From: Haloplanus sp. HW8-1
GTDB taxonomy: Archaea > Halobacteriota > Halobacteria > Halobacteriales > Haloferacaceae
DNA length: 64,000 nt
Reading direction: 5' to 3'
Assembly: GCF_023703795.1 (NCBI RefSeq)
Contig: NZ_CP098518.1
Coordinates: 2,046,001 to 2,110,000 of the forward strand
Part shown: positions 1 through 64,000 of the stretch, one piece after another
Layout: every line of letters starts with the position of its first letter
How positions within the stretch are numbered: position 1 is the first letter of the stretch
Made by a program: the position numbers and the translations under genes
The notes under the pieces: generated by a model
Told to the model about the DNA's origin: nothing
Seen by the model: only the letters and a program-made list of their open reading frames with translations
Databases searched by the model: none

Positions 1-1247
1 CGCTCGCCGCCGAAGTCGGGGTCGAACAGGCCGAGTGCGGTCTGGATCGTCGTCCAGTCGTCCTCCGCGGCGGCGTCGCGCAGACTCTTGGTCGGGGCCG
101 CGAGCAACTGTCCGACGAGCGAGTCGGCCAGGGAGGCGATCGTCTCGCGCTGTTCGTCCGTCAACTCGCCCTGGGACTCCAGCCGCGACAGCGCGGTGTT
201 GAGTTCGCGCTCCTTGACCATCTCGGCGCCCTCGTACATCGCACTGATGGCTTCGTCGGCCTGGCGTCGCTTGAACGAGTCGATCAGTCGTTCGAACTCC
301 TCGTCGATCATGCGCTCGACCGTCTCGGCGGCCTCCCGGCGTCGCTCCCGGGTCTCGTCGGTGATCGCTTCCAGTGAATCGATGTCGAAGGCGTCGACAC
401 CGTCGAGGTCGGCCACGGACGGATCCACGTCCCGGGGCTGAGCGAGGTCGATGACGAGCGTCTCTCCGGCGTCGGCCAGCGTCGAGCGGTCGAGGACGTA
501 CGACGGACTACCGGTCGCCGTCACGAGGACGTCAGCCCGCTCGACCGCCGTCGGTGTCCGGTCGAGGCCGATCCCGTCGGCCGGCGTCTCCACCTCGTCG
601 GCGAGGTGTTCGGCGTGGGAAACGGTTCGGTTGGCGATCACGAGTTCCGAGACGGCCGTGTCGTCGAACGCCTGTGCCGCGAGCCGCCCCATTTCGCCGG
701 CTCCGACGACGAGGGCGGTTGCCTCCTCCAGGTCGCGCTCGCGGTCGGCGAGTTCGACCGCCGCGCTCCCCAGGGAGACGACGCCCTCGTTGATCGTCGT
801 CTCGGTCCGCGCCCGCTCGCCGACGTGCAGGGCCTTCGTGATCGCCGGTTCGAGCACCGAGCCGATACCGCCGGCGCCGCGCGCCGTCTGGAACGCCGTG
901 CGGAGTTGGCCGATGATCTGGTCCTCGCCGAGGACGAGCGACTCCAGCCCTGCGGCGACCCGCATCAGGTGCCGGAGGCTCGCCTCGTGGTCCAGTTCGC
1001 GGACCGCGCCGTCGCGGACCTGGGGTGCGAAATCCGCGATTGCCGCCCGTCCGGCCGCCGCGTCCTCGGTCACGACGTACGCCTCGGCGCGGTTGCACGT
1101 CTGGAGCGCGAACGCCTCGTCGACGCCGTCGCTCGCCAGGAGGTCGCGGACGACGGTCGATTCGTCGTCCGCGGCGGCGGACTCGATTTCGTCGACGGTC
1201 GCGCGCTGGTGTGACACCGTCACCCCGCTGATCACGCCCGTCGTCAC
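1..1247 (-). CDS. hemA: Glutamyl-tRNA reductase (partial, 3' end outside window)
   Basis: NADPH-dependent reduction of glutamyl-tRNA to glutamate-1-semialdehyde, the first committed step of C5 tetrapyrrole (haem, cobamide) synthesis in the cytosol. The translation reads VTTGVISGVTVSHQRATVD, then the catalytic Cys at about residue 51 in LQTCNRAEAY, the conserved GLESLVLGEDQI block, a Rossmann loop VVGAGEMGRLAAQ, and a helical C-terminal dimerisation region. It is still open at base 1, about 415 codons in, so only the extreme C-terminus is missing. The GTG start is fixed by an in-frame TGA nine bases upstream, and a GGTGAG Shine-Dalgarno-like sequence precedes it. No other start fits the family N-terminus. 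Only the terminal length is uncertain. Confidence 0.95.
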   Translation of the reverse strand, partial: MTTGVISGVTVSHQRATVDEIESAAADDESTVVRDLLASDGVDEAFALQTCNRAEAYVVTEDAAAGRAAIADFAPQVRDGAVRELDHEASLRHLMRVAAGLESLVLGEDQIIGQLRTAFQTARGAGGIGSVLEPAITKALHVGERARTETTINEGVVSLGSAAVELADRERDLEEATALVVGAGEMGRLAAQAFDDTAVSELVIANRTVSHAEHLADEVETPADGIGLDRTPTAVERADVLVTATGSPSYVLDRSTLADAGETLVIDLAQPRDVDPSVADLDGVDAFDIDSLEAITDETRERRREAAETVERMIDEEFERLIDSFKRRQADEAISAMYEGAEMVKERELNTALSRLESQGELTDEQRETIASLADSLVGQLLAAPTKSLRDAAAEDDWTTIQTALGLFDPDFGGE

Positions 1248-1561
1248 GGGGACTCACCTCGACACGTGCGGATCATACGCTCCGAATCACGCCCCCGTTC
1301 GCGTCCCCTTCACCTAAACTCTTCCAATGACGCCGTCGCTCCCACGCCGGCGGTCGCTCCCGGTTCGGGGTTCGACACGACCCGACCGACCCCGTCACCG
1401 GCGACTGGCCGCCCCCCTGGATCCGTTGCATACGCCACCTTCTGAGGTACGCCGGCTTAAAAGTCTCGTCGTCTCCCGATCGATGAAAACTCACTGACAG
1501 CGCACGCCCGGCGACGGCCGTGCGGAAGGCTCATCGGCGTCCGCTCCCTACCCCAGCGTCG
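1248..1561. other. Intergenic region between hemA and the rhodanese lipoprotein gene
   Basis: About 310 bases between divergently transcribed genes. The right part is less GC-rich, with a TATA-like CTTAAAAG near 1456 and an AT-rich GATGAAAAC stretch near 1482. The open frames crossing it are arginine-rich and read like shadow frames. No RNA gene is recognisable. Confidence 0.5.
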
Positions 1562-2287
1562 ATGACGGCCTCTCGACGAACTTTCCTCGCGAGTACCGGT
1601 GTCGCCCTCGGCGGCGTCGCCGGCTGCCTCGGCGGTGGTCGAAGCGGTAGCGACTCGAACCTCGATGGCTACGAGACGACGACGACCGACGGCCAGTCGG
1701 TGCCCTTGGCGCCCCTGGCGGATGTCCACGAGTGGTACGAATCGGATCGGGCTCGCTTCGCCGACGCCCGCTCGCGGGCCGCCTACCGGAAGTCCCACAT
1801 CGAGGGTGCGGTCTGGAGTCCCGCCCGCCACGGCCAGGAGAGCGACGACCCGGTGGCCGACTGGGACGCCGACACCCTCATCGTCACGTACTGTGGCTGC
1901 CCGCATCACCTCTCCTCGATGCGCGCGGCGGCGCTCATCCAGGCGGGCTACGAGCGGGTGGCCGCCCTCGACGAGGGGTTCTGGGCGTGGAAAGACGAGA
2001 ACTACCCCGTCGCCGGCGGGGCGCCCGACCGCGACCCCCCGCTTCGCGTCGTCGAGGGACGGACCGACCCCGACTTCGCCGGCGAGTGGGCCTGGATCCG
2101 CCACGACCCCTCGGGACAACGTGAGGTCGCCCCAATCGCCGACGACGGCTCCTACGCGCTCGACGTTCGGTTCGCCGACGTGACTCCGACCGACAGCGTC
2201 CGCGTCACCACTCCGGCCTACGAACTCTCCGCGCCTCTCGGCTCGCTCGCCGAGAGCGTCGTCGGCGTCGACGGTCGACTCGCCTGA
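1562..2287 (+). CDS. Rhodanese-domain lipoprotein with Tat signal
   Basis: A 241-residue exported protein. The N-terminus carries a twin-arginine motif (SRRTFLAS), a hydrophobic stretch and a lipobox ending AGC at about residue 20, so it is probably translocated folded by Tat and lipid-anchored outside. Residues 45-150 match a rhodanese fold (WYESDRARFADARSR, then KSHIEGA) with a Cys-rich active loop TYCGCPHH where the persulfide Cys is expected. About 75 C-terminal residues form an unassigned beta-rich domain. An upstream in-frame ATG at 1520 would put 14 residues before the Tat motif, so 1562 is preferred. Sulfurtransferase or redox activity is inferred; the substrate is unknown. Confidence 0.8.
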   Translation: MTASRRTFLASTGVALGGVAGCLGGGRSGSDSNLDGYETTTTDGQSVPLAPLADVHEWYESDRARFADARSRAAYRKSHIEGAVWSPARHGQESDDPVADWDADTLIVTYCGCPHHLSSMRAAALIQAGYERVAALDEGFWAWKDENYPVAGGAPDRDPPLRVVEGRTDPDFAGEWAWIRHDPSGQREVAPIADDGSYALDVRFADVTPTDSVRVTTPAYELSAPLGSLAESVVGVDGRLA

Positions 2288-2713
2288 TCAGCTCTCGACG
2301 GTCACGTCCCCACTCTCGTCCGTGACGACGCTCGTCACCTCGTACCCCCGGTCGCGGATGTCGGCCACCAGCGCGTCCTGATCCATCTCGGCCTCGTAGT
2401 AGAACACGATGTCGAAGGTGCCGTTCCGGAGGAGCTGCTGGCACTCCCAGACGAACGCGTCGTCGTCGACGGTGAGCCCCTGGAACTGGTTCGAGGAGAA
2501 GTTCGGGTCGTCGTTGCCGGCGTAGATGTACGTCTCGCCCTTGCCCGCGTGAGCGGCGATGACCTCGTTGAAATCGACCGTGAGTTCGTGCATCTCCAGG
2601 TCCTCCTGGCCCGTGAGCTCCGTGTGGACGATGGCGCCCGCGAGGTCGATGTCGCCGGGTTCGAGCAGCGCCTTCGTCCGCCGGTAGAGGTCGTCGTCGA
2701 CTACGTCGCTCAT
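2288..2713 (-). CDS. Conserved haloarchaeal protein (DUF5778-like)
   Basis: An acidic 141-residue soluble protein starting MSDVVDDDLYRRTKALLEPG. It has no signal peptide, membrane segment or known catalytic motif. Blocks such as YIYAGNDDPNF and FVWECQQLLRNGTFD look conserved; from memory they belong to the haloarchaeal family DUF5778, a name I cannot check here. It ends right next to the convergent rhodanese gene. The ATG at 2713 is chosen because the seven residues possible upstream (from 2734) are basic and unlike the rest. Function unknown. Confidence 0.75.
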   Translation of the reverse strand: MSDVVDDDLYRRTKALLEPGDIDLAGAIVHTELTGQEDLEMHELTVDFNEVIAAHAGKGETYIYAGNDDPNFSSNQFQGLTVDDDAFVWECQQLLRNGTFDIVFYYEAEMDQDALVADIRDRGYEVTSVVTDESGDVTVES

Positions 2714-2761
2714 GGCCCGAGATGGACGGGCCACGGTGTTACCCGTGACGGTTCGTCGCCG

Positions 2762-3175
2762 TCAGCCCAACCGCTCGTCGAGGATGAGTCGCGTCTTCGT
2801 GTTCTGTACCTCGTCTAGCTCCCGTGCCTGCGTGATGAGTTCGTTGACCGCACGCGTGTCGGCGGCGTCGACGACCATGACGATGTCCTCCTCACCGGAG
2901 ACCTGCCAGACGAAGTCCACCTCGTCCCACTCGGCCATCCGGTTGGAGACGTCCGTGGTGTCGACATCGACGGCGACCGACACCTCGATCATCGCCTTTA
3001 CGTTGCCCGTCCGCGTCGCCACGGTGAACCGCTCGATGATCCCCTCGTCGACGAGTTGCTCGACGCGGTTGCGGACCGTCCCCTCGGAGGTACCGACGCG
3101 GTCGGCGATCTCCGTGTAGGGGGTCCGGGAATCCCGCCGCAGAATGTTCAGAATCCGGCGGTCCAGTTCGTCCAT
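2762..3175 (-). CDS. Lrp/AsnC-family transcriptional regulator
   Basis: A 137-residue feast/famine regulator. The N-terminal 50 residues form a winged helix (MDELDRRILNILRRDSRTPY, recognition helix around TSEGTVRNRVEQL), and residues 60-130 form the RAM/AsnC ligand domain with FVWQVSGEEDIVMVV. Such proteins usually assemble as dimers to octamers that bind an amino acid. The gene is divergent from carA across 97 bp that contain a near-perfect palindrome (3206-3222), so control of carA and of itself is a reasonable inference. The effector is not evident from sequence. Confidence 0.92.
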   Translation of the reverse strand: MDELDRRILNILRRDSRTPYTEIADRVGTSEGTVRNRVEQLVDEGIIERFTVATRTGNVKAMIEVSVAVDVDTTDVSNRMAEWDEVDFVWQVSGEEDIVMVVDAADTRAVNELITQARELDEVQNTKTRLILDERLG

Positions 3176-3205
3176 GCTCGACGTTGTGTCGGGGTCCCCT
3201 TACAG

Positions 3206-3222
3206 ATTACGAATTTCGTAAT
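3206..3222. promoter_or_regulatory. Palindromic operator-like site between lrp and carA
   Basis: A 17-bp palindrome with 8-bp arms (ATTACGAA / TTCGTAAT) around one central base, in the shared upstream region of the Lrp-family regulator and carA. It is strikingly AT-rich against its surroundings and resembles binding sites of Lrp-type regulators. A partial half-site, TCGTAATG, recurs at the carA start codon (about 3269-3276). A TATA-like TTATTG at 3242 lies about 30 bp before the carA ATG. Confidence 0.6.
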
Positions 3223-3272
3223 TTAGCTTCGAAAGCAAGGCTTATTGCGGGGACGACCCTGTGTTTCTCGTA

Positions 3273-4340
3273 ATGTCGGACGCCTACCTTGCCTTAGAGG
3301 ACGGTCGCGTGGTCGAAGCGCGCGGTCGCGTCCCGGGTCGGACGCGTGGCGAACTGGTCTTTACGACCGCGTACACCGGATACGAGGAGAGTCTGACCGA
3401 CCCCTCCTACGAGGAGCAGGTCCTCACGTTCTCGTACCCGCTTATCGGCAACTATGGCGTCCGTGACGAGCGATTCGAATCCGACCGGGTCCACCCGCGT
3501 GCGGCCATCGCCCGCGAGTTCACCGAGGATATCGCCGCGTGGCTCGACGAGGAGGGCGTGCCCGCCATCGACCACCTCGATACCCGCGAACTCGTCACCT
3601 CGATCCGCGAGGAGGGGGCGATGAAGTGCGGGCTCGCGGTCGGTCCCGACGCGACGCCGGCGGACGCGAAGGCGGAACTCGCCGACTGTAAGGGCATGAG
3701 CGAGCATACGGATATCGGCGCGCAGGTCAGCGTCGACGAACCGGTCGTCTACGAGGGCGGCGACGCCGCGACCATCGCCCTGATCGACTGTGGCGCCAAG
3801 GGCTCGATCACCGAGTCCCTGCTCGAACGCGACGTGACGGTCCACGTCCTGCCCTACGACGCGACGCCCGCGGACGTCGAAGCCGTCGATCCGGACGTCC
3901 TCTTCATCTCGAACGGCCCGGGTGACCCCGAGAACTTCGAGGCCGCCGAGGCGCTCGTCGACGAGTTCGTCGGCGACCTACCCGTCGCGGGCATCTGTCT
4001 CGGCCAGCAGGTCGTCGCCAACGCGCTCGGCGGCAGCACCGAGAAGATGTCCTTCGGTCACCGCGGCGTCAACCAGCCCGTCCGCGACCTGGAGTCCGGC
4101 CGGGTCGTCATGACGACACAGAACCACGGCTACACCGTCGGGGAACCGGGAGAGAGCCTCGACGTGACGCAGGTGAACGTCAACGACGGCACCGCGGAGG
4201 GCCTCGAAAACGAGGAACTCGGTGTCCTCACACGGCAGTATCACCCCGAGGCCAATCCCGGCCCGCACGACTCGCTCGACTTCTTCGACGACGTGCTCGA
4301 CCTCGTATCGACGGACGCCCCCGTCGTCTCCTCGGACTGA
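3273..4340 (+). CDS. carA: Carbamoyl-phosphate synthase small (glutaminase) subunit
   Basis: Hydrolyses glutamine and passes ammonia to CarB to make carbamoyl phosphate for pyrimidines and arginine. It has 355 residues, a normal length. The N-terminal CPSase_sm domain includes FTTAYTGYEESLTDPSY; the class I glutaminase domain has the nucleophile in VAGICLGQQV (Cys near residue 242) and the His-Glu of QYHPEANPGP. The ATG at 3273 gives the usual short N-terminus; a GTG at 3261 in frame would add four residues. A leaderless transcript from the TATA-like element near 3242 is plausible. No carB is present in the window. Confidence 0.97.
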   Translation: MSDAYLALEDGRVVEARGRVPGRTRGELVFTTAYTGYEESLTDPSYEEQVLTFSYPLIGNYGVRDERFESDRVHPRAAIAREFTEDIAAWLDEEGVPAIDHLDTRELVTSIREEGAMKCGLAVGPDATPADAKAELADCKGMSEHTDIGAQVSVDEPVVYEGGDAATIALIDCGAKGSITESLLERDVTVHVLPYDATPADVEAVDPDVLFISNGPGDPENFEAAEALVDEFVGDLPVAGICLGQQVVANALGGSTEKMSFGHRGVNQPVRDLESGRVVMTTQNHGYTVGEPGESLDVTQVNVNDGTAEGLENEELGVLTRQYHPEANPGPHDSLDFFDDVLDLVSTDAPVVSSD

Positions 4341-4559
4341 GACGGATCACTGTAACTGTTTTCCGGTGGTTCACCACGTCGACCAGCAGCGCCTTCGCCC
4401 ACAGGACGAACGCCGCGCCGGGGACACCCGACGGTCGTGCGTCCCGTTGTGCCCGGGAGACACCCATAGTCGAGGGAGGCAGACCGGGTAAAGGGTGCCG
4501 TCGTTTCGGGGGTGTCGACCTTCGGCAGGTTTTTGACCCGACTCGCGCAACCCCGTTGC

Positions 4560-5441
4560 ATGGTTACGGTCAGGGCTCCCGCGACGAGTGCGAACCTCGG
4601 CAGCGGGTTCGACGTGTTCGGTGCGGCCCTCGACCGGCCGGCGGACATCGTCCGCGTCGAGAAGGCCGACCGGACGACCATCGAGGTGACGGGCTACGGG
4701 AGCGAGTATATCCCCGAAGAGCCCGACGCCAACACCGTCGGTGCGGTCGCCGAGGCGCTCGACGCGCCGGCGCACATCCGCATCGACAAGGGCGTTCGCC
4801 CCTCCTCGGGACTCGGCTCTTCGGGTGCCAGCGCCGCCGCTGCGGCGGTCGCGCTCAACGAACTGTACGATCGCGGTCTCTCGCGGACGGAACTCGTCCC
4901 CATCGCGGGGCAGGGCGAGGCCACCGTCTCCGGCGAGGTCCACCTCGACAACGTGGCGCCCGCCCTCCTCGGCGGGTTCACCGTCGCCACGGGGGAGAAC
5001 GTGACGACCGTCGACGCCGACATTCCACTGGTCGCCTGCCTCCCGGAGATCGCTATCTCGACGCGCGACGCCCGGGACGTCGTGCCGGCGGAGGCGACGA
5101 TGGAACAACTCGTCTACACGATTGGCCGGGCCGCCACGCTGACGATCGGTATGTGTCGTGACGATCCCCGACTCGTCGGCCAGGGGATGCACGACCGACT
5201 CGTCACGCCCGCCCGTGCCGACCTCATTTCGGGCTACGACGAGGTTCGCGAGGCCGCCCTCGACGCCGGCGCCACGGGCGTAACCGTCAGCGGTGCCGGC
5301 CCGGGCGTCCTCGCGGCGTGTTTCCCCGAGGATCGCCGATCCATCGCGGCCGCGATGGTCGAGGGGTTCGGCGAGGTCGGCGTCGACGCGCGGGCCTACC
5401 AGACGGAGATCGGACGCGGCGCGACGCTCCACCCCGAGTGA
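4560..5441 (+). CDS. thrB: Homoserine kinase
   Basis: A GHMP kinase that phosphorylates L-homoserine with ATP on the threonine pathway. The 293-residue protein begins MVTVRAPATSANLGSGFDVF, has the GHMP ATP loop PSSGLGSSGASAAAA at about residue 82, and the C-terminal motif GATGVTVSGAGPGVLA. The ATG at 4560 matches family N-termini; an ATG at 4512 would add 16 atypical residues. It lies about 220 bp after carA, too far for obvious coupling. thrA and thrC are not in the window. Confidence 0.96.
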   Translation: MVTVRAPATSANLGSGFDVFGAALDRPADIVRVEKADRTTIEVTGYGSEYIPEEPDANTVGAVAEALDAPAHIRIDKGVRPSSGLGSSGASAAAAAVALNELYDRGLSRTELVPIAGQGEATVSGEVHLDNVAPALLGGFTVATGENVTTVDADIPLVACLPEIAISTRDARDVVPAEATMEQLVYTIGRAATLTIGMCRDDPRLVGQGMHDRLVTPARADLISGYDEVREAALDAGATGVTVSGAGPGVLAACFPEDRRSIAAAMVEGFGEVGVDARAYQTEIGRGATLHPE

Positions 5442-5523
5442 CCGGCGCCCGCGCCGACCGATTCTCACGCGGTGGGTGTTTCCCAGGTACCTATACGTCT
5501 CCAGGGGAAAACACCGACAGCAC

Positions 5524-7068
5524 ATGTCCGGCGAGCAGGATCGGTCCGCCGATCACGACTACGATGTCTCTCCCTCCGTGACGACTGGACCGTTGGACCC
5601 CGCGTGGTTCGAACGCGCCGTCGAAGCGGCCGGACACGCCATCTTCATCACCGACTTCGGCGGGCGGATCGTCTACGTGAATCCGGCGTTCGAGACGGTG
5701 ACCGGCTACACCGCCGACGCGGCCGTCGGCGAGACGCCGGATCTCCTCAACTCCGGCCACCACGACGCCGACTACTTTCGCCGGCTCTGGGAGACCATCG
5801 TCGCCGGCGAGGTCTGGCAGGAAGAGATCGTGAACCGGCGAGCGGACGGCGAGAGATACATTGCCAACCAGACCATCGCACCCATCGGCGACGACGAGGA
5901 CGGGACGATCACGCATTTCGTCGCCATCCAGACGGACATCACCGAGCGCAAGCGCCACGAGATGGCCCTCGAGCGCAGCCAAGATCTGTCGGCGCGGACC
6001 GAAGAGACGGCCGATGTCGGCGGGTGGGAACTCGACCTCGACGCGGGGACGCTCCGGTGGACCGCGGGCACCTGCCGGATCCACGGCGTCGGCCCCGGAT
6101 ACGAGCCGTCGATCGACGAGGCCCTGGCGTTCTATCACCCTTCCGATCGCGACAAAATCCAGCGGTTCGTCGAACGGGCCCTCGAATGGGGCCTTCCGTA
6201 CGACGTGGAGGCCCGACTCGTCACGGCCGACGGTACTACCCGTATCGTGCGAACGACGGGCCAACCGATCGGGGGAGAGGGTGCGACCCTCCTCCGAGGA
6301 ACGATTCAGGACATCACCGACCGGAAAGCGCGCGGCCAGCAGTTGATGGTACTCAATCGCGTGCTCCGTCACAACCTGCGTAACGGGCTCAACGTGGTGA
6401 TCGGCAACGCCGAACGGGTGCTGTCGACGCTCGAGGGGGTGGCGGACGGCTCGGTGTCCGCCGGGGCGGTCGAGGGGGCACGCGCGGATCTCCGGTCCAC
6501 CGTCTCTTCGGCCGAGGACCTCCTCGACGTCTCGGAGCGAGCGCGCCAGTTCGACAGCCTCTACCAGCAGATCCGTGACGTTCAGCCCGTCGAGATCCGG
6601 CCGCTACTGGAGGCGGTCGCCGCGGACTACCGCGACGCGTTCCCGGCGGCCAGCGTCAGCGTCGAGGGACCGAACTCGGTCGTCCTCGTCAATCGATACG
6701 CGCTCCGGGTCGCGCTGGAGGAACTCGTCGACAACGCTATCGAACATTCGACGGCCGACCCGGACGTGACACTCCGCGTCTCGGAGGGGTCGGACGGCAC
6801 GATCAGTCTCGGCGTCGCCGACAGGGGTGACGGCATCCCCGAGATGGAGCGAGAGGTGATCGTCGAAGGGGAGGAACGGCCGCTCAAACACGGGAGCGGA
6901 CTCGGCCTGTGGATCGTGAAGTGGCTCATCACCCCCATCGGCGGAACGCTCGATATCGAGGATAACGATCCGAACGGTACAGTGGTCTCTATCGTCTTCC
7001 CGGCCTCACGGTGGACGCCGACCGTGTCCAACGAGACGACGGATGGGACGTCCGACGCGACGACGTAG
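5524..7068 (+). CDS. PAS-domain sensor histidine kinase
   Basis: A soluble 514-residue sensor kinase. It has two PAS/PAC units (about residues 25-145, ending DITERKRHE, and 160-270, ending DITDRKAR), a phospho-acceptor helix with His at about residue 283 in VLRHNLRN, and a HATPase domain with an N box (ALEELVDNAIEHS) near 400, a G1 box (DRGDGIPE) near 435 and a G2 box (HGSGLGLWIVKW). No membrane segment, so it probably senses a cytoplasmic signal such as redox, a ligand or light through PAS. No response regulator is adjacent, as is common for haloarchaeal orphan kinases. The ATG at 5524 is chosen because the frame upstream is arginine-rich and runs through thrB. Confidence 0.92.
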   Translation: MSGEQDRSADHDYDVSPSVTTGPLDPAWFERAVEAAGHAIFITDFGGRIVYVNPAFETVTGYTADAAVGETPDLLNSGHHDADYFRRLWETIVAGEVWQEEIVNRRADGERYIANQTIAPIGDDEDGTITHFVAIQTDITERKRHEMALERSQDLSARTEETADVGGWELDLDAGTLRWTAGTCRIHGVGPGYEPSIDEALAFYHPSDRDKIQRFVERALEWGLPYDVEARLVTADGTTRIVRTTGQPIGGEGATLLRGTIQDITDRKARGQQLMVLNRVLRHNLRNGLNVVIGNAERVLSTLEGVADGSVSAGAVEGARADLRSTVSSAEDLLDVSERARQFDSLYQQIRDVQPVEIRPLLEAVAADYRDAFPAASVSVEGPNSVVLVNRYALRVALEELVDNAIEHSTADPDVTLRVSEGSDGTISLGVADRGDGIPEMEREVIVEGEERPLKHGSGLGLWIVKWLITPIGGTLDIEDNDPNGTVVSIVFPASRWTPTVSNETTDGTSDATT

Positions 7069-7091
7069 CCGATTTCGGGCCGTGCCCGCGG

Positions 7092-7991
7092 TTAGACGCC
7101 GCGCCCCTGCAGTTTCTCCTCTTCGGGCATATCGCTGTTCGACTGGCCTTTCATCCCCTTGCCGACGTTCGTCGCAATCTCGGCCAGGCGGTCGGGATCG
7201 TCCCAGTTGTTGACCGCCTCGACGATGGCGGTGCCCATCGACTCGGGGTTTTCGGCGCCGAAGATGCCCGACCCGACGAAGATACCGTCACAGCCATGAT
7301 GCATCATGAGCGCCGCGTCGGCGGGCGTCGCGATACCGCCGGCGGCGAAGTTGACGACGGGCAGGCGACCCATCTCGGCCGTCTCGTGGACCAGATCGCG
7401 GGGGGCGCCGTGTTCGCGCGCCCACCGCTCGCGCTCCTCGTAGGCCATCCCGTCGAGTTCCCGGATGGCGCCCTTGATCGCGCGCTGGTGGGTGACCGCC
7501 TGGTTCACGTCCCCCGTCCCAGCCTCGCCTTTCGTACGGATCATCGCCGCCCCCTCGTCGATTCGGCGGAGCGCCTCGCCCAGGTTGCGGGCGCCACAGA
7601 CGAAGGGCGCGGTGAACTCTCGCTTGTCGATGTGGTAGTCGTCGTCGGCGGGGGTGAGCACCTCGCTCTCGTCGATCATGTCGGCCCCTTTGGCCTGCAG
7701 TATCTCCGCCTCCTTGGTGTGGCCGATCCGGGCCTTGCCCATCACGGGGATGGACACCTCCTCCAGAATCTCGGTGAGCGCCGCGGGATCCGCCATCCTG
7801 GCGACGCCGCCACGCTTGCGGATGTCCGCGGGGACGGCTTCCAGACTCATCACCGCGACGGCGCCGCAGTTCTCCGCGATACGGGCCTGTTCCGCGTTGA
7901 CGACGTCCATGATGACGCCGCCCTTCTGCATCCGCGCGAACCCACGTTTCACAAGTTCCGTTCCGCGTCGCAGTTCTTCGAGGTCGGTCAT
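7092..7991 (-). CDS. pdxS: Pyridoxal 5'-phosphate synthase subunit PdxS
   Basis: The synthase half of the deoxyxylulose-independent PLP pathway: joins ribose 5-phosphate, glyceraldehyde 3-phosphate and ammonia supplied by PdxT. The 299 residues are typical. Visible are the ribose-5-P lysine in [10 protein letters not shown], the second lysine in [11 protein letters not shown], and the phosphate loop [15 protein letters not shown]. The start at 7991 ([15 protein letters not shown]) follows the family; eight more codons are open upstream. A TATA-like TTAAGT lies about 25 bp upstream. pdxT is not in the window. Confidence 0.97.
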
Positions 7992-8083
7992 ATTCCTCGT
8001 TACGCGGGGATCCACTTAACGACGGTCATCGGGCCGACGCCGCCACCGTCAGCGATTTATCGCCCCGTACCGACCGGGGAACT

Positions 8084-8809
8084 ATGAGTTCCGGATCGGC
8101 GTGGACACGCCTCCGTGCTGCCGTCGTCGAGGGCGACGGCCTCCCCGACGCCGATCCCCTCCCCCGGTGGCTCGCTCCCCTCCCCCAGGCCGCCGAGAAT
8201 CTCGGCCTCTCGCTCGCGTGGGCGGTCGTCGCGACCAACCTCGTCGGTACCGCCTTCGGCTTCTGGTACTACCGCTTCCAGTTCGCGGCCGAACCCCCCG
8301 TCGCGTGGCCACTCGTCCCGGACAGTCCCGTCGCCACGTTCTTCATCGCTCTCTCGCTCGCCCTCTGGAAACTCGGCCGGTCGAACGAGGTGGTGAACGC
8401 CCTGGCCTTCTTCGGTTGCTGGAAGCTCGGCCTCTGGACGCCGTTCGTCCTCGTCGCCTTCGCTGACGGCTTCCTCGCGACCACCGCCCTCCCGATGTAC
8501 GCCTTCCTCCTCGGGAGTCACCTCATGATGGTCGCCGAGGCGTTCGTGATCCACCGATACAGCGACTTCCCCGTCGGCGCCGTGGCCGTCGCCGTCGCGT
8601 GGTACGGCCTGAACGATCTGGTGGATTACTTCATCCCACTGGTGGGGACGCCCCACCACACGCTGATCCCCGGACAGCGGATCGTCGACGGCGCCATCAC
8701 GCACGTCTCGCCGATCCACGAGATCGCGGCCGCCGGCGCCGTCGTTCTGACGCTCACGGCGACGTTCCTCACGCTCGCGACGCGGGTGCGGAAGCTCGAA
8801 TCGCGGTAG
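8084..8809 (+). CDS. DUF1405 membrane protein
   Basis: A 241-residue polytopic membrane protein with about five to six hydrophobic segments. Its sequence (WAVVATNLVGTAFGFWYY, then GLNDLVDYFIPLVG) fits DUF1405, a family of archaeal and Bacillus YpjA-like proteins with no proven function. The conserved Asp and His residues in NDLVDYFIPLVGTPHHT suggest a metal or polar site, which is only an inference. A TATA-like GATTTATC lies 24-32 bp before the ATG, consistent with leaderless transcription. Confidence 0.85.
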   Translation: MSSGSAWTRLRAAVVEGDGLPDADPLPRWLAPLPQAAENLGLSLAWAVVATNLVGTAFGFWYYRFQFAAEPPVAWPLVPDSPVATFFIALSLALWKLGRSNEVVNALAFFGCWKLGLWTPFVLVAFADGFLATTALPMYAFLLGSHLMMVAEAFVIHRYSDFPVGAVAVAVAWYGLNDLVDYFIPLVGTPHHTLIPGQRIVDGAITHVSPIHEIAAAGAVVLTLTATFLTLATRVRKLESR

Positions 8810-8916
8810 GCCGCCGATGTCGGCGCTGCGAAGACCGGCCGCGACGACTCGCCGACGCGGAACCGGCCACCGGTCCCGTGACGTACCGTTATCCCGTGTC
8901 GGCACATACCGGATGT

Positions 8917-9963
8917 ATGGCCCTCTACGATCGCCTCGCCGACCTCCCCATCCGGGTCGACGGCGAGACTCGAACCTGCCAGGAGCGTGACACCTCCAGT
9001 GGCTTCGTCCGTGCGACCACCACCTTCGAACTCCACGGCGACGGCCACGTCGGCCGCGGCGAGGACGTGACCTACGACGTCGAGGATCACGACGCCCTCG
9101 CGGACGTCGGCGCCCTCGTCCCGACCGGCGAGTTCACGTTCGACGAGTTCTCGACCGCGCTCGACGACGTGGACTGTTTCCCCACCAAGGACCCCGAACA
9201 ACCCTCGGCCCGTCACTACCGCCGCTGGGCGCTGGAGAGCGCGGGCCTGGATCTGGCCCTGCGGCAGGCCGATACGGACCTCGCCGCCGCACTCGGCCGC
9301 GACCGCTCGCCGGTCCGCTTCGTCGTCAGCACCCGCCTCGGCGACCCGCCGACGACCGACCGCGTCGAGACTATCCTCGACCGGCATCCCGATCTGGGGC
9401 TGAAACTCGACCCCACGAGCGACTGGGACGCCGACCTCGTCGACGCCCTCGTGGCCACCGACGCCGTCCGCCTCCTCGACCTCAAGGGACACTACGCCGG
9501 GACGACGGTCGACCAACCGCCCGATCCCGAACTCTACGAACTGGTGATCGAGGGATTTCCAGACGCCGTGATCGAGGATCCGGCGCTCACCGACGGGACG
9601 CGGGCCGTCGTCGAATCCGCGCGGGACCGCCTCTCGTGGGACGCGCCGATCACCGGCGTCGCGAGCGTGCGTGACCTGCCCTTCGAACCCCGGTGGCTCA
9701 ACATCAAGCCCTCGCGGTTCGGCACCGTCGAGTCGCTGCTCGACACGGTCGAGTACGCCCGCGAACGCGACGTACGGCTGTACGGCGGCGGCCAGTTCGA
9801 ACTCGACGTGGGCCGCGATCACATCCAGACGCTCGCGGCGACGCTCTACCCGGACGGGCCGAACGACGTGGCCCCCGGCAGTTACAACCTGCCCGACCTG
9901 CCGGCCGATCCTCCCGGGAGCCCGCTGGTGCCGGGCGACGACCCGAGCGGCCTCGAGTTCTAA
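8917..9963 (+). CDS. Enolase-superfamily (mandelate-racemase-like) protein
   Basis: A 348-residue enzyme with the enolase-superfamily layout: N-terminal capping domain, then a barrel from about residue 130. Candidate metal ligands follow the barrel: Asp in LLDLKGHY, the acid pair in VIEDPAL and the region GVASVRDLPF; WLNIKPSRFG provides a lysine where the second barrel half is expected. The order resembles dipeptide epimerase or o-succinylbenzoate synthase relatives, but I cannot assign a substrate. The ATG at 8917 begins the compact MALYDRLADLPIRV; earlier codons overlap the DUF1405 gene. The stop overlaps the convergent downstream gene by 4 bp. Confidence 0.8.
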   Translation: MALYDRLADLPIRVDGETRTCQERDTSSGFVRATTTFELHGDGHVGRGEDVTYDVEDHDALADVGALVPTGEFTFDEFSTALDDVDCFPTKDPEQPSARHYRRWALESAGLDLALRQADTDLAAALGRDRSPVRFVVSTRLGDPPTTDRVETILDRHPDLGLKLDPTSDWDADLVDALVATDAVRLLDLKGHYAGTTVDQPPDPELYELVIEGFPDAVIEDPALTDGTRAVVESARDRLSWDAPITGVASVRDLPFEPRWLNIKPSRFGTVESLLDTVEYARERDVRLYGGGQFELDVGRDHIQTLAATLYPDGPNDVAPGSYNLPDLPADPPGSPLVPGDDPSGLEF

Positions 9964-10868
9964 CCCTCGTCCCGGTCGGCGTGGGCGCGCACCCAGAGTT
10001 CGCCGATCCGCGAGAGGCGCGTCCGGTAGGACTTCCCGTGTTCCTCCTGTTCGATGTACCCCTTCCCGCCGGGGCCGAGACGGTCGACGTTGTAGATGAC
10101 CTTCGACCGGAAGCTATCGGTGTACTCCTCGCCGAGTTCGGCCGCGAGCGCCTCCGCGAGTTCGGAGACGGATTCGAACTCGCCGTGGTCGCCGAGTTCG
10201 AAGAGGATCACTTCCTCGAAGGGCTTGACGTTCGAGAAGGAAGCCACCGGCAGTTCGACGATGTGGTTGTCGCCGATCCGCTTGGCCCCGATGGTGGTGC
10301 CACGCTCGTCGAACTCGTTGAGCAGTTCGGTCGTCCCGTCGAGGCGCTCCCGAATCCGCTCGCCGTCGGGTGATCCCTCCTCGATGAGTTGCTGCAGGAG
10401 ATCACGGTTCGCGCGCAGTTCCTCCGCCAATTCCGTCTCCAGGTACTTCTCGGGGGCGGTGTAGTAGGTGTGGATGCGGTCCCGGTCGGCCTGGCGTTCG
10501 AGCGTAATAGAGTGGGCGGCGGTGGCGAAGGCGAAACTCACCGGCCGGGGCATCGAACTCACGTTGACCCACACCTCGCCGTCCGGCGCGCCCTCGTCGA
10601 GTTGCTCGTTGATGAGGTCGAAGGCGTGTTCGAAGGCGGCGTCGTAGTCGTAGACGTCCTCGATGACGACGCGACTGGTTTCGGCGCCGAGCAGGTTCCG
10701 GAAATCCTGCTCCAGTTTGGCCGAGATGTTCCGCGAGTACTCAACGTTGGCCTCGCTCCCGACCGCCCCCTCGAGTAAGATGACCCGATCCACGTCGAAC
10801 TGGTCGCGGATGAGCGGCGCGATCAGTCGGTCGTAGTCGAAGCCGACCGGGACGATGTGGGTCTGCAT
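9960..10868 (-). CDS. CARF-like domain plus winged-helix regulator (HFX_2341/DUF6293-type)
   Basis: A 302-residue protein. The N-terminal 150 residues look like a CARF-type Rossmann sensor (THIVPVGFDYDRLIAPLIRD, then VWVNVSSMPRPVSFAFATAA), and the C-terminal 100 residues like a winged helix (FESVSELAEALAAELG, then VIYNVDRLG). From memory it matches the haloarchaeal HFX_2341 regulator family (DUF6293). CARF domains bind cyclic oligonucleotides or other nucleotide ligands, but no CRISPR or other defence genes are nearby, so a CRISPR role is not supported here. A strong AT-rich TATA element lies at 10892-10901. Confidence 0.8.
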   Translation of the reverse strand: MQTHIVPVGFDYDRLIAPLIRDQFDVDRVILLEGAVGSEANVEYSRNISAKLEQDFRNLLGAETSRVVIEDVYDYDAAFEHAFDLINEQLDEGAPDGEVWVNVSSMPRPVSFAFATAAHSITLERQADRDRIHTYYTAPEKYLETELAEELRANRDLLQQLIEEGSPDGERIRERLDGTTELLNEFDERGTTIGAKRIGDNHIVELPVASFSNVKPFEEVILFELGDHGEFESVSELAEALAAELGEEYTDSFRSKVIYNVDRLGPGGKGYIEQEEHGKSYRTRLSRIGELWVRAHADRDEG

Positions 10869-10891
10869 ACGTGGGACGAAGAGGGCGGTGA

Positions 10892-10901
10892 TTAAATAAA
10901 A
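10892..10901 (-). promoter_or_regulatory. TATA-like promoter element of the CARF-type regulator
   Basis: TTTTATTTAA on the minus strand, 24-33 bp upstream of the ATG at 10868, in otherwise GC-rich sequence. The spacing fits a leaderless haloarchaeal transcript. Confidence 0.65.
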
Positions 10902-11013
10902 CCAGTCTCGCGGCCGGTCACCGGTCGACCGCCGGCGCAGTTCGCTCTTCGGGGTCCGTGGGCTGCGTGGATCATGATTAATAACGGAGCGTCACCATTC
11001 CTCTCGCGTGTTA

Positions 11014-11808
11014 ATGAGACGCCGAATCGATCGGGCTCTGAGTGGCGTTTATCGATTCGCTTATCCGGCTTTGGATTCGCTGGGGCTGACGACCACGATC
11101 GAGGCGACGTACGAGCGCGCTCGCATTGCCTCCGGGTTCTACGACGAAGTCGACGTCGTGGTGTGTGACTCCACGTTCACCTTCCTCACCGCACCGGGGG
11201 CGGCGGCAGATGTCGAGCGATTCCTCACCGAGGACGAGAGTGCGGTTCTTGAGGATATGTGGGAGCACCTCGACGACGACGATGTCGTCTTCGATATTGG
11301 TGGGGGAATCGGATACTACACGGTGATCGCCGCCTCGAAGGCATCGGATGGGGAGGTACACGCGTTTGAACCGAACGTACGGAACACGGTGCGAATTGAG
11401 AAACATGCGTCGATGTCTGGTACGGCGGACCGGGTTTCGACACACAGGGTGGCGCTGACGGACAAGGCCGATTCGGAGTCGTCGTGGATCGCCAATCATC
11501 GGATATCAGGGATTCAGCACACGTCCGGCGATCGACTCGTCGCCTTCAAATCGTTGCCGACGCCGAACGTCGTGAAGATGGACATCCAGGGCGCGGAACT
11601 CGACGCGATCAGGGGCCTCACGGAGACGCTCTCCCGTCCCGAATGTCGGCTGGTGTACGTCGAAGTCCACGCGGACGAGGATATCGACTACTCGCTGTCG
11701 GAACCGGAACAGGCATCGCTCGAAGACACGCTCCGAAACTGTGGGTTCACCGTCGAGCGGTTCGACGAGAAAGACCACGAGTATTTTGTTCGGGCCATGA
11801 AGGAGTGA
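11014..11808 (+). CDS. FkbM-family methyltransferase
   Basis: A 264-residue SAM-dependent methyltransferase. SAM motif I is VVFDIGGGIGYYTVIAA (about residue 92), followed by VHAFEPNVRNTVRIEKH and the FkbM signature VVKMDIQGAELDAIRG. Relatives O-methylate sugars or natural products; in haloarchaea they often sit in glycan clusters, but none surrounds this one. The codon mix is visibly less GC-biased than its neighbours, and it lies between a CARF regulator and a decayed gene, suggesting recent acquisition. A GTG at 11008 is an alternative start. A TATA-like GATTAATAAC occurs about 30 bp upstream. Confidence 0.88.
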   Translation: MRRRIDRALSGVYRFAYPALDSLGLTTTIEATYERARIASGFYDEVDVVVCDSTFTFLTAPGAAADVERFLTEDESAVLEDMWEHLDDDDVVFDIGGGIGYYTVIAASKASDGEVHAFEPNVRNTVRIEKHASMSGTADRVSTHRVALTDKADSESSWIANHRISGIQHTSGDRLVAFKSLPTPNVVKMDIQGAELDAIRGLTETLSRPECRLVYVEVHADEDIDYSLSEPEQASLEDTLRNCGFTVERFDEKDHEYFVRAMKE

Positions 11809-12037
11809 CTACGGTGGCGGGAAGGCGTTCAAAACAGCTCCTGATCTCCACCGAACTCAGGTATCCGTCCTGCGTCGGCCCCTCTCGTCGGCAGATATCG
11901 AGGGACTGCACGTTCTATGACTGCTGGAATGGCTGGCGGTGGTCCCCGGGCTGAGTTCATTGCCGTCTCGCCGAACCGGCCGCTCACACATATAGCGACG
12001 GCACCGTCACCTCGTCGCCCACAGAGATGGCCCGCCC

Positions 12038-12776
12038 TCAACTCATCTCGGGCACCTGCGAGATCAGCATTACCGTGTAGTTGTGGGGGAACGCCTCGGG
12101 GTCGGCCCACTCCGGAAACGTCGCCTCACGGCGCTCGACGAACCGCTCTTGGAACCGGTCAAGCGGTTCGCCCGTCTTCGGGTCGCGGCTCGGGACGACA
12201 CACCGCGCAGGGTTCGTACCCCTCGAAGCTGACGTCGTCGCCGTCGACGATGAACCCTGGCGCGTCGCTCCCCACGAACCGATCCTCCCGGAACGCGGGG
12301 ACGCCGCCGACCTCGACGGGCATGTCGTCGAACCATGACGCCACCGCCTCCAGCGTCGCCGTGCTGATCACCGACGGACCCGCGTCGGGCCGGTCGACGA
12401 ACGCCGGCGGTTCGTGCCGGCGGAACTCCACGTCGTCGCCGATGAACTCGCCGAACCACTCTTTCGCGACCGCCCGGCCGTCATCGGCCGAAGGGTCGAA
12501 CTATCGGCGGTCGTCGTCGGCCTTCAGGTCGACCCTCAGCGTCCTCGTCTCGGCGTCGAACGTCGTCCGAAGATCGTGGAATCGGCCGGTCTGCTTGCCG
12601 TTGTAGGCCAGCGTCTGCATCTGATTGCCCGTCTCGATCCGGCCGGCCACGGGCTCACACATGCCGAACTCGCGGTCGCAGACCAACGTTCCCGACTCGG
12701 CGATCCGCACCGATTCGACCGCCATCCCGTCGAGTTCCTTCACCGGGTACCGCCCGAGCCCTGCGACGTGCGCCAT
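12038..12776 (-). pseudogene. Decayed MOSC-domain protein gene (nonsense codon and frameshift)
   Basis: Reading from an ATG at 12776 gives MAHVAGLGRYPVKELDGM, the N-terminal beta-barrel of MOSC proteins (sulfur carriers related to molybdenum-cofactor sulfurase). A TAG at 12501-12503 interrupts the frame; the same frame then continues with FDPSADDGRAVAKEWF and PSVISTATLEAVASWF, typical MOSC sequence. Near 12205-12215 the frame shifts, and the C-terminus continues in another frame as VVPSRDPKTGEPL down to PHNYTVMLISQVPEMS and a TGA at 12038. The expected order of family blocks is kept, so this is a once-complete gene with two lesions, or a gene damaged by sequencing errors. Confidence 0.82.
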
Positions 12777-12919
12777 GGGGCCCCGACACGCCCGTCGACC
12801 GCATAACCGTTGGTGCGAACGCACGACTGTGTCGGTGCCCGGCGACTGCCGGGGCGCTCCGGGGGCGTGGTCGCTCGCGTCCGACCGGCGAGTACGACAG
12901 GTATTTCCCGCCTGCCCAA

Positions 12920-12930
12920 AAAGTATATAG
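12920..12930 (+). promoter_or_regulatory. TATA-like promoter and leader of dnaG
   Basis: AAAGTATATAG lies 63-73 bp before the dnaG ATG, implying a leader of roughly 40 nt. CGCCT / AGGCG 5-bp arms flank the TATA element (12909-12913 and 12929-12933). A short hairpin, CCCCT-ACG-AGGGG, stands just before the start codon (12973-12985). Confidence 0.5.
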
Positions 12931-12992
12931 GCGTACATGGGACGGTCCATGTCGCCATCATCATCACCATCACCCCTACGAGGGGATCATCA

Positions 12993-14345
12993 ATGGACGA
13001 CACAGCCAAATACCTCATTCACGCATCGATCGCGGCCGACGGCGTCGTCGAGCGAAGCGACGTCGTCGGTGCCGTCTTCGGGCAGACCGAGGGCCTGCTC
13101 GGCGACGAACTCGATCTCCGGGATCTCCAGCAGTCCTCCAAAGTCGGCCGTATCGACGTTCAGATCGACAGCGAAAACGGACAGTCCTTCGGTCGCATCA
13201 CCATCGCCAGCAGCCTCGACAAGGTCGAGACGGCCATCCTCGCCGCGTCGCTCGAAACCATCGACCGCGTCGGCCCGTGTCAGGCCTCCGTCGAGGTGAC
13301 GAACATCGAGGACGTCCGCGAAGCCAAGCGCCGGAAGGTCGTCGACCGCGCGAAGGAACTGCTCGCCGGATCGTTCGACGAGAGCGTCATGGACTCCTCG
13401 AAGATCTTAGAGGAGGTCCGCGAGAGCGTCCGGATCGACGACATCACCGACTACCGGTCGCTCCCGGCCGGGCCACGCGTGGCCGACGCCGACGCTGTCA
13501 TCGTCGTCGAGGGCCGCGCGGACGTGCTCACCCTCCTCCAGTACGGCGTCAAGAACGCCGTCGCCGTGGAGGGCACCAACGTCCCAGACGCGGTGGCGGA
13601 CCTGACCGCCGAGCGGACCGTCACGGCCTTCCTGGATGGCGACCGCGGCGGCGAACTCATCCTGCGGGAACTCGCGCAGGTGGGCGACGTGGACTACGTC
13701 GTCTTCGCCCCGGAGGGCCGATCCGTCGAGGACCTCGCCCGCCAGGAGGTCATGTCGGCGCTCCGTGACAAGACGCCGTACGGCGACCTCTTCGACGGCG
13801 ACGATCCGCCGGCGCCCGCCGCCCTGGCCGAGACCGACGATCCCGCCGAGAAAGCGCCCACCGCCGCCGTCTCCGTCGCCACCACCTCGGCGGTCGACGA
13901 GTCGGGTCACACCGACGCCGAGACGGGGGACGCGGACGCCGACCGCGCCGAGACGGGGGACGCGGACGCCGACCGCGCCGAGACGGGGGACGCGGACGCC
14001 GACGCCGGTGCCGCGGAGAGCAACGGTGTGGCACGCGACGAGTCGTCGACGCTCCGGGGCCACGTCCGAGCGGTGATCGACGCGGAGACCGGGACGGCCC
14101 GCCTCCTCGACGGGGACTTCGAGGTCGTCGAGTCGGTGCCCGTGACCGACGCCTTCGACGCGGTATCGGAAGCGGGGACGGCGCCGTACGCGGTGGTCCT
14201 CGACGGGGAACTCACCCAGCGACTGCTCGACGTGGCGGCCCAGCGTGGCGTCGAACAGATCGTCGCCCGATCGGCGGCCGAGATGGTCAAGACACCCGTC
14301 GACGTTCGCGTCCGGACGATCGACCAGTTGGCGACCGCCGACTGA
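12993..14345 (+). CDS. dnaG: Archaeal DnaG primase
   Basis: Archaeal DnaG-type RNA primase, also a subunit of the archaeal exosome. The 450-residue protein starts MDDTAKYLIHASIAADGVVE (archaeal N-terminal domain) and carries a Toprim domain at about residues 165-250 with VIVVEGRADVLTLL (catalytic Glu) and the acidic FLDGDRGG motif. After about residue 270 comes an acidic low-complexity linker containing three copies of a ten-residue AETGDADADR-type unit, then a C-terminal domain ending QLATAD. The ATG at 12993 is the family start. Linker length varies among haloarchaeal homologues. Confidence 0.96.
   Translation: MDDTAKYLIHASIAADGVVERSDVVGAVFGQTEGLLGDELDLRDLQQSSKVGRIDVQIDSENGQSFGRITIASSLDKVETAILAASLETIDRVGPCQASVEVTNIEDVREAKRRKVVDRAKELLAGSFDESVMDSSKILEEVRESVRIDDITDYRSLPAGPRVADADAVIVVEGRADVLTLLQYGVKNAVAVEGTNVPDAVADLTAERTVTAFLDGDRGGELILRELAQVGDVDYVVFAPEGRSVEDLARQEVMSALRDKTPYGDLFDGDDPPAPAALAETDDPAEKAPTAAVSVATTSAVDESGHTDAETGDADADRAETGDADADRAETGDADADAGAAESNGVARDESSTLRGHVRAVIDAETGTARLLDGDFEVVESVPVTDAFDAVSEAGTAPYAVVLDGELTQRLLDVAAQRGVEQIVARSAAEMVKTPVDVRVRTIDQLATAD
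13921..14004 (+). repeat. 30-bp in-frame tandem repeat in the dnaG linker
   Basis: Two exact 30-bp units (13921-13950, 13951-13980) and a partial third copy encode repeats of ETGDADADRA. The unit is a multiple of three, so copy-number changes keep the frame. Confidence 0.85.
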
Positions 14346-14359
14346 CGGCAGGACCGCGC

Positions 14360-14830
14360 TCACCCGTCGTCGGTCGACCGCCGATACCGGATCGCCGCCC
14401 CATCGGCGAAAAAGTCGGGCAGCCGACGCGTTTTCTCGAACCCACAGCGGCGGTACAGCGATCGCGCTGGCTCGTTGTCCGGGGCGACGGTGACCGTGAG
14501 GCGGTCGGCCTCGGCCGCACACGCCGACAGCAACGCCGTCGCAACCCCCTCGCGTCGGTGCTCGGGATCGACGACCAGTTCCGCCACGTAGGTCGTCCCG
14601 TCGCCGTGGACGGCGAGCAGGTAGCCCACCGGGGATTCGGCGTCTCCGTCGGCCGTCGCGACGAGGGCCGCCGCCGGCGTGAGGATCTCCCCGTCCTCCT
14701 CGCCGCCCGCTCCGTTGTCGTCCCCGTCTCCGCCGACGGCGGCGGCGAGGAGCTCCGGACTCGGCTCCCGGAGGTGCGACTGGAGGCGGGCGAGCGCGGC
14801 GCGGTCGCCGGGTCGTGCGCGGCGAATCAC
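14360..14830 (-). CDS. GNAT-family N-acetyltransferase
   Basis: A 156-residue acetyl-CoA-dependent acetyltransferase. Motif A is visible as LVVDPEHRREGVATALL (R-x-x-G-x-A), followed by LTVTVAPDNEPARSLYRRCG, resembling RimI-type enzymes, although the substrate cannot be read from sequence. A Gly/Asp-rich insert (GGDGDDNGAGGEEDG) sits near residue 40. The GTG start at 14830 overlaps the TGA stop of the upstream DUF92 gene (GTGA, 14827-14830), implying translational coupling. Confidence 0.85.
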   Translation of the reverse strand: MIRRARPGDRAALARLQSHLREPSPELLAAAVGGDGDDNGAGGEEDGEILTPAAALVATADGDAESPVGYLLAVHGDGTTYVAELVVDPEHRREGVATALLSACAAEADRLTVTVAPDNEPARSLYRRCGFEKTRRLPDFFADGAAIRYRRSTDDG

Positions 14831-16140
14831 AGCAACAGGGCGGCGAACCCGGCGCTCACGACGGCGCCGGCGAGGGTGCCGAGGAAGTTGACGGTCTGGT
14901 TGCCGACCCGTCCACCCTCCAGCGTCGCTCCGAGGAGGCTGTCGACGGTCATGCCGGCGACCCCGCCGCAGACGACGGCGAGGGCAGCGAGTCGTGGCGA
15001 GGCGAACGCGAAGAAGCCGACGGCGACGGCCGAGACGGCGACGGCGCCGACGGCGCCGACGACGTAGCCTTGCCAGGTGACTCCGCCGTCGGTGCCAGGA
15101 TCGACCCGCCGGAGCGTCGTGATGAGCCGCGGATCGTCGAACAGGACACCGATCTCGCTGGAGAGCGTATCGCTCATGGCTGCGGCGAGTGACCCGGTGA
15201 ACGCGAACCGGAACAGGTCGGCGTCCATGGGCATCTGACCGCTGGCGGCGAAGCCGATGACGGCGACGAGCGCCACGGCGGCGTTGCCGAGGACGTTCCC
15301 GCTTCCCCGTGCGCCCTCGTTGTCCTCGGCGACGCCTCGCTCCCGCTTCTCCTCGTAGCGGTACTTCGCGGAGAGTCCACCGATGCCGAAGAAAGCGATC
15401 AGGACGGCGAACCAGCCGACGCCGCCGAAGACGATGGTGAGCAAGGCGAGCAATACGCCGGTCACCATCCCGGGGACCGACGCAGTGCCAGTTCGGTAGG
15501 AGAGATAGCCCAGCGCGACGGTGACCCCGAGGGCGGCACCCACTTCGGCGAGTCCCGCGGCGACGCCGATGGCGTCGAACAACCACAGGAGGAGTCCGGT
15601 CGAGAGCATCACCAGCGGATCGTCGCGTTCGTAGAGCATCGAGCGCAGGAGTGCGGCGACGAGGGCCCCGGCCGCGGCGAGGAAGATGGCGGCGGGGAGC
15701 GATGGGGTCGTCCCGAGGTTCCACCCGACGAGTAGTTGGCCGGCGAGGGCAGCGAGGAAGGCAACCAGGCCGAAGCCGGCCGTCGAGGCTGCCGGGTCGT
15801 TGTCCACCCGTTCGACCGCGCGTGCGCCGACCTTGCCGTACGCGACGACGAAGACAGCGGCGACGAAGACCGACGTGGGCATCGACTCACGGGGTGCCGT
15901 CGACAGGATGGCGAGGCCGGTCGCTGCGAGTGCGAAGCCAGCGAGGCCGTTGAGTCGGCCGTCCCGTCGGTCCTGGGGCCGAGCGAAGAGGTCGAACACC
16001 GGCCCCTCGTCCACGACGAACGCGGCGAGGAGCGCCACGATGGCGAAGGGAGCGGCGGCCGCGCGCCCGAGTTCCGGGGCGGCGAGCGCGAGCGTCCCGA
16101 CGGCCGCGAACGCCCCTGCCCGCCGAAGGGTGGACGTCAC
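14827..16140 (-). CDS. DUF92 (TMEM19-like) membrane protein
   Basis: A 437-residue protein with roughly ten to twelve hydrophobic segments. The C-terminal half carries DUF92 signatures: GGLSAKYRYEEKRERG, NVLGNAAVAL, FTGSLAAAMSDTLSSEIG and the closing GNQTVNFLGTLAGAVVSA. Bacterial and plant relatives include phytyl-phosphate kinase-like and TMEM19 proteins, so a CTP-dependent prenyl-lipid kinase role is conceivable but unproven. The GTG at 16140 is chosen as the last plausible start before the first membrane segment; an ATG at 16233 would add 31 residues reaching the promoter region of the divergent gene. Confidence 0.82.
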   Translation of the reverse strand: MTSTLRRAGAFAAVGTLALAAPELGRAAAAPFAIVALLAAFVVDEGPVFDLFARPQDRRDGRLNGLAGFALAATGLAILSTAPRESMPTSVFVAAVFVVAYGKVGARAVERVDNDPAASTAGFGLVAFLAALAGQLLVGWNLGTTPSLPAAIFLAAAGALVAALLRSMLYERDDPLVMLSTGLLLWLFDAIGVAAGLAEVGAALGVTVALGYLSYRTGTASVPGMVTGVLLALLTIVFGGVGWFAVLIAFFGIGGLSAKYRYEEKRERGVAEDNEGARGSGNVLGNAAVALVAVIGFAASGQMPMDADLFRFAFTGSLAAAMSDTLSSEIGVLFDDPRLITTLRRVDPGTDGGVTWQGYVVGAVGAVAVSAVAVGFFAFASPRLAALAVVCGGVAGMTVDSLLGATLEGGRVGNQTVNFLGTLAGAVVSAGFAALLL

Positions 16141-16247
16141 ACCCTCCGGTATCCCCGATGGCCACTTAACGCTCCCGACACGCCCCGCTCGCGTCCACCA
16201 GTCCGCCGGATCCGTGGCTTTTTGCGCCGTCACCCCCTGTCGCCGTC

Positions 16248-16856
16248 GTGGGACTGTACGACCGCTATCTCGCCCTCAGACAGCGGGTCCACGACGGCGA
16301 TCCTCCTGCTCATGTCGCCATCGTGCTCACCGAACGCGACCTGCTGGAACAGGGTGCGTACGACCGCCTCGAACGCGTCCTCCGCTGGGCCTTCGAGTAC
16401 GGCGCCGACCGCGTCACCGTCTCGGTGAGCGTCCTCGACGAGGCGGTAGTGCCGACGTTGGAGCGCGAACTCCGGTCGGTCGACGCCCCCCGCCCCGTGG
16501 CCGTCCGCGCCCCCGACGACACCGAACCCGTCGCGGCGCCCGTCCAGGTGAACGTCGGCCTCGGCGGCAAAGGGGAGTTCGCCGCCGCCGTCCGCTCGCT
16601 GGCCGAGGAGGTCGACGCCGATCGCCTCGACCCCGAAGACGTCGACGAGACCGACGTGGAACGCCGCCTGGTCTTCCCCGACGAACCCGACCTGCTGATC
16701 AAGACCGGCGCCGAGCGCCTCTCGGATTTCATGATCTGGCAGTCGGTCTACTCGGAACTCTACTTCACCGACGTGAACTGGCGGGACGTGCGCAAGCGCG
16801 ACTACCTCCGGGCGGTGCTGGACTACCAGAACCGCCAGCGGCGCTTCGGTCGTTAG
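16248..16856 (+). CDS. Degenerate cis-prenyltransferase (UppS family, catalytic Asp missing)
   Basis: A 202-residue member of the undecaprenyl-diphosphate synthase family. The C-terminal substrate region is recognisable (LLIKTGAERLSDFMIWQSVY, then ELYFTDVNWRDVRKRDYLRA), matching the RTGGE-R-SNFL-W and E-W-D-F blocks of active enzymes. The N-terminal MDGNRR motif with the essential Asp is replaced by VAIVLTERDLL, and the protein is about 100 residues shorter than the paralogue at 17883-18809. It may be a non-catalytic partner (NgBR-like) of that enzyme. Translation starts at a GTG. Confidence 0.82.
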   Translation: MGLYDRYLALRQRVHDGDPPAHVAIVLTERDLLEQGAYDRLERVLRWAFEYGADRVTVSVSVLDEAVVPTLERELRSVDAPRPVAVRAPDDTEPVAAPVQVNVGLGGKGEFAAAVRSLAEEVDADRLDPEDVDETDVERRLVFPDEPDLLIKTGAERLSDFMIWQSVYSELYFTDVNWRDVRKRDYLRAVLDYQNRQRRFGR

Positions 16857-16952
16857 ACCGAAGCACGTCGTGGTAACGACGGCGGTTCGGACGCTGAGCG
16901 TCGGCACGCGTCGCTCCGTCGCCGATTCGGACGCCACCCGACGCGTCGTCGT

Positions 16953-17856
16953 TCAGCCCTCCCCGATCGGCTCGGCGTCGTCGACCTCGATCCGCCCCTG
17001 TAGCTCGCGCTTGGACGCGGGGCTGATCGCGATGCCGGCCCCGTCCAGTCGCTCTTTGACCGCTCGGGCGTACCGACCGGACGGCGAACACGTCCAGGTG
17101 CTTCGGGTCCGCGATCCAGTAGTGAACACGTAGTACGACAGCGTCGCCGCCGAACTCGTCGACGTAGGCCTTCGGCGTCGGCCCCGCTTCGATGTCGTCG
17201 ACGGCGTCCGTCGCTGCGGTGAGTAGGTCCAGTGCCTCGCTCACGTCCGCCTCGTACGCGATCCCGACGCGCTCGACGATGCGCCGTCGTTTCCGACCGT
17301 ACGGGCGGGTGATCGCCTGCCCCGTGAGGGTCGTGTTCGGCACCGTGACGAGTTCGCCGTCCGGCGTGAGCACGCGCGTCACCCGGAGCGTGATCGACTG
17401 GACCGTCCCTCCGCCGTCCGCCCACTCGATGTAGTCACCCACGTTGAACTCGGGGTCGGCGACGAGTACGAGTCCGCTGACGATGGAGCCGATGACCGTC
17501 TGTCCGGCGACGCCGACGGCGAGCGTCCCGGCGGCGATGACGAGCGCGGAGTCGCCGATCAGGTCGCCGTACCCGGCCGTTCCGGCGGCGACGAAGAAGG
17601 CGACCACGACGACCAGCAGGCGGACGTACCGCGAGACCGCCTCCCTGATCGTCGGATTGTTCCGGTTGCGCCGGCGGACGTACCGCGCGACGAGGGGTTC
17701 GACGCCGAACCAGCCGACGAGGACGACGGCGACGAAGCCGGCCAGGAACCACGCCCCGCGCCGGAGGATCGGCCAGTAGTCGACGAGTCCCCCGGCCCGA
17801 CGGCCGGCGGCGGTGTGGTCGTCACCTGCGCGATGACGTGCATACCGCGTATTCAC
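16953..17856 (-). pseudogene. mscS: MscS-family mechanosensitive channel gene with C-terminal frameshift
   Basis: Small-conductance mechanosensitive channel: three N-terminal membrane helices, the pore helix with GTLAVGVAGQTVIGSIVSG, then the beta domain (FNVGDYIEWADGGGTVQSIT, VTVPNTTLTGQAITRPYG). At about 17073 the frame breaks: one extra base, or two missing, separate DPKHLDVFAVRS from the expected continuation YARAVKERLDGAGIAISP, which runs in the next frame to a TGA at 16953-16955. Without correction the product ends in about 110 unrelated Arg-rich residues running to 16765. Either a recent mutation, a sequencing error, or programmed slippage; slippage is least likely, as no slippery run is present. 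Confidence 0.85.
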
Positions 17857-17882
17857 GCTCGGGCGCTACAAAGGTCCCGCCG

Positions 17883-18809
17883 TCACTCGGCGGTGCGGTC
17901 CTTGTGGTCGAGTTCGGCCGACAGTTCCTCGGCGCCGCCCCGTGGCAACTGCTCGCGGAGGCGGCCGACGACCTCCCGCGTCTCGACGAGCGACGACCCC
18001 GCGACCGCCCGCACCAGCGCCACGGCCCGATCGGTCCGGGTGTGACGCCACGACGCCTCGCGGGACTCGTAGGTCCGGATCGCCCGCAGGAAGTCCACCT
18101 TCGAGAACTCGGGCCAGTAGGGCGCACAGAAGAAGACGGCGGCCTCGTTGCCGTTGGCGTGCCAGGGGAGGAAGTTGCTCGTCCGCTCGGCGCCACCGGT
18201 GCGGACGATCAGGTCCACGTCGCGGACAGGGCGGGCGTACAGGCGACGGTCGATCTCATCCACGTCGATGTCCTCGGGATCGAGGCGCCCCGCTTCGACC
18301 GCCCTCAGGGTGTCGCGGGCGGCGCCGAGCAGTTCCGCACGGCCGCCGTACGCCACCGCGACGTTCAGCCGGAAGCGATCGTAGGTCTCGGTCCGTCCCT
18401 CGGCGTAGTCGACGGCCTCGCACACTCGATCGGGCAGGCGGTCGACCTGACCGAGGGCGCGGATACACACCTCGTTCTCGTGGACGCCCTCGGCGTCGGC
18501 GAACTCCCGGAGTTTCGACTCGATGAGGTCGAACAGGTGTTCGCGTTCCTCTCGGGATCGGTCGAAGTTCTCCGTCGAGAAGGCGTAGACGGTGAGTTCC
18601 TCGACGCCGAGATCCTGACACCACCGCAACACTTGCTCGGTCGTCCGGGAGCCCTCGCGGTGACCGGCCGTGGCCTCGTCGCCGCGCTCGCGGGCGTATC
18701 GTCGGTTTCCGTCCATGATAATCGCGACGTGGTCGGGACCGTCGTCGATGTCACGGCGGAGCAGTCGCTCGTAAGCGCGGTCGAGCCAGCTACGGACCCG
18801 CGAGTGCAT
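17883..18809 (-). CDS. uppS: Polyprenyl (undecaprenyl-type) diphosphate synthase
   Basis: Cis-prenyltransferase making the long polyprenyl diphosphate that becomes dolichyl-type glycan carrier lipid. The 308-residue protein has all family motifs: AIIMDGNRRYARERG with the catalytic Asp, LTVYAFSTENFDRSREE, AVAYGGRAELL, VDLIVRTGGAERTSNFLPW and the C-terminal YWPEFSKVDFLRA. A helical C-terminal tail of about 60 residues follows. It lies near a truncated paralogue lacking the catalytic Asp (16248-16856), separated by mscS. Confidence 0.95.
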   Translation of the reverse strand: MHSRVRSWLDRAYERLLRRDIDDGPDHVAIIMDGNRRYARERGDEATAGHREGSRTTEQVLRWCQDLGVEELTVYAFSTENFDRSREEREHLFDLIESKLREFADAEGVHENEVCIRALGQVDRLPDRVCEAVDYAEGRTETYDRFRLNVAVAYGGRAELLGAARDTLRAVEAGRLDPEDIDVDEIDRRLYARPVRDVDLIVRTGGAERTSNFLPWHANGNEAAVFFCAPYWPEFSKVDFLRAIRTYESREASWRHTRTDRAVALVRAVAGSSLVETREVVGRLREQLPRGGAEELSAELDHKDRTAE

Positions 18810-18913
18810 GTGGATGGCGACGACGTGGATGGGTATGGGTCTTTTGACACGTGTCGCCCCGTCGCCCGCCGACGCCGCGCCGGCCAGGGTGGATCATCGC
18901 CGTGACGACAACC

Positions 18914-18920
18914 CATATTA
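18914..18920 (+). promoter_or_regulatory. TATA-like element of cofH
   Basis: CATATTA, 25-31 bp before the cofH ATG at 18945, fits a leaderless transcript. Confidence 0.55.
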
Positions 18921-18944
18921 GCCTCGGGCGTCTGTCCTCTCACG

Positions 18945-20312
18945 ATGAGCGACCCGTCCGACGCCGCGGTCGAAGGGTTCGATCACGTCCCCGAGACCGA
19001 CCAGCACTTCGAGAACGCGCTGGCGAAGGCCCGGCACGGCCACCGCCTCACCGTCGACGACGGGGTGGAGCTTCTGACGACCGGGACCGACCACGAGGGG
19101 ATCGACCCCGTCCGGAAGGAGGCGGTACTGGAGGCGGCCGACCGACGGCGCGCCGAGGTGGTCGGGGACGACGTGACCTTCGTCGCCAACCTCAACAACA
19201 ACGTCACGACGGCCTGCGATACGGGCTGTCAGTTCTGCAACTTCAAGGACCGCGCGTCGGCGTTCGAGGCCGACGCCCCCGACGACCACGGCGGGTTCAC
19301 CAAGACGCCGGCCGAATCGCGGCGGGCCGTCGCCGAGGCGGTCGATCTCGGGATTTCGGAGGTGTGTTCGGTCAGCGGCCTCCACCCCGCGTTCGCCCTC
19401 GATGCCGAGCACCGTGAACTGCTCGCCGCCGCCGAGAACCCGGAGCGGGTGAACTACCGTCCGCCCGAAGCGTACACCACGTCGCCGGGCACCTACGTCG
19501 ACCAGATCCGCGCCATGTCCGTCGACGGCGTCCACGTCCACTCGATGACGCCCGAGGAGGCCTACCACGCCCGCCGCGGCACCGACTGGACATACGAGGA
19601 GGTGTACCGCCGCCTCCGGGCGGCGGGACTCGACAGCGCCCCCGGTACCGCCGCCGAGATACTCGTCGACGAGGTGCGCGACGTGATCTGTCCGGCCAAG
19701 ATGTCGACAGCCGAGTGGATCGACGCTATGGAAGGAGCGATGGCCGCCGGGCTCCCCGTCACCGCGACGATCATGTACGGTCACGTGGAAAACGAGATGC
19801 ACCGCGTCAGGCACCTGAAACGGGTGCGCGACCTGCAGGACCGCACCGGCGGGATCACGGAGTTCGTTCCCCTTTCGTTCGTCCACGAGCGGACGCCGCT
19901 CTACGAACACGGCCTGGTCGACGGCGGCGCGACCGACGCCGAGGACGAACTCATGATCGCCGTCTCCCGCCTGTTTCTCGACAACGTCGAGAACGTCCAG
20001 ACCTCGTGGGTGAAGTTCGGCGATGAGAAGTCACTGAAGACGCTCTCCTGTGGTGCCAACGACTTCATGGGGACGCTCCTCTCCGAGGAGATAACCAAAC
20101 GCGCCGGCGGCGACTACGGCGAGTTCCGTTCGGTTGCGGACTACGTCGACATGGTGACGGCCATCGGCCGCCGCCCGGTCGAGCGCTCGACCGACTACGA
20201 ACGCCGGCGACCCGTCGACCCGGAGGACGCGCCCCACGGCCCCCGCCTCGGTCCCCACGCCGACGGAACGCCGATGCTCGGTGCGCGATCCCGGTCTCCG
20301 GCGGACGACTGA
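18945..20312 (+). CDS. cofH: FO synthase subunit 2 (5-amino-6-(D-ribitylamino)uracil:tyrosine transferase)
   Basis: Radical SAM enzyme that adds a tyrosine-derived hydroxybenzyl radical to the ribityl-uracil precursor of the deazaflavin FO, the chromophore of coenzyme F420. The 455-residue protein has the C-x3-C-x2-C cluster motif TACDTGCQFCNF (Cys about 91, 95, 98) and family blocks VHVHSMTPEEAYHARRG, ATIMYGHVENEMHRV and SLKTLSCGANDFMGTLLSEE. The next gene begins one base after the stop. Its partners cofG and cofC lie on the opposite strand downstream. Confidence 0.96.
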   Translation: MSDPSDAAVEGFDHVPETDQHFENALAKARHGHRLTVDDGVELLTTGTDHEGIDPVRKEAVLEAADRRRAEVVGDDVTFVANLNNNVTTACDTGCQFCNFKDRASAFEADAPDDHGGFTKTPAESRRAVAEAVDLGISEVCSVSGLHPAFALDAEHRELLAAAENPERVNYRPPEAYTTSPGTYVDQIRAMSVDGVHVHSMTPEEAYHARRGTDWTYEEVYRRLRAAGLDSAPGTAAEILVDEVRDVICPAKMSTAEWIDAMEGAMAAGLPVTATIMYGHVENEMHRVRHLKRVRDLQDRTGGITEFVPLSFVHERTPLYEHGLVDGGATDAEDELMIAVSRLFLDNVENVQTSWVKFGDEKSLKTLSCGANDFMGTLLSEEITKRAGGDYGEFRSVADYVDMVTAIGRRPVERSTDYERRRPVDPEDAPHGPRLGPHADGTPMLGARSRSPADD

Positions 20313-20313
20313 T

Positions 20314-20868
20314 ATGATGGCGACCACCCATGCGGCCGTCGGACTCCTCCTCGCGCTCCCGCTGACGGTCGTCGCGCCGGAACTGGCTCCTCCTGCCGCC
20401 CTCGCGGGCATGGCCGGCGGCGTCTTCCCGGATCTCGACCTCGTCGCCGGCGTCCACCGCAAGACGCTGCATTTCCCCGATTACTACTGGTTCGGCGCGT
20501 TCCCGGCGCTCGTCGGCGCCGCTCTCGTGCCCGGTTCTGGCATCGTCTCCGTCGCCTTCTTTCTCCTCTCGGCGGCCGTCCACTCCGTCAGCGATGCCTT
20601 CGGCGCGGGGACCGAGCCCCGGCCGTGGGAGCGTACCTCGGCGCAGGCGGTGTACCTTCACTCCCGGAACCGCTGGCTCTCGCCGCGCTACTGGGTACGA
20701 TACGACGGCGCACCCGAAGACTACCTGCTCACCGTCTGCCTTCTCTCGCCCGGCCTGTTCGTCTTCGGCCCGACCGTTCGGCGCGTCGCGTTCGCCTTTC
20801 TCGTCGTCGGCGGGGCCTACACCCTCGTCCGTAAGCGCCTCCCGGACGTCGAGGAGCGGTTACTGTAG
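20314..20868 (+). CDS. YdjM/LexA-binding-like membrane-bound metal-dependent hydrolase
   Basis: A 184-residue protein with about four to five hydrophobic segments. It resembles the YdjM family: an N-terminal MATTHAAVGLLLALPL with the His-containing first helix, GGVFPDLDLVAGVHRKTLHF with Asp and His candidate metal ligands, and HSVSDAFGAGTEPRPWER. The catalytic activity of this family has not been established. It starts one base after cofH (tandem ATG ATG at 20314/20317) and overlaps the 3' end of convergent cofG by 9 bp. Confidence 0.8.
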   Translation: MMATTHAAVGLLLALPLTVVAPELAPPAALAGMAGGVFPDLDLVAGVHRKTLHFPDYYWFGAFPALVGAALVPGSGIVSVAFFLLSAAVHSVSDAFGAGTEPRPWERTSAQAVYLHSRNRWLSPRYWVRYDGAPEDYLLTVCLLSPGLFVFGPTVRRVAFAFLVVGGAYTLVRKRLPDVEERLL

Positions 20869-21990
20869 GGCACGATACCGCTGTCCCGCCTCGTCGTCGG
20901 CGCGAAGTGCCTCCCGGATCGCCGGACGGAGCCACGCTCCACCCTCGGCCGGCGCCGCCGCGCCGCTCCGATACGCCGCTGGAAGGTATCGGTCGTGGAC
21001 CGGCAGACGCTCGCGGAGCGGGACCCCTGCCTCGCTCGCGATTGCCGACAGTTCATCGACTGCGGGCCACTCGTAGTCCGGGTTGATGTAGTCGTCGGTG
21101 ATCGGGGAGACACCGCCGAGGTCGTCGACGCCACAGGGAAGCAACTCGCGGACTGGCGCGAGGTTCGGCGGCACTTGCACCGACACCTCGTTCGGCAGGG
21201 CGACCCGTGCCATCGCCACCGTCTCGCGCAGCGTCTCGACGCCCGGGCGCTCGAAGTCCGAACGCTCGTTGGGGACGACCGGCTGGACGATCACCTCCTG
21301 TACGTGGTCGTAGCGGGCGTGGAGTTCGCCGATCGCCAGCAGGCTCTCGGCCCGGTCCCTGCGCGACTCCCCGATGCCGACGAGGATGCCGGTGGTGAAC
21401 GGAACCGACGCCTCACCGGCCGCCCGGATCGTCCCCAGTCGGCGTTCGGGGGTTTTCCGCCGGCTCCCCGCGTGTGCGCTCACGTCCGCTGTCGTCTCCA
21501 GCATCACGCCCATGCTGGCGTTGACCGCCGCGAGCCGGTCCAGTTCCTCGTAGCGCAGGTCGCCCGGGTTGCTGTGGGGGAGCAAGCCGACGTCGAGTGC
21601 CATCTCGCAGGCGTCGTAGAGGTAGTCGAGGACGGTGTCGTACCCCCAGTCGCCGAGTCGGTCGTGAATCGCCGTGTACCGCTCGTCCGGGGCGTCGCCG
21701 AAGGTGAACAGGACCTCGGTACAGCCGGCCTCGGCCCCGAACTGGAGCTCTTCGCGGAGTTCGTCCGGCGACACCAGCGTCGCCTCGCCGGGCACGTCGT
21801 AGAACGTACAGTAGGTGCAGGTGTACCGGCACGCGGTCGTCAGCGGCACGAAGAGGTTCCGGGCGAAGGTGAGTTCGGGCGCCGGTCCCACGTCTGCAGG
21901 GGTCGCGTCGAGCAGGTCGGCGACGGCGCCGGCGTCGACCAAACTCTCGGGGTCGACCCGCTCGGCGTCGGTCTCGGGTGCCCGTGGCAT
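20860..21990 (-). CDS. cofG: FO synthase subunit 1 (7,8-didemethyl-8-hydroxy-5-deazariboflavin synthase)
   Basis: Radical SAM partner of CofH that closes the deazaflavin ring of FO. The 376-residue protein has the cluster motif TTACRYTCTYCTFYD (Cys about 54, 58, 61), LFTFGDAPDERY, VGLLPHSNPGDL, TTGILVGIGESRRDR and VQVPPNLAP. The ATG at 21990 avoids nine further codons rich in Gly and Arg. It follows cofC on the same strand after 64 bp and converges on the YdjM-like gene. Confidence 0.96.
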   Translation of the reverse strand: MPRAPETDAERVDPESLVDAGAVADLLDATPADVGPAPELTFARNLFVPLTTACRYTCTYCTFYDVPGEATLVSPDELREELQFGAEAGCTEVLFTFGDAPDERYTAIHDRLGDWGYDTVLDYLYDACEMALDVGLLPHSNPGDLRYEELDRLAAVNASMGVMLETTADVSAHAGSRRKTPERRLGTIRAAGEASVPFTTGILVGIGESRRDRAESLLAIGELHARYDHVQEVIVQPVVPNERSDFERPGVETLRETVAMARVALPNEVSVQVPPNLAPVRELLPCGVDDLGGVSPITDDYINPDYEWPAVDELSAIASEAGVPLRERLPVHDRYLPAAYRSGAAAPAEGGAWLRPAIREALRADDEAGQRYRALQ

Positions 21991-22054
21991 GCCCCCGGAT
22001 CGTCGCCCGACGGACAAAAATCCTCCCTCACGTCCGACCCGGTCGGTCGGCCGC

Positions 22055-22681
22055 TCACGCCGTCCGGTCGATCCCGACCCGTCCCTCGCCCGCGTCGAGT
22101 TCGAACCCCGCCTCGCGGAGCCAGGCCGCCGCCTCGCCCTCGCCGTGGAGCAACACCTCGACCAGATCCGCCGGCTCGTCCACGTCGCTCGCGAGGCGCA
22201 TCGAGTCGACCACGCGTGGTTCGACGCCGACCGCTCGCGCCACAGTCAGGTGATCGCGATAGGAGACGCCGTGGAAGTCGACTTGGAAGTCGGGGTGGGA
22301 AACGACGAGACCGTTCGTCCCGCCGCCACGGCCGGGGGCGACGACCACGTCGCCGTCGGCCGCGGCTTCGACCAGCGTCTCGACGGCTGTCGGCGTCACT
22401 AGCCCTAGGTCCGCGACGAGGACGCCGACCGGGTCGGTGCCGCCGAGGCGAGCGTTGATCGCGGCCGAGAGTGGGCGGTCGTCGACGCTCGTCGGGACGT
22501 TGTCTAGGTTGCCGTCGACGGGGGCCGTCGCGACGACTTCGGGTGCGTGACTCGTCGCCCGGAGCGCGCCGAGCACGTCACGGAGCATCGCCCGCGCGAA
22601 GGCAGCCCGCTCGTCGGCGTCGAGCACCGGATCGAGTCGCGTCTTGGGCCGCGACGCCTCGAACGGGACGAGAAAGCGCAT
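22055..22681 (-). CDS. cofC: 2-phospho-L-lactate guanylyltransferase
   Basis: Activates a phosphoenol or phosphohydroxy three-carbon acid (2-phospho-L-lactate or PEP, depending on species) with GTP for F420 side-chain attachment. The 208-residue nucleotidyltransferase begins MRFLVPFEASRPKTRLDPVL and has the VLVADLGLVTP and VVVAPGRGGGTNGLVV motifs typical of CofC. Its ATG directly follows the stop of the membrane protein gene at 22682, so it is very probably cotranscribed with cetZ and that gene. Confidence 0.95.
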   Translation of the reverse strand: MRFLVPFEASRPKTRLDPVLDADERAAFARAMLRDVLGALRATSHAPEVVATAPVDGNLDNVPTSVDDRPLSAAINARLGGTDPVGVLVADLGLVTPTAVETLVEAAADGDVVVAPGRGGGTNGLVVSHPDFQVDFHGVSYRDHLTVARAVGVEPRVVDSMRLASDVDEPADLVEVLLHGEGEAAAWLREAGFELDAGEGRVGIDRTA

Positions 22682-23482
22682 TCAGCCGAGTGGGTCGTCG
22701 GGGCCCTGCTGGGACCGCCAGTAGAGGACGCTGCCGACCAGAAGGCCGAGAACGAGCAGTCCCGCGACGGCGTAGATGAGCAACTGCTGGGTTTGTTGGG
22801 ACTGCCGGGCCCCGTTTGCCTGTTCCGTCGCACGGGTGGCGAGGTTAGTCGCCACGTCGAAACTCCCGTCGTTGTACGCGGCGATCGCGTCCTCGTAGTT
22901 GGCCTGTGCGTCGGACGGATTCGCGCCGCTCGATCGCGCACTCTCGATGGCGCTGCCCGCCTCCTCGATCGCGCTACGGGCCGAGGCGCTCGATTCGGTG
23001 TAGTGGTGGGTCTGCCAGCTGTCGATGGTGCTGCTTGCGCCACCCTGCTGGCTGCGGGTCAGTTCCATCAACAGGAACTCCTGGGCCGGGTCGTAGCTGT
23101 AGGCGTCGACCTCCGGGACCGTGCCCGTAATCCGGACCTCGACCTCGGCGGTGCCGGAACTCGCCGCGACTTCGGCCCCGGAGAAGGACTGCCCGGTGGG
23201 TTCGACTAGGTTCTCCTGTGAACCGGTCTGATCGTAGTAGACGATCGTCCAAGAGACGTCGGTGAGGTCGGTCGATCCCGAGAGCTGCCACTGCTCGCTC
23301 TGGGGGTTCTGGTACAGTTCGTCGAGCGTGATCGTCGCCGATACTTGCGTGCCGACCTGTGCTTCCTCGGGGACGTCCTCGCCAGTGACGGAGACTGCTG
23401 CCGCCGGGACGGTCGCGGCGAGCAGAACGACGAGTGTGGCGAGGACGACCCTAGAAGAGCGATTCGAGTTCGTCCTCGTCAT
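22682..23482 (-). CDS. Exported, C-terminally membrane-anchored protein coupled to cetZ
   Basis: A 266-residue protein of unrecognised family. Residues 1-30 form a signal peptide (VVLATLVVLLAATVPAAAVSV); about residues 30-150 are beta-rich and extracellular; residues 160-225 are Ala/Ser/Gln-rich and helical; residues 228-252 form one membrane helix (LLIYAVAGLLVLGLLVGSVLY) followed by a short charged tail. Its ATG lies 32 bp inside the 3' end of cetZ, in another frame, implying translational coupling. cofC follows at once. A link to CetZ-driven shape control is an inference from position only. Confidence 0.78.
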   Translation of the reverse strand: MTRTNSNRSSRVVLATLVVLLAATVPAAAVSVTGEDVPEEAQVGTQVSATITLDELYQNPQSEQWQLSGSTDLTDVSWTIVYYDQTGSQENLVEPTGQSFSGAEVAASSGTAEVEVRITGTVPEVDAYSYDPAQEFLLMELTRSQQGGASSTIDSWQTHHYTESSASARSAIEEAGSAIESARSSGANPSDAQANYEDAIAAYNDGSFDVATNLATRATEQANGARQSQQTQQLLIYAVAGLLVLGLLVGSVLYWRSQQGPDDPLG

Positions 23483-24638
23483 CTTCGACTAGGTTCTGGA
23501 GGTTGGCTTCGCTCTCTTCGCGGATCTCGCTGATGTTGTCCTGTGCTTCGATGGCGACCTGCTGGAGTTCCTTGATGCGGGGAACGTTGGTGACTCCGGA
23601 AAGCAGGATGGCCGAGGCGACGAAGTCGCTGTCGTTGACGGGGTAGTCGCCGCCCCTGACTTCCATGCTGCCGGTCTGCTCTTCGAGCCATTTCCGGCCG
23701 CGTTCGATGCCTTTCCGGTTCAGGTAGGCGGAGGGCCCGGCCATCACGAGGAGGGCGCGTTCGGTACCGTCGATCTCACAGGGGAGGGTCAGCCGACCCA
23801 AGGCGGCCTTGCGGACGAGGCTCGTGATGCGGTTGGTCGTGTTGGCCGAGTCGAGTTGGTCCTCGACGGACTGCTCGTTGCCGGTGAGTTTCGAGAGCAG
23901 GCCGCTGGACTGCTGTTTGCGCTCGACGGTCTCCGAGGCGTAGCCGACGGTCGAGACGCCGCCACCCGAGAGCGTGTTGATGATCTCGGAGCTGTCGACG
24001 ACGGATTCGGCGACCTCCTGTCCCTCGCGGACCTCGCCCGCGCCGAACAGGATGCCGAACCGGCGGACGATCTCGTCGTTGATTTCGTCGTAGCCGCTCT
24101 GGACGGATTCGCCGGTCTTGCGCCAGGCGTCGTTGTCGAAAACGAGCAGGTTGTCGACCTCGTTGACGAGCGTCTGGAACGAGCGGGCGGCGTTGAGCGT
24201 GTAGATCCCGCCCTCGTCGCTGCCGGGGAGGATGCCGAGACCGTAAACGGGCTCCGTGTAAATGCGCTTGAGGTGTTTCGCGAGGACCGGCGAGCCGCCG
24301 CTCCCGGTGCCGCCCCCGAGGCCGGCGACGACGAGGAAGGCGTCGACCTCGTGGACGGGGATACCGTCGATGGCACCCTGGATCTCGCCGATGTCCTCCT
24401 CGGCGATCTCCGCACCGAGTTCGTTGTCCGCGCCCACGCCGTGTCCCTTCACCCGGGACTGGCCGATGAGCACGCGCTGATCCTGCGGGATGTGTTCGAG
24501 ACCCATCAGGTCAGCCTTGGCAGTGTTGACGGCGACCGCCGCGCGGACGATTTCGCTCCCCGTCCGCTGATCGTACTCGAGGAACTTGTCGACGATCTTG
24601 CCGCCGGCCTGCCCGAAACCGATCATGGCCAGTTTCAT
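23451..24638 (-). CDS. cetZ: Tubulin-like protein CetZ
   Basis: Cytoskeletal GTPase of the tubulin/FtsZ superfamily that influences cell shape and motility in haloarchaea. The 395-residue protein starts MKLAMIGFGQAGGKIVDKFL, has the GTP-binding T4 signature AGLGGGTGSGGSPV at about residue 105, and an acidic C-terminal tail ending EDDEDELESLF. The N-terminus favours CetZ over FtsZ, and the group is probably CetZ1-like. A TATA-like TTTATG at 24685-24690 and a GAGGGG sequence near the start suggest a short leader. Confidence 0.95.
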   Translation of the reverse strand: MKLAMIGFGQAGGKIVDKFLEYDQRTGSEIVRAAVAVNTAKADLMGLEHIPQDQRVLIGQSRVKGHGVGADNELGAEIAEEDIGEIQGAIDGIPVHEVDAFLVVAGLGGGTGSGGSPVLAKHLKRIYTEPVYGLGILPGSDEGGIYTLNAARSFQTLVNEVDNLLVFDNDAWRKTGESVQSGYDEINDEIVRRFGILFGAGEVREGQEVAESVVDSSEIINTLSGGGVSTVGYASETVERKQQSSGLLSKLTGNEQSVEDQLDSANTTNRITSLVRKAALGRLTLPCEIDGTERALLVMAGPSAYLNRKGIERGRKWLEEQTGSMEVRGGDYPVNDSDFVASAILLSGVTNVPRIKELQQVAIEAQDNISEIREESEANLQNLVEDDEDELESLF

Positions 24639-24796
24639 AGTTTCAGACCCCTCTTCATTGGGAAGAACCCAGGCGCAAAACGAACATAAACCTTGTGGGC
24701 GACGGCGATGTTCGGCGGCCGAATCCGACGCTCGATCCACCGATGGCGGCGCGAAACCGACCGTTTCGGCGCCGTCTGACGGACGGCGGACGTCCG

Positions 24797-25684
24797 TCAG
24801 CGATCGCCGAGGTACTCCCCGAGGGTGCGAAGGTCCCCCTCCTCGACGTCGAACGCCTCCACGTCGTTGTGCGCGGCCGTGTTGTCGAACCGGAGCGATC
24901 GGTACTGATCGGCACCCATCGGCGCGCCGGGAAGCGATCCGAGCGCCGACAGCCCGATCTTGGCGAGGGCCATCGGCACCGGGATCACGGTCGTCGGCCG
25001 CCCCTCGCTCCCGTGGACAGTGCGCGCGACGTCCGCGAGCGAGAGCCGCTGGGGGCCGCCGATCTCGTAGATGCCGCCGTCGTAGGCGTCGTCCTCGACC
25101 GCCGCCGCGAGCATGGGCACGAGATCCTCGATCCAGATGGGCTGGAACCGGGTCTTCCCGCCGCCCGGCAGGGGCGTCAGGTACGGCGGCGCGAGCTTTT
25201 TCGTGAAGGGGACGAACTCGCCGCCGTCGCCGAAGATCACCGACGGTCGGAAGATGACATAGCGCAGCGACGACGACTTGACGATCTCTTCGGCCGCTCC
25301 CTTGGCGCGGATGTACGCCGTCGCGCCGTCGGGATCGGCGCCGAGCGCGCTCATCTGCAGGATCTTCTCGACGCCCGTCTCCTCGGCCGCTCGCACGACG
25401 TTTTCGGTCCCGCCCCGGTGGATCCGGTCGTGCATCTCGTCGCCGCCCGAGGGCTTGAACAGCGGTGAGAGCGCGACCAGGTTGACGACCGCGTCCTGTC
25501 CCTCCATGGGTTCGACCAGCGAGTCGTAGGCGGTCACGTCCCCCATCGCCTTCTCGACGCCCCCGGGCAGATCGCCCTTGCTCGGTTGTCGCGCGAGCGC
25601 CGTCACCGAGTGACCCCGCGATTTTAGTTCCCGGCACAGGTGTCGGCCGACGAATCCGGTCCCGCCGGTTACGAGGACATCCAT
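24797..25684 (-). CDS. NDUFA9-like NAD(P)-binding protein (atypical SDR)
   Basis: A 295-residue extended or atypical short-chain dehydrogenase related to the complex I assembly subunit NDUFA9. The dinucleotide loop is VLVTGGTGFVGRHLC at the very N-terminus, followed by VVNLVALSPLF, LQMSALGADPDG and YIRAKGAAEEIV, where the usual YxxxK is read as Y-I-R-A-K. Relatives include nucleoside-sugar epimerase-like and phenylcoumaran-type reductases; the substrate is unknown. It ends about 160 bp upstream of the cetZ start on the same strand. Confidence 0.85.
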   Translation of the reverse strand: MDVLVTGGTGFVGRHLCRELKSRGHSVTALARQPSKGDLPGGVEKAMGDVTAYDSLVEPMEGQDAVVNLVALSPLFKPSGGDEMHDRIHRGGTENVVRAAEETGVEKILQMSALGADPDGATAYIRAKGAAEEIVKSSSLRYVIFRPSVIFGDGGEFVPFTKKLAPPYLTPLPGGGKTRFQPIWIEDLVPMLAAAVEDDAYDGGIYEIGGPQRLSLADVARTVHGSEGRPTTVIPVPMALAKIGLSALGSLPGAPMGADQYRSLRFDNTAAHNDVEAFDVEEGDLRTLGEYLGDR

Positions 25685-25751
25685 GACTCACGGTTACCCC
25701 GTATCACGGTAAAGGTAACGCAGTCGAACGGCTCGCCGTGGGAGTGCCGTT

Positions 25752-26291
25752 TCACTCGGCCCGGTCAGAACCGTTGCCGTTTCGCGCCCGCGCTCGTCTC
25801 GGACAATCGACAGTGAACGTCCGTTCCACGAGGGACACCTCGACCCCGACCCCTCGTGCTTCGATAACTTCTATTCGAAGCGTGTCGGCGGATTCGTTTC
25901 CCAACGGATTCACCCGCAGTCCCGGTCCAGTGCCGGGCTCGTAGCCCCGTCCGGACGACCCAGCCCCGTCGAAAACGATCGTGGTGCTGTCGCCGGGATC
26001 GAGGCGGGATCCGTCGACCCGGAGTCCATCCCTCGACCCGCGTGGGACCGTCGCGATGATTTCGATCCGTTCGAGGGTGGTTCGAAACCGGTTCTGGAGA
26101 ACGGTGTTCTCGTGGGGGTTGCCACAGTGCAGGTTTTCGTCGGAAACCCCCAGGAACGCGTCTTCGTCTTCGGCGACAGCTATCTCGACGGGCCGTTCCG
26201 CTACCGTCGTGGTGAATCCGCCGGTTCCCGTCGCTACCAGAACGCTCGTCGCGACGAGGCCGACGACAACGACGTGTCTCGCGGGACCCAT
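25752..26291 (-). CDS. Secreted DUF1102-like protein
   Basis: A 179-residue exported protein with a hydrophobic N-terminal signal (VVVVGLVATSVLVATGTG). Directly after it comes TVAERPVEIAVAEDEDAFLG, which matches the motif R-x-V-x-[VI]-x-VA-x-D-x-x-A-[YF]-L also seen in the two proteins at 27149-29403. The rest is beta-rich, with Cys residues in LHCGNPHE and VDCPRR. No membrane helix follows the signal. It ends 6 bp... upstream of nothing on its strand and lies directly after the DUF7344 regulator. Probably a cell-surface or fibre-like protein; function unproven. Confidence 0.72.
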   Translation of the reverse strand: MGPARHVVVVGLVATSVLVATGTGGFTTTVAERPVEIAVAEDEDAFLGVSDENLHCGNPHENTVLQNRFRTTLERIEIIATVPRGSRDGLRVDGSRLDPGDSTTIVFDGAGSSGRGYEPGTGPGLRVNPLGNESADTLRIEVIEARGVGVEVSLVERTFTVDCPRRARARNGNGSDRAE

Positions 26292-26297
26292 CGGTCT

Positions 26298-26909
26298 TTA
26301 GGATTGCACCTCGGGCGGAGCTGGTTCGGTCCCCAGTTTCATCCTACGTGTCATGATCTGGTGGACGATGGCGGAGATCACGACCCACACGACACAGAAG
26401 ACGCTCCACTGGATGTCGGAGAGCATCGTGAGAGGGAAGACGTCCGCCCAGACGGCGGTCATCAGGGACAACTCGACTACCGACAGGCCGAGATAGTACC
26501 GGCTCCAGGGGAAGTCCCCGCTCGGGACGATCTCGGTGTAGATGTCGACCTCGGAGAGGGTATCCGTGGGCGTGATGGTCCCGTCGCGCCGGTCGAACGA
26601 TACCAGTCCGGCGTCGTCCATCTTCGGCAGATGGCGCTGCTGTAACGCCGTGTACGTGTTCTTCCGCTGGGTCGCCGAGAGTCGATCCGGCTCCGTCCCG
26701 TGTTCCCACGCACCCACCCGCTCGGCGAGTGTCCCGAGGTCGACGGTCTCACGGTGGTACTGCAAGTAGTGAATGGCGTACCGTCGGCGACGGTTCGCCA
26801 GCACCTCGTACAGCGTGTCCCGGGAGGGGTCCCGTTCGGTCGGAGTGCCCTGTTCCGACGGCGCTATCGTCTCCGAGTGTCTCCCCCCTTGGTGTTGTGT
26901 TTTCGACAT
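26298..26909 (-). CDS. DUF7344-type winged-helix regulator with C-terminal membrane helices
   Basis: A 203-residue protein. Residues 35-120 form a haloarchaeal winged helix (LYEVLANRRRRYAIHYLQ, then LPKMDDAGLVSFDRRDG), and residues 145-190 contain two hydrophobic helices (VVELSLMTAVWADVFPL, SVFCVVWVVISAIVHQI), making it a membrane-tethered regulator. The stop lies 6 bp before the secreted protein gene at 26291, suggesting an operon, and it is divergent from the other two secreted proteins, which it may regulate. The ATG at 26909 has a GAGGGG sequence just upstream; an ATG at 26942 is less likely. Confidence 0.8.
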   Translation of the reverse strand: MSKTQHQGGRHSETIAPSEQGTPTERDPSRDTLYEVLANRRRRYAIHYLQYHRETVDLGTLAERVGAWEHGTEPDRLSATQRKNTYTALQQRHLPKMDDAGLVSFDRRDGTITPTDTLSEVDIYTEIVPSGDFPWSRYYLGLSVVELSLMTAVWADVFPLTMLSDIQWSVFCVVWVVISAIVHQIMTRRMKLGTEPAPPEVQS

Positions 26910-26939
26910 TTCCCCTCGTCGTGTGTCGTGTCGACCTGT

Positions 26940-26975
26940 CACATAAAAGTGTATTATTTTTCATAATTTCTTGGG
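26940..26975. promoter_or_regulatory. AT-rich divergent promoter region of the secreted-protein locus
   Basis: An unusually AT-rich stretch containing ACATAAAAGT and TATTATTTTTCATAATTT. On the minus strand TTTTATG (26942-26948) lies about 33 bp before the regulator start at 26909. No equally clear TATA element was found close to the plus-strand gene at 27149, so that gene may have a longer leader. Confidence 0.5.
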
Positions 26976-27148
26976 GGGGTCGACCGTCTTCGCGGCCCCC
27001 GAGAAGGTGCGTTCGGGGACGTTCGCGGTCTCCGTGAGGACGATCCGGGTGACATCGGTCGCCTTCGCGGTACTGAATACAAACACGGTGTGCTTCCACG
27101 GGGAACGCACGCGCTCCCGACGAGTGCGTGACAGAACGGAACGAAACC

Positions 27149-27760
27149 ATGAGACGGAGAAAATTATTGATCGGCGCGGGATCGCTCGTCGCCAGCGGGG
27201 CGGCTGTAGTGGGTTCTGGCGCGTTCACCAGCGCGACGGCGCAGCGGAGTGTCACGGTAAACGTCGCGGGTGACGGGTCAGCCTACCTCAGGTTGAGGCC
27301 CGGCAACTCGTCCGGGGGCGGTCCGAACGCCGCGTACGCCGAGTACAACAGCGACGATGAACTCGAGGTCAATCTCGACGGTTCGGCGTCGAGTGGCTTC
27401 TCCGGAACACAGGGGGACGGCGTGAATCCGGATGCAGTGACCGACATCGACGAGGTGTTTACGATCTATAACCAAGGGACCCAGGACGTCGGGGTCTATC
27501 TCACCGAGAGTTCGAGTGCGGTTACGTTCTACGCACAGAACTCGTTCCCCGCAGGAGGAAGCGGCGGGACGGCGAAGGCTCCGAGCGGCACCAACGACGC
27601 CGGGACTCCCGGAAACGACTCCCTAGAGGGCCAGAGCAATCACGTCGACATGTCTCCCGGTTCGTACCTCGAGGTGAGCATTCAGGTCGATACGACGGGG
27701 ACATCCAGCACCGACCTGCTCGACAACATCACCGTACACGCGGATGCGAGTTTGGTGTAA
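27149..27760 (+). CDS. Secreted DUF1102-family protein (SipW/TasA-like signal)
   Basis: A 203-residue exported protein. The N-terminus MRRRKLLIGAGSLVASGAA with GSGAFTSATAQRS is both Tat-like and similar to SipW-dependent signal peptides. The mature part opens with RSVTVNVAGDGSAYLRL, a DUF1102 hallmark, and continues as an acidic, Gly/Ser/Asn-rich beta domain with NQGTQDVGVYLTE. The next gene begins two bases after the stop (operon). It probably forms or decorates surface structures, by analogy with TasA/CalY-like proteins; that is inference. The ATG at 27149 is chosen over 27128 because the signal begins there. Confidence 0.8.
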   Translation: MRRRKLLIGAGSLVASGAAVVGSGAFTSATAQRSVTVNVAGDGSAYLRLRPGNSSGGGPNAAYAEYNSDDELEVNLDGSASSGFSGTQGDGVNPDAVTDIDEVFTIYNQGTQDVGVYLTESSSAVTFYAQNSFPAGGSGGTAKAPSGTNDAGTPGNDSLEGQSNHVDMSPGSYLEVSIQVDTTGTSSTDLLDNITVHADASLV

Positions 27761-27762
27761 CA

Positions 27763-29403
27763 ATGAAACGACGTAACCTTCTCCTCGGCATCGGCGGCCT
27801 CTCTGCGGCCGGTGCGGGCATGAGAACCGGAGCGTTCAGCCTCGGGACCGTCGACCGGAGCGCCGACGTCACCGTCGCCAACGAGGACGACGCGTACCTC
27901 GCGATGGCACCCTCGTCCGGCCCGAACGGTGCGTACGCGACACAGGGCAGTAACAAAAACGAGCTTGCGCTGGACTTCACGAATAACGGACAGGGAGGCG
28001 GAGTCAACAGCGAAGGTGAATTCTACTTCGACAACGTATTGACCGTCGAGAACCGAGCCACTCAAACCGTCTACGTCTGGGCGCGATTCGGCGGCGGTAG
28101 CCAGTTCGACAACCAGAACCTCTACCTCTACCCGAACGGGGCACGCGACACGAAACTCAACGATCAGTCCAACAGCGTGCTCACGCTCGCGCCAGGCGAA
28201 CGCGCAAACATCGGAGCGTATATCGATACGTCCTCCACGTCGACAGGGTCCAGCGAGACGCTCACCATGACGGTTCGGGCCGACGTGGACAACCCGAGCG
28301 GCACCAACTCGGTGGGGCCGAGCGGCGGGCAGGCCCTCGTGGTAAGCCAAGACCCCGACCAGAACGAGTACGGGTCGATACAGAACGCCATCGACGACGC
28401 CACCGGGACCGATGTGCTCGTCGAGGCCGGTACGTACAACGAGGCCATCGTCATCGACAAGGACGATATCACGCTCCGATCGCTTGCGGGTGCGGGTCAA
28501 ACCACGATCCGGGCGTCGACGGAGGATGCGAACGTCGACTTCGGCACGGGATCGAACAAGGCTGTTCTCGTCGACGGCGCCACGGACGTCACGATCGACG
28601 GATTCACGGTCACCTTCGAGTCCGCGCCTGCCAACAACAGCGAGAAGTACGCCGTCCGGGGCCGACCGGATGGCAGCGGCGGCGGTCCCGACAACCTTGT
28701 CGTGGCGAACAACATCATCGAAGACTTCAGTACGTCCGATCAGCCCGGGAACTCGGGTGCTGTCAGGGCGGGCGGCGTCTCCATCGACATGAACCCGACC
28801 GGTGGCCTCGGGCCTGCAACGACTAACGGAATCGAGGTCAGAAACAACATCATTCGGGATATCGAGTGTGTGGGTGACGTCGACCAGAACGACTCCAGGG
28901 CAAAGGGCATCGCGATGAACGGTGATGTCCAAGAGGCGGTCATCATGGACAACACCATCCACAACATCGGGACCACTTCGAACGAGGATCCCAACGCTGC
29001 AGAGGAACTTGCGAACACCTCCGGTGTCGAAGGGACTGAAAAGCCCCGCGGGATCTCCCTCACTGAAAATGGTCCTACTGGCCCCACGAACTTCGAAATC
29101 GTCAGAAACGACTTCGACGGTATCGAAGGGACCTACGGCCAGCCGGCGATCTTCGTTGGAGGATCGAACGGTCTCGGCGGCAGTCACGCGGTGAGGTTCA
29201 ACAACTTCCGGCATCCCGTGGACAATCTCAGTGGTGAGGCGCTCGTTCTGCGAAAGAACTGGTGGTCGTCCGGGAGTCCTCCCGCTACCAGTTCTGCCGA
29301 CAGCGACGCAGACGGGGGTGTCCTGATCGATCGAGGACCCGGTGCCTACGACCAGAACAACTCGCGTAGTAGCCAAGTGAACGATGCGGGATCCGATCTC
29401 TGA
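27763..29403 (+). CDS. Secreted DUF1102-like protein with right-handed beta-helix domain
   Basis: A 546-residue exported protein. It begins MKRRNLLLGIGGLSAAGAG with RTGAFSLGTVDRS and the motif VTVANEDDAYLAM shared with its upstream neighbour; residues 30-180 correspond to the DUF1102 domain. From about residue 190 comes a parallel beta-helix: YGSIQNAIDDATGTDVLVEA is the usual NosD/pectate-lyase-like entry, followed by repeated V-x-N-N-x-I rungs (VVANNIIEDF, VRNNIIRDI, IMDNTIHNI, IVRNDFDGI). Such helices bind or cleave polysaccharide. The fusion suggests a surface protein that contacts glycans; catalytic residues were not identified. Confidence 0.82.
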   Translation: MKRRNLLLGIGGLSAAGAGMRTGAFSLGTVDRSADVTVANEDDAYLAMAPSSGPNGAYATQGSNKNELALDFTNNGQGGGVNSEGEFYFDNVLTVENRATQTVYVWARFGGGSQFDNQNLYLYPNGARDTKLNDQSNSVLTLAPGERANIGAYIDTSSTSTGSSETLTMTVRADVDNPSGTNSVGPSGGQALVVSQDPDQNEYGSIQNAIDDATGTDVLVEAGTYNEAIVIDKDDITLRSLAGAGQTTIRASTEDANVDFGTGSNKAVLVDGATDVTIDGFTVTFESAPANNSEKYAVRGRPDGSGGGPDNLVVANNIIEDFSTSDQPGNSGAVRAGGVSIDMNPTGGLGPATTNGIEVRNNIIRDIECVGDVDQNDSRAKGIAMNGDVQEAVIMDNTIHNIGTTSNEDPNAAEELANTSGVEGTEKPRGISLTENGPTGPTNFEIVRNDFDGIEGTYGQPAIFVGGSNGLGGSHAVRFNNFRHPVDNLSGEALVLRKNWWSSGSPPATSSADSDADGGVLIDRGPGAYDQNNSRSSQVNDAGSDL

Positions 29404-29969
29404 GGCCAAGGGAGAGTAACGGAACGAAGATCCACTTGAGCACCCTGTTTTCACATCTTTCGATCGAATCGTGTGGAGACGGCTGTTGAAGACGAACGAT
29501 ACTCTTGCCCACTGGGTGCACGCCGTCCTCTGTGGAGTGGATTCCGTGGCGTGACATCGTCGCGTAATGGCGGTTCGACGCCGCCGGTGAGCCCCGATCG
29601 GCGAAACGGACGAACCGGCCCGGCGTCGCCCCCGAACGACGGAATCCCCGGATGTTGGACGATGCCCACTCGGGCACTTCCCGAGTATCCGACCTCGCCG
29701 ATCCCGACTGACTCCCGACCCGGTGGGAACCACCGATATTCGATGTCCGTCCTGCAAGCACTCCACTGCCCGAAGCCGAGGTGTGGAATCGCAGACTGGA
29801 CGGCGACGCGCGGGGTTTCCACCGTCACCGGGTGTCCGTAGGAGTCCGACCCGCGACATAGGCACCCGGCGCCGCCCCCGCGTCCGCCGGTTGCGAGAAC
29901 ACCCGCGACGCCAAACCTGACGCGGCCCTGGACCCCGACGCTTAACCTCCCTGCCGACCCACCCTCGCC
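29404..29969. other. 566-bp region with no recognisable gene
   Basis: It lies between the beta-helix protein gene and tmk. GC content is lower near the left end, where a T-rich stretch (TGTTTTCACATCTTT, about 29448-29462) could end transcription. Open frames on both strands have Arg/Pro-rich, shadow-like composition. A TATA-like CTTAAC at 29941 serves tmk. I see no tRNA, repeat or protein family here. Confidence 0.5.
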
Positions 29970-30551
29970 ATGCTCATCACCCTGGAGGGTCTCGACGGGA
30001 GCGGCAAGACGACCGCGTGGCGGGCGCTCCGCGACCGGTACCCCGGTGCCGTGTTCACGCGCGAACCGACCGATTCGTGGTACGGCGAGGCCGTCCGCCG
30101 CTCCATCGACGACGAGGACGCCGATCCGCTCGCCGAACTCTTCCTCTATATGGCCGACCACGCCGACCACCTCTCGCGGGTGATCCGGCCAGCGCTGGCC
30201 GAGGGCTCGCTCGTCGTCTCGGATCGCTACTCGGACTCCCGGATCGCGTACCAGGCCGCGACGCTTTCCGACGCCGACGTTCCCGACCCCTTCGAGTACG
30301 TCCGGTCGATCCACGACCCCGTCTCGCGTCCGCCGGACGCGACGCTCTATCTCGACGTGGACCCCGAGACGGCCGCCGAGCGGAGCGGCGGGACGAACAA
30401 GTTCGAACACGTCGACCACCTCCGGGCGGTACGGGAGAGGTACGAGCGGCTACTGGCCGACGAACCGGAGCGGTTCGTCCGCATCGACGCCACGCGCCCG
30501 CAGGCCGCCGTCCTCGACGACGTGACGGACGCCGTCGACCGACTGGTTTAG
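29970..30551 (+). CDS. tmk: Thymidylate kinase
   Basis: Phosphorylates dTMP to dTDP with ATP. The 193-residue protein has the P-loop [13 protein letters not shown] at residue 5, the TREPTD motif that contacts dTMP, the DRY-type [14 protein letters not shown] with the catalytic Asp-Arg, and a lid-region [10 protein letters not shown]. Length and motif order are normal. The stop overlaps the convergent membrane protein gene by 4 bp. Confidence 0.95.
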
Positions 30552-30868
30552 CGGCTCGTCGTGTCGGGCAGTTCGTACTCGTCCGGGGCGGGCACGTACA
30601 ACACGTCGATGCTCACGCCGAGCGCCATCGGGATGGCGACCATCAGCCCGATGACGGCACCCGTGCTCCCGAGGTCGACGCCGACGCCGACGCTGAACGC
30701 GACGATAGTCGTCGTCACGAGGATCACGGGAACCAAAAGCGCCGTGTACACGACCGTCCCCCAGCGGGTGTGGAGCTGGATGCGGAAAAAGCGGGTCGCG
30801 ACCGCCGCGATCAGGACGTTGGCCACGAAGACGGCGCCCGTCAGGCCGAAATCCAGAAGCGTCGCCAT
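30548..30868 (-). CDS. Small membrane protein of unknown function
   Basis: A 106-residue protein with three hydrophobic segments: residues 7-25 ([17 protein letters not shown]), 37-60 ([20 protein letters not shown]) and 68-90 ([18 protein letters not shown]). The C-terminus is acidic and short. No known motif is visible. It converges on tmk with a 4-bp overlap and precedes no gene on its own strand. Composition and codon use fit a real haloarchaeal gene. Confidence 0.7.
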
Positions 30869-30907
30869 GGGGAGTCTCGGGGCTCGACCGGCTTTGGCCT
30901 GTCGCTT

Positions 30908-31393
30908 CTACGCGTCGGCGCCCTGCCGTGCGCGGTCGACGAGTCGAGCCACCGGTCCCGTGTAGTCGTACCCCGGAATGATCCCCTGGACGTACGTCCC
31001 CTCGACGTAGTTGACGACGACGGCGACGTCGTCGACGCCCCGCCGTTCGTCGATGTCGGTGAACGCCGTCTCGACGATCACCTCCGTGTCCGTCAGTCGG
31101 ACCGCCGGTTCGAGGTCGTGGTCGCCGCTGACGACGCCGTCGGCGTCCGCCACGCGGCGCTCGAACGTCTCCAGCCACCCCTCTTCGACGACCGCGGCCA
31201 CGTCGCCCTCGACGGCCGTCGAGAGCGACGGCGCCCGGACCTCGATCGCGTAGTCGATCCGTCCCTCACGTTCGGTCGCCGTCACGACCGCGTCGAATGC
31301 CGTCGTCGTCGCCTCGAACCGACCGTCGTCGAGGCGGTCGAACATTTCGTGGTCGCGAAACGCCCGCGTCACTCGTCCGGATGCCTCGCCCAT
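30908..31393 (-). CDS. Conserved haloarchaeal protein (DUF5813-like)
   Basis: A 161-residue soluble acidic protein starting MGEASGRVTRAFRDHEMFD. Blocks such as FEATTTAFDAVVTATEREG, YAIEVRAPSLSTAV and VNYVEGTYVQGIIPGYDY look conserved and fit, from memory, the haloarchaeal family DUF5813. No signal, helix bundle or catalytic motif is apparent. The ATG at 31393 is preferred over 31483 because upstream residues are basic and shadow-like. Function unknown. Confidence 0.75.
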   Translation of the reverse strand: MGEASGRVTRAFRDHEMFDRLDDGRFEATTTAFDAVVTATEREGRIDYAIEVRAPSLSTAVEGDVAAVVEEGWLETFERRVADADGVVSGDHDLEPAVRLTDTEVIVETAFTDIDERRGVDDVAVVVNYVEGTYVQGIIPGYDYTGPVARLVDRARQGADA

Positions 31394-31487
31394 GACCGAA
31401 CACTGGGGATGGGCGAGGAAAAGTCCCTCGCGTCGCCGGAGCGAGCCCTTGTGACTCCCCCGCCATCCTGCCGACGGCGGCACTCTT

Positions 31488-31615
31488 AAGTTTCTTCCAC
31501 CGCTTATCCCACGTGACGCTTCGTCTGGAGGGCCGAAGCGTCAGCGGGGACCAATTCAGGGCGGCAAGCGACCGTACGGACCCCTCTTTCCCCGTACGCT
31601 CGCTTTTCGCTTTTC
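31488..31615 (+). ncRNA. Candidate small structured RNA (two hairpins, T-rich end)
   Basis: In a gap with no coding sequence, a TATA-like CTTAAGTTT (about 31488-31496) is followed by a hairpin with perfect 10-bp arms (TGACGCTTCG 31514-31523, CGAAGCGTCA 31534-31543). A second hairpin has 14-bp arms with one mismatch (31566-31579 and 31592-31605) and is followed by TTCGCTTTTC. The layout of promoter, stem and terminator-like stem with Ts suggests a transcript of about 95 nt on the plus strand. It belongs to no RNA family I recognise. Two terminators, or a relic element, are alternatives. Confidence 0.35.
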
Positions 31616-31647
31616 GACGTCGAGACCGGCTTACCGCCACCGAACGG

Positions 31648-31970
31648 TCAGTCGACGCCGAGCCCCCCGACGACCGCGCCGAACAGCAGCCCAGTCGCGC
31701 CGAGTGGTGACCCCCCATCGGGAGTGAGGCCGTAGGTCACGAGACTCGGCCACGACCCGTGACACGCCGGGTGATCAGATCGGCGAGCGGTTCCCGGACG
31801 GACGGGTCGCGCAGCCCACCCCGCGATGCCGCACTCTCCTCGCCCGCGCTCACGTCGCCCGTGTCGAGGCGCTCGGCATCGTACCCGTCGTCGAGGAACG
31901 ACCGCACCCAATCGATCCGCCCCGACCCAGTGCCGTCGATCGTCACGGCGATGTCGCCGTCGGCGTCCAT
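31648..31970 (-). pseudogene. Small haloarchaeal protein gene, apparently frameshifted
   Basis: From an ATG at 31970 the frame reads MDADGDIAVTIDGTGSGRID, WVRSFLDDGYDAERL, then DPSVREPLADLITRRV and stops at a TGA near 31739. In the next frame, overlapping this end, the sequence continues coherently as LVTYGLTPDGGSPLGATG and LLFGAVVGGLGVD to a TGA at 31648-31650. The two halves together would make a protein of about 106 residues. One indel near 31745 explains the break. Family not recognised; it lies next to the tRNA-Leu repeat region. Confidence 0.6.
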
Positions 31971-32189
31971 CGACGTTCCCACCGACGACTCCGTCCGGTC
32001 GTCACGAGGCCGCCACCCGTCTGGCTCGGCGCGACGACCTACGCGAGGGACCTCCGATCCGGACGTATGTCGCCCGCGAACGGTCACCGAACCGTATACC
32101 CGATGCGGTTCGGGATGGGAGTGTCAAACCTGTCACCGGTGACGGGCCGACCGGCCGGGGCGAGTGCACCGATCATCGCGGACCGGAGA

Positions 32190-32289
32190 TCGAACCACGG
32201 TCGTTCCACTCCCTGATTCGAACCCCTCGGCACACTGCACGCTCCGCACGGTCGTTCGGAGCGGCAGTGCGAGGGAGGGGATTCGAACC
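32190..32289. repeat. 100-bp direct repeat, distal copy, ending in a tRNA-Leu 3' fragment
   Basis: Identical over 100 bp to 32384-32483. Both copies contain a strong inverted repeat (CACTGC, GCTCCG / CGGAGC, GCAGTG) and end in the 22-nt 3' end of tRNA-Leu (acceptor strand plus T arm). The proximal copy ends inside the real tRNA. Confidence 0.9.
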
Positions 32290-32368
32290 GGAACCGGACT
32301 CGCTTCGCTCGTCCGGTAGGGGACGAATCCCGACGTACTCGCTCGGCGCGGACGGGCGCCTCGCTCGA

Positions 32369-32390
32369 TGCGAGGGAGGGGATTCGAACC
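32369..32390 (-). other. Additional copy of the tRNA-Leu 3' end (att-like)
   Basis: The 22-nt 3' end of the tRNA (T arm, acceptor strand and discriminator) occurs here and at 32268-32289, in the same orientation as the tRNA at 32462-32546. Repeats of a tRNA 3' end downstream of the gene are what site-specific integration into tRNA genes leaves behind. The two segments between copies are only 71-79 bp, so no element remains. Confidence 0.65.
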
Positions 32391-32483
32391 ACGGTCGTTC
32401 CACTCCCTGATTCGAACCCCTCGGCACACTGCACGCTCCGCACGGTCGTTCGGAGCGGCAGTGCGAGGGAGGGGATTCGAACC
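32384..32483. repeat. 100-bp direct repeat, proximal copy, overlapping tRNA-Leu
   Basis: Identical to 32190-32289, at an offset of 194 bp. Its right end is formed by the first 22 bases of the tRNA gene's 3' end (32462-32483). Confidence 0.9.
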
Positions 32484-32546
32484 CCCGAACTCCTTCGAGA
32501 GCGGGTCTTAAGCCCGCCGCCTTTGGCCTGGCTCGGCCACCCTCGC
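32462..32546 (-). tRNA. tRNA-Leu (anticodon TAA)
   Basis: Read on the minus strand it folds as a class II tRNA: acceptor GCGAGGG / CCCTCGC with discriminator A, D arm around TGGCCGAGCCAGGCC, anticodon stem GCGGG / CCCGC with loop CTTAAGA (anticodon TAA), a long variable arm, and T arm GGGG-TTCGAAT-CCCC. It decodes UUA/UUG leucine codons. No intron is present and CCA is not encoded. Its 3' end is repeated twice downstream. Confidence 0.97.
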
Positions 32547-32615
32547 TCGGGTGTCCGTTTCCCCGTACCGTCGCAAGTGGCTTTCGATCCTCACGGTCGA
32601 CTGGAGTCCTTCGGA

Positions 32616-33200
32616 CTACGCCCCGTCGCGGTGCTGGAACTCGACCGACGCCCCCAGGATGTCCGCGAGCGACTCGACCGTCTCTTGGAGTTCCCCGATC
32701 TGCCGATCCTGTCGGTCGAGTCGCTCCGTCAGCCCCTCGACTGACGCTTCGAGGTCCGCCAGGTCGTCGCGAAGGTCCTCGGGGACCTCCTCGGCGAGTT
32801 CCTCGATGGTATCGAGTACCTCGTCGGCCTCGTCGGCCGACACCAGTCCGTGGTCCGCCGGGTTCGTCAGCATCCGCCGGTGAGAGAGAATCGCCTCCGA
32901 GACGCTCTCGCTTCCGTCCGGCAACGTGATCGTCAGAGGTTCGACCGCGTCGACGTCGTCGGTCTCCGCTCCGTCCGCGACGTCGTCGATCTCCGCTCCG
33001 TCCGCGGCGTCGTCGGTCTCCGCTCCGTCCGCGACGTCGTCGATCTCCGCTCCGTCCGCGGCGTCGTCGGTCTCCCCGTCCGTCGCGACGATGTTGGCCG
33101 TCGCTTCGGCCTCGGTCGTCTCTTCGGTACGGTCCGGTTCGGCGCGAGCCGTGTCCATGGGATCTACGTCCATGTCCCGAACACGGGTCGCGTCGCTCAT
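32616..33200 (-). CDS. Acidic repeat and coiled-coil protein of unknown function
   Basis: A 194-residue, strongly acidic soluble protein. Residues 45-85 consist of repeats of the type DDAADGAEIDDVADGAET. A short ordered region (LTITLPDGSESVSEAILSHR) follows, and residues 115-185 form a predicted coiled coil (LDTIEELAEEVPEDLRDDLA, LTERLDRQDRQIGELQETV). No enzyme motif. It resembles haloarchaeal bZIP-like accessory proteins only in general shape. It stands alone between tRNA-Leu and the pab operon. Confidence 0.72.
   Translation of the reverse strand: MSDATRVRDMDVDPMDTARAEPDRTEETTEAEATANIVATDGETDDAADGAEIDDVADGAETDDAADGAEIDDVADGAETDDVDAVEPLTITLPDGSESVSEAILSHRRMLTNPADHGLVSADEADEVLDTIEELAEEVPEDLRDDLADLEASVEGLTERLDRQDRQIGELQETVESLADILGASVEFQHRDGA
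32955..33076 (-). repeat. 54-bp tandem repeat within the acidic protein gene
   Basis: Two 54-bp units (32955-33008, 33009-33062) and the start of a third. Each unit consists of two near-identical 27-bp halves. In-frame, so expansion only lengthens the acidic segment. Confidence 0.85.
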
Positions 33201-33254
33201 AAACCATCGTCAGACAATAATATGCGTACTGGTAGGTTCTCGACGGATCGTGGG

Positions 33255-34121
33255 TCACTCCCGACGGTAGTGTCGCATCTCGACCCGCCGGTCGAACGCC
33301 GCCGCGAGCCGATCGGTCACCGGGCCGCCGCCGACGGCGACACCGTCGACGGCCGCCACGGGCCTGACCTCCCACGTCGTGTTCGTGAGGAACGCCTCGT
33401 CGGCCTCGCGGACCGTGTCGACGCCGTAGGCGTCCGTCTCCACTGGAACGTCCGCTGCCGTCGCGAGTTCGAGGACGACCGCTCGGGTCACGCCCGGCAG
33501 GATCGGTCCCGAAAGGGCGGGCGTCTTCAGGACACCGTCGTCGACGAAGAAGACGTTGCTCGTCGCCCCTTCCGCGACGAACCCGTCCGTATCGCGGACG
33601 AGTGCCTCGTCGGCACCGCTTCCCCGCAGTTCCAGTCGTGCCAGGATTCCGTCGAGGTAGTTGTGCGTCTTGGCGTCGGCCGGCATCGCCGACTCCGGGA
33701 TCCGTCGCCGCTCGACCGTCCGCACCGCCGCCGGGCCGTCCCAGACCGGGTCCCCCTCGACGCCACCCCGGGGGAGCGGCTTGACGATGACGACGACCGA
33801 CGGCTCCACCTCGGGATCCGGCGTGAGTTTGCCGGCCTGTACGCCGCGGGTCACCGAGACGCGGACGTAGGCGTCCGCCAGGTCGTTCGCGTCCAGCGTC
33901 GCCCGGATGCGGTCCCGGAGGTCCGCCGGAACGGCCCCGCCCATCCCGAGCGTCTCGCAGGTCCCGACGAGTCGGTCGCGGTGGGCCGCCCACTCGAAGA
34001 CCGTTCCCCCGTACGCCCTGAGAGTCTCGAACGCCGCGTCGCCGTAACGGAAGCCGCGGTCGTCGACCCGTACTGTCGCTTCCCCTTCGGGGACGAGACG
34101 GCCGTTTACGTGGTACTGCAT
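33255..34121 (-). CDS. pabC: Aminodeoxychorismate lyase-type class IV aminotransferase
   Basis: PLP enzyme that probably cleaves 4-amino-4-deoxychorismate to p-aminobenzoate and pyruvate. The 288-residue fold-type IV protein begins MQYHVNGRLVPEGEATV, has DRGFRYGDAAFETLRAYGG, the PLP lysine in AKTHNYLDGIL, and the E-G-A-T-S-N-V-F phosphate motif. Class IV members also include IlvE and D-amino-acid aminotransferase; the operon with pabA and pabB decides the assignment. Its ATG lies 16 bp inside pabA. Confidence 0.9.
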   Translation of the reverse strand: MQYHVNGRLVPEGEATVRVDDRGFRYGDAAFETLRAYGGTVFEWAAHRDRLVGTCETLGMGGAVPADLRDRIRATLDANDLADAYVRVSVTRGVQAGKLTPDPEVEPSVVVIVKPLPRGGVEGDPVWDGPAAVRTVERRRIPESAMPADAKTHNYLDGILARLELRGSGADEALVRDTDGFVAEGATSNVFFVDDGVLKTPALSGPILPGVTRAVVLELATAADVPVETDAYGVDTVREADEAFLTNTTWEVRPVAAVDGVAVGGGPVTDRLAAAFDRRVEMRHYRRE

Positions 34122-34690
34122 CGGTTCGAATCCAGGAAGTTGCGGACGAGTTGCTGCCCGCCGTCGGTCAGAATGCTCTCGGGGTGAAACTGCACGCCGA
34201 CGTGTGGTTTCGTCCGGTGGCGGACGCCCATCACGACGCCCTCCTCGTCGTCGGTGTGGGCCGTTTCCACCAGCGCCGCGGGGACCTCCCCGGGGGCGAC
34301 GGCCAGCGAGTGGTACCGCCCCACCTCGATGCGCTCCGGAAGGCCGGCGAAGACGCCCGTCCCGTCGTGGGTGATCGTCGACCGCTTGCCGTGGACCACC
34401 TCGGGTGCGTGCCCCACGTCGGCGCCGTGGACCGCACAGAGCGCCTGGTGGCCGAGACAGACGCCGAGGGTGGGATAGTCGAGGTCGGCGAAGACCGGCA
34501 TCGATACGCCGGCGTCCCGCGGCGTCCCGGGTCCCGGTGAGACGACGATGGCGTCCGGGTCGATCCGCCGGATTCCCGCGACGTCCACCGCGTCGTTCCG
34601 ACGGACGAGCACCTCTCCAGCCACCTCGCCGACGTACTGGACGAGGTTGTACGCGAAGGAGTCGTAGTTGTCGACGACCAACACCCGCAT
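34106..34690 (-). CDS. pabA: Aminodeoxychorismate/anthranilate synthase glutamine amidotransferase
   Basis: Supplies ammonia from glutamine to the PabB-type subunit. The 194-residue class I amidotransferase has VLVVDNYDSFAYNLVQY at the N-terminus, the nucleophile in LGVCLGHQALC (Cys near residue 79), and the catalytic His-Glu in VGVQFHPESILT. TrpG and PabA cannot be separated by sequence alone; the operon supports PabA. The ATG at 34690 overlaps the TGA stop of pabB (TGATG). Confidence 0.93.
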   Translation of the reverse strand: MRVLVVDNYDSFAYNLVQYVGEVAGEVLVRRNDAVDVAGIRRIDPDAIVVSPGPGTPRDAGVSMPVFADLDYPTLGVCLGHQALCAVHGADVGHAPEVVHGKRSTITHDGTGVFAGLPERIEVGRYHSLAVAPGEVPAALVETAHTDDEEGVVMGVRHRTKPHVGVQFHPESILTDGGQQLVRNFLDSNRCSTT

Positions 34691-36171
34691 CACCGTGCGC
34701 TCACCCCCACGTCCATCTCCGCGTCGTCGCCGAGTGCGGTATCGACGGCGGTGATCAGCGCCCGCGCCTTCGCCAGCGTCTCGTCGTACTCCCGGTCGGG
34801 CACCGAGTCGTGGACGACCCCGCCGCCCACCCGCAGGTGATACTCGTCCCCGTACCGGACCAGCGTCCGGATGATGATGTTGAGCGTCGCGCGACCGTCG
34901 AAGCCGATGGCAGCCATGCTCCCCGTGTACGGCCCGCGGCGATGGTGCTCCACCTCGTCGATGATCTCCATCGTCCGCGGCTTCGGCGCGCCCGTGATCG
35001 TCCCGCCGGGAAACAGCGCACCGATGGCGTCCCCGAGGTCGTAGCTCCTGTGGAGACGCCCCGAGACCGTCGAGACGAGGTGGAACACCTCCGAGTAGCG
35101 GTCGATCCGGCGGTACTCGTCGACGGTAACCGATCCGTACTCGCTCACTTTCCCCAAGTCGTTGCGTTCGAGGTCGACCAGCATCGCGTGTTCCGCCCGC
35201 TCTTTTTCGTCGTTCCGGAGGTCGGTCCGCAGTCGGCGATCCGCCGCCGCGTCCTCGCCGCGGGGTCGGGTGCCCGCGATGGGTTCCGTCTCCAGGCGGT
35301 CCCCGTTCCGGTCGAGGAGGAGTTCCGGACTCGCACTCACCAGATCCACGCCCGGGAACTCGATCAGTCCCGAGTACGGCGCCGGATTCACCGTGCGGAG
35401 CGCGGCGAAGGCCTCGACCGGGTGGACCGCGGCCGGCGCGGTCAGTCGGTGCGAGACGTTCGCCTGAAACGTGTCGCCGTCCCGGACGTACCCCTTGACC
35501 CGCCGCACCCGGTCGCCGTAGGCGGCGCGGTCACAGGAACTCCGGAAGGTGACGGGCCCCGTGGTCGACGGTTCGCCGACGGACGGATCGCCCGTCTGCG
35601 CCGCGTCGGCCAGTTCGAGCGCCCGGTCCAGCCCTGTCTCGTAGGCGGCGTCCGGGTCGTCGCCCACTCTCGGGGTCGCGACGAATCGCAGCGTCGACTC
35701 GCTCGCCCGCCACGCGGCGAGACAGGTGTACCGCGCCAACTGGAGGCGCGGGAGTCCGCGGTCGTCGACGGTCGTCGACGGGAGGGCCTCGATCTCCCGG
35801 GCGACGTCGTAGGAGAGCCACCCGAAGAAGCCACCGGGATAGGGGATCGCACACTCCCCGCGGACCAGCGACTCCGCGTCGACCAGTTCGGTGACGGCGT
35901 CGAGCGCTTCGTCGTCGGTCACCTCGCGCACGAAGTCCGGATCGACGCCGAAGTAGCCCCACCCCGACCGCCCGCCCGACGTCTCGAAGAACACCGAGGG
36001 CGCCGCCCCGCGCGCCCGGCGGTAGGCCTCGAACGGGTCGAGGTCGACGGTCACCTCGACCGGAACGCGGGCGTTCGTTGGCGCCCCCGCGGCTGCCGTA
36101 CGGAACACGTCGAGCGACGTCTCGACCGACGGGGTCACGGAACGGTCCTCCCCGCCGGTGGCTGTGTCCAT
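34690..36171 (-). CDS. pabB: Aminodeoxychorismate synthase component I (anthranilate synthase-like)
   Basis: Chorismate-using subunit of aminodeoxychorismate synthase, for folate-type cofactors and pABA-derived compounds. The 493-residue protein has the chorismate-binding domain with [52 protein letters not shown] and [15 protein letters not shown]. The motif PIAGTRPRG has Ala where many PabB enzymes carry a Lys (PIKGT) and anthranilate synthases have Ala, so trpE-like activity cannot be excluded. Overlap with pabA and pabC in one operon supports pABA synthesis. Confidence 0.88.
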
Positions 36172-36198
36172 CGGCGTGATCGCGTCGGTCCCGGCCGC

Positions 36199-36744
36199 TC
36201 AGCGATCCACATCCACGGACGTCAAGCGCACGTCTTCGGTCGGCTGGTCGTTCGGGTCCGTCCGAACCGAGCCGATCTCCTCGACGACGTCCATCCCGTC
36301 GACGACCTCGCCGAAGACGGCGTGGTCACCGTCGAGATGCGGCTGGGCGTCGAGCGTGATGAAAAACTGCGACCCGTTGGTGTTCGGGCCGCGGTTCGCC
36401 ATCGAGAGGACGCCCGCACCGTCGTGTCGGAGTTCGTCGTGGAACTCGTCGTCGAAAGTGTAGCCCGGCCCGCCGCGGCCGGTGCCCGTCGGATCCCCAC
36501 ACTGGAGCATGAACTCGGAGATGATCCGGTGGAAGGGAACGTCGTCGTACAGCGCGTCGCCCCGGATCTCGCCCGTCTCGGGGTCCTCCCACGTCGTCGT
36601 CTCGGGGCCGGGATCGTCGTTCGCGGCGGGATCGTGTTCCGCGAGGTTGACGAAGTTCTCGACCGTCCTCGGTGCCCGCTCCGCGAACAGTTCGACCGTG
36701 ATGTCTCCGTGTGTCGTCCGCAGGGTCGCAGTCGGATTGCTCAT
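36199..36744 (-). CDS. Cyclophilin-type peptidyl-prolyl cis-trans isomerase
   Basis: A 181-residue cytosolic PPIase. Conserved catalytic and substrate-pocket blocks are present: [20 protein letters not shown] with Arg and Phe, [28 protein letters not shown] and [14 protein letters not shown]. The N-terminus [14 protein letters not shown] is typical. An acidic insert (about residues 40-60, [14 protein letters not shown]) is a haloarchaeal feature. The start at 36744 is clear because frames upstream are Arg-rich. Confidence 0.94.
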
Positions 36745-36805
36745 ACGGACTCCTCGCGGTCCGGCGGGATAACGTTGCTGTCCGTGATCATTGGTGCCCG
36801 ACCGA

Positions 36806-37852
36806 TCAGTCCTCGACGACCGGTTCCGGCGTCGGTGTCGACGTCGTCTCCGGCGTGGGGGTCGGTGTGGCCGTCGCGGTGGTCGCCCCGTCGTCCGCCG
36901 GCGGCGGTCCGTCCTCGTCGTCGCTCTTGCCCTCGTCGTCTCCCCGAGGCCGATGCTCGCCCCGGAGGACGAACTCAGCGAGGTAGGCGACGAACCGCTC
37001 GTTGTCGGCCACGTTGAACCGATCACCGCGCAGGAAGGTCTTGTCGCCGAGCAACACCGCGTTGTTCGAACGCACGGCCACTGCGTACTCGCCGGTTACC
37101 TCGTCGCTGCCCGACTTGTGGGTGTTCGGCGCGCTCCGAAGCAGGACCGTCCCCTCGTCGACGGTGACGGCCGCCGCGGTGTACATCGTCGTCCGCTCGA
37201 TGTCGCCGAGGTCCGCCTCGCCCGTCGGTCGCGCGACGACGTGTTTGAACGTGCCGTCGGCGTGTTCCTGGTTGTACAGGTACTGCGTGTCGACGCTCAT
37301 CCCGTAACTGGACGCGAGCGTCGTGAGCTGGCTCTGTTGGGTCTGGATCGAGGTGCCGAAGAGGCTACTGCTGATGGCGGTCCGATCCGGTTCGCCGACC
37401 ATCACCAGGTGGCCACCGTTCCCGGTGAACTGCCGCACGTCGTCCACGTCGCCCGCGGGATACTCCGCCCCTGGATCGATCACGAGGAACGCGTCGACGT
37501 CCTCGAGGGCCGTCGCCAGATCACCGCTCGTGTAGAACTCCACGTCGAAGCCTTGACGGATCAGCGCGTCGACCAGCGGTTCGATGTCGGCGCGTGTAAA
37601 GCGGTTGGCGTGCCCCCGGTCGATGAGGACCGTCCCGTTCGTAGTGGCGTCGGGACCGGGGTCGGCGTCGATCGTCCCCGTCGCGGGGAGGGGGTCGGGT
37701 GCGATCTCGGCCGGTGCGTACTCGGGGTTCTCGAGGCTCGTTTCCGTGTCGGGCTCCGAGAGCAGCGCCGGTACGATCGCCGCGCCGGCCACGACGACGA
37801 CGACGGTAAGCGCCAGCACCGCGATCCGTTTCCCCGCCTCACGCCACCACAT
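36806..37852 (-). CDS. DUF4350 membrane-anchored protein
   Basis: A 348-residue protein with one N-terminal membrane anchor ([20 protein letters not shown]) and an extracellular Rossmann-like DUF4350 domain (about residues 70-180, with [19 protein letters not shown] and [16 protein letters not shown]). A further beta domain follows. The C-terminus is a Thr/Pro-rich tail ([17 protein letters not shown]), a probable O-glycosylated stalk. Its start overlaps the upstream SppA-like peptidase gene by 14 bp, so the two are probably made together. Confidence 0.82.
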
Positions 37853-38879
37853 GTGACCCTCCTACAGCGGCGGCCGGTTCCGGTGTCCCGCCGTCACCGG
37901 CTACCGTCCGGTTGCCGTCGGCCGGCAGTCGCCGGTCCGAGGGGCCGTCTCCCTCGGTGTCGGGGGCACGCACCTCCCCGTCGTCGTTCGAGGCGTCGAG
38001 ATACGTCGCGGGCACCATCAGGAACACCGGTCCGGACGGATCCTCGCCGTAGAGATACTCCGTCGAGACCATCTCCTTGTCCGGGGCTGTCGACGCGATG
38101 TAGTTCGACCGCGAGAGGAAGCGTGCGGTGCCGTCGGGGCGCATCATCCGCACGTCGTAGCGGTCGAGTCCGGCCTCGTCGGCCGCGTGTTCGATCGCCG
38201 CCTGTCGCCCACCGATGTCGTCGGCGAGCCCGTTCCGGACCGCCTGTGTCCCGCTGTAGATGCGCGCCTGTTCGAGTTCCGTCCGCGTGAGTTCCAGCCG
38301 GTCGCCCCGCTGTTCGAAGACCGCGCCGATGAAGGCGCTGCCCAGCGACTCCAGGATGTAGTTGAACTCCCGGGCGTCGCCGCCGGTCAGTTTGTTCGGT
38401 CCGGTCGTTGCGACCAGATCCGTCGGTTCGAGTTCCGTCGGTGCGGTCGCCAGCACTCCCACGCTCCCGAGCGTCGACGACGGTTTGGCGTAGATGCGGT
38501 CACTCGGCGCGATGGTGTAGTACGCACCCGAGGCCGCGGCGGCGTCCACGCTGGTCACGAGGGGCATCTCCGCCGCCGTCCGCTTGGACTGGAGATACAA
38601 CTCCTCGCTGGCGGCAGCGCCACCACCCCCGCTGTTCACGAGCAACACGACGGCCTTCACGTCGGGATCGTTACGGGCCTGTTGGAGCATGGAGGAGACG
38701 CCCGCCGAGGTCGACCCGTCGATGGTCCCCGAGAGGGGGACGACCGCCACCGTCCCCTCGGTGGACGTGGCGTTCCACGCTACCGGGGCCAGTGCGAGTC
38801 CCACGACCACGCCCACGGCCACGAACAGCACGTACGAGCGTGCGATCCGCGACAGGAGGGCTCTGATTCTGCTCGCCAT
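37839..38879 (-). CDS. sppA: SppA-like S49 signal-peptide peptidase
   Basis: A membrane-anchored serine protease that degrades cleaved signal peptides or membrane-protein fragments. The 346-residue protein has one N-terminal membrane segment (YVLFVAVGVVVGLALAPVAW) and the S49 core: VAVVPLSGTIDG, VVLLVNSGGGGAAASEELY, the nucleophile Ser in DAAAASGAYYTIA, and the later LGSVGVLAT. The Lys of the Ser-Lys dyad probably lies near RTELEQARI or GPNKLTGG; I could not fix it. An AT-rich stretch at 38901-38910 serves as TATA box. The downstream DUF4350 gene overlaps. Confidence 0.88.
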   Translation of the reverse strand: MASRIRALLSRIARSYVLFVAVGVVVGLALAPVAWNATSTEGTVAVVPLSGTIDGSTSAGVSSMLQQARNDPDVKAVVLLVNSGGGGAAASEELYLQSKRTAAEMPLVTSVDAAAASGAYYTIAPSDRIYAKPSSTLGSVGVLATAPTELEPTDLVATTGPNKLTGGDAREFNYILESLGSAFIGAVFEQRGDRLELTRTELEQARIYSGTQAVRNGLADDIGGRQAAIEHAADEAGLDRYDVRMMRPDGTARFLSRSNYIASTAPDKEMVSTEYLYGEDPSGPVFLMVPATYLDASNDDGEVRAPDTEGDGPSDRRLPADGNRTVAGDGGTPEPAAAVGGSHVVA

Positions 38880-38923
38880 GAGTACGTGTTGGCACACCAC
38901 TACAAAAAACGTCGGTCGAGCCG

Positions 38924-39694
38924 TCAGCGGACGGCGAGATCGGCCACCAGTTGCGCCCCGCGGAGCGCGCCCGCCCTGGCCGCCGCCCGTCCCTTGAGCG
39001 CGCCGAGTTTCGCGTAGTAGCCGCTCTTGCGCGCCGATCCGACGGCGTAGTGGTGCGCCGAGGCGGCGATGGGTTGTCGCCGCCCGCGCATCCGCATCTC
39101 CCCGTCGCGGATCGCCGCGAGGACCGCCTCGCCGTCGAGGGTCGCCCGGTCGACGTCGTCGATGACGAGTTCCGTGTACGCCCGCCCCACGTGGGGCACC
39201 GAGTGGGCGTCGCTGGCGGCGAGGGCCGGATAGTCGTGTTCCGTGGCGAATCGCCGCGCCCGCCGGTTGCGAAAGCCGGTGAACAGCCACGAGTTGAACA
39301 CCTCGATGGCGTCACAGTCGCCGAGGTGTCGTCGCGGGATCCCGTGTCGCGACCGCTGGAACGGGTGGGGGACGACCGCTACGCCGCCGTGGTCGCGCAC
39401 CCACGCGACGGTTTCGCCGAGGGGCGCACGCCGCGGCGGCATCTCCGTGACGCCGATGGCCAGCAGGTGGCCCACCTCCGTCGACACCTCCACCCCGGGG
39501 ATGCCGAGCAGTCCGTACTCGGGGGCGAGTTCCGCCGCCCGCAGTGACGCGTGGATCACGTCGTGATCGGTGACGACGATCCCGTCCAGTCCGATCTCGG
39601 CCGCCTGCTCCAGCAGTAACTCGACGGGGTCGTGACCGTCGTAGGAGGCCTCGGAGTGGACGTGCGGATCGATCCGGATCGTCGTCTGATTCAC
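38924..39694 (-). CDS. PHP-domain phosphoesterase
   Basis: A 256-residue metal-dependent phosphoesterase. The metal-binding motifs are DPHVHSEASYDGHDPVELLL (HxH), VVTDHDVI, GVEVSTEVGHLLAIG, VVPHPFQRSRHGIP and AASDAHSVPHVG, in the order found in PHP proteins such as the YciV/TrpH type. Substrates in the family include 3',5'-nucleoside bisphosphates and short oligonucleotides; the substrate here is unknown. A basic C-terminal segment (residues 205-250) is rich in Ala, Gly and Arg. A TATA-like TTATCAT lies 23-29 bp upstream. Confidence 0.87.
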   Translation of the reverse strand: MNQTTIRIDPHVHSEASYDGHDPVELLLEQAAEIGLDGIVVTDHDVIHASLRAAELAPEYGLLGIPGVEVSTEVGHLLAIGVTEMPPRRAPLGETVAWVRDHGGVAVVPHPFQRSRHGIPRRHLGDCDAIEVFNSWLFTGFRNRRARRFATEHDYPALAASDAHSVPHVGRAYTELVIDDVDRATLDGEAVLAAIRDGEMRMRGRRQPIAASAHHYAVGSARKSGYYAKLGALKGRAAARAGALRGAQLVADLAVR

Positions 39695-39735
39695 ACCGTA
39701 CGTTCGGTCGGCCGAATGATAAGCCTCGTGGCTCG

Positions 39736-40647
39736 CTACTCCACGCGGGCGCCGACCGTCCCGTCGATCAGCTTCCGCACCGTCGCCACCTGCTCGTCGT
39801 CCAGTTCGACCAGAGGCGGCCGGACCGCGTCGTCGTCGATGACGTCCCGCTCGACCAGTCCCGCCTTCGCGGTCGAGGCGAACCCGTACTCGACCGACGA
39901 ACCGAAGACGGGGCCGATGTGGTTCACCTGCAAGTCACGGGCGCGGTCGAGGTCGCCGGCCACCGCCGCCTCGATAGCTCCGTTCATCGCCTCCGGGAGG
40001 AAGTTCGACACGGCGTTGATCCCGCCGGTGGCGCCCAGCGACACCCCGGGGACGAGTTGGCTGTCGAACCCCTGGAACAGGTGGAACTCCTCGTCCGTCC
40101 GACGGATGACCTCGATGAAGTGTGTGAGGTCGCCGCTGGTGTCTTTCATCCCCGCGAGATTGGGGTGGTCCGCGACCGCTTCGACCAGATCCGCGTCGAT
40201 CGACTGCCCCACACAGGAGGGGATGTTGTAGAGGATCACCGGGAGGTCGCTCCCGTCGAGGACCTCACGAAGGAACCGTTCGTTGCCACCGGTCCCGTTC
40301 TCGCCATGGAAGTACGGCAGGACGACGAGGACGGCGTCGGCGCCACAGTCCGCGGCGGTGTCGATCCGATCGAGTGTGCCGGCGACACTCGACGACGCGG
40401 CACCCGGAAGGACGGGTGCGCCGTCCGCGGCCGCGACGCTCGTCCGGACGACCGTCTCGTACTCCGCGTCGGTGAGGCTCGCGAACTCGCCGGTCGTCCC
40501 ACAGGGGACGAGCCCGTCGGCCCCGTTTTTCAGGACGAACTCCGCGACGTCGGCCACCGCGTCGGCGTCCACCGAGCCCTCCGAGAAGGGAGTTATCGTC
40601 GGAACCAGTGTGGTGCCGTAGTTCGAGTCTGCGGGTGCAGTCGGCAT
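39736..40647 (-). CDS. dapA: 4-hydroxy-tetrahydrodipicolinate synthase
   Basis: Condenses pyruvate with aspartate semialdehyde on the lysine/DAP pathway. The 303-residue TIM barrel has the pyruvate-binding LVPCGTTGEFASLT, the proton-relay Tyr in ILYNIPSCVG, and the Schiff-base Lys in LAGMKDTSGDL. KDG/KDPG aldolases share the fold and cannot be fully excluded. The ATG at 40647 gives the normal N-terminus; 17 more codons upstream overlap the exporter gene. A TATA-like element (CCTAATT, 40671-40677) lies at the exporter stop codon. Confidence 0.9.
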   Translation of the reverse strand: MPTAPADSNYGTTLVPTITPFSEGSVDADAVADVAEFVLKNGADGLVPCGTTGEFASLTDAEYETVVRTSVAAADGAPVLPGAASSSVAGTLDRIDTAADCGADAVLVVLPYFHGENGTGGNERFLREVLDGSDLPVILYNIPSCVGQSIDADLVEAVADHPNLAGMKDTSGDLTHFIEVIRRTDEEFHLFQGFDSQLVPGVSLGATGGINAVSNFLPEAMNGAIEAAVAGDLDRARDLQVNHIGPVFGSSVEYGFASTAKAGLVERDVIDDDAVRPPLVELDDEQVATVRKLIDGTVGARVE

Positions 40648-40672
40648 GGTCCGGCGTTCGACAGCCGACCAA

Positions 40673-43009
40673 TTAGGCGTTCCCCTGTGGCTCCGCATCG
40701 GCCGCTCGGCTCCCGAACAGTGGCGAGAGCCGCTCGGCCACCCCGTCGAGGACGATCAGCGTCGGCGGGAGCGTCGCCAGCGCCGCCACCAGCGTTAGGA
40801 AGATGACGCCGACGGTCAGGTAGCCGAAGTCTCCGAGGATGGGGAACGGCGAGAGCGTCAGCGCCGAGAACCCGAAGACGGTGGTCATCCCCGAGACGGA
40901 GATGGCCTTGCCGACGCGGGTGGCGGCCGTCTCCACGGCGTCGAGTTTGCTCGTCCCCGGCCGACCCTTCTCCTCGTAGTAGCGCTCCATCACGATGATG
41001 GTGTACTCGGCGCCGATCCCGACGCTCATGGCACCGAGCGACGCGCCGAGCGGCGACACCGGGATCGAGAGCGCCGCCATGTAGAGGTTCTGCCAGCCGA
41101 TGACGAACACCATCGGAACCAGCGGGGCGACCGCCTTCACCAGGTTCCGGTAGTAGGCCAGCAAGAGCCCGAAGACGAACAGGACGCCCAGTCCCGTCGT
41201 CACGTTCCGGCTCTCGATCTGCTCGACGATGGACGGCGTCGAGATGACCGCCGTCCCGGTGAGCGACGCGTCGACGCCCGGCGGCGGGTTGCTGAATCGG
41301 ATCGTCTCCCGGACGTTCGAGATGAACGACAGCGTCTCGCCGGTCGTCATGTCCTGAGCGCCGATGACCGTGATATGGGCGGCGCCGTCGTTGTAGTACC
41401 GTGCGCGTTCCCGGGCTGGCACCTCGCCGAGGACCCGATCGACGCCCGCCCGCGTGTCGGGGATCTCCCCGCCGTTGTGCGCCGCGACGAGCGACGCCGG
41501 CGAGTCGACCCCCTGTATCAGGGGCGCACCCACGGCGGCCCGCTCGAAGCGCATCATCCACTTCAGCACCGCCGGATGTCGGAGGTCGCTGCCCGTGACC
41601 AACACGTCGTACTGGACGGCCGCCCCGCCGCCCGTCTGGGCGCGGAACTGCTGGAGATCGACGTACGCGGGCAGGTCCTGCGGGACGAACTCCTCGGTGT
41701 CCGCCATCGTATCCAGGCTCCGTCCGGCTTGGAACCCCGCCCCCATCAGGAGGAGTGCGACGAGCAACACCACGCCGGGGTTGGCTGCGAGCGTCCGCGA
41801 GGTCCGTCCGAGCGTCCGGCCCAACGGGCCGACCCGCTCTGAGTCGGTCGGATCGCCCGACTCCTCGGCGGCGGTCGCCGTCCCGGGCTTCGCCTCTGAA
41901 TCGCGACCGTCGTCTTCCTCGATTCCACCGTCGGCGAGTTCTCGCGGTCCCAACTCGCCGAACCCGTGCCGCCGGAACCGCGCGTACAGCGTCAGGACGG
42001 GGAGCAGGACGACGATTCCCGCGAGGAACGTGAGGAGGACGCCGAAGATGGAGGTCTGGGCGAACCAGACGAACGCCGGCGAGTCGAGGGTGGAGATCCA
42101 CGTCGCTCCGAACCCCAGGGCGGCGGCGAGCATCGCGACGAACACCGGCGGTCCGATGCCGGACAGCGCCCGCGGGAGCGCCTCGCGTGGCGGCGCCGAC
42201 TCCAACTCCTCCTCGTAGCGTTCGTGGAACTGGACGGAGTAGTCGATGCCCAACCCGATCAGGATAGGGAAGACGGAACTCGTCAGCGTCGAGTTGGGGA
42301 TGCCCGCGTACCCGATGGCGCCGAAGGTGTAGAGTACGCCAGTAAACACCGCGACGATGGGGAGAAGTCGAAGCCGCACCCCGCGAAAGAGGAAAAAGAG
42401 TGCGACGATCATCAGCCCCACGGCGAGACCGAGAAGTTGATTGGTGCTCTGTCCGATGAGCTCCGAGAGCTGCGCGGAGAAGGCCGCCGAACCGGTGACG
42501 ATCACGTCGACCCCGGCGGGGAAGCGAGCCCACTCCTCGGCGTTCAGCGCCTCCGTGTAGATTGGGCGCTCCTCGGGCTGGGTGAGTCCCGGCTCGAACA
42601 CCACTCGCACGATCACGGTGTCCGAGTCGCCGATCACCCGCTCGATTTTCGCCTCGGAGCGCGGAATCCGGCCGTATTCGGCCCGCACTTGATCGGCCGG
42701 GCTGGCGACGTACGCGACGTTCTCGACGTCGGACATCCGGTCGTCGAATCTGGCGACGGCCCTGAGCGTCGCCGGGTCGGTCGTCTCGCCCCGGAGCAAC
42801 ATCGAAATCGATCCGCGGTCGAACGCCTCGTTGAACGTCTCCAGGGTTGGGTTCTCGCCGGTGAACGCCTGATCGCCCGTGACGCTCGTGATCTGGGCGG
42901 CCCCGCCGAACGCGGCGAAGAGCAACACCAGCGCGACCAGTAGCGTGGCGACGGGGTGGGCCTGGATCTCCCGCCCGACCGTCCGAAACGCGGAGCGGAG
43001 CGCACTCAT
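40673..43009 (-). CDS. RND/MMPL-family transporter
   Basis: A 778-residue RND-superfamily exporter with the usual two-fold repeat: two halves each with one membrane helix, a large extracellular loop and a block of five helices. Signatures include FPILIGLGIDYSVQFHERYE in the first half and GAMSVGIGAEYTIIVMERYY in the second, both with the acidic residues for proton coupling. A charged cytoplasmic linker (about residues 355-410) separates the halves. Substrates of archaeal MMPL-like proteins are unknown; lipids or hydrophobic compounds are the usual guess. The COG1361 protein gene lies just upstream on the same strand. Confidence 0.92.
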   Translation of the reverse strand: MSALRSAFRTVGREIQAHPVATLLVALVLLFAAFGGAAQITSVTGDQAFTGENPTLETFNEAFDRGSISMLLRGETTDPATLRAVARFDDRMSDVENVAYVASPADQVRAEYGRIPRSEAKIERVIGDSDTVIVRVVFEPGLTQPEERPIYTEALNAEEWARFPAGVDVIVTGSAAFSAQLSELIGQSTNQLLGLAVGLMIVALFFLFRGVRLRLLPIVAVFTGVLYTFGAIGYAGIPNSTLTSSVFPILIGLGIDYSVQFHERYEEELESAPPREALPRALSGIGPPVFVAMLAAALGFGATWISTLDSPAFVWFAQTSIFGVLLTFLAGIVVLLPVLTLYARFRRHGFGELGPRELADGGIEEDDGRDSEAKPGTATAAEESGDPTDSERVGPLGRTLGRTSRTLAANPGVVLLVALLLMGAGFQAGRSLDTMADTEEFVPQDLPAYVDLQQFRAQTGGGAAVQYDVLVTGSDLRHPAVLKWMMRFERAAVGAPLIQGVDSPASLVAAHNGGEIPDTRAGVDRVLGEVPARERARYYNDGAAHITVIGAQDMTTGETLSFISNVRETIRFSNPPPGVDASLTGTAVISTPSIVEQIESRNVTTGLGVLFVFGLLLAYYRNLVKAVAPLVPMVFVIGWQNLYMAALSIPVSPLGASLGAMSVGIGAEYTIIVMERYYEEKGRPGTSKLDAVETAATRVGKAISVSGMTTVFGFSALTLSPFPILGDFGYLTVGVIFLTLVAALATLPPTLIVLDGVAERLSPLFGSRAADAEPQGNA

Positions 43010-43082
43010 CCCGGCACACCCCCGGCTCCCGCCGGGCGCCGACGGTGGCTCGCGCTCGCGGCCCGGACCGCCGACGGATCGG

Positions 43083-44711
43083 TCATCGCCGGCGGTACCA
43101 GATCCCGCCGCCGATCACGACGAGCAACACGACGCCGATGGCGATGGGGAGGACGGGCGGGCCGCCGGACGATTCGTCGACGCCGATCCCGATCGGCATC
43201 CCGTCGGTGAACTCCGTGTCGCCGTCCGCCTCGTCGTACCTGACCTCGATCGAGGCGCCGTACTCCTTGGGGAGCGCGTCACCCGTCGCGCTGATCCGGA
43301 AGGTGGCCGTCGCGGTCTCTCCCGGCTCCATCCCCCCCAGGAAGGCGCCGTCGTCGGACGTCGAGAGCGGATCGCTCGTGAACAGTCGCGCGCTGACCGC
43401 CGAGATGGGACTGTCGCCGCGGTACGTCACTTCGGCGCTGAGCTGTGCCGTCCCGCCGGGTGTCACCGACGTCGAGACGTTGGACACCTGGAACCGGTCG
43501 CGCTCCGGTTCGATCGCTACGGTCTTGCGGATCGGGTTCGACGCCGTCCGCACGTCGCCGTCGGCGTTCTCGTACTCCACCACGAAACCGAAGGAGTTCG
43601 ACCCCGGTTCGGCGTCGCTAGAGATGGCTGTGGTGAAGTTCACTGCGGCCGACTCGCCCGGTTCGAGCGTGCCGATCGCCGCCTCCCCGTTCGTCGGCGT
43701 CACCGTCCCGTGATCCCGCAGGCGGACGACGACGTTCTCGGCGACCGCCGGCCCGGTGTTGACCACCCGTCCCGTGATCGTCGCCTCGGACTCGTCGACC
43801 CGGAAGTTCCGTGTCCGTAACTCTTCGATGGCGAAGGTGCGCTCCGGCCGAACCCGAACTCCCGTGGTCAGCATGTCTGACTGCCTGCCGATGTCGCTTT
43901 GATCCCGGTAGCTGACCACGGTGTCGATCGGATACGTCCCCGGCGAGAGGTCGTCGGTCGCGCCGACCTGTACCGACACGCGGCGCGTCTCGCCGGGCTC
44001 GAGCGACTGCACGTACACGCCGTTCTCCCGCGACGGGTTGGCGGGGTTACCGAAGTACAGCCCCGATGCTCCCGACGTCAGCCGGACCGTCGCGTTCCGG
44101 GCCGTCTGCGTCCCGGTGTTCTTGATCGTGAACCCGAGGGATCCAGTGTCGCCCGCGAACAGGTCGGTGGTTCCCTCGGAGACGACGTCGAACTTGGCCC
44201 GCTCCTCGATCCGAATCGTCAACTCGATCGTCTCCTCCTCGTCGAGCCAGACGTACTCGATGTTCGCCGGGCCGCCGCTGGTTTCGTCGTAGAGTACCGC
44301 CCGAGCGTGCCGGTAGGTGACCTCGACCGGCACGGTGTAGGTGCCCGGTTCGGCGTCACCGATCTCCAGGTCGAAGCCGAACTCGGCGGCTGCGCCGGGG
44401 CCCATGCTCCCGGTCGTGACCGTGCCCGACTTCACGTCGATCGGTGCGTCGATCTGCCCTTCGAGGACTCGCATCTGGACGCTCCGAGCCGTCTGCACTT
44501 GATCCTCGAATCGGCCGATACCGCCGTCTTCGATGTTGCCGTCGTTCGTCGCGACGACCGTGAGCCTACTCTCCCCGTTCGCGGTGAAGGTATCGTCGGC
44601 GACGCTGTAACTCAACTCCGGGTTCCCCGAGACTACGGTCGACGAGACCGCGGGGACCACCGGCGCGACCAACAACAGGCCGACGACCGTCAAAATCGTG
44701 AGCCGCCTCAT
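43083..44711 (-). CDS. COG1361/NPCBM-like S-layer-type surface protein
   Basis: A 542-residue exported protein. Residues 1-25 form a signal peptide (LTILTVVGLLLVAPVVPAVS); the body consists of three to four immunoglobulin-like beta domains, each with phrases such as VQSLEPGETRRVSVQV, GTLEPGESAAVNFTTAI and GGMEPGETATATFRI, typical of COG1361/NEW3 proteins. The C-terminus has one membrane helix (VLPIAIGVVLLVVIGGGIW) and RRR. It sits 73 bp before the MMPL exporter on the same strand, an arrangement common in haloarchaea, so it is probably an extracellular partner. Confidence 0.88.
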   Translation of the reverse strand: MRRLTILTVVGLLLVAPVVPAVSSTVVSGNPELSYSVADDTFTANGESRLTVVATNDGNIEDGGIGRFEDQVQTARSVQMRVLEGQIDAPIDVKSGTVTTGSMGPGAAAEFGFDLEIGDAEPGTYTVPVEVTYRHARAVLYDETSGGPANIEYVWLDEEETIELTIRIEERAKFDVVSEGTTDLFAGDTGSLGFTIKNTGTQTARNATVRLTSGASGLYFGNPANPSRENGVYVQSLEPGETRRVSVQVGATDDLSPGTYPIDTVVSYRDQSDIGRQSDMLTTGVRVRPERTFAIEELRTRNFRVDESEATITGRVVNTGPAVAENVVVRLRDHGTVTPTNGEAAIGTLEPGESAAVNFTTAISSDAEPGSNSFGFVVEYENADGDVRTASNPIRKTVAIEPERDRFQVSNVSTSVTPGGTAQLSAEVTYRGDSPISAVSARLFTSDPLSTSDDGAFLGGMEPGETATATFRISATGDALPKEYGASIEVRYDEADGDTEFTDGMPIGIGVDESSGGPPVLPIAIGVVLLVVIGGGIWYRRR

Positions 44712-44835
44712 GGTGGCCACTGCGATCGGTCGGACATAACGATGACGATCCCAAGAATCAAACTCGAACGCAATTGAACTTGGTAAGTGTTTATTCGAGT
44801 TCGCGGACGCTGCCGGGGCTCTCGGAGCGTTTCGA

Positions 44836-45906
44836 TCAGTAGGATGCGTTGACCACGCGGTCAGCGTCGCCATCGACCAGCCGCAACGACTCGTGGTCGT
44901 TGTCGAGGACCGGGTGGGGGGAACCCCAGTAGACGTGTCCCTCCCGGTCCGGGCCCTCGCCGACGTGGACGACGAGTTCCTCGCCCGGACGGAGTGCCCG
45001 TTCGCCGAAGCCGAAGTAGACGTGGCCGTCGCCGTCGACGAGATACCAGTTCGAGAGGTCGACGGTCTCCGGACCGGTGTTTTCGACGACGACGAACTCG
45101 TCGGCCAGCGCCGCGCCGTCGTCACCCGGGGGGTTGGGGTGGATCGCCGCGATCCGCACGTTCGAGCCATCCGACTCGCGGAGCGGACGATCCGGAACCA
45201 CGGTCGAACACGCCCAGAGGCCTCGGTCGGCGCTGCGGGCCGCCCGCTCGGCGTCCGCGTACCGGTCGTCGGTCGCACGTGCGTGCCCCCCCGCTACGGT
45301 CTGCCGGTTGACCGATCGCCCGTCGACGGTCAGGACTGCGGTGGTTACCCCGCCGTCCCGGTCGACGGATTCGACGCGCACCGACTCGCCGACGAGGCGC
45401 GTCCGTAGCGACACCAGCGCCCGACGGCCGTGGTCGGCGAGACACGTCCGTCCCCGACTCCCGGTCAGCACGCCATCGAACTGCCGGGGGTCGTCGCCGT
45501 CGACGCCCGGCGCGTCGACGCCCGCCAGTCGAACCGTCCGTCGTGTCCCCTCGGTCCGATACGTGATCCAGTCGCCTGCACTGACGCCGACGACGGTGGC
45601 GGCCGTCCGCGTGGCGGTGGTCGACGCCCCCGTCTCCGCGTTCGTCGTCGTTCGGTCCCCGTCTTCGGTCCCCGTCGCGACGGCCGTCGCGGGCGACCGA
45701 TCGGCGACGGCCGCCGACCCGCCGTCACTCCCCCCCGCGACGGGATCGGCCGGCACCGCCACTGCCAGACCGCCGCCGACGGCCAGTAAGGTCACCGTCG
45801 CGACGAGTGCCGTCCGGTCGTCGACCGCGTCCGTCCGGGCGACGGCGTACGTCCCACCGGCCAGAACGAACGCCAGGCCGAAGGCGACGACGGCGGGCGG
45901 ACCCAC
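44836..45906 (-). CDS. Membrane-anchored thermonuclease-like and lamin-tail-domain protein
   Basis: A 356-residue protein. Two N-terminal hydrophobic segments (about residues 5-22 and 33-52) anchor it, followed by a Thr/Ala linker. Residues 110-245 resemble a staphylococcal-nuclease fold (TVRLAGVDAPGVDGDD, LVGESVRVESVDRDGGV, ADAERAARSADRGLWAC), and the last 100 residues are a lamin-tail domain (DEFVVVENTGPETVDLSNWY, LVDGDGHVYFG). The nuclease Arg/Glu residues are not all identifiable, so activity is uncertain. It probably acts on DNA or at the cell surface. Confidence 0.8.
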   Translation of the reverse strand: MGPPAVVAFGLAFVLAGGTYAVARTDAVDDRTALVATVTLLAVGGGLAVAVPADPVAGGSDGGSAAVADRSPATAVATGTEDGDRTTTNAETGASTTATRTAATVVGVSAGDWITYRTEGTRRTVRLAGVDAPGVDGDDPRQFDGVLTGSRGRTCLADHGRRALVSLRTRLVGESVRVESVDRDGGVTTAVLTVDGRSVNRQTVAGGHARATDDRYADAERAARSADRGLWACSTVVPDRPLRESDGSNVRIAAIHPNPPGDDGAALADEFVVVENTGPETVDLSNWYLVDGDGHVYFGFGERALRPGEELVVHVGEGPDREGHVYWGSPHPVLDNDHESLRLVDGDADRVVNASY

Positions 45907-46128
45907 GGAATCGACGACGATTGGTACCGAGATAGCGGGGATGCGGAACCGACCGACTTAATTATTCGCCTCGATCACGCCACGCGCCCGTCCAACGCCC
46001 CCGACCGCCGACGGGAACGGGTGGCTACGGATCGCCGCGACGACAGCCCGGCGGACGACCCGTACCGGTTTGTGACTCCCTCCCGATCGTCCGGCGCCCT
46101 CCGGTTCCCGAGTGGGTCTCTCGTGGGC

Positions 46129-46731
46129 TCAGAGATACCGAATCCGACGAACGGCGAGTTCGAGGTCGAACCGTTCGGCGGCAGTGGAGTTTTGGGCCCG
46201 GCCGTCGCGCTCGAACCGGAGGCTCTCTCGCGCCCGATCGATCTCGTCGGACTGAAGCCCTTCGCGCGTCTCGTCGCTCCCCTCGCCGTCCGTCTCGTCC
46301 GGGGGATCGAACACGAATCGGTGGTAGTCGGTCCCGACGATGCGTGCGATATCCTCGTGTTCGTATCGGAGATCGACCCGAAACTCCACGTCCCTGATCG
46401 TTCGATCCCCGACGTTCTCCACGTCGAACCGGTAGGTCACGAGCGCGAACGTCTCCAGTCGACTCCGCCGGATCGCGAACCGCCGGTTCGTCACGTCGAT
46501 GCGGTCGTTCGGGAGCGACACGGCGGTCGGCGTGGGCCGTGCCGTCGGCTCCGGCCGATCGGTCGGTTCGGGCGTCGGTGTGGCCGTCGACGGGGTCGAT
46601 GGCTCCCCGCCGTCGGGGGTCGGGGTCGTCGTCTCCGGTTCGATGAACAGGCGCGAACAGCCCGATAGCGACGCCAGCAGTCCGACGCCGGCGCCGAGCA
46701 TCGCTCGCCGTCCGACACGGTCGTCGACCAT
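46129..46731 (-). CDS. Lipoprotein of unknown function
   Basis: A 200-residue lipoprotein: VGRRAMLGAGVGLLASLSGC has a twin-Arg and a lipobox ending at Cys about residue 25, followed by a Thr/Pro-rich spacer (TPTPDGGEPSTPSTATPTPE). Residues 80-200 form a beta-sandwich with YRFDVENVGDRTIRDVEFRV, similar to NEW3/FxLYD-type domains. No enzymatic motif. It is separated from neighbours by more than 100 bp on each side. Confidence 0.8.
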   Translation of the reverse strand: MVDDRVGRRAMLGAGVGLLASLSGCSRLFIEPETTTPTPDGGEPSTPSTATPTPEPTDRPEPTARPTPTAVSLPNDRIDVTNRRFAIRRSRLETFALVTYRFDVENVGDRTIRDVEFRVDLRYEHEDIARIVGTDYHRFVFDPPDETDGEGSDETREGLQSDEIDRARESLRFERDGRAQNSTAAERFDLELAVRRIRYL

Positions 46732-46833
46732 CGACGCGGATATCGGAGGGCGGGCGGGTTAAACCCCCCGTTGCACCGTCCCCGCGGACCGGGTCGGTGA
46801 AACGCTTTTCGCCTCCGACGCCTACCTCGGAGT

Positions 46834-47511
46834 ATGACGTACGAGGCGGTCCTGTTCGACAACGACGGCGTCCTCGTCGAACCGATCGGACGGTCGGTCC
46901 TCAGGCAAGCGACGTGGGAGGCCTTCGACGCCCTCGGCGTCCCCGATCCGGACCCGGACGACGTGGACCGACTCGCCATCGGCGTCACGCCGGCGGTCCT
47001 CTCGACGGTGTGTGCGCGGTACGACCTCGATCCGGCGCGGTTCTGGCGCGCACGTGACTACCACTCCTCGCACGCCCAGCGGGCGGAACTCCGCGCCGGC
47101 CGGGCGGGCCTCTACGACGACTTCGACGCCGTCCGCGAGATCGACGCCCCCCGGGGTATCGTCAGTTCGAACCAGCAGGACACCGTCGAGTTCATGCACG
47201 ACTTCTTCTCGACGCGCGACCTCTTCTGGCCGACCTACGGGCGCGATCCGACGATCCGGAGTCTGGATCGCAAGAAGCCCGAACCCTACTACCTCCGACG
47301 GGCGCTCGCGGACCTGGACGTGACCGACGCGCTGTTCGTCGGCGACAGCGAGTCCGACGTGCTCGCGGCCGAGGCCGCCCACCTCGACGCCGCCTTCCTC
47401 CGCCGACCCCACCGCGAGTCCTACGACCTCTCGGTCCGCCCGACCTACGAACTCGACGGGTTATCCGACCTCCTCGGCATCGACGCCGTGCCGACCCGCG
47501 GCGGGGCGTGA
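46834..47511 (+). CDS. HAD-superfamily hydrolase
   Basis: A 225-residue haloacid-dehalogenase-type phosphatase. Motif I is AVLFDNDGVLVEPIG (second Asp as general acid, first Asp the nucleophile), motif II is IVSSNQQDTVEF, the Lys of motif III is in DRKKPEPYYL, and motif IV is ALFVGDSESDVLAAE. A helical cap lies between motifs I and II. Relatives include phosphoglycolate and sugar-phosphate phosphatases; the substrate is unknown. msrB follows after 43 bp on the same strand. Confidence 0.9.
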   Translation: MTYEAVLFDNDGVLVEPIGRSVLRQATWEAFDALGVPDPDPDDVDRLAIGVTPAVLSTVCARYDLDPARFWRARDYHSSHAQRAELRAGRAGLYDDFDAVREIDAPRGIVSSNQQDTVEFMHDFFSTRDLFWPTYGRDPTIRSLDRKKPEPYYLRRALADLDVTDALFVGDSESDVLAAEAAHLDAAFLRRPHRESYDLSVRPTYELDGLSDLLGIDAVPTRGGA

Positions 47512-47554
47512 GCGCGGCACCGAGGCTATCCGTCTGCGGTCCCAACGATTCGGT

Positions 47555-47962
47555 ATGGCCGAAAACGACCGATCCCTCGCGGACCTCTCGGACGACGAGT
47601 GGCGCGACCGACTGAGCGACGACGAGTATCACGTCCTCCGCGAGCGCGGGACGGAGCCCAAGTTCAGCGGCGACTATCTCGACCGCGAGGACGACGGGGC
47701 CTACACCTGTGCGGGGTGTGGGGCGGCCCTCTTCGACGCCGACACCAAGTTCGGCTCCGGTACCGGGTGGCCGAGCTTCTACGACGCCGTTGAGGGGGCC
47801 GTGGAACTCGAGACGGACACCCGGCACGGCATGCAGCGAACGGAGGTCGTCTGTGCCCGGTGTGGCGGCCACCTCGGGCACGTCTTCGAGGACGGCCCGG
47901 AGCCGACGGGCGAACGCTACTGCATCAACTCCGTCGCCCTCGATTTCGACCCCGAGGACTGA
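47555..47962 (+). CDS. msrB: Peptide-methionine (R)-S-oxide reductase
   Basis: Repairs methionine R-sulfoxide in proteins. The 135-residue protein has the Zn-binding Cys pairs YTCAGCGAALFDAD and VVCARCGGHLGHVF, the active-site region GTGWPSFYDAV, and the catalytic Cys in GERYCINSVAL. A single full-length MsrB domain with no fused MsrA. It follows an HAD hydrolase and converges on a universal stress protein. Confidence 0.96.
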   Translation: MAENDRSLADLSDDEWRDRLSDDEYHVLRERGTEPKFSGDYLDREDDGAYTCAGCGAALFDADTKFGSGTGWPSFYDAVEGAVELETDTRHGMQRTEVVCARCGGHLGHVFEDGPEPTGERYCINSVALDFDPED

Positions 47963-47968
47963 CGCCGA

Positions 47969-48409
47969 CTACCGCTCCCCTTGCTCGGCGATGTTGACGG
48001 TCAGCACCGGAACGTCGGACATCGTCACGACCTTCTGTGAGACGCTCCCGAGCATGTTCCGCTGGTAGTCGGCCCCGTGGGTCCCCATCACGATGAGGTC
48101 GATCCCCGCGTCGTCCGCGTACGCGAGCACCTCGTCGGCGGGGTTGCCCTTCCGGATCTCCGTCCGGACGGTGAGCCCCTCGCGTTCGAGCTGCCCCGCC
48201 ACCGACGTGGTGGCGGTCTCGCCTTCCGCCCGGAGTTCGTCGGCGACGTCGGCTTTCATGCCGTCCTGTAGGGTCAGGAACGACCGATCGTCGATAACGT
48301 ACAGCACGTGGACCGTCGCGTCACGCCCCGCCGCGATGTCGGCCGCGTGTTCGACGACCGCGTCCATCGACTCGCTCCCGTCCGTCGGGACCAGGATGTC
48401 CTCGTACAT
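47969..48409 (-). CDS. Universal stress protein (UspA family)
   Basis: A 146-residue protein of the UspA fold. It begins MYEDILVPTDGSESMDAVVE and has the nucleotide-binding VMGTHGADYQRNMLGSVSQK, the G-x2-G-x9-G-S/T pattern of ATP-binding Usp proteins. The ATG at 48409 is preferred because 16 upstream residues (from 48457) are basic and not part of the fold. Usually stress-induced; no regulatory motif was found. Confidence 0.9.
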   Translation of the reverse strand: MYEDILVPTDGSESMDAVVEHAADIAAGRDATVHVLYVIDDRSFLTLQDGMKADVADELRAEGETATTSVAGQLEREGLTVRTEIRKGNPADEVLAYADDAGIDLIVMGTHGADYQRNMLGSVSQKVVTMSDVPVLTVNIAEQGER

Positions 48410-48469
48410 CGTCAACGGTCGCTTCTGCGCGTACACCTTCACGCTTTTCGGTTCCACGCTCGCTCCCCG

Positions 48470-48718
48470 TCAGTGTGTCAGGAGGAGCAACTGCTCGGCC
48501 GTCCGCGCGAGACAGAACGGGGAATCGGGTGGATTTCCGAAGGTGACCCGGTCGTCGTCGGAGACGAAGAGTCGTTCGAACGGCCGGCCACAGGCCGGAC
48601 ACGCCAGGCCTTCCCGGTTCTCCAGATACATCGACGAGCCGTCCTGCGTGTGGAGTTTCAGACTCGACCGGTAGTCGTGGACGTCGAAGCCACCGGACAG
48701 GTCGAGGGCGTCGGCCAT
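48470..48718 (-). CDS. Small zinc-finger-like protein (DUF7385-like)
   Basis: An 82-residue protein with a CxxC pair in GLACPACGRPFERLFVS and a further Cys in PFCLARTAEQLLLL. The beginning FDVHDYRSSLKLHTQDG matches, from memory, small haloarchaeal proteins called flagella-cluster protein or DUF7385. There is no archaellum locus nearby, so the name says little about its role. Translation starts 61 bp upstream of the universal stress protein gene. Confidence 0.72.
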   Translation of the reverse strand: MADALDLSGGFDVHDYRSSLKLHTQDGSSMYLENREGLACPACGRPFERLFVSDDDRVTFGNPPDSPFCLARTAEQLLLLTH

Positions 48719-48759
48719 GTCTCCCGGGGGAACGGCCCGCTTAAAGACCTTTCCGGCCC

Positions 48760-49473
48760 CTACTCGATCGTGTTCCGGAGCGTGCCGACACCCTCGTAGG
48801 TGATCTCGATCGTGTCGCCACGTTCCAGGAGCCCGGGGTTGGCCGGACTGCCGAACGAGATCACGTCACCCGGGCGGAAGGTGTATCGCTCCGAGAGGAA
48901 GGCGACGATCTCCGGCGGCGAGAAGAGCATCTCGTCGGTGGTCGCCGACTGTCGCCGTTCGCCCGAGATGACCGTCTCCATCGCCATTCCGTCGGGGGTC
49001 ACGTCCGTCTCGATCCACGGCCCCAGCGGCGCCGACCCGTCGAAGGCCTTGCGGGCCGTCCGGCGGTCCTGATCGTACGCGTCGAGGTCGTTGAGGACGG
49101 TGTACCCTCGGAGGTGGTCCGCGACTTCGTCGACACCGACGTCGTGGCATCGCTCGTCGATCACCGCCGCGAGTTCGCCCGCGTAGGTGAACGAACTCAC
49201 CCAGTCGGGATACTCGACGGGCTGGGCGGGCGGGTGCAGCGCGTGCGGTGGCTTGACGAACCAGTCCGGGCGGTCGGGCAAGTCGCCCTCGCCCATCTGG
49301 CTGATCTTCGCGCCGAAGTTCCGGCCCGTACAGAAGATGGCCGCCGGATCACAGGGCGCCATGAGGTGTCCGTCGTCGCCGACGACGTAGGTGTCGCCGT
49401 CGGCGTGGACGACGCCGTCGTCGTATTCGCCGGTGAGCGGACCCCTGGGGGTGGAGATGCGCGCCAGTCGCAT
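48760..49473 (-). CDS. Fumarylacetoacetate hydrolase family protein
   Basis: A 237-residue FAH-superfamily enzyme. Typical blocks are IFCTGRNFGAKISQMG, WFVKPPHALHPP, the metal-site Glu in TYAGELAAVID, GYTVLNDLDAYDQD (Asp), and GDVISFGSPANPGLLERGD. Family reactions include acylpyruvate hydrolysis, oxaloacetate decarboxylation and hydratase steps in aromatic breakdown. The substrate cannot be chosen from sequence, and no catabolic cluster surrounds it. Confidence 0.88.
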   Translation of the reverse strand: MRLARISTPRGPLTGEYDDGVVHADGDTYVVGDDGHLMAPCDPAAIFCTGRNFGAKISQMGEGDLPDRPDWFVKPPHALHPPAQPVEYPDWVSSFTYAGELAAVIDERCHDVGVDEVADHLRGYTVLNDLDAYDQDRRTARKAFDGSAPLGPWIETDVTPDGMAMETVISGERRQSATTDEMLFSPPEIVAFLSERYTFRPGDVISFGSPANPGLLERGDTIEITYEGVGTLRNTIE

Positions 49474-49511
49474 GGGCCGACGACGACCCCCGGCGGGCTA
49501 TCGGTTTCGGT

Positions 49512-50123
49512 TCAGGCCAACTGCGCGAACGCGAGCGTCCCGCTGATGTTCTCGATGTACGCCTCGACGACCTGGCCCTCTTGCGCGCCGGGAACGAAGA
49601 CGGTGTACTTGCCGCGTTCGGCGACGCCGTCGCCCTTTCGGCCGGTGCCCGTGATCTGGAACTGGTAGGTCTTGCCCTCCTCCAGGGTCGGCTGGTCGGC
49701 GTTCGAACTCTGTTTCGGCCGCTTGGCGACCGGACGGAACGCCCCACAGGCCGTACAGCGGAGCATGTCGACGCCGTCCTCGCGGACGAGGTTGGTGTCC
49801 GGAAGCCCACACTCCGTACACGTCACGTACTCCGTGACGTAGGCGTCGATGGCGGCGTCGAACTCGTCGGCGGTGAACGAGCCGTTGTATCGCGCGCGGT
49901 CCCCGTCGAACTGCCCGTTGGTCCCGAGTTCCCGCTGGATCGACCGGTGGAGATGTTCGGGCTCTCGGTCCAGCGCGTCGGCGATGTCGCCGAGATTCGT
50001 CAGCCGGGTGAAGGCCCCGTCGGTCTGTCCGACCGGATCGGGCACCTGCAGGCGGTCGCCCGCCTCGCGCGTTCGCTCCGGCAGCGTGTCGTAGGCACGG
50101 TCGAGCGCAGAATCGTAGTTCAT
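49512..50123 (-). CDS. Translation initiation factor aIF2 beta subunit, TRAM-tailed
   Basis: A 203-residue subunit of archaeal IF2, which brings initiator tRNA to the ribosome. The helical N-terminus and fold (FTRLTNLGDIADALDREPEH) are followed by the zinc ribbon VTCTECGLPDTNLVREDG and MLRCTACGAFRPV. The C-terminal 60 residues form a TRAM domain (GTGRKGDGVAERGKYTVFV), an RNA-binding extension found in haloarchaeal paralogues. Haloarchaea often carry both the TRAM form and the plain form; which acts in canonical initiation is not shown here. Confidence 0.93.
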   Translation of the reverse strand: MNYDSALDRAYDTLPERTREAGDRLQVPDPVGQTDGAFTRLTNLGDIADALDREPEHLHRSIQRELGTNGQFDGDRARYNGSFTADEFDAAIDAYVTEYVTCTECGLPDTNLVREDGVDMLRCTACGAFRPVAKRPKQSSNADQPTLEEGKTYQFQITGTGRKGDGVAERGKYTVFVPGAQEGQVVEAYIENISGTLAFAQLA

Positions 50124-50189
50124 GGAGACGAAAGGACGCCGCGTCCTAAATCCGTTCCGTGAGCCGCGCTCACACGCCCCGCCTTTCGC

Positions 50190-51290
50190 TCAGAACGTCT
50201 CGGCGGCGAGCGCCGTCGCGGCCTCCGCGTCCAGCGGCCCCCGCTCTGCCAGCAGATCGAGCAGTCGAGATACCCGGTCGTCGGTCGGGTCGACCCCCGC
50301 CCGTTCGAGGAGGGCGCGGGCGCTCCCGCGGCCGCTCCCCGCCCCGAAGACGAGACGTCGCTCGCCGCCGAACGTGGCGGGGTCGAACGGTTCGAACGTG
50401 CCCGGATCGCGGAGCATCGCCGCGGTGTGGATGCCCGACTCGTGGGTCGTCACCGCCTCGCCGAGGACGGGCGTCCGCGGATCGACCGACTCGTCGAGCG
50501 CGTTGAGGACCGCCCGACACGCCGGGAGCAGCGACTCGCGGTCGACGGCCACCGCGCCGTCCCCGTCGACGGCGTCGGCCACCACCACCCGTTCGAGCGC
50601 CGCGTTGCCCGCCCGTTCGCCGAGGGCGGCGACGCTCACGTCCGCCGTCGTCGCGCCCGCGCCGGCCGCCGCCAGCGTGTTCGCCGTCGCCACCCCGAGG
50701 TCGTCGTGGAAGTGGACGCCCAGTCGGTCGCCGTCGACGCCCCGATCCAACAGATCCTCGACGTGGTCACGCACCCGGTCGGGCGTCCGTGCGCCCACCG
50801 TGTCGGCCACGGTGATCGTCGGGACCGCGGGGAAGGCGTCGAAGACGTCGGCGAGGTGGTCGGGGTCGGTCCGGAAGCCGTCGACGAGCGTGAGGTGGAC
50901 CCCCGCCCCGCCCTCGCGGGCGCGGTCGAGCGCCTCGCCAGCCATCGACAGCGCCGCCTCGCGGTCCGTCCCGAGGACGTGTTCGAGGTGACGGTCGGAC
51001 GTGGGGACGAACACCTCGATCACGTCCGCCTCGGCGTCGAGGGCGGCCGCCACGTCGCCGGTCGTGGCGCGAGCGATGCCGACGACGTCGGCGTCCAGGT
51101 CGTCGTCGCCGGCGAGTCGGCGGATCGCCTCGCGGTCCGTCTCGCCGACGGCCGGAAAGCCCGCCTGCACGGCGTCGACGCCGAGTCGGTCGAGTGCTCG
51201 CCCGGCCGCGATCCGGCTCTCGACGTCGTAGTTCCGTCCGGGCATCTGTGTCCCCTCGCGGATCGTCACGTCGCGGAGCGTAACCGCCAT
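50190..51290 (-). CDS. LeuA-family (2-isopropylmalate/homocitrate synthase-like) protein
   Basis: A 366-residue HMGL-like TIM barrel. Conserved parts: the N-terminal VTLRDVTIREGTQMPG (usual DTTLRDGEQ), GVDAVQAGFPAVGE, VHFHDDLGVATAN (metal His) and the helix with THESGIHTAAML. It lacks the C-terminal LeuA regulatory domain, so it resembles homocitrate or citramalate-type enzymes of reduced length. Its ATG overlaps the TGA of the CaiB gene (TGATG), so the two probably act in one CoA-linked pathway. The substrate is unknown; DVTIREGTQ is a noticeable departure from the consensus. Confidence 0.85.
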   Translation of the reverse strand: MAVTLRDVTIREGTQMPGRNYDVESRIAAGRALDRLGVDAVQAGFPAVGETDREAIRRLAGDDDLDADVVGIARATTGDVAAALDAEADVIEVFVPTSDRHLEHVLGTDREAALSMAGEALDRAREGGAGVHLTLVDGFRTDPDHLADVFDAFPAVPTITVADTVGARTPDRVRDHVEDLLDRGVDGDRLGVHFHDDLGVATANTLAAAGAGATTADVSVAALGERAGNAALERVVVADAVDGDGAVAVDRESLLPACRAVLNALDESVDPRTPVLGEAVTTHESGIHTAAMLRDPGTFEPFDPATFGGERRLVFGAGSGRGSARALLERAGVDPTDDRVSRLLDLLAERGPLDAEAATALAAETF

Positions 51291-52537
51291 CAGATCACGC
51301 CCGCGTCACGGAGGCGGTCGTACTCGGCCTCGTCGAGGCCCACGTCTTCCAGATACACCTCGTCGTTGTGCTGACCGTGTCGCGGCCCGGCGTGGTCGAC
51401 GGTCCCCGGCGTCCGGGAGAAGCGCGGGACCGGCGCCGCGGTCTTCAGGCTCCCGAGGTCCGGATCCTCCACCTCGACGATGTCGTTTCGGGCCGCGTAC
51501 TGTTCGTCCTCGAAGATGTCGGCCATGTCGTAGACGGGGCCGACGATGGCATCGGCGGCCTCCATCTCCGCCATCGCCTCCTCGGTGGTGCGCTCTCGTG
51601 TCCACGACTCGATAATTCCGTCGAGTTCGTCGGCGTGTTCGACGCGGCGTTCGTTGTCGGCGAACCGCGGGTCGTCGACGAGGTCCGGACGGCCGATGGC
51701 GTCGGCGACGTTCTCGAAGATGGACTGGGCCGAGGCCGACAGGGTCAGGTAGCCGTCGGCCGTCTCGTAGACGTTCCGCGGCGCCGCGTTCTCGTGGTGG
51801 TTGCCGATCCGCTCGCGCACCTCCCCCAGTCGGTCGTAAGCCTCGACCTCCGAGAGAAAGAGCCGGAAGAGCGGTTCGTAGAGGCTCATGTCGATCACCT
51901 GGCCTTCGCCGCTCCCGCCACGCCCCACGTCGCGTTCGAAGACGGCGAACATGACACCCTGCACCGCGAAGGTCGCGGCGGTGAGATCCGCGAGGCTGAT
52001 CGGCGGCAGGAGGGGTTTGCTGTCGGGGAAGCCGTTGACGTGTGCCCAGTTCGTGATGCCCTCGGCGACGGTTCCGAACCCGGGTTTCTCCGCCCGCGGT
52101 CCCGTCTGCCCGTACCCCGACTGTCGGACGACGATCAGTCCCGGGTTCTCCTTGCGGAGACGCTCGGGACCCAGCCCCCAGCGCTCCATCGTCCCCGGGC
52201 GGAAGTTCTCGAAGAGGACGTCCGCGTCCGCGATCAGATCGAGGAGGAGGGCACTCCCCTCCGGGGTGCTCAGATCTAGCGTGACACACCGCTTGTTCCG
52301 GCCGATCGACTTCCACCACAGCGACACGCCCCGGTCGTCCGAGGAGCGTGGCTCCTCGCCCGCGTCGTAGGGCGGCCACTCCCGGAGCGGATCGCTCTCG
52401 TCGGGATGTTCGACCTTGATGACGTCGGCGCCGAAGTCGGCCAACTGCGTCGTGGCGAACCCGCCGGCGATCATGTCCGAGCAGTCGACCACCCGCAGGC
52501 CATCGAGCGGTCCGTCCCGTTCGCGTGCGGTCGTCAT
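51290..52537 (-). CDS. CaiB/BaiF family III CoA-transferase
   Basis: A 415-residue class III CoA-transferase that moves CoA between carboxylic acids through an enzyme-bound aspartyl-CoA. The N-terminus (LDGLRVVDCSDMIAGGFATT, QLADFGADVIKVEHP) and FENFRPGTMERWGLG are typical; the expected nucleophile Asp lies in QVIDMSLYEPLF at about residue 190. The ATG at 52537 is chosen over 52585 because the upstream residues do not fit the fold. The LeuA-like gene starts at its stop. Confidence 0.9.
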   Translation of the reverse strand: MTTARERDGPLDGLRVVDCSDMIAGGFATTQLADFGADVIKVEHPDESDPLREWPPYDAGEEPRSSDDRGVSLWWKSIGRNKRCVTLDLSTPEGSALLLDLIADADVLFENFRPGTMERWGLGPERLRKENPGLIVVRQSGYGQTGPRAEKPGFGTVAEGITNWAHVNGFPDSKPLLPPISLADLTAATFAVQGVMFAVFERDVGRGGSGEGQVIDMSLYEPLFRLFLSEVEAYDRLGEVRERIGNHHENAAPRNVYETADGYLTLSASAQSIFENVADAIGRPDLVDDPRFADNERRVEHADELDGIIESWTRERTTEEAMAEMEAADAIVGPVYDMADIFEDEQYAARNDIVEVEDPDLGSLKTAAPVPRFSRTPGTVDHAGPRHGQHNDEVYLEDVGLDEAEYDRLRDAGVI

Positions 52538-52588
52538 GGACGGTCGGTGCCCGCCCGTCGGCATAAGCGGTGCGCTCCTCCCCACCGA

Positions 52589-53113
52589 TCACGACCACGG
52601 CCACCCGTCCCGTCGAACCCGTCGGCCGCCGAGTTCGAGGACACAGAGGATCGCGAGGCCGACCAGCGCGCCCGGAACGACCGCGAGCGTCCAGAGCAGG
52701 AGCAGGAAGACGGCACTGGCCTCGCCCCCGACCCGGAGAACGGTGTAGACACAGAACCAACTGATCCCGCACAGCCAGGCGACGGGCGTCCACAGCCCAC
52801 GACTCGCGTGGAGGTACAGCGGCACGCCGCCCTGGACCGCGAGAACGAGCGTCGCGCTCCCGACGACCGCGAACGCGACGAGCGGCGAGTCGCTCGGGTC
52901 GACAGCGAACCGCCAGAACAGGAAGCGAACACCCGCCCACAGGAGCAGGACCCCGATCGCGTACGTCGCCCCGCCGCGGAGCGCGAGCGTGCGGCCGTTC
53001 GACCGCCGCAACCGACCGACGATCGCCACGCCGGTGACGACGGCGGCCACGGCCGTCGCGACCGCTCCCGTCAGGAGGGGACCGCCGAGCGCGTGATGCG
53101 GGGTTCCGGCCAC
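52589..53113 (-). CDS. Membrane protein of unknown function
   Basis: A 174-residue protein with five hydrophobic segments: LTGAVATAVAAVVTGVAI, ATYAIGVLLLWAGVRFLFW, PLVAFAVVGSATLVLAV, TPVAWLCGISWFCVYTV and SAVFLLLLWTLAVVPGALV. The start is a GTG at 53113 (VAGTPHHALGG); the longer frame upstream is a shadow of the divergent carotenoid gene. A TATA-like TTTTAG lies 26-31 bp upstream. It shares the intergenic region with the UbiA/lycopene-cyclase fusion gene; no function can be named. Confidence 0.72.
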   Translation of the reverse strand: MAGTPHHALGGPLLTGAVATAVAAVVTGVAIVGRLRRSNGRTLALRGGATYAIGVLLLWAGVRFLFWRFAVDPSDSPLVAFAVVGSATLVLAVQGGVPLYLHASRGLWTPVAWLCGISWFCVYTVLRVGGEASAVFLLLLWTLAVVPGALVGLAILCVLELGGRRVRRDGWPWS

Positions 53114-53159
53114 GCTCGGATGTCGTCGCCGCTGCCACCTAAAACGTCGCGGCCGGCAG

Positions 53160-53165
53160 TATATG
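53160..53165 (+). promoter_or_regulatory. TATA-like element of the prenyltransferase/cyclase fusion gene
   Basis: TATATG, 27-32 bp upstream of the ATG at 53192. The spacing supports a leaderless transcript and the choice of that start. Confidence 0.6.
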
Positions 53166-53191
53166 TGGGTGTGGCACGTACCCACAGTGAC

Positions 53192-54352
53192 ATGGCCATC
53201 GCCCGCCACGGGTCCGGCCCGCGCGCGACCCTCGGCGCCGTCGCCTCGCAGGTTCACCCCGTGTTCATGGCTCCGCCGCTCGCCGCCTCGGGGTTCGGCG
53301 CCGTCCTCGGTGGGGTCGTCTCGCCGCGGCTGGCCTTCCTCCACCTCGGCGTCGCCTTCGCCGCGCTCTACACCGCCCACGTCAAGGACGGCCTCGTCGA
53401 CTTCCACCGCCGCGGCGAGGACGACGACCACCCGCTGACCCGGCGGGGGTGTCACCTGACGCTCGCCGGATCGACGACGCTGTTTTTCGCCGGTCTCGCC
53501 GCCCTCTCGGTCCTCGTCGACCCCGTCGCCGCCCTCCTCGCCCTCCCGGGATGGCTGGTCGCGGTCTTCCACGCGCCGCAACTGGATACGAACCCCGTCG
53601 GCGCCACCCTCGGCTACCCCGCCGGCATCGGCTTTGCCCTCCTCGGTGGCTACTACGTCCAGACGCGGACGCTCTCCGCGGCCGTCCTCGCGTTCGCCGT
53701 CGTCTTCGTCGTCGTCCTCGCCGGGATCAAGGTGATCGACGACGCGACCGACTACGACTACGACCGCTCGGTCGACAAGCGGACCGTGGCGGTCGTGCTC
53801 GGCCGTGACGGGGCCCGGAGACTCGCGGCCGCCCTCATGGGTGCGGGAATGGCCGCCGTCCTCGCGCTCTCGGCCACCGGCGTCGTCCCGCGTGGCTCGG
53901 CGCTCGCGACGGTTCCTTTCGTCGCTGTCGCCCTCGTCGCCCGCCGGGCCGACGCCGAACTCGCGACGATGTTGCTGGTTCGGGCGTCCTATCTCTTTTT
54001 CGCCCTGCTCGTCGCCGCCGTCTGGGTCCGGCCGCTCTCCGGGGTTTCGTCCCCCGACATCACCGTCCTCGGTCCGTACACATACCTCGCGACCGAACTG
54101 CTGTGGGGGACGGTCGCCGTCGCGTTGGTGGTTCGAGCGGGCGCGGTCCGGGCCGCAGTACGGACGACGCTCGTGCTGTACCCCTTCGCCTACGTCTGGG
54201 ACTGGTATACCCTGACAGTCGGCGTGTTCGCGATTCCGATGCGGACCGGGATCGATCTGCTCGGGATCCCGGTGGAGGAACACCTGTTCATGTTGATCGT
54301 GCCGACGATGGTCGTCGGTGTTCACGAGACGCTGTGCGGGCTGGACGACTAG
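53192..54352 (+). CDS. UbiA-like prenyltransferase fused to a lycopene-cyclase domain
   Basis: A 386-residue protein with about ten membrane segments. The N-terminal 270 residues resemble UbiA prenyltransferases: first Asp region AHVKDGLVDFHRRG and second VIDDATDYDYDRSVDK, corresponding to the NDxxD and DxxxD metal sites. The last 100 residues match the half lycopene-cyclase domain (CrtYc/d type), with VWDWYTLTVGVFAIP and GIPVEEHLFMLIVP, the P-x-E-E-x-x-F signature. The combination suggests an enzyme acting on C40/C50 carotenoids or quinone-like isoprenoids; the substrate is unknown. No crtB or crtI is nearby. Confidence 0.8.
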   Translation: MAIARHGSGPRATLGAVASQVHPVFMAPPLAASGFGAVLGGVVSPRLAFLHLGVAFAALYTAHVKDGLVDFHRRGEDDDHPLTRRGCHLTLAGSTTLFFAGLAALSVLVDPVAALLALPGWLVAVFHAPQLDTNPVGATLGYPAGIGFALLGGYYVQTRTLSAAVLAFAVVFVVVLAGIKVIDDATDYDYDRSVDKRTVAVVLGRDGARRLAAALMGAGMAAVLALSATGVVPRGSALATVPFVAVALVARRADAELATMLLVRASYLFFALLVAAVWVRPLSGVSSPDITVLGPYTYLATELLWGTVAVALVVRAGAVRAAVRTTLVLYPFAYVWDWYTLTVGVFAIPMRTGIDLLGIPVEEHLFMLIVPTMVVGVHETLCGLDD

Positions 54353-54388
54353 TCCCGCGTCGTGCCGGGAGCCGCCACCGCAGTCCAC

Positions 54389-54430
54389 CGTTTGCTTCCT
54401 CGAGTCGCTCGCGACCGCTCGTCGCAAACG
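54389..54430. other. Inverted repeat between convergent genes
   Basis: CGTTTGC (54389-54395) pairs with GCAAACG (54424-54430) around a 28-base loop with further internal pairing. It begins 37 bp after the stop of the fusion gene and directly precedes the larger nested structure at 54475-54554. It may be a terminator or one arm of a relic element. Confidence 0.5.
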
Positions 54431-54474
54431 CTGGAGGGAAACACCTACTGGCTCGCTACGCTCGCCGGCAGTCC

Positions 54475-54554
54475 TACGGACGGCTGTAGGTCATCACGGA
54501 GCGACCGCACGGAACTGTGCGGTCGTTCCGGTGTACAGCTACAGCACGTCCGTA
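54475..54554. repeat. 80-nt nested inverted repeat beside the end of ilvD
   Basis: Three nested stems: outer TACGGAC / GTCCGTA (54475-54481, 54548-54554), middle GCTGTA / TACAGC (54483-54488, 54534-54539 or 54540-54545), and an inner 13-bp stem (54498-54510 with 54517-54529, one G-U pair as RNA) with a 6-base loop. The right end abuts the ilvD stop codon (54555). It could serve as a bidirectional terminator for the two convergent genes, but its regularity is more like the end of a small transposable or IS200-type element. Confidence 0.75.
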
Positions 54555-56294
54555 TCAGTCCCGCTTCGCGCCGGGGTCCGTCACCGCACCGTTGGCCGCC
54601 GAACCGAACATCGTCCCGTACTTCGCCAGCACGCCGGACGTGTAGGCCGGGTCGGGGTCGTAGCCCTCGAGCCGCGCCGCCAGTTCGTCGTCGGAGAGGT
54701 CGACCGAGAGTTCGAGATCGTCGATGTCGATGGTCACCACGTCGCCGTCTTCGAGCGCGGCGATGGGCCCGCCGACGAACGCCTCGGGCGCGACGTGGCC
54801 GATCGAGAAGCCACGCGTCGCCCCGGAGAACCGACCGTCGGTAAAGAGCGCGACGTCCTCGGCGTGGCCCTGCCCGGCGACGGCGGAGGTGACGCCGAGC
54901 ATCTCGCGCATCCCGGGGCCGCCGCGCGGTCCCTCGTTCCGGATGCAGATGACGTCCCCGGACTCGACGTGACCCTCCTGGACGTACTCCATGGCGTTTT
55001 TCTCCTCTTCGAACACCCGCACCGGCCCCTCGTGGTGGAGGTGGTCCTCGCCGGTGATCTTGATGACCGCGCCCTCGGGGGCGAGGTTGCCGGTGAGGAT
55101 GCGGATGGCGCCACGCTCGTGGATCGGATCGTCGACGGTGTGCAGGAAGTCGACGTCCAGATCCGCGACGGCGGGCGGGTCGTACCGGTCGAGGGCTTCG
55201 GCCACCGTCTCGCCCGTCACGGTGAGGGCGTCGCCGTGGAGCAGGTCGGCCTCCAGCAGTTCCCGCAGGACGACCGGCACGCCGCCCACCTCGTGGAGGT
55301 CGTTCATCACCCGCTCGCCGCCGGGCTGGAGGTTGGCGATCTTGGGCGTCCGGGCGCTGATGCGGTTGAAGTCCTCGATGTCGAGGTCGATCCCGGCCTC
55401 GGCCGCCATCGCCAGCAGGTGGAGGACGGCGTTGGTCGAGCCACCCACCGCGACCTGGAGCGCGATGGCGTTCTCGAAGGATTCCGTCGAGAGGAAATCG
55501 GAGGGCTTGCGCCGTTCCTCGATCACGTCGACGACGAGTTCGCCAGTCTCGCGGGCCACCTCGTAGCGCGATTCGTCCTCCGCCGGGGGCGAGGCGGACC
55601 CGAGCGGCGCGAAGCCGATGGCCTCGCTGATCGACGCCATCGTGTTGGCGGTGAACATCCCGCCACAGGAGCCCGCACCGGGACAGGCGTTCCGTTCGAG
55701 CGTGTCGAGTTCGTCGTCGGACATCTCGCCGTCGGCGACGGCGCCGACACCCTCGAAGACGTTCTGGATGGTGACCTCCCGCCCCTCGTGTTCGCCGGGC
55801 ATGATCGACCCGCCGTAGAGGAACACGGAGGGCAGGTCGGTCCGGATGGCGGCCATCATCATGCCGGGCATGTTCTTGTCACAGCCACCGACCGTGACGA
55901 GGGCGTCCATGCGCTCGCCGAAGGAGACGAGTTCGACCGAGTCCGCGATGACCTCGCGGGAGATCAGCGAGGATTTCATGCCCTCGGTTCCCATCGAGAT
56001 GGCGTCGGAGATGGTGATCGTGCCGAACTCGATCGGCATGCCGCCCGCCTCGTCGATGCCCTCGATGGCCGATTCGGCCACCTCGTCGAGGTGGACGTTA
56101 CAGGGCGTGACGTCCGCGGCGGGGTTGGGAACGCCGACCATCGGCGATTCGAGGTCCTCGTCGGTAAAGCCCATCGCGCGGAACATCGACCGGTGCGGGG
56201 CGCGGTCCCGTCCCTCGGTCACTTCGCTGCTCCGGAGTTCGGGGTCCTTGCTCCCGGCGTAGGGTTCCTCTCGCTCTGGTTCCTGTTGACTCAT
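54555..56294 (-). CDS. ilvD: Dihydroxy-acid dehydratase
   Basis: Fe-S enzyme of valine, isoleucine and leucine synthesis: dehydrates 2,3-dihydroxy acids to 2-keto acids. The 579-residue protein has cluster ligands in [16 protein letters not shown] and [10 protein letters not shown], the third Cys in [20 protein letters not shown], and the C-terminal [22 protein letters not shown]. Length is normal. A TATA-like CTTAAA (minus-strand TTTAAG, 56319-56324) lies 25-30 bp upstream of the start. No other ilv gene is in the window. Confidence 0.97.
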
Positions 56295-56343
56295 GTCCCG
56301 ATCCTACTCGCCCGGGGTCTTAAACCCTGACGTCGCCGGCCGG

Positions 56344-56925
56344 TCACCCTTCGTCCCGACTCGCCAGCCCCGAGAGGTGGCCGGCCTCGGGGACGACGAT
56401 CTCCTCGGCGCCGAGCAGTGCCGCGTTCTCGCTGCCCGGCAGACAGAACACCGGCGTCCCGTCGGCGATTCCCGCGACGGCCCGCGTCCCCACGACTTTC
56501 GTCCCGATTTCGTCGTAGGAGAGGCGCCGGAACAGTTCGCCGAAGCCCGGCAACGACTTCCCGAACAGCGGCCGGGCCGCCTCGACGGTCACGTCGTCCG
56601 GCGTCACGCCTGTCCCGCCGGTACTCACGACGACGTCGACGTCCCCCCGTCCCGCGAGGTTCGAAAGCGTCGCCTGAACGCGGTCGTAGTCGTCGGGGAT
56701 GAGTTCCCGAGTGACGACCTCGTGGCCCGCGTCGGTGAACGCCGCGGCGATGGTGTCGCCCGCCGGGTCGTCGTCGAGCGTCCGCGATGTGGAGACGGTC
56801 ATGACGGCGGCACCGAGCGTCTCGACGTCGTGGTGGTGGTGGGCGTGGTCCCCGTGGTGTTCGTGGCCCTCGCCCCCGTGGTCGTGTTCGCGGTCCTCGC
56901 CCTCGTGGTGGTGATCGTCGGCCAT
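56344..56925 (-). CDS. MogA/MoaB-family molybdenum cofactor protein with His-rich N-terminus
   Basis: A 193-residue protein of the MogA/MoaB fold, which adenylylates or handles molybdopterin before molybdate insertion. The core motifs are [37 protein letters not shown] and [14 protein letters not shown]. Unusually, residues 4-33 are His, Asp and Glu-rich, with about a dozen His in [17 protein letters not shown] and [11 protein letters not shown], likely a metal-binding tail. The first ATG begins that tail and there is no other good start before the core. A TATA-like TTTAGT lies 26-32 bp upstream. Confidence 0.9.
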
Positions 56926-57026
56926 ACGCGAGCGTTCGGGAGCCGTCCACTAAAGCCGTCCCCGATCCCTCGCCGGATCGCATCGGACGAGTAACACCTT
57001 TGGAACCCCGTGCCGTAGTCACGCGT

Positions 57027-57182
57027 ATGGTCGACGACGCCACCACGACCCGCGTGACGTGTTACGAATGTGGCTTCACGGCCCCGCCCGGGAGCGACGA
57101 CTGGGAGACGGCGACGCATCCCTCGCTCGGCACGCTCACGTCCTGTCCCGAGTGCGGGAGCACCAACACGACGAGCGGGTAG
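57027..57182 (+). CDS. Small zinc-ribbon protein
   Basis: A 51-residue protein with two CxxC knuckles: TCYECGFTAPPG and LTSCPECGSTN, 29 residues apart, the pattern of a zinc ribbon. The connecting segment (SDDWETATHPSLGTL) is acidic. Such mini-proteins are common in haloarchaea and often uncharacterised. The ATG at 57027 is preferred over 57000. It stands 47 bp before the quinone oxidoreductase gene on the same strand. Confidence 0.72.
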   Translation: MVDDATTTRVTCYECGFTAPPGSDDWETATHPSLGTLTSCPECGSTNTTSG

Positions 57183-57229
57183 GCCGGTCGAACCACAGCG
57201 TTTTGTCCGTCGCCGTGGTTCGATCGGAC

Positions 57230-58270
57230 ATGCAAGCGGTCCACTTCGCGGAACACGGCGATGCCGGCGTCATCGAGTACGGCGAGGTCCCCGACCCCGA
57301 GGTCGACCGGGGAGAGGTGCGCGTCGACGTGAAGGCGGGGGCGCTCAACCACCTCGACGTGTGGACACGCCAGGGGCTCCCCGGTATCGATCTGGCGATG
57401 CCCCACGTTCCGGGGAGCGACGCGGCGGGCGTCGTCCGCGAGGTGGGTGCGGACGTGACCCGCTTTTCGCCGGGCGATCGCGTCGCCGTGACGGCCGGCG
57501 TCGCCTGCGGTGACTGCGAGTTCTGCCGTCACGGCGATCCCTCCATGTGCGTCTCCTTTCACATCATCGGCGAACACGTCCCCGGCGTTCACGCCGAGGA
57601 GATCGCGGTCCCCGAGGCCAACCTCGTTCCCGTCCCCGAGGGCGTCGACTGGACGGTCGCGGGGTCGGCCTCGCTCGTGTTCGGCACCGCGTGGCGGATG
57701 CTGGTCGACCGCGCCGACATCGACCCCGGCGAGTCCGTCCTCGTCCTCGGCGCCTCCGGCGGCGTCGGGCACGCGGCCGTCCAGATCGCCGCCGACGCCG
57801 GTGCCGACGTGTTCGCCACCGCCAGCACCGAGGACAAACTCGCGGCCGCGGCCGAACTCGGCGCCGCCCACACCATCGACTACGAACGCGAGGACTTCGC
57901 GAGCGAGATCCGCTCGCTGACCGACGGCCGCGGCGTCGACGTCGTCGTCGATCACGTCGGCGCCGCGACCTGGGGGGACTCCCTGCGGAGTCTCGCGAAG
58001 GGCGGCCGCCTCGTCACCTGCGGGGCCACCACCGGCCCGAACCCGGAGACGGACATCAACCGCATCTTCTGGAACCAACTGGAGGTGATCGGATCGACGA
58101 TGGCCACGCCCGGCCAGGTCGACGACGTCCTCGAACGCGTCTGGGACGGCACCTTCGAGCCACGGATCCGCGAGGTGCTCCCGATGAGCGAGGCCGGCCG
58201 CGCTCACCGACTCCTGGAGGACCGCGAGGGGTTCGGCAAAGTCGTGGTCGTTCCCGACAGTGAGCGCTGA
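57230..58270 (+). CDS. Zn-type alcohol dehydrogenase / quinone oxidoreductase
   Basis: A 346-residue MDR-superfamily oxidoreductase. The structural-zinc Cys set is GVACGDCEFCRHGDPSMCV; the NAD(P) loop is VLVLGASGGVGHAAVQIA; and HVPGSDAAGVVREVGADV is the usual N-terminal block. Catalytic zinc is less certain: NHLDVWTR replaces the classic Cys-His pair, so quinone-oxidoreductase-like chemistry is possible. A small membrane protein gene starts inside its 3' end, 11 bp before the end. Confidence 0.9.
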   Translation: MQAVHFAEHGDAGVIEYGEVPDPEVDRGEVRVDVKAGALNHLDVWTRQGLPGIDLAMPHVPGSDAAGVVREVGADVTRFSPGDRVAVTAGVACGDCEFCRHGDPSMCVSFHIIGEHVPGVHAEEIAVPEANLVPVPEGVDWTVAGSASLVFGTAWRMLVDRADIDPGESVLVLGASGGVGHAAVQIAADAGADVFATASTEDKLAAAAELGAAHTIDYEREDFASEIRSLTDGRGVDVVVDHVGAATWGDSLRSLAKGGRLVTCGATTGPNPETDINRIFWNQLEVIGSTMATPGQVDDVLERVWDGTFEPRIREVLPMSEAGRAHRLLEDREGFGKVVVVPDSER

Positions 58271-58550
58271 GGACGACGCCGGTCCGGTCGTCGACCCCCG
58301 GGAGGACACACGGCTCCGCGGGGACGAACCGCCCCCGGACGACGACCCGTCGGATCTCGGCTGGGCGGGGTGGGTGCTGGTCGGCGCCGTCGTCCTCGCG
58401 GTCCTCGTCGTCCCCGGGTCGGTGTATCTCTGGCCGGCCGGCGGGAGCGTCCTCGGCGCCCACTACCGGACGGCCATGCTCGTCCTGCCGATGGTGCCCG
58501 CGGTGCTTCTCGGCCTCGTCGCCGTCTGGTCGATGAAGAATCGGCGCTGA
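58260..58550 (+). CDS. Small membrane protein overlapping the oxidoreductase gene
   Basis: A 96-residue protein with an acidic N-terminus (DPREDTRLRGDEPPPDDDP) and two membrane segments: WAGWVLVGAVVLAVLVVPG and TAMLVLPMVPAVLLGLVAV. It ends in a basic NRR, so the C-terminus is probably cytoplasmic. The GTG start lies 11 bp inside the oxidoreductase gene, implying coupled translation. No family recognised. Confidence 0.72.
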   Translation: MSAEDDAGPVVDPREDTRLRGDEPPPDDDPSDLGWAGWVLVGAVVLAVLVVPGSVYLWPAGGSVLGAHYRTAMLVLPMVPAVLLGLVAVWSMKNRR

Positions 58551-58566
58551 CTGTGGGCGGTTCGTG

Positions 58567-58621
58567 ATAAGTCCTGCCGACAAGACTTATACCATGTCGT
58601 GTGGTAACGATTCACGAATCG
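58567..58621 (+). promoter_or_regulatory. Operator-like palindromes in the promoter of the DUF5802 gene
   Basis: Two features before the ATG at 58623. First, ATAAGTC (58567-58573) and GACTTAT (58584-58590) form an inverted repeat whose right arm is the TATA-like element GACTTATA. Second, a perfect 14-bp palindrome CGATTC-AC-GAATCG (58608-58621) ends one base before the start codon, across the expected start of a leaderless transcript. TTCGTGA (58561-58567) also mirrors TCACGAA (58612-58618). Confidence 0.55.
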
Positions 58622-58622
58622 C

Positions 58623-58979
58623 ATGTTCGAAGAGTTCTCCGCCGGCTACTACCTGGGACGGCTGTACGTCCAGCCGCACGACGGCGACCACGCCGTCATC
58701 CACCGGACGGATCACGAACGGATGAACGAACGCCTCTACACCACCGGCGAGGGCGTCGAGCGACTCGACGCCCCGCTCGTGATGAAACTCGACGGGAAAC
58801 ACTTCCCGGTCCTCGGGGAGGAGGGCGTCCCCTCCGGGACGCTCGGACTCCCGCCGAGCGTGACCGAGACCGACCTCCCGGACCGGTGTGAGGTGTTCCT
58901 CGCCAAACCCGACCGCGCCGCCGAACTCCTTCGGTATGCGGGGTACGGCTCCGACGGCGTGACCGACGAAGCCGTCTGA
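58623..58979 (+). CDS. Conserved haloarchaeal protein (DUF5802-like)
   Basis: A 118-residue soluble acidic protein beginning MFEEFSAGYYLGRLYVQPHD and containing VMKLDGKHFPVLGEEGVPSG and VFLAKPDRAAELLRYAGYG. From memory it matches DUF5802, a haloarchaea-specific family of unknown function. No membrane segment or catalytic motif. Its promoter carries two palindromes, suggesting tight regulation. Start ATG at 58623 is the only good candidate. Confidence 0.78.
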   Translation: MFEEFSAGYYLGRLYVQPHDGDHAVIHRTDHERMNERLYTTGEGVERLDAPLVMKLDGKHFPVLGEEGVPSGTLGLPPSVTETDLPDRCEVFLAKPDRAAELLRYAGYGSDGVTDEAV

Positions 58980-59034
58980 CGCCCCCGGCCGCTCGGCCGC
59001 AGGGTAGAAGGCCCTCCCGACCGCTCGTGTGTCC

Positions 59035-59970
59035 ATGCTCGACTCGTTGCTCGGGCGGGCCGAACTGAAGGCGCGCATCGAGGAACTCGAAGAGGAAAAG
59101 CGGCATCTCGAACGCCGACTCGACGCCGAGAGCGAGCGCCGGGCCGACGCCGTGACCGCCCGACAGGCGGCCGAGGAGCGGGTAAACCGGCTCGAAGATC
59201 GGGTCGCGGATCTGGAGGGACGACTCGACGGCGACGACGACGGGGCGCCCGCCGTCACGCCCCGGGAGACCGCCGACCTGCGCGGCGACCGTCTGGCGGC
59301 GGTGCTCGCCCGTCTCCGGAGCGTCGAAACCGGTCCCGAGGGCGCGCTGACCGCGATGGTGGCCGACGCCGAGGGCGACCGGTCCCGTCGTCGGACGTCG
59401 AGTGGCGCGCCCTCCGGCGTTCCCGACGCCGTCGCTGACGTTCTCGGCGACCGGGCACCGCTCGTCGACGCGGCCGCTCCCTGTCTCGTCTGTGCCGACG
59501 ACGCCGGCCTCGTGAGCGTCGCCCTCGCCCCGCCGCTCGCGCCCGATCCCTTCGTCGAGTGGGGCGAGGCGTTTCGCCTCGACCCCGACTGGTTCCACCC
59601 CTCGGACGGCCTCACCGTCGCGCTGGTGCGCTCGGACCTGTTCGCGGTCGGGCGCTACGTCGACGGTGTGCTCGCGGACGTGGAGACGGTCGAGACGGAC
59701 GTGAAGGGGCGTCACTCGAAGGGCGGATTCTCGCAGGCGCGGTTCGAGCGCCGCCGCGACGAACAGGTCGCGGCCCACCTCGACGACTGCCGGGCGGTCC
59801 TCGACGCCCGGAACCCGGACCGACTCGTCCTGCTCGGCGAGCGGACCGTCCTCGACGAGTTGGCGTACGATACTGTCGCCACGGCGCCCGTCGACGCCAC
59901 CGGCGACCCCGAGACGGCCCTCCACGATGCGGCCGACGACTTCTTCACGACGCGGCTGACGCTGCTGTAG
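59035..59970 (+). CDS. Vms1/Ankzf1-family peptidyl-tRNA hydrolase
   Basis: A 311-residue archaeal relative of eukaryotic Vms1, a release-factor-like enzyme that frees nascent chains from stalled ribosomes. Residues 12-75 are a coiled coil (ARIEELEEEKRHLERRL); the C-terminal 200 residues form an eRF1-like domain with VALVRSDLFAVGRYVDG and the signature KGRHSKGGFSQARFERRRDE, where the Gln sits in a G-G-x-S-Q motif. Ankyrin and zinc-finger regions of yeast Vms1 are absent. A GTG two codons upstream (59029) is an alternative start. The gene ends 26 bp inside a convergent glycosyltransferase gene. Confidence 0.88.
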   Translation: MLDSLLGRAELKARIEELEEEKRHLERRLDAESERRADAVTARQAAEERVNRLEDRVADLEGRLDGDDDGAPAVTPRETADLRGDRLAAVLARLRSVETGPEGALTAMVADAEGDRSRRRTSSGAPSGVPDAVADVLGDRAPLVDAAAPCLVCADDAGLVSVALAPPLAPDPFVEWGEAFRLDPDWFHPSDGLTVALVRSDLFAVGRYVDGVLADVETVETDVKGRHSKGGFSQARFERRRDEQVAAHLDDCRAVLDARNPDRLVLLGERTVLDELAYDTVATAPVDATGDPETALHDAADDFFTTRLTLL

Positions 59971-62023
59971 CGTTCCGAACCGCCGTGTCGACGCGCACGC
60001 CGGAGACGTAGTCCCCGGCCGGCCCGACGTACGTCCCCTCGCGCCCGCAGTCGGTGGTGAGCGAACAGACCCGTATCTCCGGCGGCCAGACCACCCGGAC
60101 GTCCCCACCGGTCCGCTCGACGCTCGCAGTCTGTCGATAGGTAACCGTCGTCCCCTGCGGATCGACGAACGTGACCAGTAGGGTCACCTCGCTGATCCCC
60201 GCAGGCAGCCGTGCGCTCGCCGTCCCGCCGTGGTTCGTCACCGCGACGCCGTCGGCGCCGACGGTCCAGTTAACGGTCACCGGGCCGTCGACCCGCCCCA
60301 CGTCGTACCGGACGGTGCCGGCTTCGGTGACGACGCTCGCCTGTGCCCGGGTGGCCCGCGCCGGCACGCCGAGGGTCGTCGTCGCCGCCACGCGCCCGCC
60401 CCGTTCGACCGACAGCGGGGTGAGCGTCGGCGTGATCGGTTCGACCGCTCCGGTCCACTCGCCCCGGTAGGTGAACCGGTAGGCCCGGCGGTCCCCCGTC
60501 GCGTCCAGCGCCTCGAATCGCTCCACGTCGCCCTCGTTCAGGACGTACACCGCGTCGCCGTCGAAGCCGGGGTCGTTGCGCAGATACTGGAAGGGATGAT
60601 GGAGCCAGTCGCCGTAGGGATCGGGCACGAACACGACGGCGTTCGTGAGGGAGCGCTCCGCGAACGGCTCGTAGGTGGCGGCGAGGTTCTCGGTTCGCAG
60701 GCGGTTCTCCCCGTACGGGTCCGCGGCCGCGTCGACCCCCGCGGCGCCGACGACGCCCGCGCCGGCGAGGAGGGCAACGGCGAGGACGACCCGTCGCTGC
60801 CGGCCCTCGAGGCCGTCGGTGGCCTCGCGGAGGCGCCGCCAGCAGACGACCGTCCCAGCGGCCGCGAACGCGGAGCACGGCAGGAGGAGATCGAAGTGGT
60901 AGTACGGCCCGAGCAGACCGATCAGCCCGTTTTCGAGGCCGTTGAGCGTCCCCCAGAAGTAGGCGTTGCCGAGGACGACGGCCGGGACGACCCCGAGGAC
61001 GACGACGCGGAGCGCGGGTGCGGACAGCGCCGGATCGGCGACGGCCGCCCGGTCGGTCGGCAGGGTCGCGAGGCCGACCAGCGCGAGGAGGGTGCCGACC
61101 GGGCCGGCGACGGTCCACTCGGTCGCCAGCGTCCGCAGGAGTCTGACCGTCGTCTCGGCGGCGAGCGCGGGCGTGTAGACGCGGTCGTACCCCAGCAGTT
61201 CGTGGCGGCCGAAGCCAAGGCCGTCGTTCGGGCCGAATGCCTTGTACGGGAACAGGAACGGGTCGCCGGTCACGACGGCGTTGTACGCGAGGGTCACGCC
61301 GACGCCCGCCAGTCCGACGCCCGCGACGGCGAGGAGACGGACGAGCGTCGGGCGGAACCGCTCGGTCCCGCGCGTCCACCACAGCGACCCGACGGCGTGG
61401 GCGATGAAGGGCGTCGCGAAGCAGACGGCGGTGAAGGGGCGGGAGAAGAACGCGAGGCCGATGGCGGCGCCGGCGGCCAGTCCCCACCGGGGGGAGTCCC
61501 GGCGCATCGTCCGGACGTAGGCCAGCGCGAAGGCGAGGTTCAACAGGGTCGTCGGGGCGTAGGGGAGGAAGACGGCCGAGGTGAACAGGAAGAGCGGGGC
61601 GCCGAGGAGCGCGACGACCGAGAGGGCGCCGGTCCGCCGGTCGAACGCCGCCGTCGTGAGTGCGCCCACCAGCGTGGCGTTGCCCGCGGCGACGATTCCC
61701 AGCGCGAGGTTCGCATCGCCGAGCAGTTTTCCGACGGCGAAGACGCCGGCTGCGACGGGCGAGTACTTCGAGTAGTACCGGAGGTCGCCACCGGCCGTGT
61801 CGGCGACGAAAAACCAGGGGCGCACCAGTTCGCCGAGCGCGCCGGGACGGAGGAAGAGCTTCCCCTCCAGAAGCATGGCCGCCTGCATCAGATAGACGCC
61901 CTCGTCGTCGTTGACGGAGTGGTACGGAAAGAGGTCGATGGCCAGCCAGTAGACGACGATGCCGGCGAGGACGGCGAGGGCGGCGACGAGGAGTCGCTCC
62001 CGGCGGGACCGCGTGGCGGACAC
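59945..62023 (-). CDS. Large membrane glycosyltransferase (GT-C / ArnT-like)
   Basis: A 692-residue polytopic protein with about ten to eleven membrane helices in the first 450 residues and a beta-rich extracellular C-terminal domain. The first external loop reads FPYHSVNDDEGVYLMQAAML, with the acidic pair typical of GT-C enzymes (GT39/ArnT/PMT), and GDLRYYSKYSPVAAGVFAVG follows. It likely transfers a sugar from a polyprenyl-linked donor outside the cell; donor and acceptor unknown. The GTG start at 62023 overlaps the TAG of the upstream ABC gene (TAGTG). The tail has a Cys pair (VCSLTTDCGREG). Confidence 0.85.
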   Translation of the reverse strand: MSATRSRRERLLVAALAVLAGIVVYWLAIDLFPYHSVNDDEGVYLMQAAMLLEGKLFLRPGALGELVRPWFFVADTAGGDLRYYSKYSPVAAGVFAVGKLLGDANLALGIVAAGNATLVGALTTAAFDRRTGALSVVALLGAPLFLFTSAVFLPYAPTTLLNLAFALAYVRTMRRDSPRWGLAAGAAIGLAFFSRPFTAVCFATPFIAHAVGSLWWTRGTERFRPTLVRLLAVAGVGLAGVGVTLAYNAVVTGDPFLFPYKAFGPNDGLGFGRHELLGYDRVYTPALAAETTVRLLRTLATEWTVAGPVGTLLALVGLATLPTDRAAVADPALSAPALRVVVLGVVPAVVLGNAYFWGTLNGLENGLIGLLGPYYHFDLLLPCSAFAAAGTVVCWRRLREATDGLEGRQRRVVLAVALLAGAGVVGAAGVDAAADPYGENRLRTENLAATYEPFAERSLTNAVVFVPDPYGDWLHHPFQYLRNDPGFDGDAVYVLNEGDVERFEALDATGDRRAYRFTYRGEWTGAVEPITPTLTPLSVERGGRVAATTTLGVPARATRAQASVVTEAGTVRYDVGRVDGPVTVNWTVGADGVAVTNHGGTASARLPAGISEVTLLVTFVDPQGTTVTYRQTASVERTGGDVRVVWPPEIRVCSLTTDCGREGTYVGPAGDYVSGVRVDTAVRNATAASAAS

Positions 62024-63171
62024 TATTCGGTCGGGTCGTCCGGGCGCTGGTCGCTCGGGAACCACGCGAGTTCGTGATCCGCGTCGAGTTCGATCCGGAC
62101 CGCGGCGTCGAGGGGCATGGACTCGTCGTGGTTGTGCATACACTGGACGGTCGTGTCGTCGTCGAGACGGACCTCGTAGAGGACCGTCGGACCGAGGTAG
62201 CGGCGGGCGACGACCCGGCCGTCGGCGGCGCCGTCGCCGACCGGGACCGCGCGGATGTCGTCCGGGCGGACGAGTACGTCGACCTGCGTCCGGTCGTAGG
62301 TGCCCGCCAACCCGTTGATCTGGCTCCGCGGGATGGGGCCGAGGCCGGTCGTCACCTCCTCTCCGTGCACGTAGCCGGGGAGGAAGCTCGCGTGGCCGAG
62401 GAAGCCGGCGACGAAGCGGGATTCGGGCTGCTGGAACACCTGTTCGGGGTCGCCCACCTGCTCGATCCGGCCGTCGTTCATGACGGCGACGCGGTCGGAG
62501 ATGGACAGCGCCTCCTCCTGGTCGTGGGTGACGGAGACGGCGGTCACGCCCGTCTCCTTGAGGATGCGCCGGACCTCCTCGCGCATCTGGACACGGAGAT
62601 CAACGTCGAGGTTCGAGAACGGTTCGTCCAGCAGGAGGACGTCGGGTTCGGGGGCGAGCGACCGCGCGAGCGCCACGCGTTGCTGTTGGCCCCCGGAGAG
62701 TTCGTCCGGGTAGGAGTCGCCCTGTGCTTCGAGGCCGACGAGGTCGAGGAGGTCGTCGACCCGTGCCTCGCGGGCGTCGGCGTCCCAGTCCTCCAGGCCG
62801 AAGGCGACGTTCTCGGCGGCGGTCAGATGCGGGAAGAGGGCGAACTCCTGAAACACGACGCCGACGCCGCGGTCCTCGGGGACGACGAAGTCGTCCGGGC
62901 CGGACACCGTCGCGTCGTTGAGCGCGACGCGGCCGCCGTCCGGGCGGTCGAGGCCGGCGATCAGCCGCAGGGTGGTCGTCTTGCCACACCCCGACGGTCC
63001 GAGCAGCGTGAGGATCTCGCCCTCGTGGACCGACAGGGAGAGCCCTTCGATGACCCGTTCGGTGCCGAAGTTCTTCTCGACTCCGTCGAGTTCGAGGACG
63101 GGCGTCTCGTCCGTCGTGGTCGGTCGGTCGGCCGTCGTCTCGTGGGTCGCGTGCATCGTTCTATTTGACAT
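62023..63171 (-). CDS. ABC transporter ATP-binding protein (Fe3+/FbpC-type)
   Basis: A 382-residue ATPase of an importer of the CUT1/Fe3+ type. Walker A is LLGPSGCGKTTTLRLI, the Q loop VVFQEFALFPHLTA, the signature ELSGGQQQRVALARSLA, Walker B VLLLDEPFSNLDVDLR and the H loop SVTHDQEEAL. The C-terminal 130 residues form a TOBE/OB regulatory domain (VLVRPDDIRAVP, YLGPTVLYEVRL). The start overlaps the permease gene by 11 bp, so they form one operon. Fe3+ is inferred from similarity to FbpC; other anions or spermidine are possible. Confidence 0.92.
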   Translation of the reverse strand: MSNRTMHATHETTADRPTTTDETPVLELDGVEKNFGTERVIEGLSLSVHEGEILTLLGPSGCGKTTTLRLIAGLDRPDGGRVALNDATVSGPDDFVVPEDRGVGVVFQEFALFPHLTAAENVAFGLEDWDADAREARVDDLLDLVGLEAQGDSYPDELSGGQQQRVALARSLAPEPDVLLLDEPFSNLDVDLRVQMREEVRRILKETGVTAVSVTHDQEEALSISDRVAVMNDGRIEQVGDPEQVFQQPESRFVAGFLGHASFLPGYVHGEEVTTGLGPIPRSQINGLAGTYDRTQVDVLVRPDDIRAVPVGDGAADGRVVARRYLGPTVLYEVRLDDDTTVQCMHNHDESMPLDAAVRIELDADHELAWFPSDQRPDDPTE

Positions 63172-64000
63172 CGTATCCCTCCTGGGTGAGGATCACCAGC
63201 ATCGACAGCCCGGAGACGCCAAGCAGGATGAGTGCGGGCACCGCCGCGTGGCCGTAGTAGCCCGACGCGGTCGCCGTCCAGATGTGAGTGACGAGCGTCT
63301 TGAACCCCGAGGGCCGGAGCAGGAGCGTCGCCGGGAGTTCCTTCATCGTCGTGAGAAAGACGAGCGCCGCGCCGCCGAACAGGCCGGGCGCGATGAGGGG
63401 GAGCGTCACCGCGCGGAAGGCGCCGAACGAGGTGCGGCCGAGCGTCCGCGCCGCCTCGGGGAGCGCGGGGTTCACCCGGAGGAAGGAGGCCCGCATCGAG
63501 CCGACGGCCTGGGGCAGAAACCGGACGACGTAGGCGGCGACGAGGAGATACACCGTCTGGTAGAGCGGCCGCGCGTACGAGGTGCCGAGGTAGACGAGTG
63601 CGAGGCCGAGCACCACGCCGGGGACGGCGTAGCCGACGTACGTCGCCCGTTCGAACGCCTCGGCCAGCCGGGAACGGTAGCCCGCGGCGAGGTAGGCGAC
63701 GGGGAGGCCGGCGACGGTGGCGACCAGTGCCGCCGCCGCCGAGACGCCGACGGAGTTGAGGGCGTACTCGGCGCGGAAGGCGAGCGCGCTCCCCACGTCG
63801 GCGCCGCCCTGTGCGAGCCAGGTCAGCAGGATGCCGACCGGCACGACCAGCGCGAGGCCGGCGACCGCGAGACAGCCCGCGGCGGCGACGTACTTCCAGG
63901 GCCCGAGCGGGACGGTGCCGCTGGTCCGGCCGCCCTGTCGCCCGGCGTACAGCGGTTCGTTGCCGCGGACGTGGGATTCGAGCCCGAGGACCAACAGCGT
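63161..64000 (-). CDS. ABC transporter permease (FbpB-type, 5' part outside window)
   Basis: The C-terminal half of a permease of the Fe3+ type. About 280 residues are visible with six membrane helices; the conserved permease-ATPase contact loop is EAARTLGRTSFGAFRAVTLP, including the EAA motif, and TTMKELPATLLLRPSG follows. FbpB-type permeases are about 530 residues with two duplicated halves, so the missing N-terminal half lies beyond base 64000; the frame is open there. An ATG at 63994 is internal and not the true start. A periplasmic binding protein is probably further upstream. Confidence 0.92.
   Translation of the reverse strand, partial: TLLVLGLESHVRGNEPLYAGRQGGRTSGTVPLGPWKYVAAAGCLAVAGLALVVPVGILLTWLAQGGADVGSALAFRAEYALNSVGVSAAAALVATVAGLPVAYLAAGYRSRLAEAFERATYVGYAVPGVVLGLALVYLGTSYARPLYQTVYLLVAAYVVRFLPQAVGSMRASFLRVNPALPEAARTLGRTSFGAFRAVTLPLIAPGLFGGAALVFLTTMKELPATLLLRPSGFKTLVTHIWTATASGYYGHAAVPALILLGVSGLSMLVILTQEGYDVK

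What the first reader, a model, noticed from the sequence alone, without database searches (positions are those of the whole stretch)
25752..29403. Three secreted proteins with one shared N-terminal motif and a membrane-tethered regulator
The proteins at 25752-26291, 27149-27760 and 27763-29403 each have a hydrophobic signal directly followed by the same motif: R-x-[VA]-x-[VI]-x-VA-x-[DE]-x-x-A-[YF]-L (QRSVTVNVAGDGSAYLRL, DRSADVTVANEDDAYLAM, ERPVEIAVAEDEDAFLGV). Two have Tat/SipW-like signals (RRRKLLIGAGS, KRRNLLLGIGG). The third is fused to a right-handed beta-helix. A DUF7344 winged-helix protein with two membrane helices divides the divergent halves. The motif placement resembles TasA/CalY and archaeal bundling-pilus-type secreted proteins. 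This may be a fibre or biofilm-matrix system with its own membrane-bound regulator and a glycan-binding subunit.
Basis: partly seen in the sequence, partly recalled or inferred. Interest (0 to 1): 0.78.

Follow-up and report, generated by a model that had tools for sequence, protein, structure and literature searches.

The report
Mobile Tat-fimbria islet with helix adhesin
A salt-loving archaeon carries a four-gene insert encoding thread-building surface proteins of the recently described Tat-fimbria ("tafi") kind, one of them carrying a sugar-enzyme-like beta-helix, plus the membrane-bound regulator that usually sits beside such genes; the kind is known, but the portable insert and the helix-carrying subunit are new details.

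Summary
The three proteins share one N-terminus (signal plus alternating-hydrophobic strand): a profile built only from other genomes finds them at 2e-51, 2.5e-48 and 5e-10. They are not Peptidase_M73/CalY members. A SipW-type peptidase exists, in a second, fuller taf cluster. In 52 of 80 nearest DUF7344 loci, DUF7344 sits with taf genes, usually followed by a 25752-like gene and divergent from pilins. New here: (1) the four genes are a 4.2-kb islet absent from the syntenic site in all 11 congeners, with lower GC and a regulator unlike the resident one; (2) 27763 fuses a Taf pilin to a beta-helix whose nearest relative sits on a CalY-type carrier in a congener; (3) pilins and 25752-like proteins carry the motif but membrane anchors do not (115/117 and 33/35 versus 1/24), suggesting a donor strand that sets fibre polarity.

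The parts
25752..26291 (-). Short secreted protein with Taf-type N-terminus (signal + donor-like strand) on an Ig-like body; relative of the N-terminal part of TafC, no lectin domain; Sec-type signal, cysteines at 56 and 163
   Evidence: NCBIfam TafC 1.9e-7 / TafE 3e-5; ext-HMM 5e-10; family profile hits Tafi pilin 9p0a 1.6e-8 over N-terminus; AF2 + Foldseek lamin-type Ig (low confidence); downstream of DUF7344 in 45 of 52 taf loci
26298..26942 (-). DUF7344 winged-helix protein with two C-terminal membrane helices; putative membrane-tethered regulator of the taf genes
   Evidence: Pfam DUF7344 99.3 bits; alignment with taf-linked homologues 34-46% identical; hydropathy; tree groups it with Haloarculaceae/Haloquadratum copies, not the resident copy
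26943..27148 (.). Divergent intergenic region (presumed promoters and operator), 206 bp, 58% GC
   Evidence: no perfect palindrome of 7+ bp found
27149..27760 (+). Taf-type pilin with Tat signal (MRRRKLLIGAGS), TafE/TafA-like
   Evidence: NCBIfam TafE 4.6e-17, 62.3 bits versus cut-off 155; TafA 8e-9; 9p0a Tafi pilin 1.1e-7 single-sequence, 4.5e-35 by profile
27763..29403 (+). Chimera: Tat signal + Taf-type pilin domain (about residues 1-178) + right-handed beta-helix (about 190-500)
   Evidence: DUF1102 22.3 bits (cut-off 22.2) and TafE 1.8e-9; AF2 N-domain pLDDT 73-94 over 41-178; Foldseek: thread 7pnb, Tafi 9p0a, bundling pilus 7ueg for N-domain, GH87/pectin methylesterase/PL6/RbmB for helix; beta-helix 45% identical over 342 aa to a CalY-type protein of a congener
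25721..29929 (.). The inserted islet; approximate limits from comparison with the empty site between the epimerase and tmk genes in 11 congeners
   Evidence: GC 62.4% versus 68.5% window; GC3 0.71-0.81 versus 0.87-0.90 in neighbouring genes
25662..25687 (.). Left copy of imperfect 26-nt direct repeat flanking the islet (5' end of the epimerase gene)
   Evidence: 81% identical to 29884-29909; suggestive only
29884..29909 (.). Right copy of the imperfect repeat; resembles a decayed epimerase 5' end
   Evidence: protein-level score 56 versus best of 300 shuffles 54

Best explanation
A horizontally acquired, four-gene Tat-fimbria (tafi-class) islet. 27149 and 27763 are exported by Tat, 25752 probably by Sec; the signals are probably removed by the TIGR02228/SipW-type peptidase of the resident taf cluster. 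The conserved strand just after the signal (R-x-V-x-V-x-VA-x-D-x-x-A-F-L) is the donor strand that each subunit inserts into the open beta-sandwich of its neighbour, as in TasA. Pilins (27149, N-domain of 27763) donate and accept. The 25752/TafC-like protein carries the donor strand on an apparently complete Ig-like body, so it would donate only and cap or start the fibre (as TapA does for TasA). Membrane-anchored TafF-like proteins of the resident cluster lack the strand and would only accept, forming the base. 27763 displays a beta-helix on the fibre, probably to bind or process polysaccharide. The DUF7344 two-helix protein is a membrane-bound one-component regulator of the divergent operons. 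Shown here: homology, conserved gene order, insertion, motif distribution. Inferred: export route, donor-strand exchange in these proteins, polarity, cap role, glycan binding, regulation.
For: Homology to Tafi pilin 9p0a and Taf NCBIfam models, independent HMM. A reference locus with all four Taf models over cut-off has the same parts: TafA, DUF7344, TafC, SipW-type peptidase, TafE, TafF, DUF5305. Conserved order [DUF7344-25752-like] divergent from [pilins ... anchor - peptidase - DUF5305]: 45/52 with 25752-like downstream, 47/52 divergent pilin, 44/52 peptidase. Own genome has a full cluster at C1:1,204-1,217 kb with the only above-cut-off TIGR02228 peptidase. Empty site in 11/11 congeners, low GC/GC3, DUF7344 phylogeny (99% SH-aLRT with Haloarculaceae/Haloquadratum copies; resident copy 99% with Haloplanus). 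Motif in 115/117 pilins and 33/35 25752-like proteins but 1/24 anchors. AF2 leaves residues 1-42, including the motif, disordered in the 27763 monomer. TasA uses an N-terminal donor strand (PMC9674648); TapA donates its N-terminus from a complete Ig fold (PMC10151520).
Against: Taf equivalog cut-offs are not reached by any of the three. Foldseek E-values are weak (0.001-0.02) and the 25752 model is poor (pLDDT 65). The islet has no peptidase, DUF5305 or anchor of its own, so it may be a decaying fragment rather than a working add-on. No expression data. 28 of the 80 nearest DUF7344 genes are not beside taf genes, so the regulator type is not specific to fimbriae.
Confidence: 0.78

Rival explanations
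1. The islet is a complete, self-standing fimbria making its own short fibres, independent of the resident cluster apart from general secretion.
For: It has pilin, pilin-adhesin, 25752-like cap and regulator; its regulator lineage is distinct, so it may be controlled separately.
Against: It lacks the peptidase, anchor and DUF5305 that accompany most taf loci.
Confidence: 0.15
2. It is a TasA/CalY (SipW-dependent) matrix system proper.
For: A SipW-type peptidase exists in the genome; the same beta-helix is fused to a Peptidase_M73/SipW-signal carrier in a congener; donor-strand logic is shared.
Against: No Peptidase_M73 or cognate_SipW hit to any of the three; no Peptidase_M73 match in this genome; RR signals and Taf/DUF1102 profiles instead.
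Confidence: 0.04
3. 25752 and DUF7344 form a signalling pair: the secreted pilin-like protein reports fibre assembly to the membrane-tethered regulator, a feedback control like assembly checkpoints elsewhere.
For: The two are adjacent in 45 of 52 taf loci while pilins vary in number and side; the regulator has membrane helices with only a short outer loop.
Against: In the reference loci the downstream gene is TafC with a lectin domain, better suited to a structural role; the outer loop is small.
Confidence: 0.2
4. The beta-helix of 27763 is an active polysaccharide lyase or hydrolase that remodels the matrix, not an adhesin.
For: Foldseek neighbours of the helix are GH87, pectin methylesterases, PL6 and RbmB.
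Against: In the helix alignment (17 sequences) only D211, E221 and E227 stand out as conserved charged residues, near the helix start; no conserved Lys/Arg/His set is seen. Foldseek matches only the general fold and the model is of medium confidence.
Confidence: 0.2

Closest known systems
Tat-fimbriae (tafi) of haloarchaea, TafA/TafC/TafE/TafF (Galeva et al. 2025, iScience 28:111793; cited through PMC12687288, original not held) and the solved Natrinema sp. J7-2 Tafi pilus, PDB 9p0a
   Same: Tat-type signals, same N-terminal strand motif, homologous pilin domain (4.5e-35), DUF7344 gene next to a TafC-like gene, SipW-type peptidase and DUF5305 in the cluster family
   Different: Below NCBI equivalog cut-offs; islet lacks peptidase, anchor and DUF5305; passenger is a beta-helix on a pilin instead of the LamG lectin on TafC; cap protein short and without lectin; inserted in one species only among 12 congeners
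Archaeal bundling pili (Pyrobaculum calidifontis, 7ueg) and threads (Saci_0406, 7pnb)
   Same: N-domain matches in structure search; donor-strand-complemented filaments
   Different: Foldseek E-values only 0.003-0.02; Saci_0406 is Sec-exported; different clusters
TasA/TapA/SipW of Bacillus and CalY/camelysin (Peptidase_M73)
   Same: Dedicated SipW-type peptidase, N-terminal donor strand, accessory Ig protein with the same N-terminal strand; beta-helix passenger shared with a CalY-type carrier in a congener
   Different: No Peptidase_M73 or SipW-cognate signal match; Tat signals; different pilin family
DUF7344 proteins of haloarchaea
   Same: Winged-helix domain, 99 bits
   Different: This sub-type has two C-terminal membrane helices and is mostly linked to taf genes; function of the domain is not published to my knowledge

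Membership tests
Tat-fimbriae (tafi) | Pilin homologous to TafA/TafE and to the solved Tafi pilin | tested here: met
   TafE 4.6e-17 and 1.8e-9; 9p0a 4.5e-35 by profile
Tat-fimbriae (tafi) | Score above NCBIfam equivalog cut-off for TafA, TafC or TafE | tested here: not met
   62, 37.5 and 30.5 bits versus 155, 155 and 410; other Haloplanus, Halorubrum and Natrinema loci also fall short, so it is not filed as TafA/TafC/TafE, only as the wider Taf class
Tat-fimbriae (tafi) | Twin-arginine signal on the pilins | tested here: met
   Read in 27149 and 27763; 25752 lacks it
Tat-fimbriae (tafi) | Export depends on Tat; fibres visible | not testable with these tools
   needs mutants and microscopy
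Tat-fimbriae (tafi) | DUF7344 gene beside a TafC-type gene | tested here: met
   Present in the reference locus L150 and in the islet; 45 of 52 taf loci
Tat-fimbriae (tafi) | SipW/TIGR02228 peptidase, TafF-like anchor and DUF5305 in the cluster | tested here: not met
   Absent from the islet; present in the second cluster of the same genome
TasA/CalY (Peptidase_M73) | Peptidase_M73 profile and SipW-cognate signal (TIGR04088) | tested here: not met
   No hit at E<=1; no Peptidase_M73 match in the genome; control protein in congener G073 does hit
TasA/CalY (Peptidase_M73) | SipW-type peptidase in the genome | tested here: met
   C1:1208106-1208450, TIGR02228 58.8 bits, SipW 3.5e-9
Archaeal type IV pilins | Type IV pilin family profile | tested here: not met
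   No pilin-family hit in Pfam or NCBIfam
DUF1102 | Pfam PF06510 over gathering score | tested here: inconclusive
   27763 22.3 bits (just over 22.2), 27149 18.7, 25752 none

The most novel reading that the evidence does not exclude
Haloarchaea exchange portable fimbria islets (regulator + cap + pilin + pilin-fused adhesin) that plug into a resident Tat-fimbria machine and retarget it, and their beta-helix adhesin modules are swapped between two different donor-strand fibre carriers (Taf and CalY/TasA type); fibre polarity is set by which subunits carry the N-terminal donor strand (pilins and cap yes, membrane anchor no).
Probability: 0.35. Interest if true: 0.65.

Novelty: new variant of a known kind. 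Interest (0 to 1): 0.5.

Why it matters
It ties a membrane-tethered DUF7344 regulator to a new archaeal fibre class across many genera, gives a simple testable rule for how Tat-fimbriae are polarised and capped, and shows that fibre-displayed modules (LamG lectin, beta-helix) are interchangeable and mobile, including between Taf and CalY-type carriers.

Tried and rejected
TasA/CalY membership: rejected by profiles. Virus or provirus origin of the islet: no PHROGs hit, and no integrase among the listed ORFs of the islet. RNA element at 29525 (ARAGORN 'tRNA-???'): not supported by Rfam. Shared operator palindrome in the divergent region: none of 7+ bp in the window or three Haloplanus clusters. 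Epimerase-remnant at the right edge: only marginally above shuffles, kept as a lead. First motif count on anchors included the signal region and was misleading; redone after the signal. Papers: Galeva 2025 and the 9p0a paper are not in the library. Wider search for the beta-helix in 392 genomes of the order found no other close copy at 1e-20; that sample did not show G073, so it does not cover every genome.
Full report
WHAT IS THERE. The window lies in a haloarchaeal genome of 3.84 Mb (G000:C1:2046001-2110000). The genus is probably Haloplanus: genome G072, listed as same genus, has a contig of the same length (1,505,787) as Haloplanus ruber R35. The four ORFs are as described: 25752-26291 (-) and DUF7344 26298-26942 (-), 6 bp apart and co-directional; 27149-27760 (+) and 27763-29403 (+) divergent from them.

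THE MOTIF IS REAL. An HMM built only from 64 domains of other genomes finds 27149 (2.2e-51), 27763 (2.5e-48) and 25752 (5.1e-10) among 953 ORFs.

WHAT KIND. NCBIfam matches are TafE, TafA and TafC, fimbrial proteins: 27149 to TafE 4.6e-17, 27763 to TafE 1.8e-9, 25752 to TafC 1.9e-7, all under the curated cut-offs. DUF1102 is reached by 27763 only, at 22.3 bits against 22.2. The Taf names belong to the Tat-fimbriae (tafi) described by Galeva et al. 2025, known here through a citing paper (PMC12687288). The family profile finds the Natrinema sp. J7-2 Tafi pilus chain 9p0a at 4.5e-35, and the 25752-family profile finds it at 1.6e-8 over the N-terminus. In an AlphaFold2 model of 27763 the N-domain is confident (pLDDT 73-94 over residues 41-178) while residues 1-42, motif included, are disordered. 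Foldseek finds thread 7pnb (2.6e-3), Tafi 9p0a (1.3e-2) and bundling pili 7ueg (1.7e-2) for it, and GH87, pectin methylesterase, PL6 and RbmB for the helix. These E-values are weak; the sequence evidence carries the assignment.

THE KNOWN CLUSTER AND THE ISLET. In genome G362 all four Taf models are over cut-off in one cluster: TafA 244 bits, TafE 227, TafC 574 and TafF 516, with DUF7344 between TafA and TafC, a TIGR02228/SipW-type peptidase, and a DUF5305 protein. TafC is a Taf-type N-part plus a LamG lectin. By gene order DUF7344 would be 'TafB' and the peptidase 'TafD'; that naming is my inference. The window's own genome has such a cluster at C1:1,204-1,217 kb: DUF7344 plus a 25752-like gene, divergent from four pilins, a beta-helix protein, an anchor with CARDB and PGF-pre-PGF regions and a C-terminal membrane helix, the peptidase and DUF5305. 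That peptidase is the only TIGR02228 match over cut-off in the genome. The window locus is a smaller version without peptidase, anchor or DUF5305.

CONSERVED LINKAGE. Of the 80 nearest DUF7344 loci in the genome collection, 52 carry taf-type genes. Of these, 45 have a 25752-like gene directly downstream of DUF7344, 47 a divergent pilin and 44 the peptidase. The other 28 have no taf genes nearby, so this regulator type is not restricted to fimbriae. The protein has a winged-helix domain and two C-terminal membrane helices; regulation of taf genes is inferred from position only.

AN INSERTED ISLET. In all 11 other genomes of the genus the epimerase and tmk genes that flank the islet lie next to each other, with about 70-190 bp between them, whereas here 4.3 kb separates them. 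The islet's GC is 62.4% against 68.5% for the window, and GC3 of its genes is 0.71-0.81 against 0.87-0.90 for neighbours. Its DUF7344 groups with Haloarculaceae and Haloquadratum copies (99% SH-aLRT), while the resident cluster's DUF7344 groups with Haloplanus. So it is an acquired locus, not a recent local duplication. An imperfect 26-nt direct repeat flanks it, the right copy resembling a decayed epimerase 5' end; this is only suggestive.

THE BETA-HELIX CHIMERA. The pilin half of 27763 is closest to pilins of other genera (52% to L042), but its helix half is closest to a protein of a congener (45% over 342 aa, 210 bits, next best 87 bits). That protein carries the helix on a different carrier: Peptidase_M73 32.6 bits and a SipW-cognate signal 31.3 bits, both over cut-off, that is a CalY/TasA-type protein. 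The same helix module is thus found on two kinds of fibre carrier. Other taf loci carry LamG domains or beta-helices on pilins.

HOW IT MOST LIKELY WORKS. In TasA an N-terminal strand of each subunit completes the next subunit's sandwich (PMC9674648), and TapA, with an already complete Ig fold, donates its N-terminus to start the fibre (PMC10151520). Here the motif has the alternating pattern of such a strand, sits at the mature N-terminus and is unstructured in the monomer model. It is present in 115 of 117 pilins and 33 of 35 25752-like proteins, but in 1 of 24 membrane anchors (26 anchors could not be scored automatically). The simplest reading: pilins donate and accept, the anchor only accepts and forms the base, and the 25752/TafC-like protein only donates and caps or starts the fibre; in full TafC that cap carries a lectin, in the islet the display job falls to 27763. 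The 25752 model looks Ig-like (lamin Ig, 5e-3) but is of low confidence, so the donor-only claim is tentative.

LIMITS. No expression, export or fibre data exist here. The islet may be a degraded cluster rather than a working add-on. Taf membership is claimed for the wider class only.

Noticed in passing
L039:8884-10458 (congener genome G073): Same beta-helix as in 27763 fused to a Peptidase_M73/SipW-signal (CalY/TasA-type) carrier; the window genome has no Peptidase_M73 match while 7 of 12 genomes of the genus do.
   Followed up: yes
L006:1202-13601 (own genome C1:1,204-1,217 kb): Second, complete taf cluster with SipW-type peptidase, DUF5305, membrane anchor and its own DUF7344 + 25752-like pair; a HerA-like ATPase ORF follows.
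   Followed up: partly
own genome C1:590540-590836 (-), L050:8256-8837: Solitary TafE-like pilin gene (56.9 bits) with no regulator or peptidase found in the 18 kb around it.
   Followed up: partly
L006, L052 and L054, regions between DUF7344 and the first pilin: The three Haloplanus main clusters share GATTGAA and TTCAACG-type boxes in the divergent promoter region; the islet lacks them, so it may answer to a different operator.
   Followed up: no
window 32190-32546: A tRNA-Leu gene (32461-32546, -) whose 3' end is repeated: 22 nt TGCGAGGGAGGGGATTCGAACC three times and an exact 100-nt duplication at 194-nt spacing, like repeated attachment sites of an integrating element.
   Followed up: no
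L057, L058, L059 (own genome C1:1.62, 0.77 and 2.41 Mb): Three more DUF7344 proteins of the two-membrane-helix type with no taf genes near; many Natrialbaceae genomes also have such lone copies.
   Followed up: no
family-wide hits (for example G160:C2:52-72 kb = L041): Arrays of Taf pilin domains fused to long C-terminal regions (open frames of 400-1,450 aa; LamG or beta-helix where checked): a repertoire of displayed domains.
   Followed up: partly
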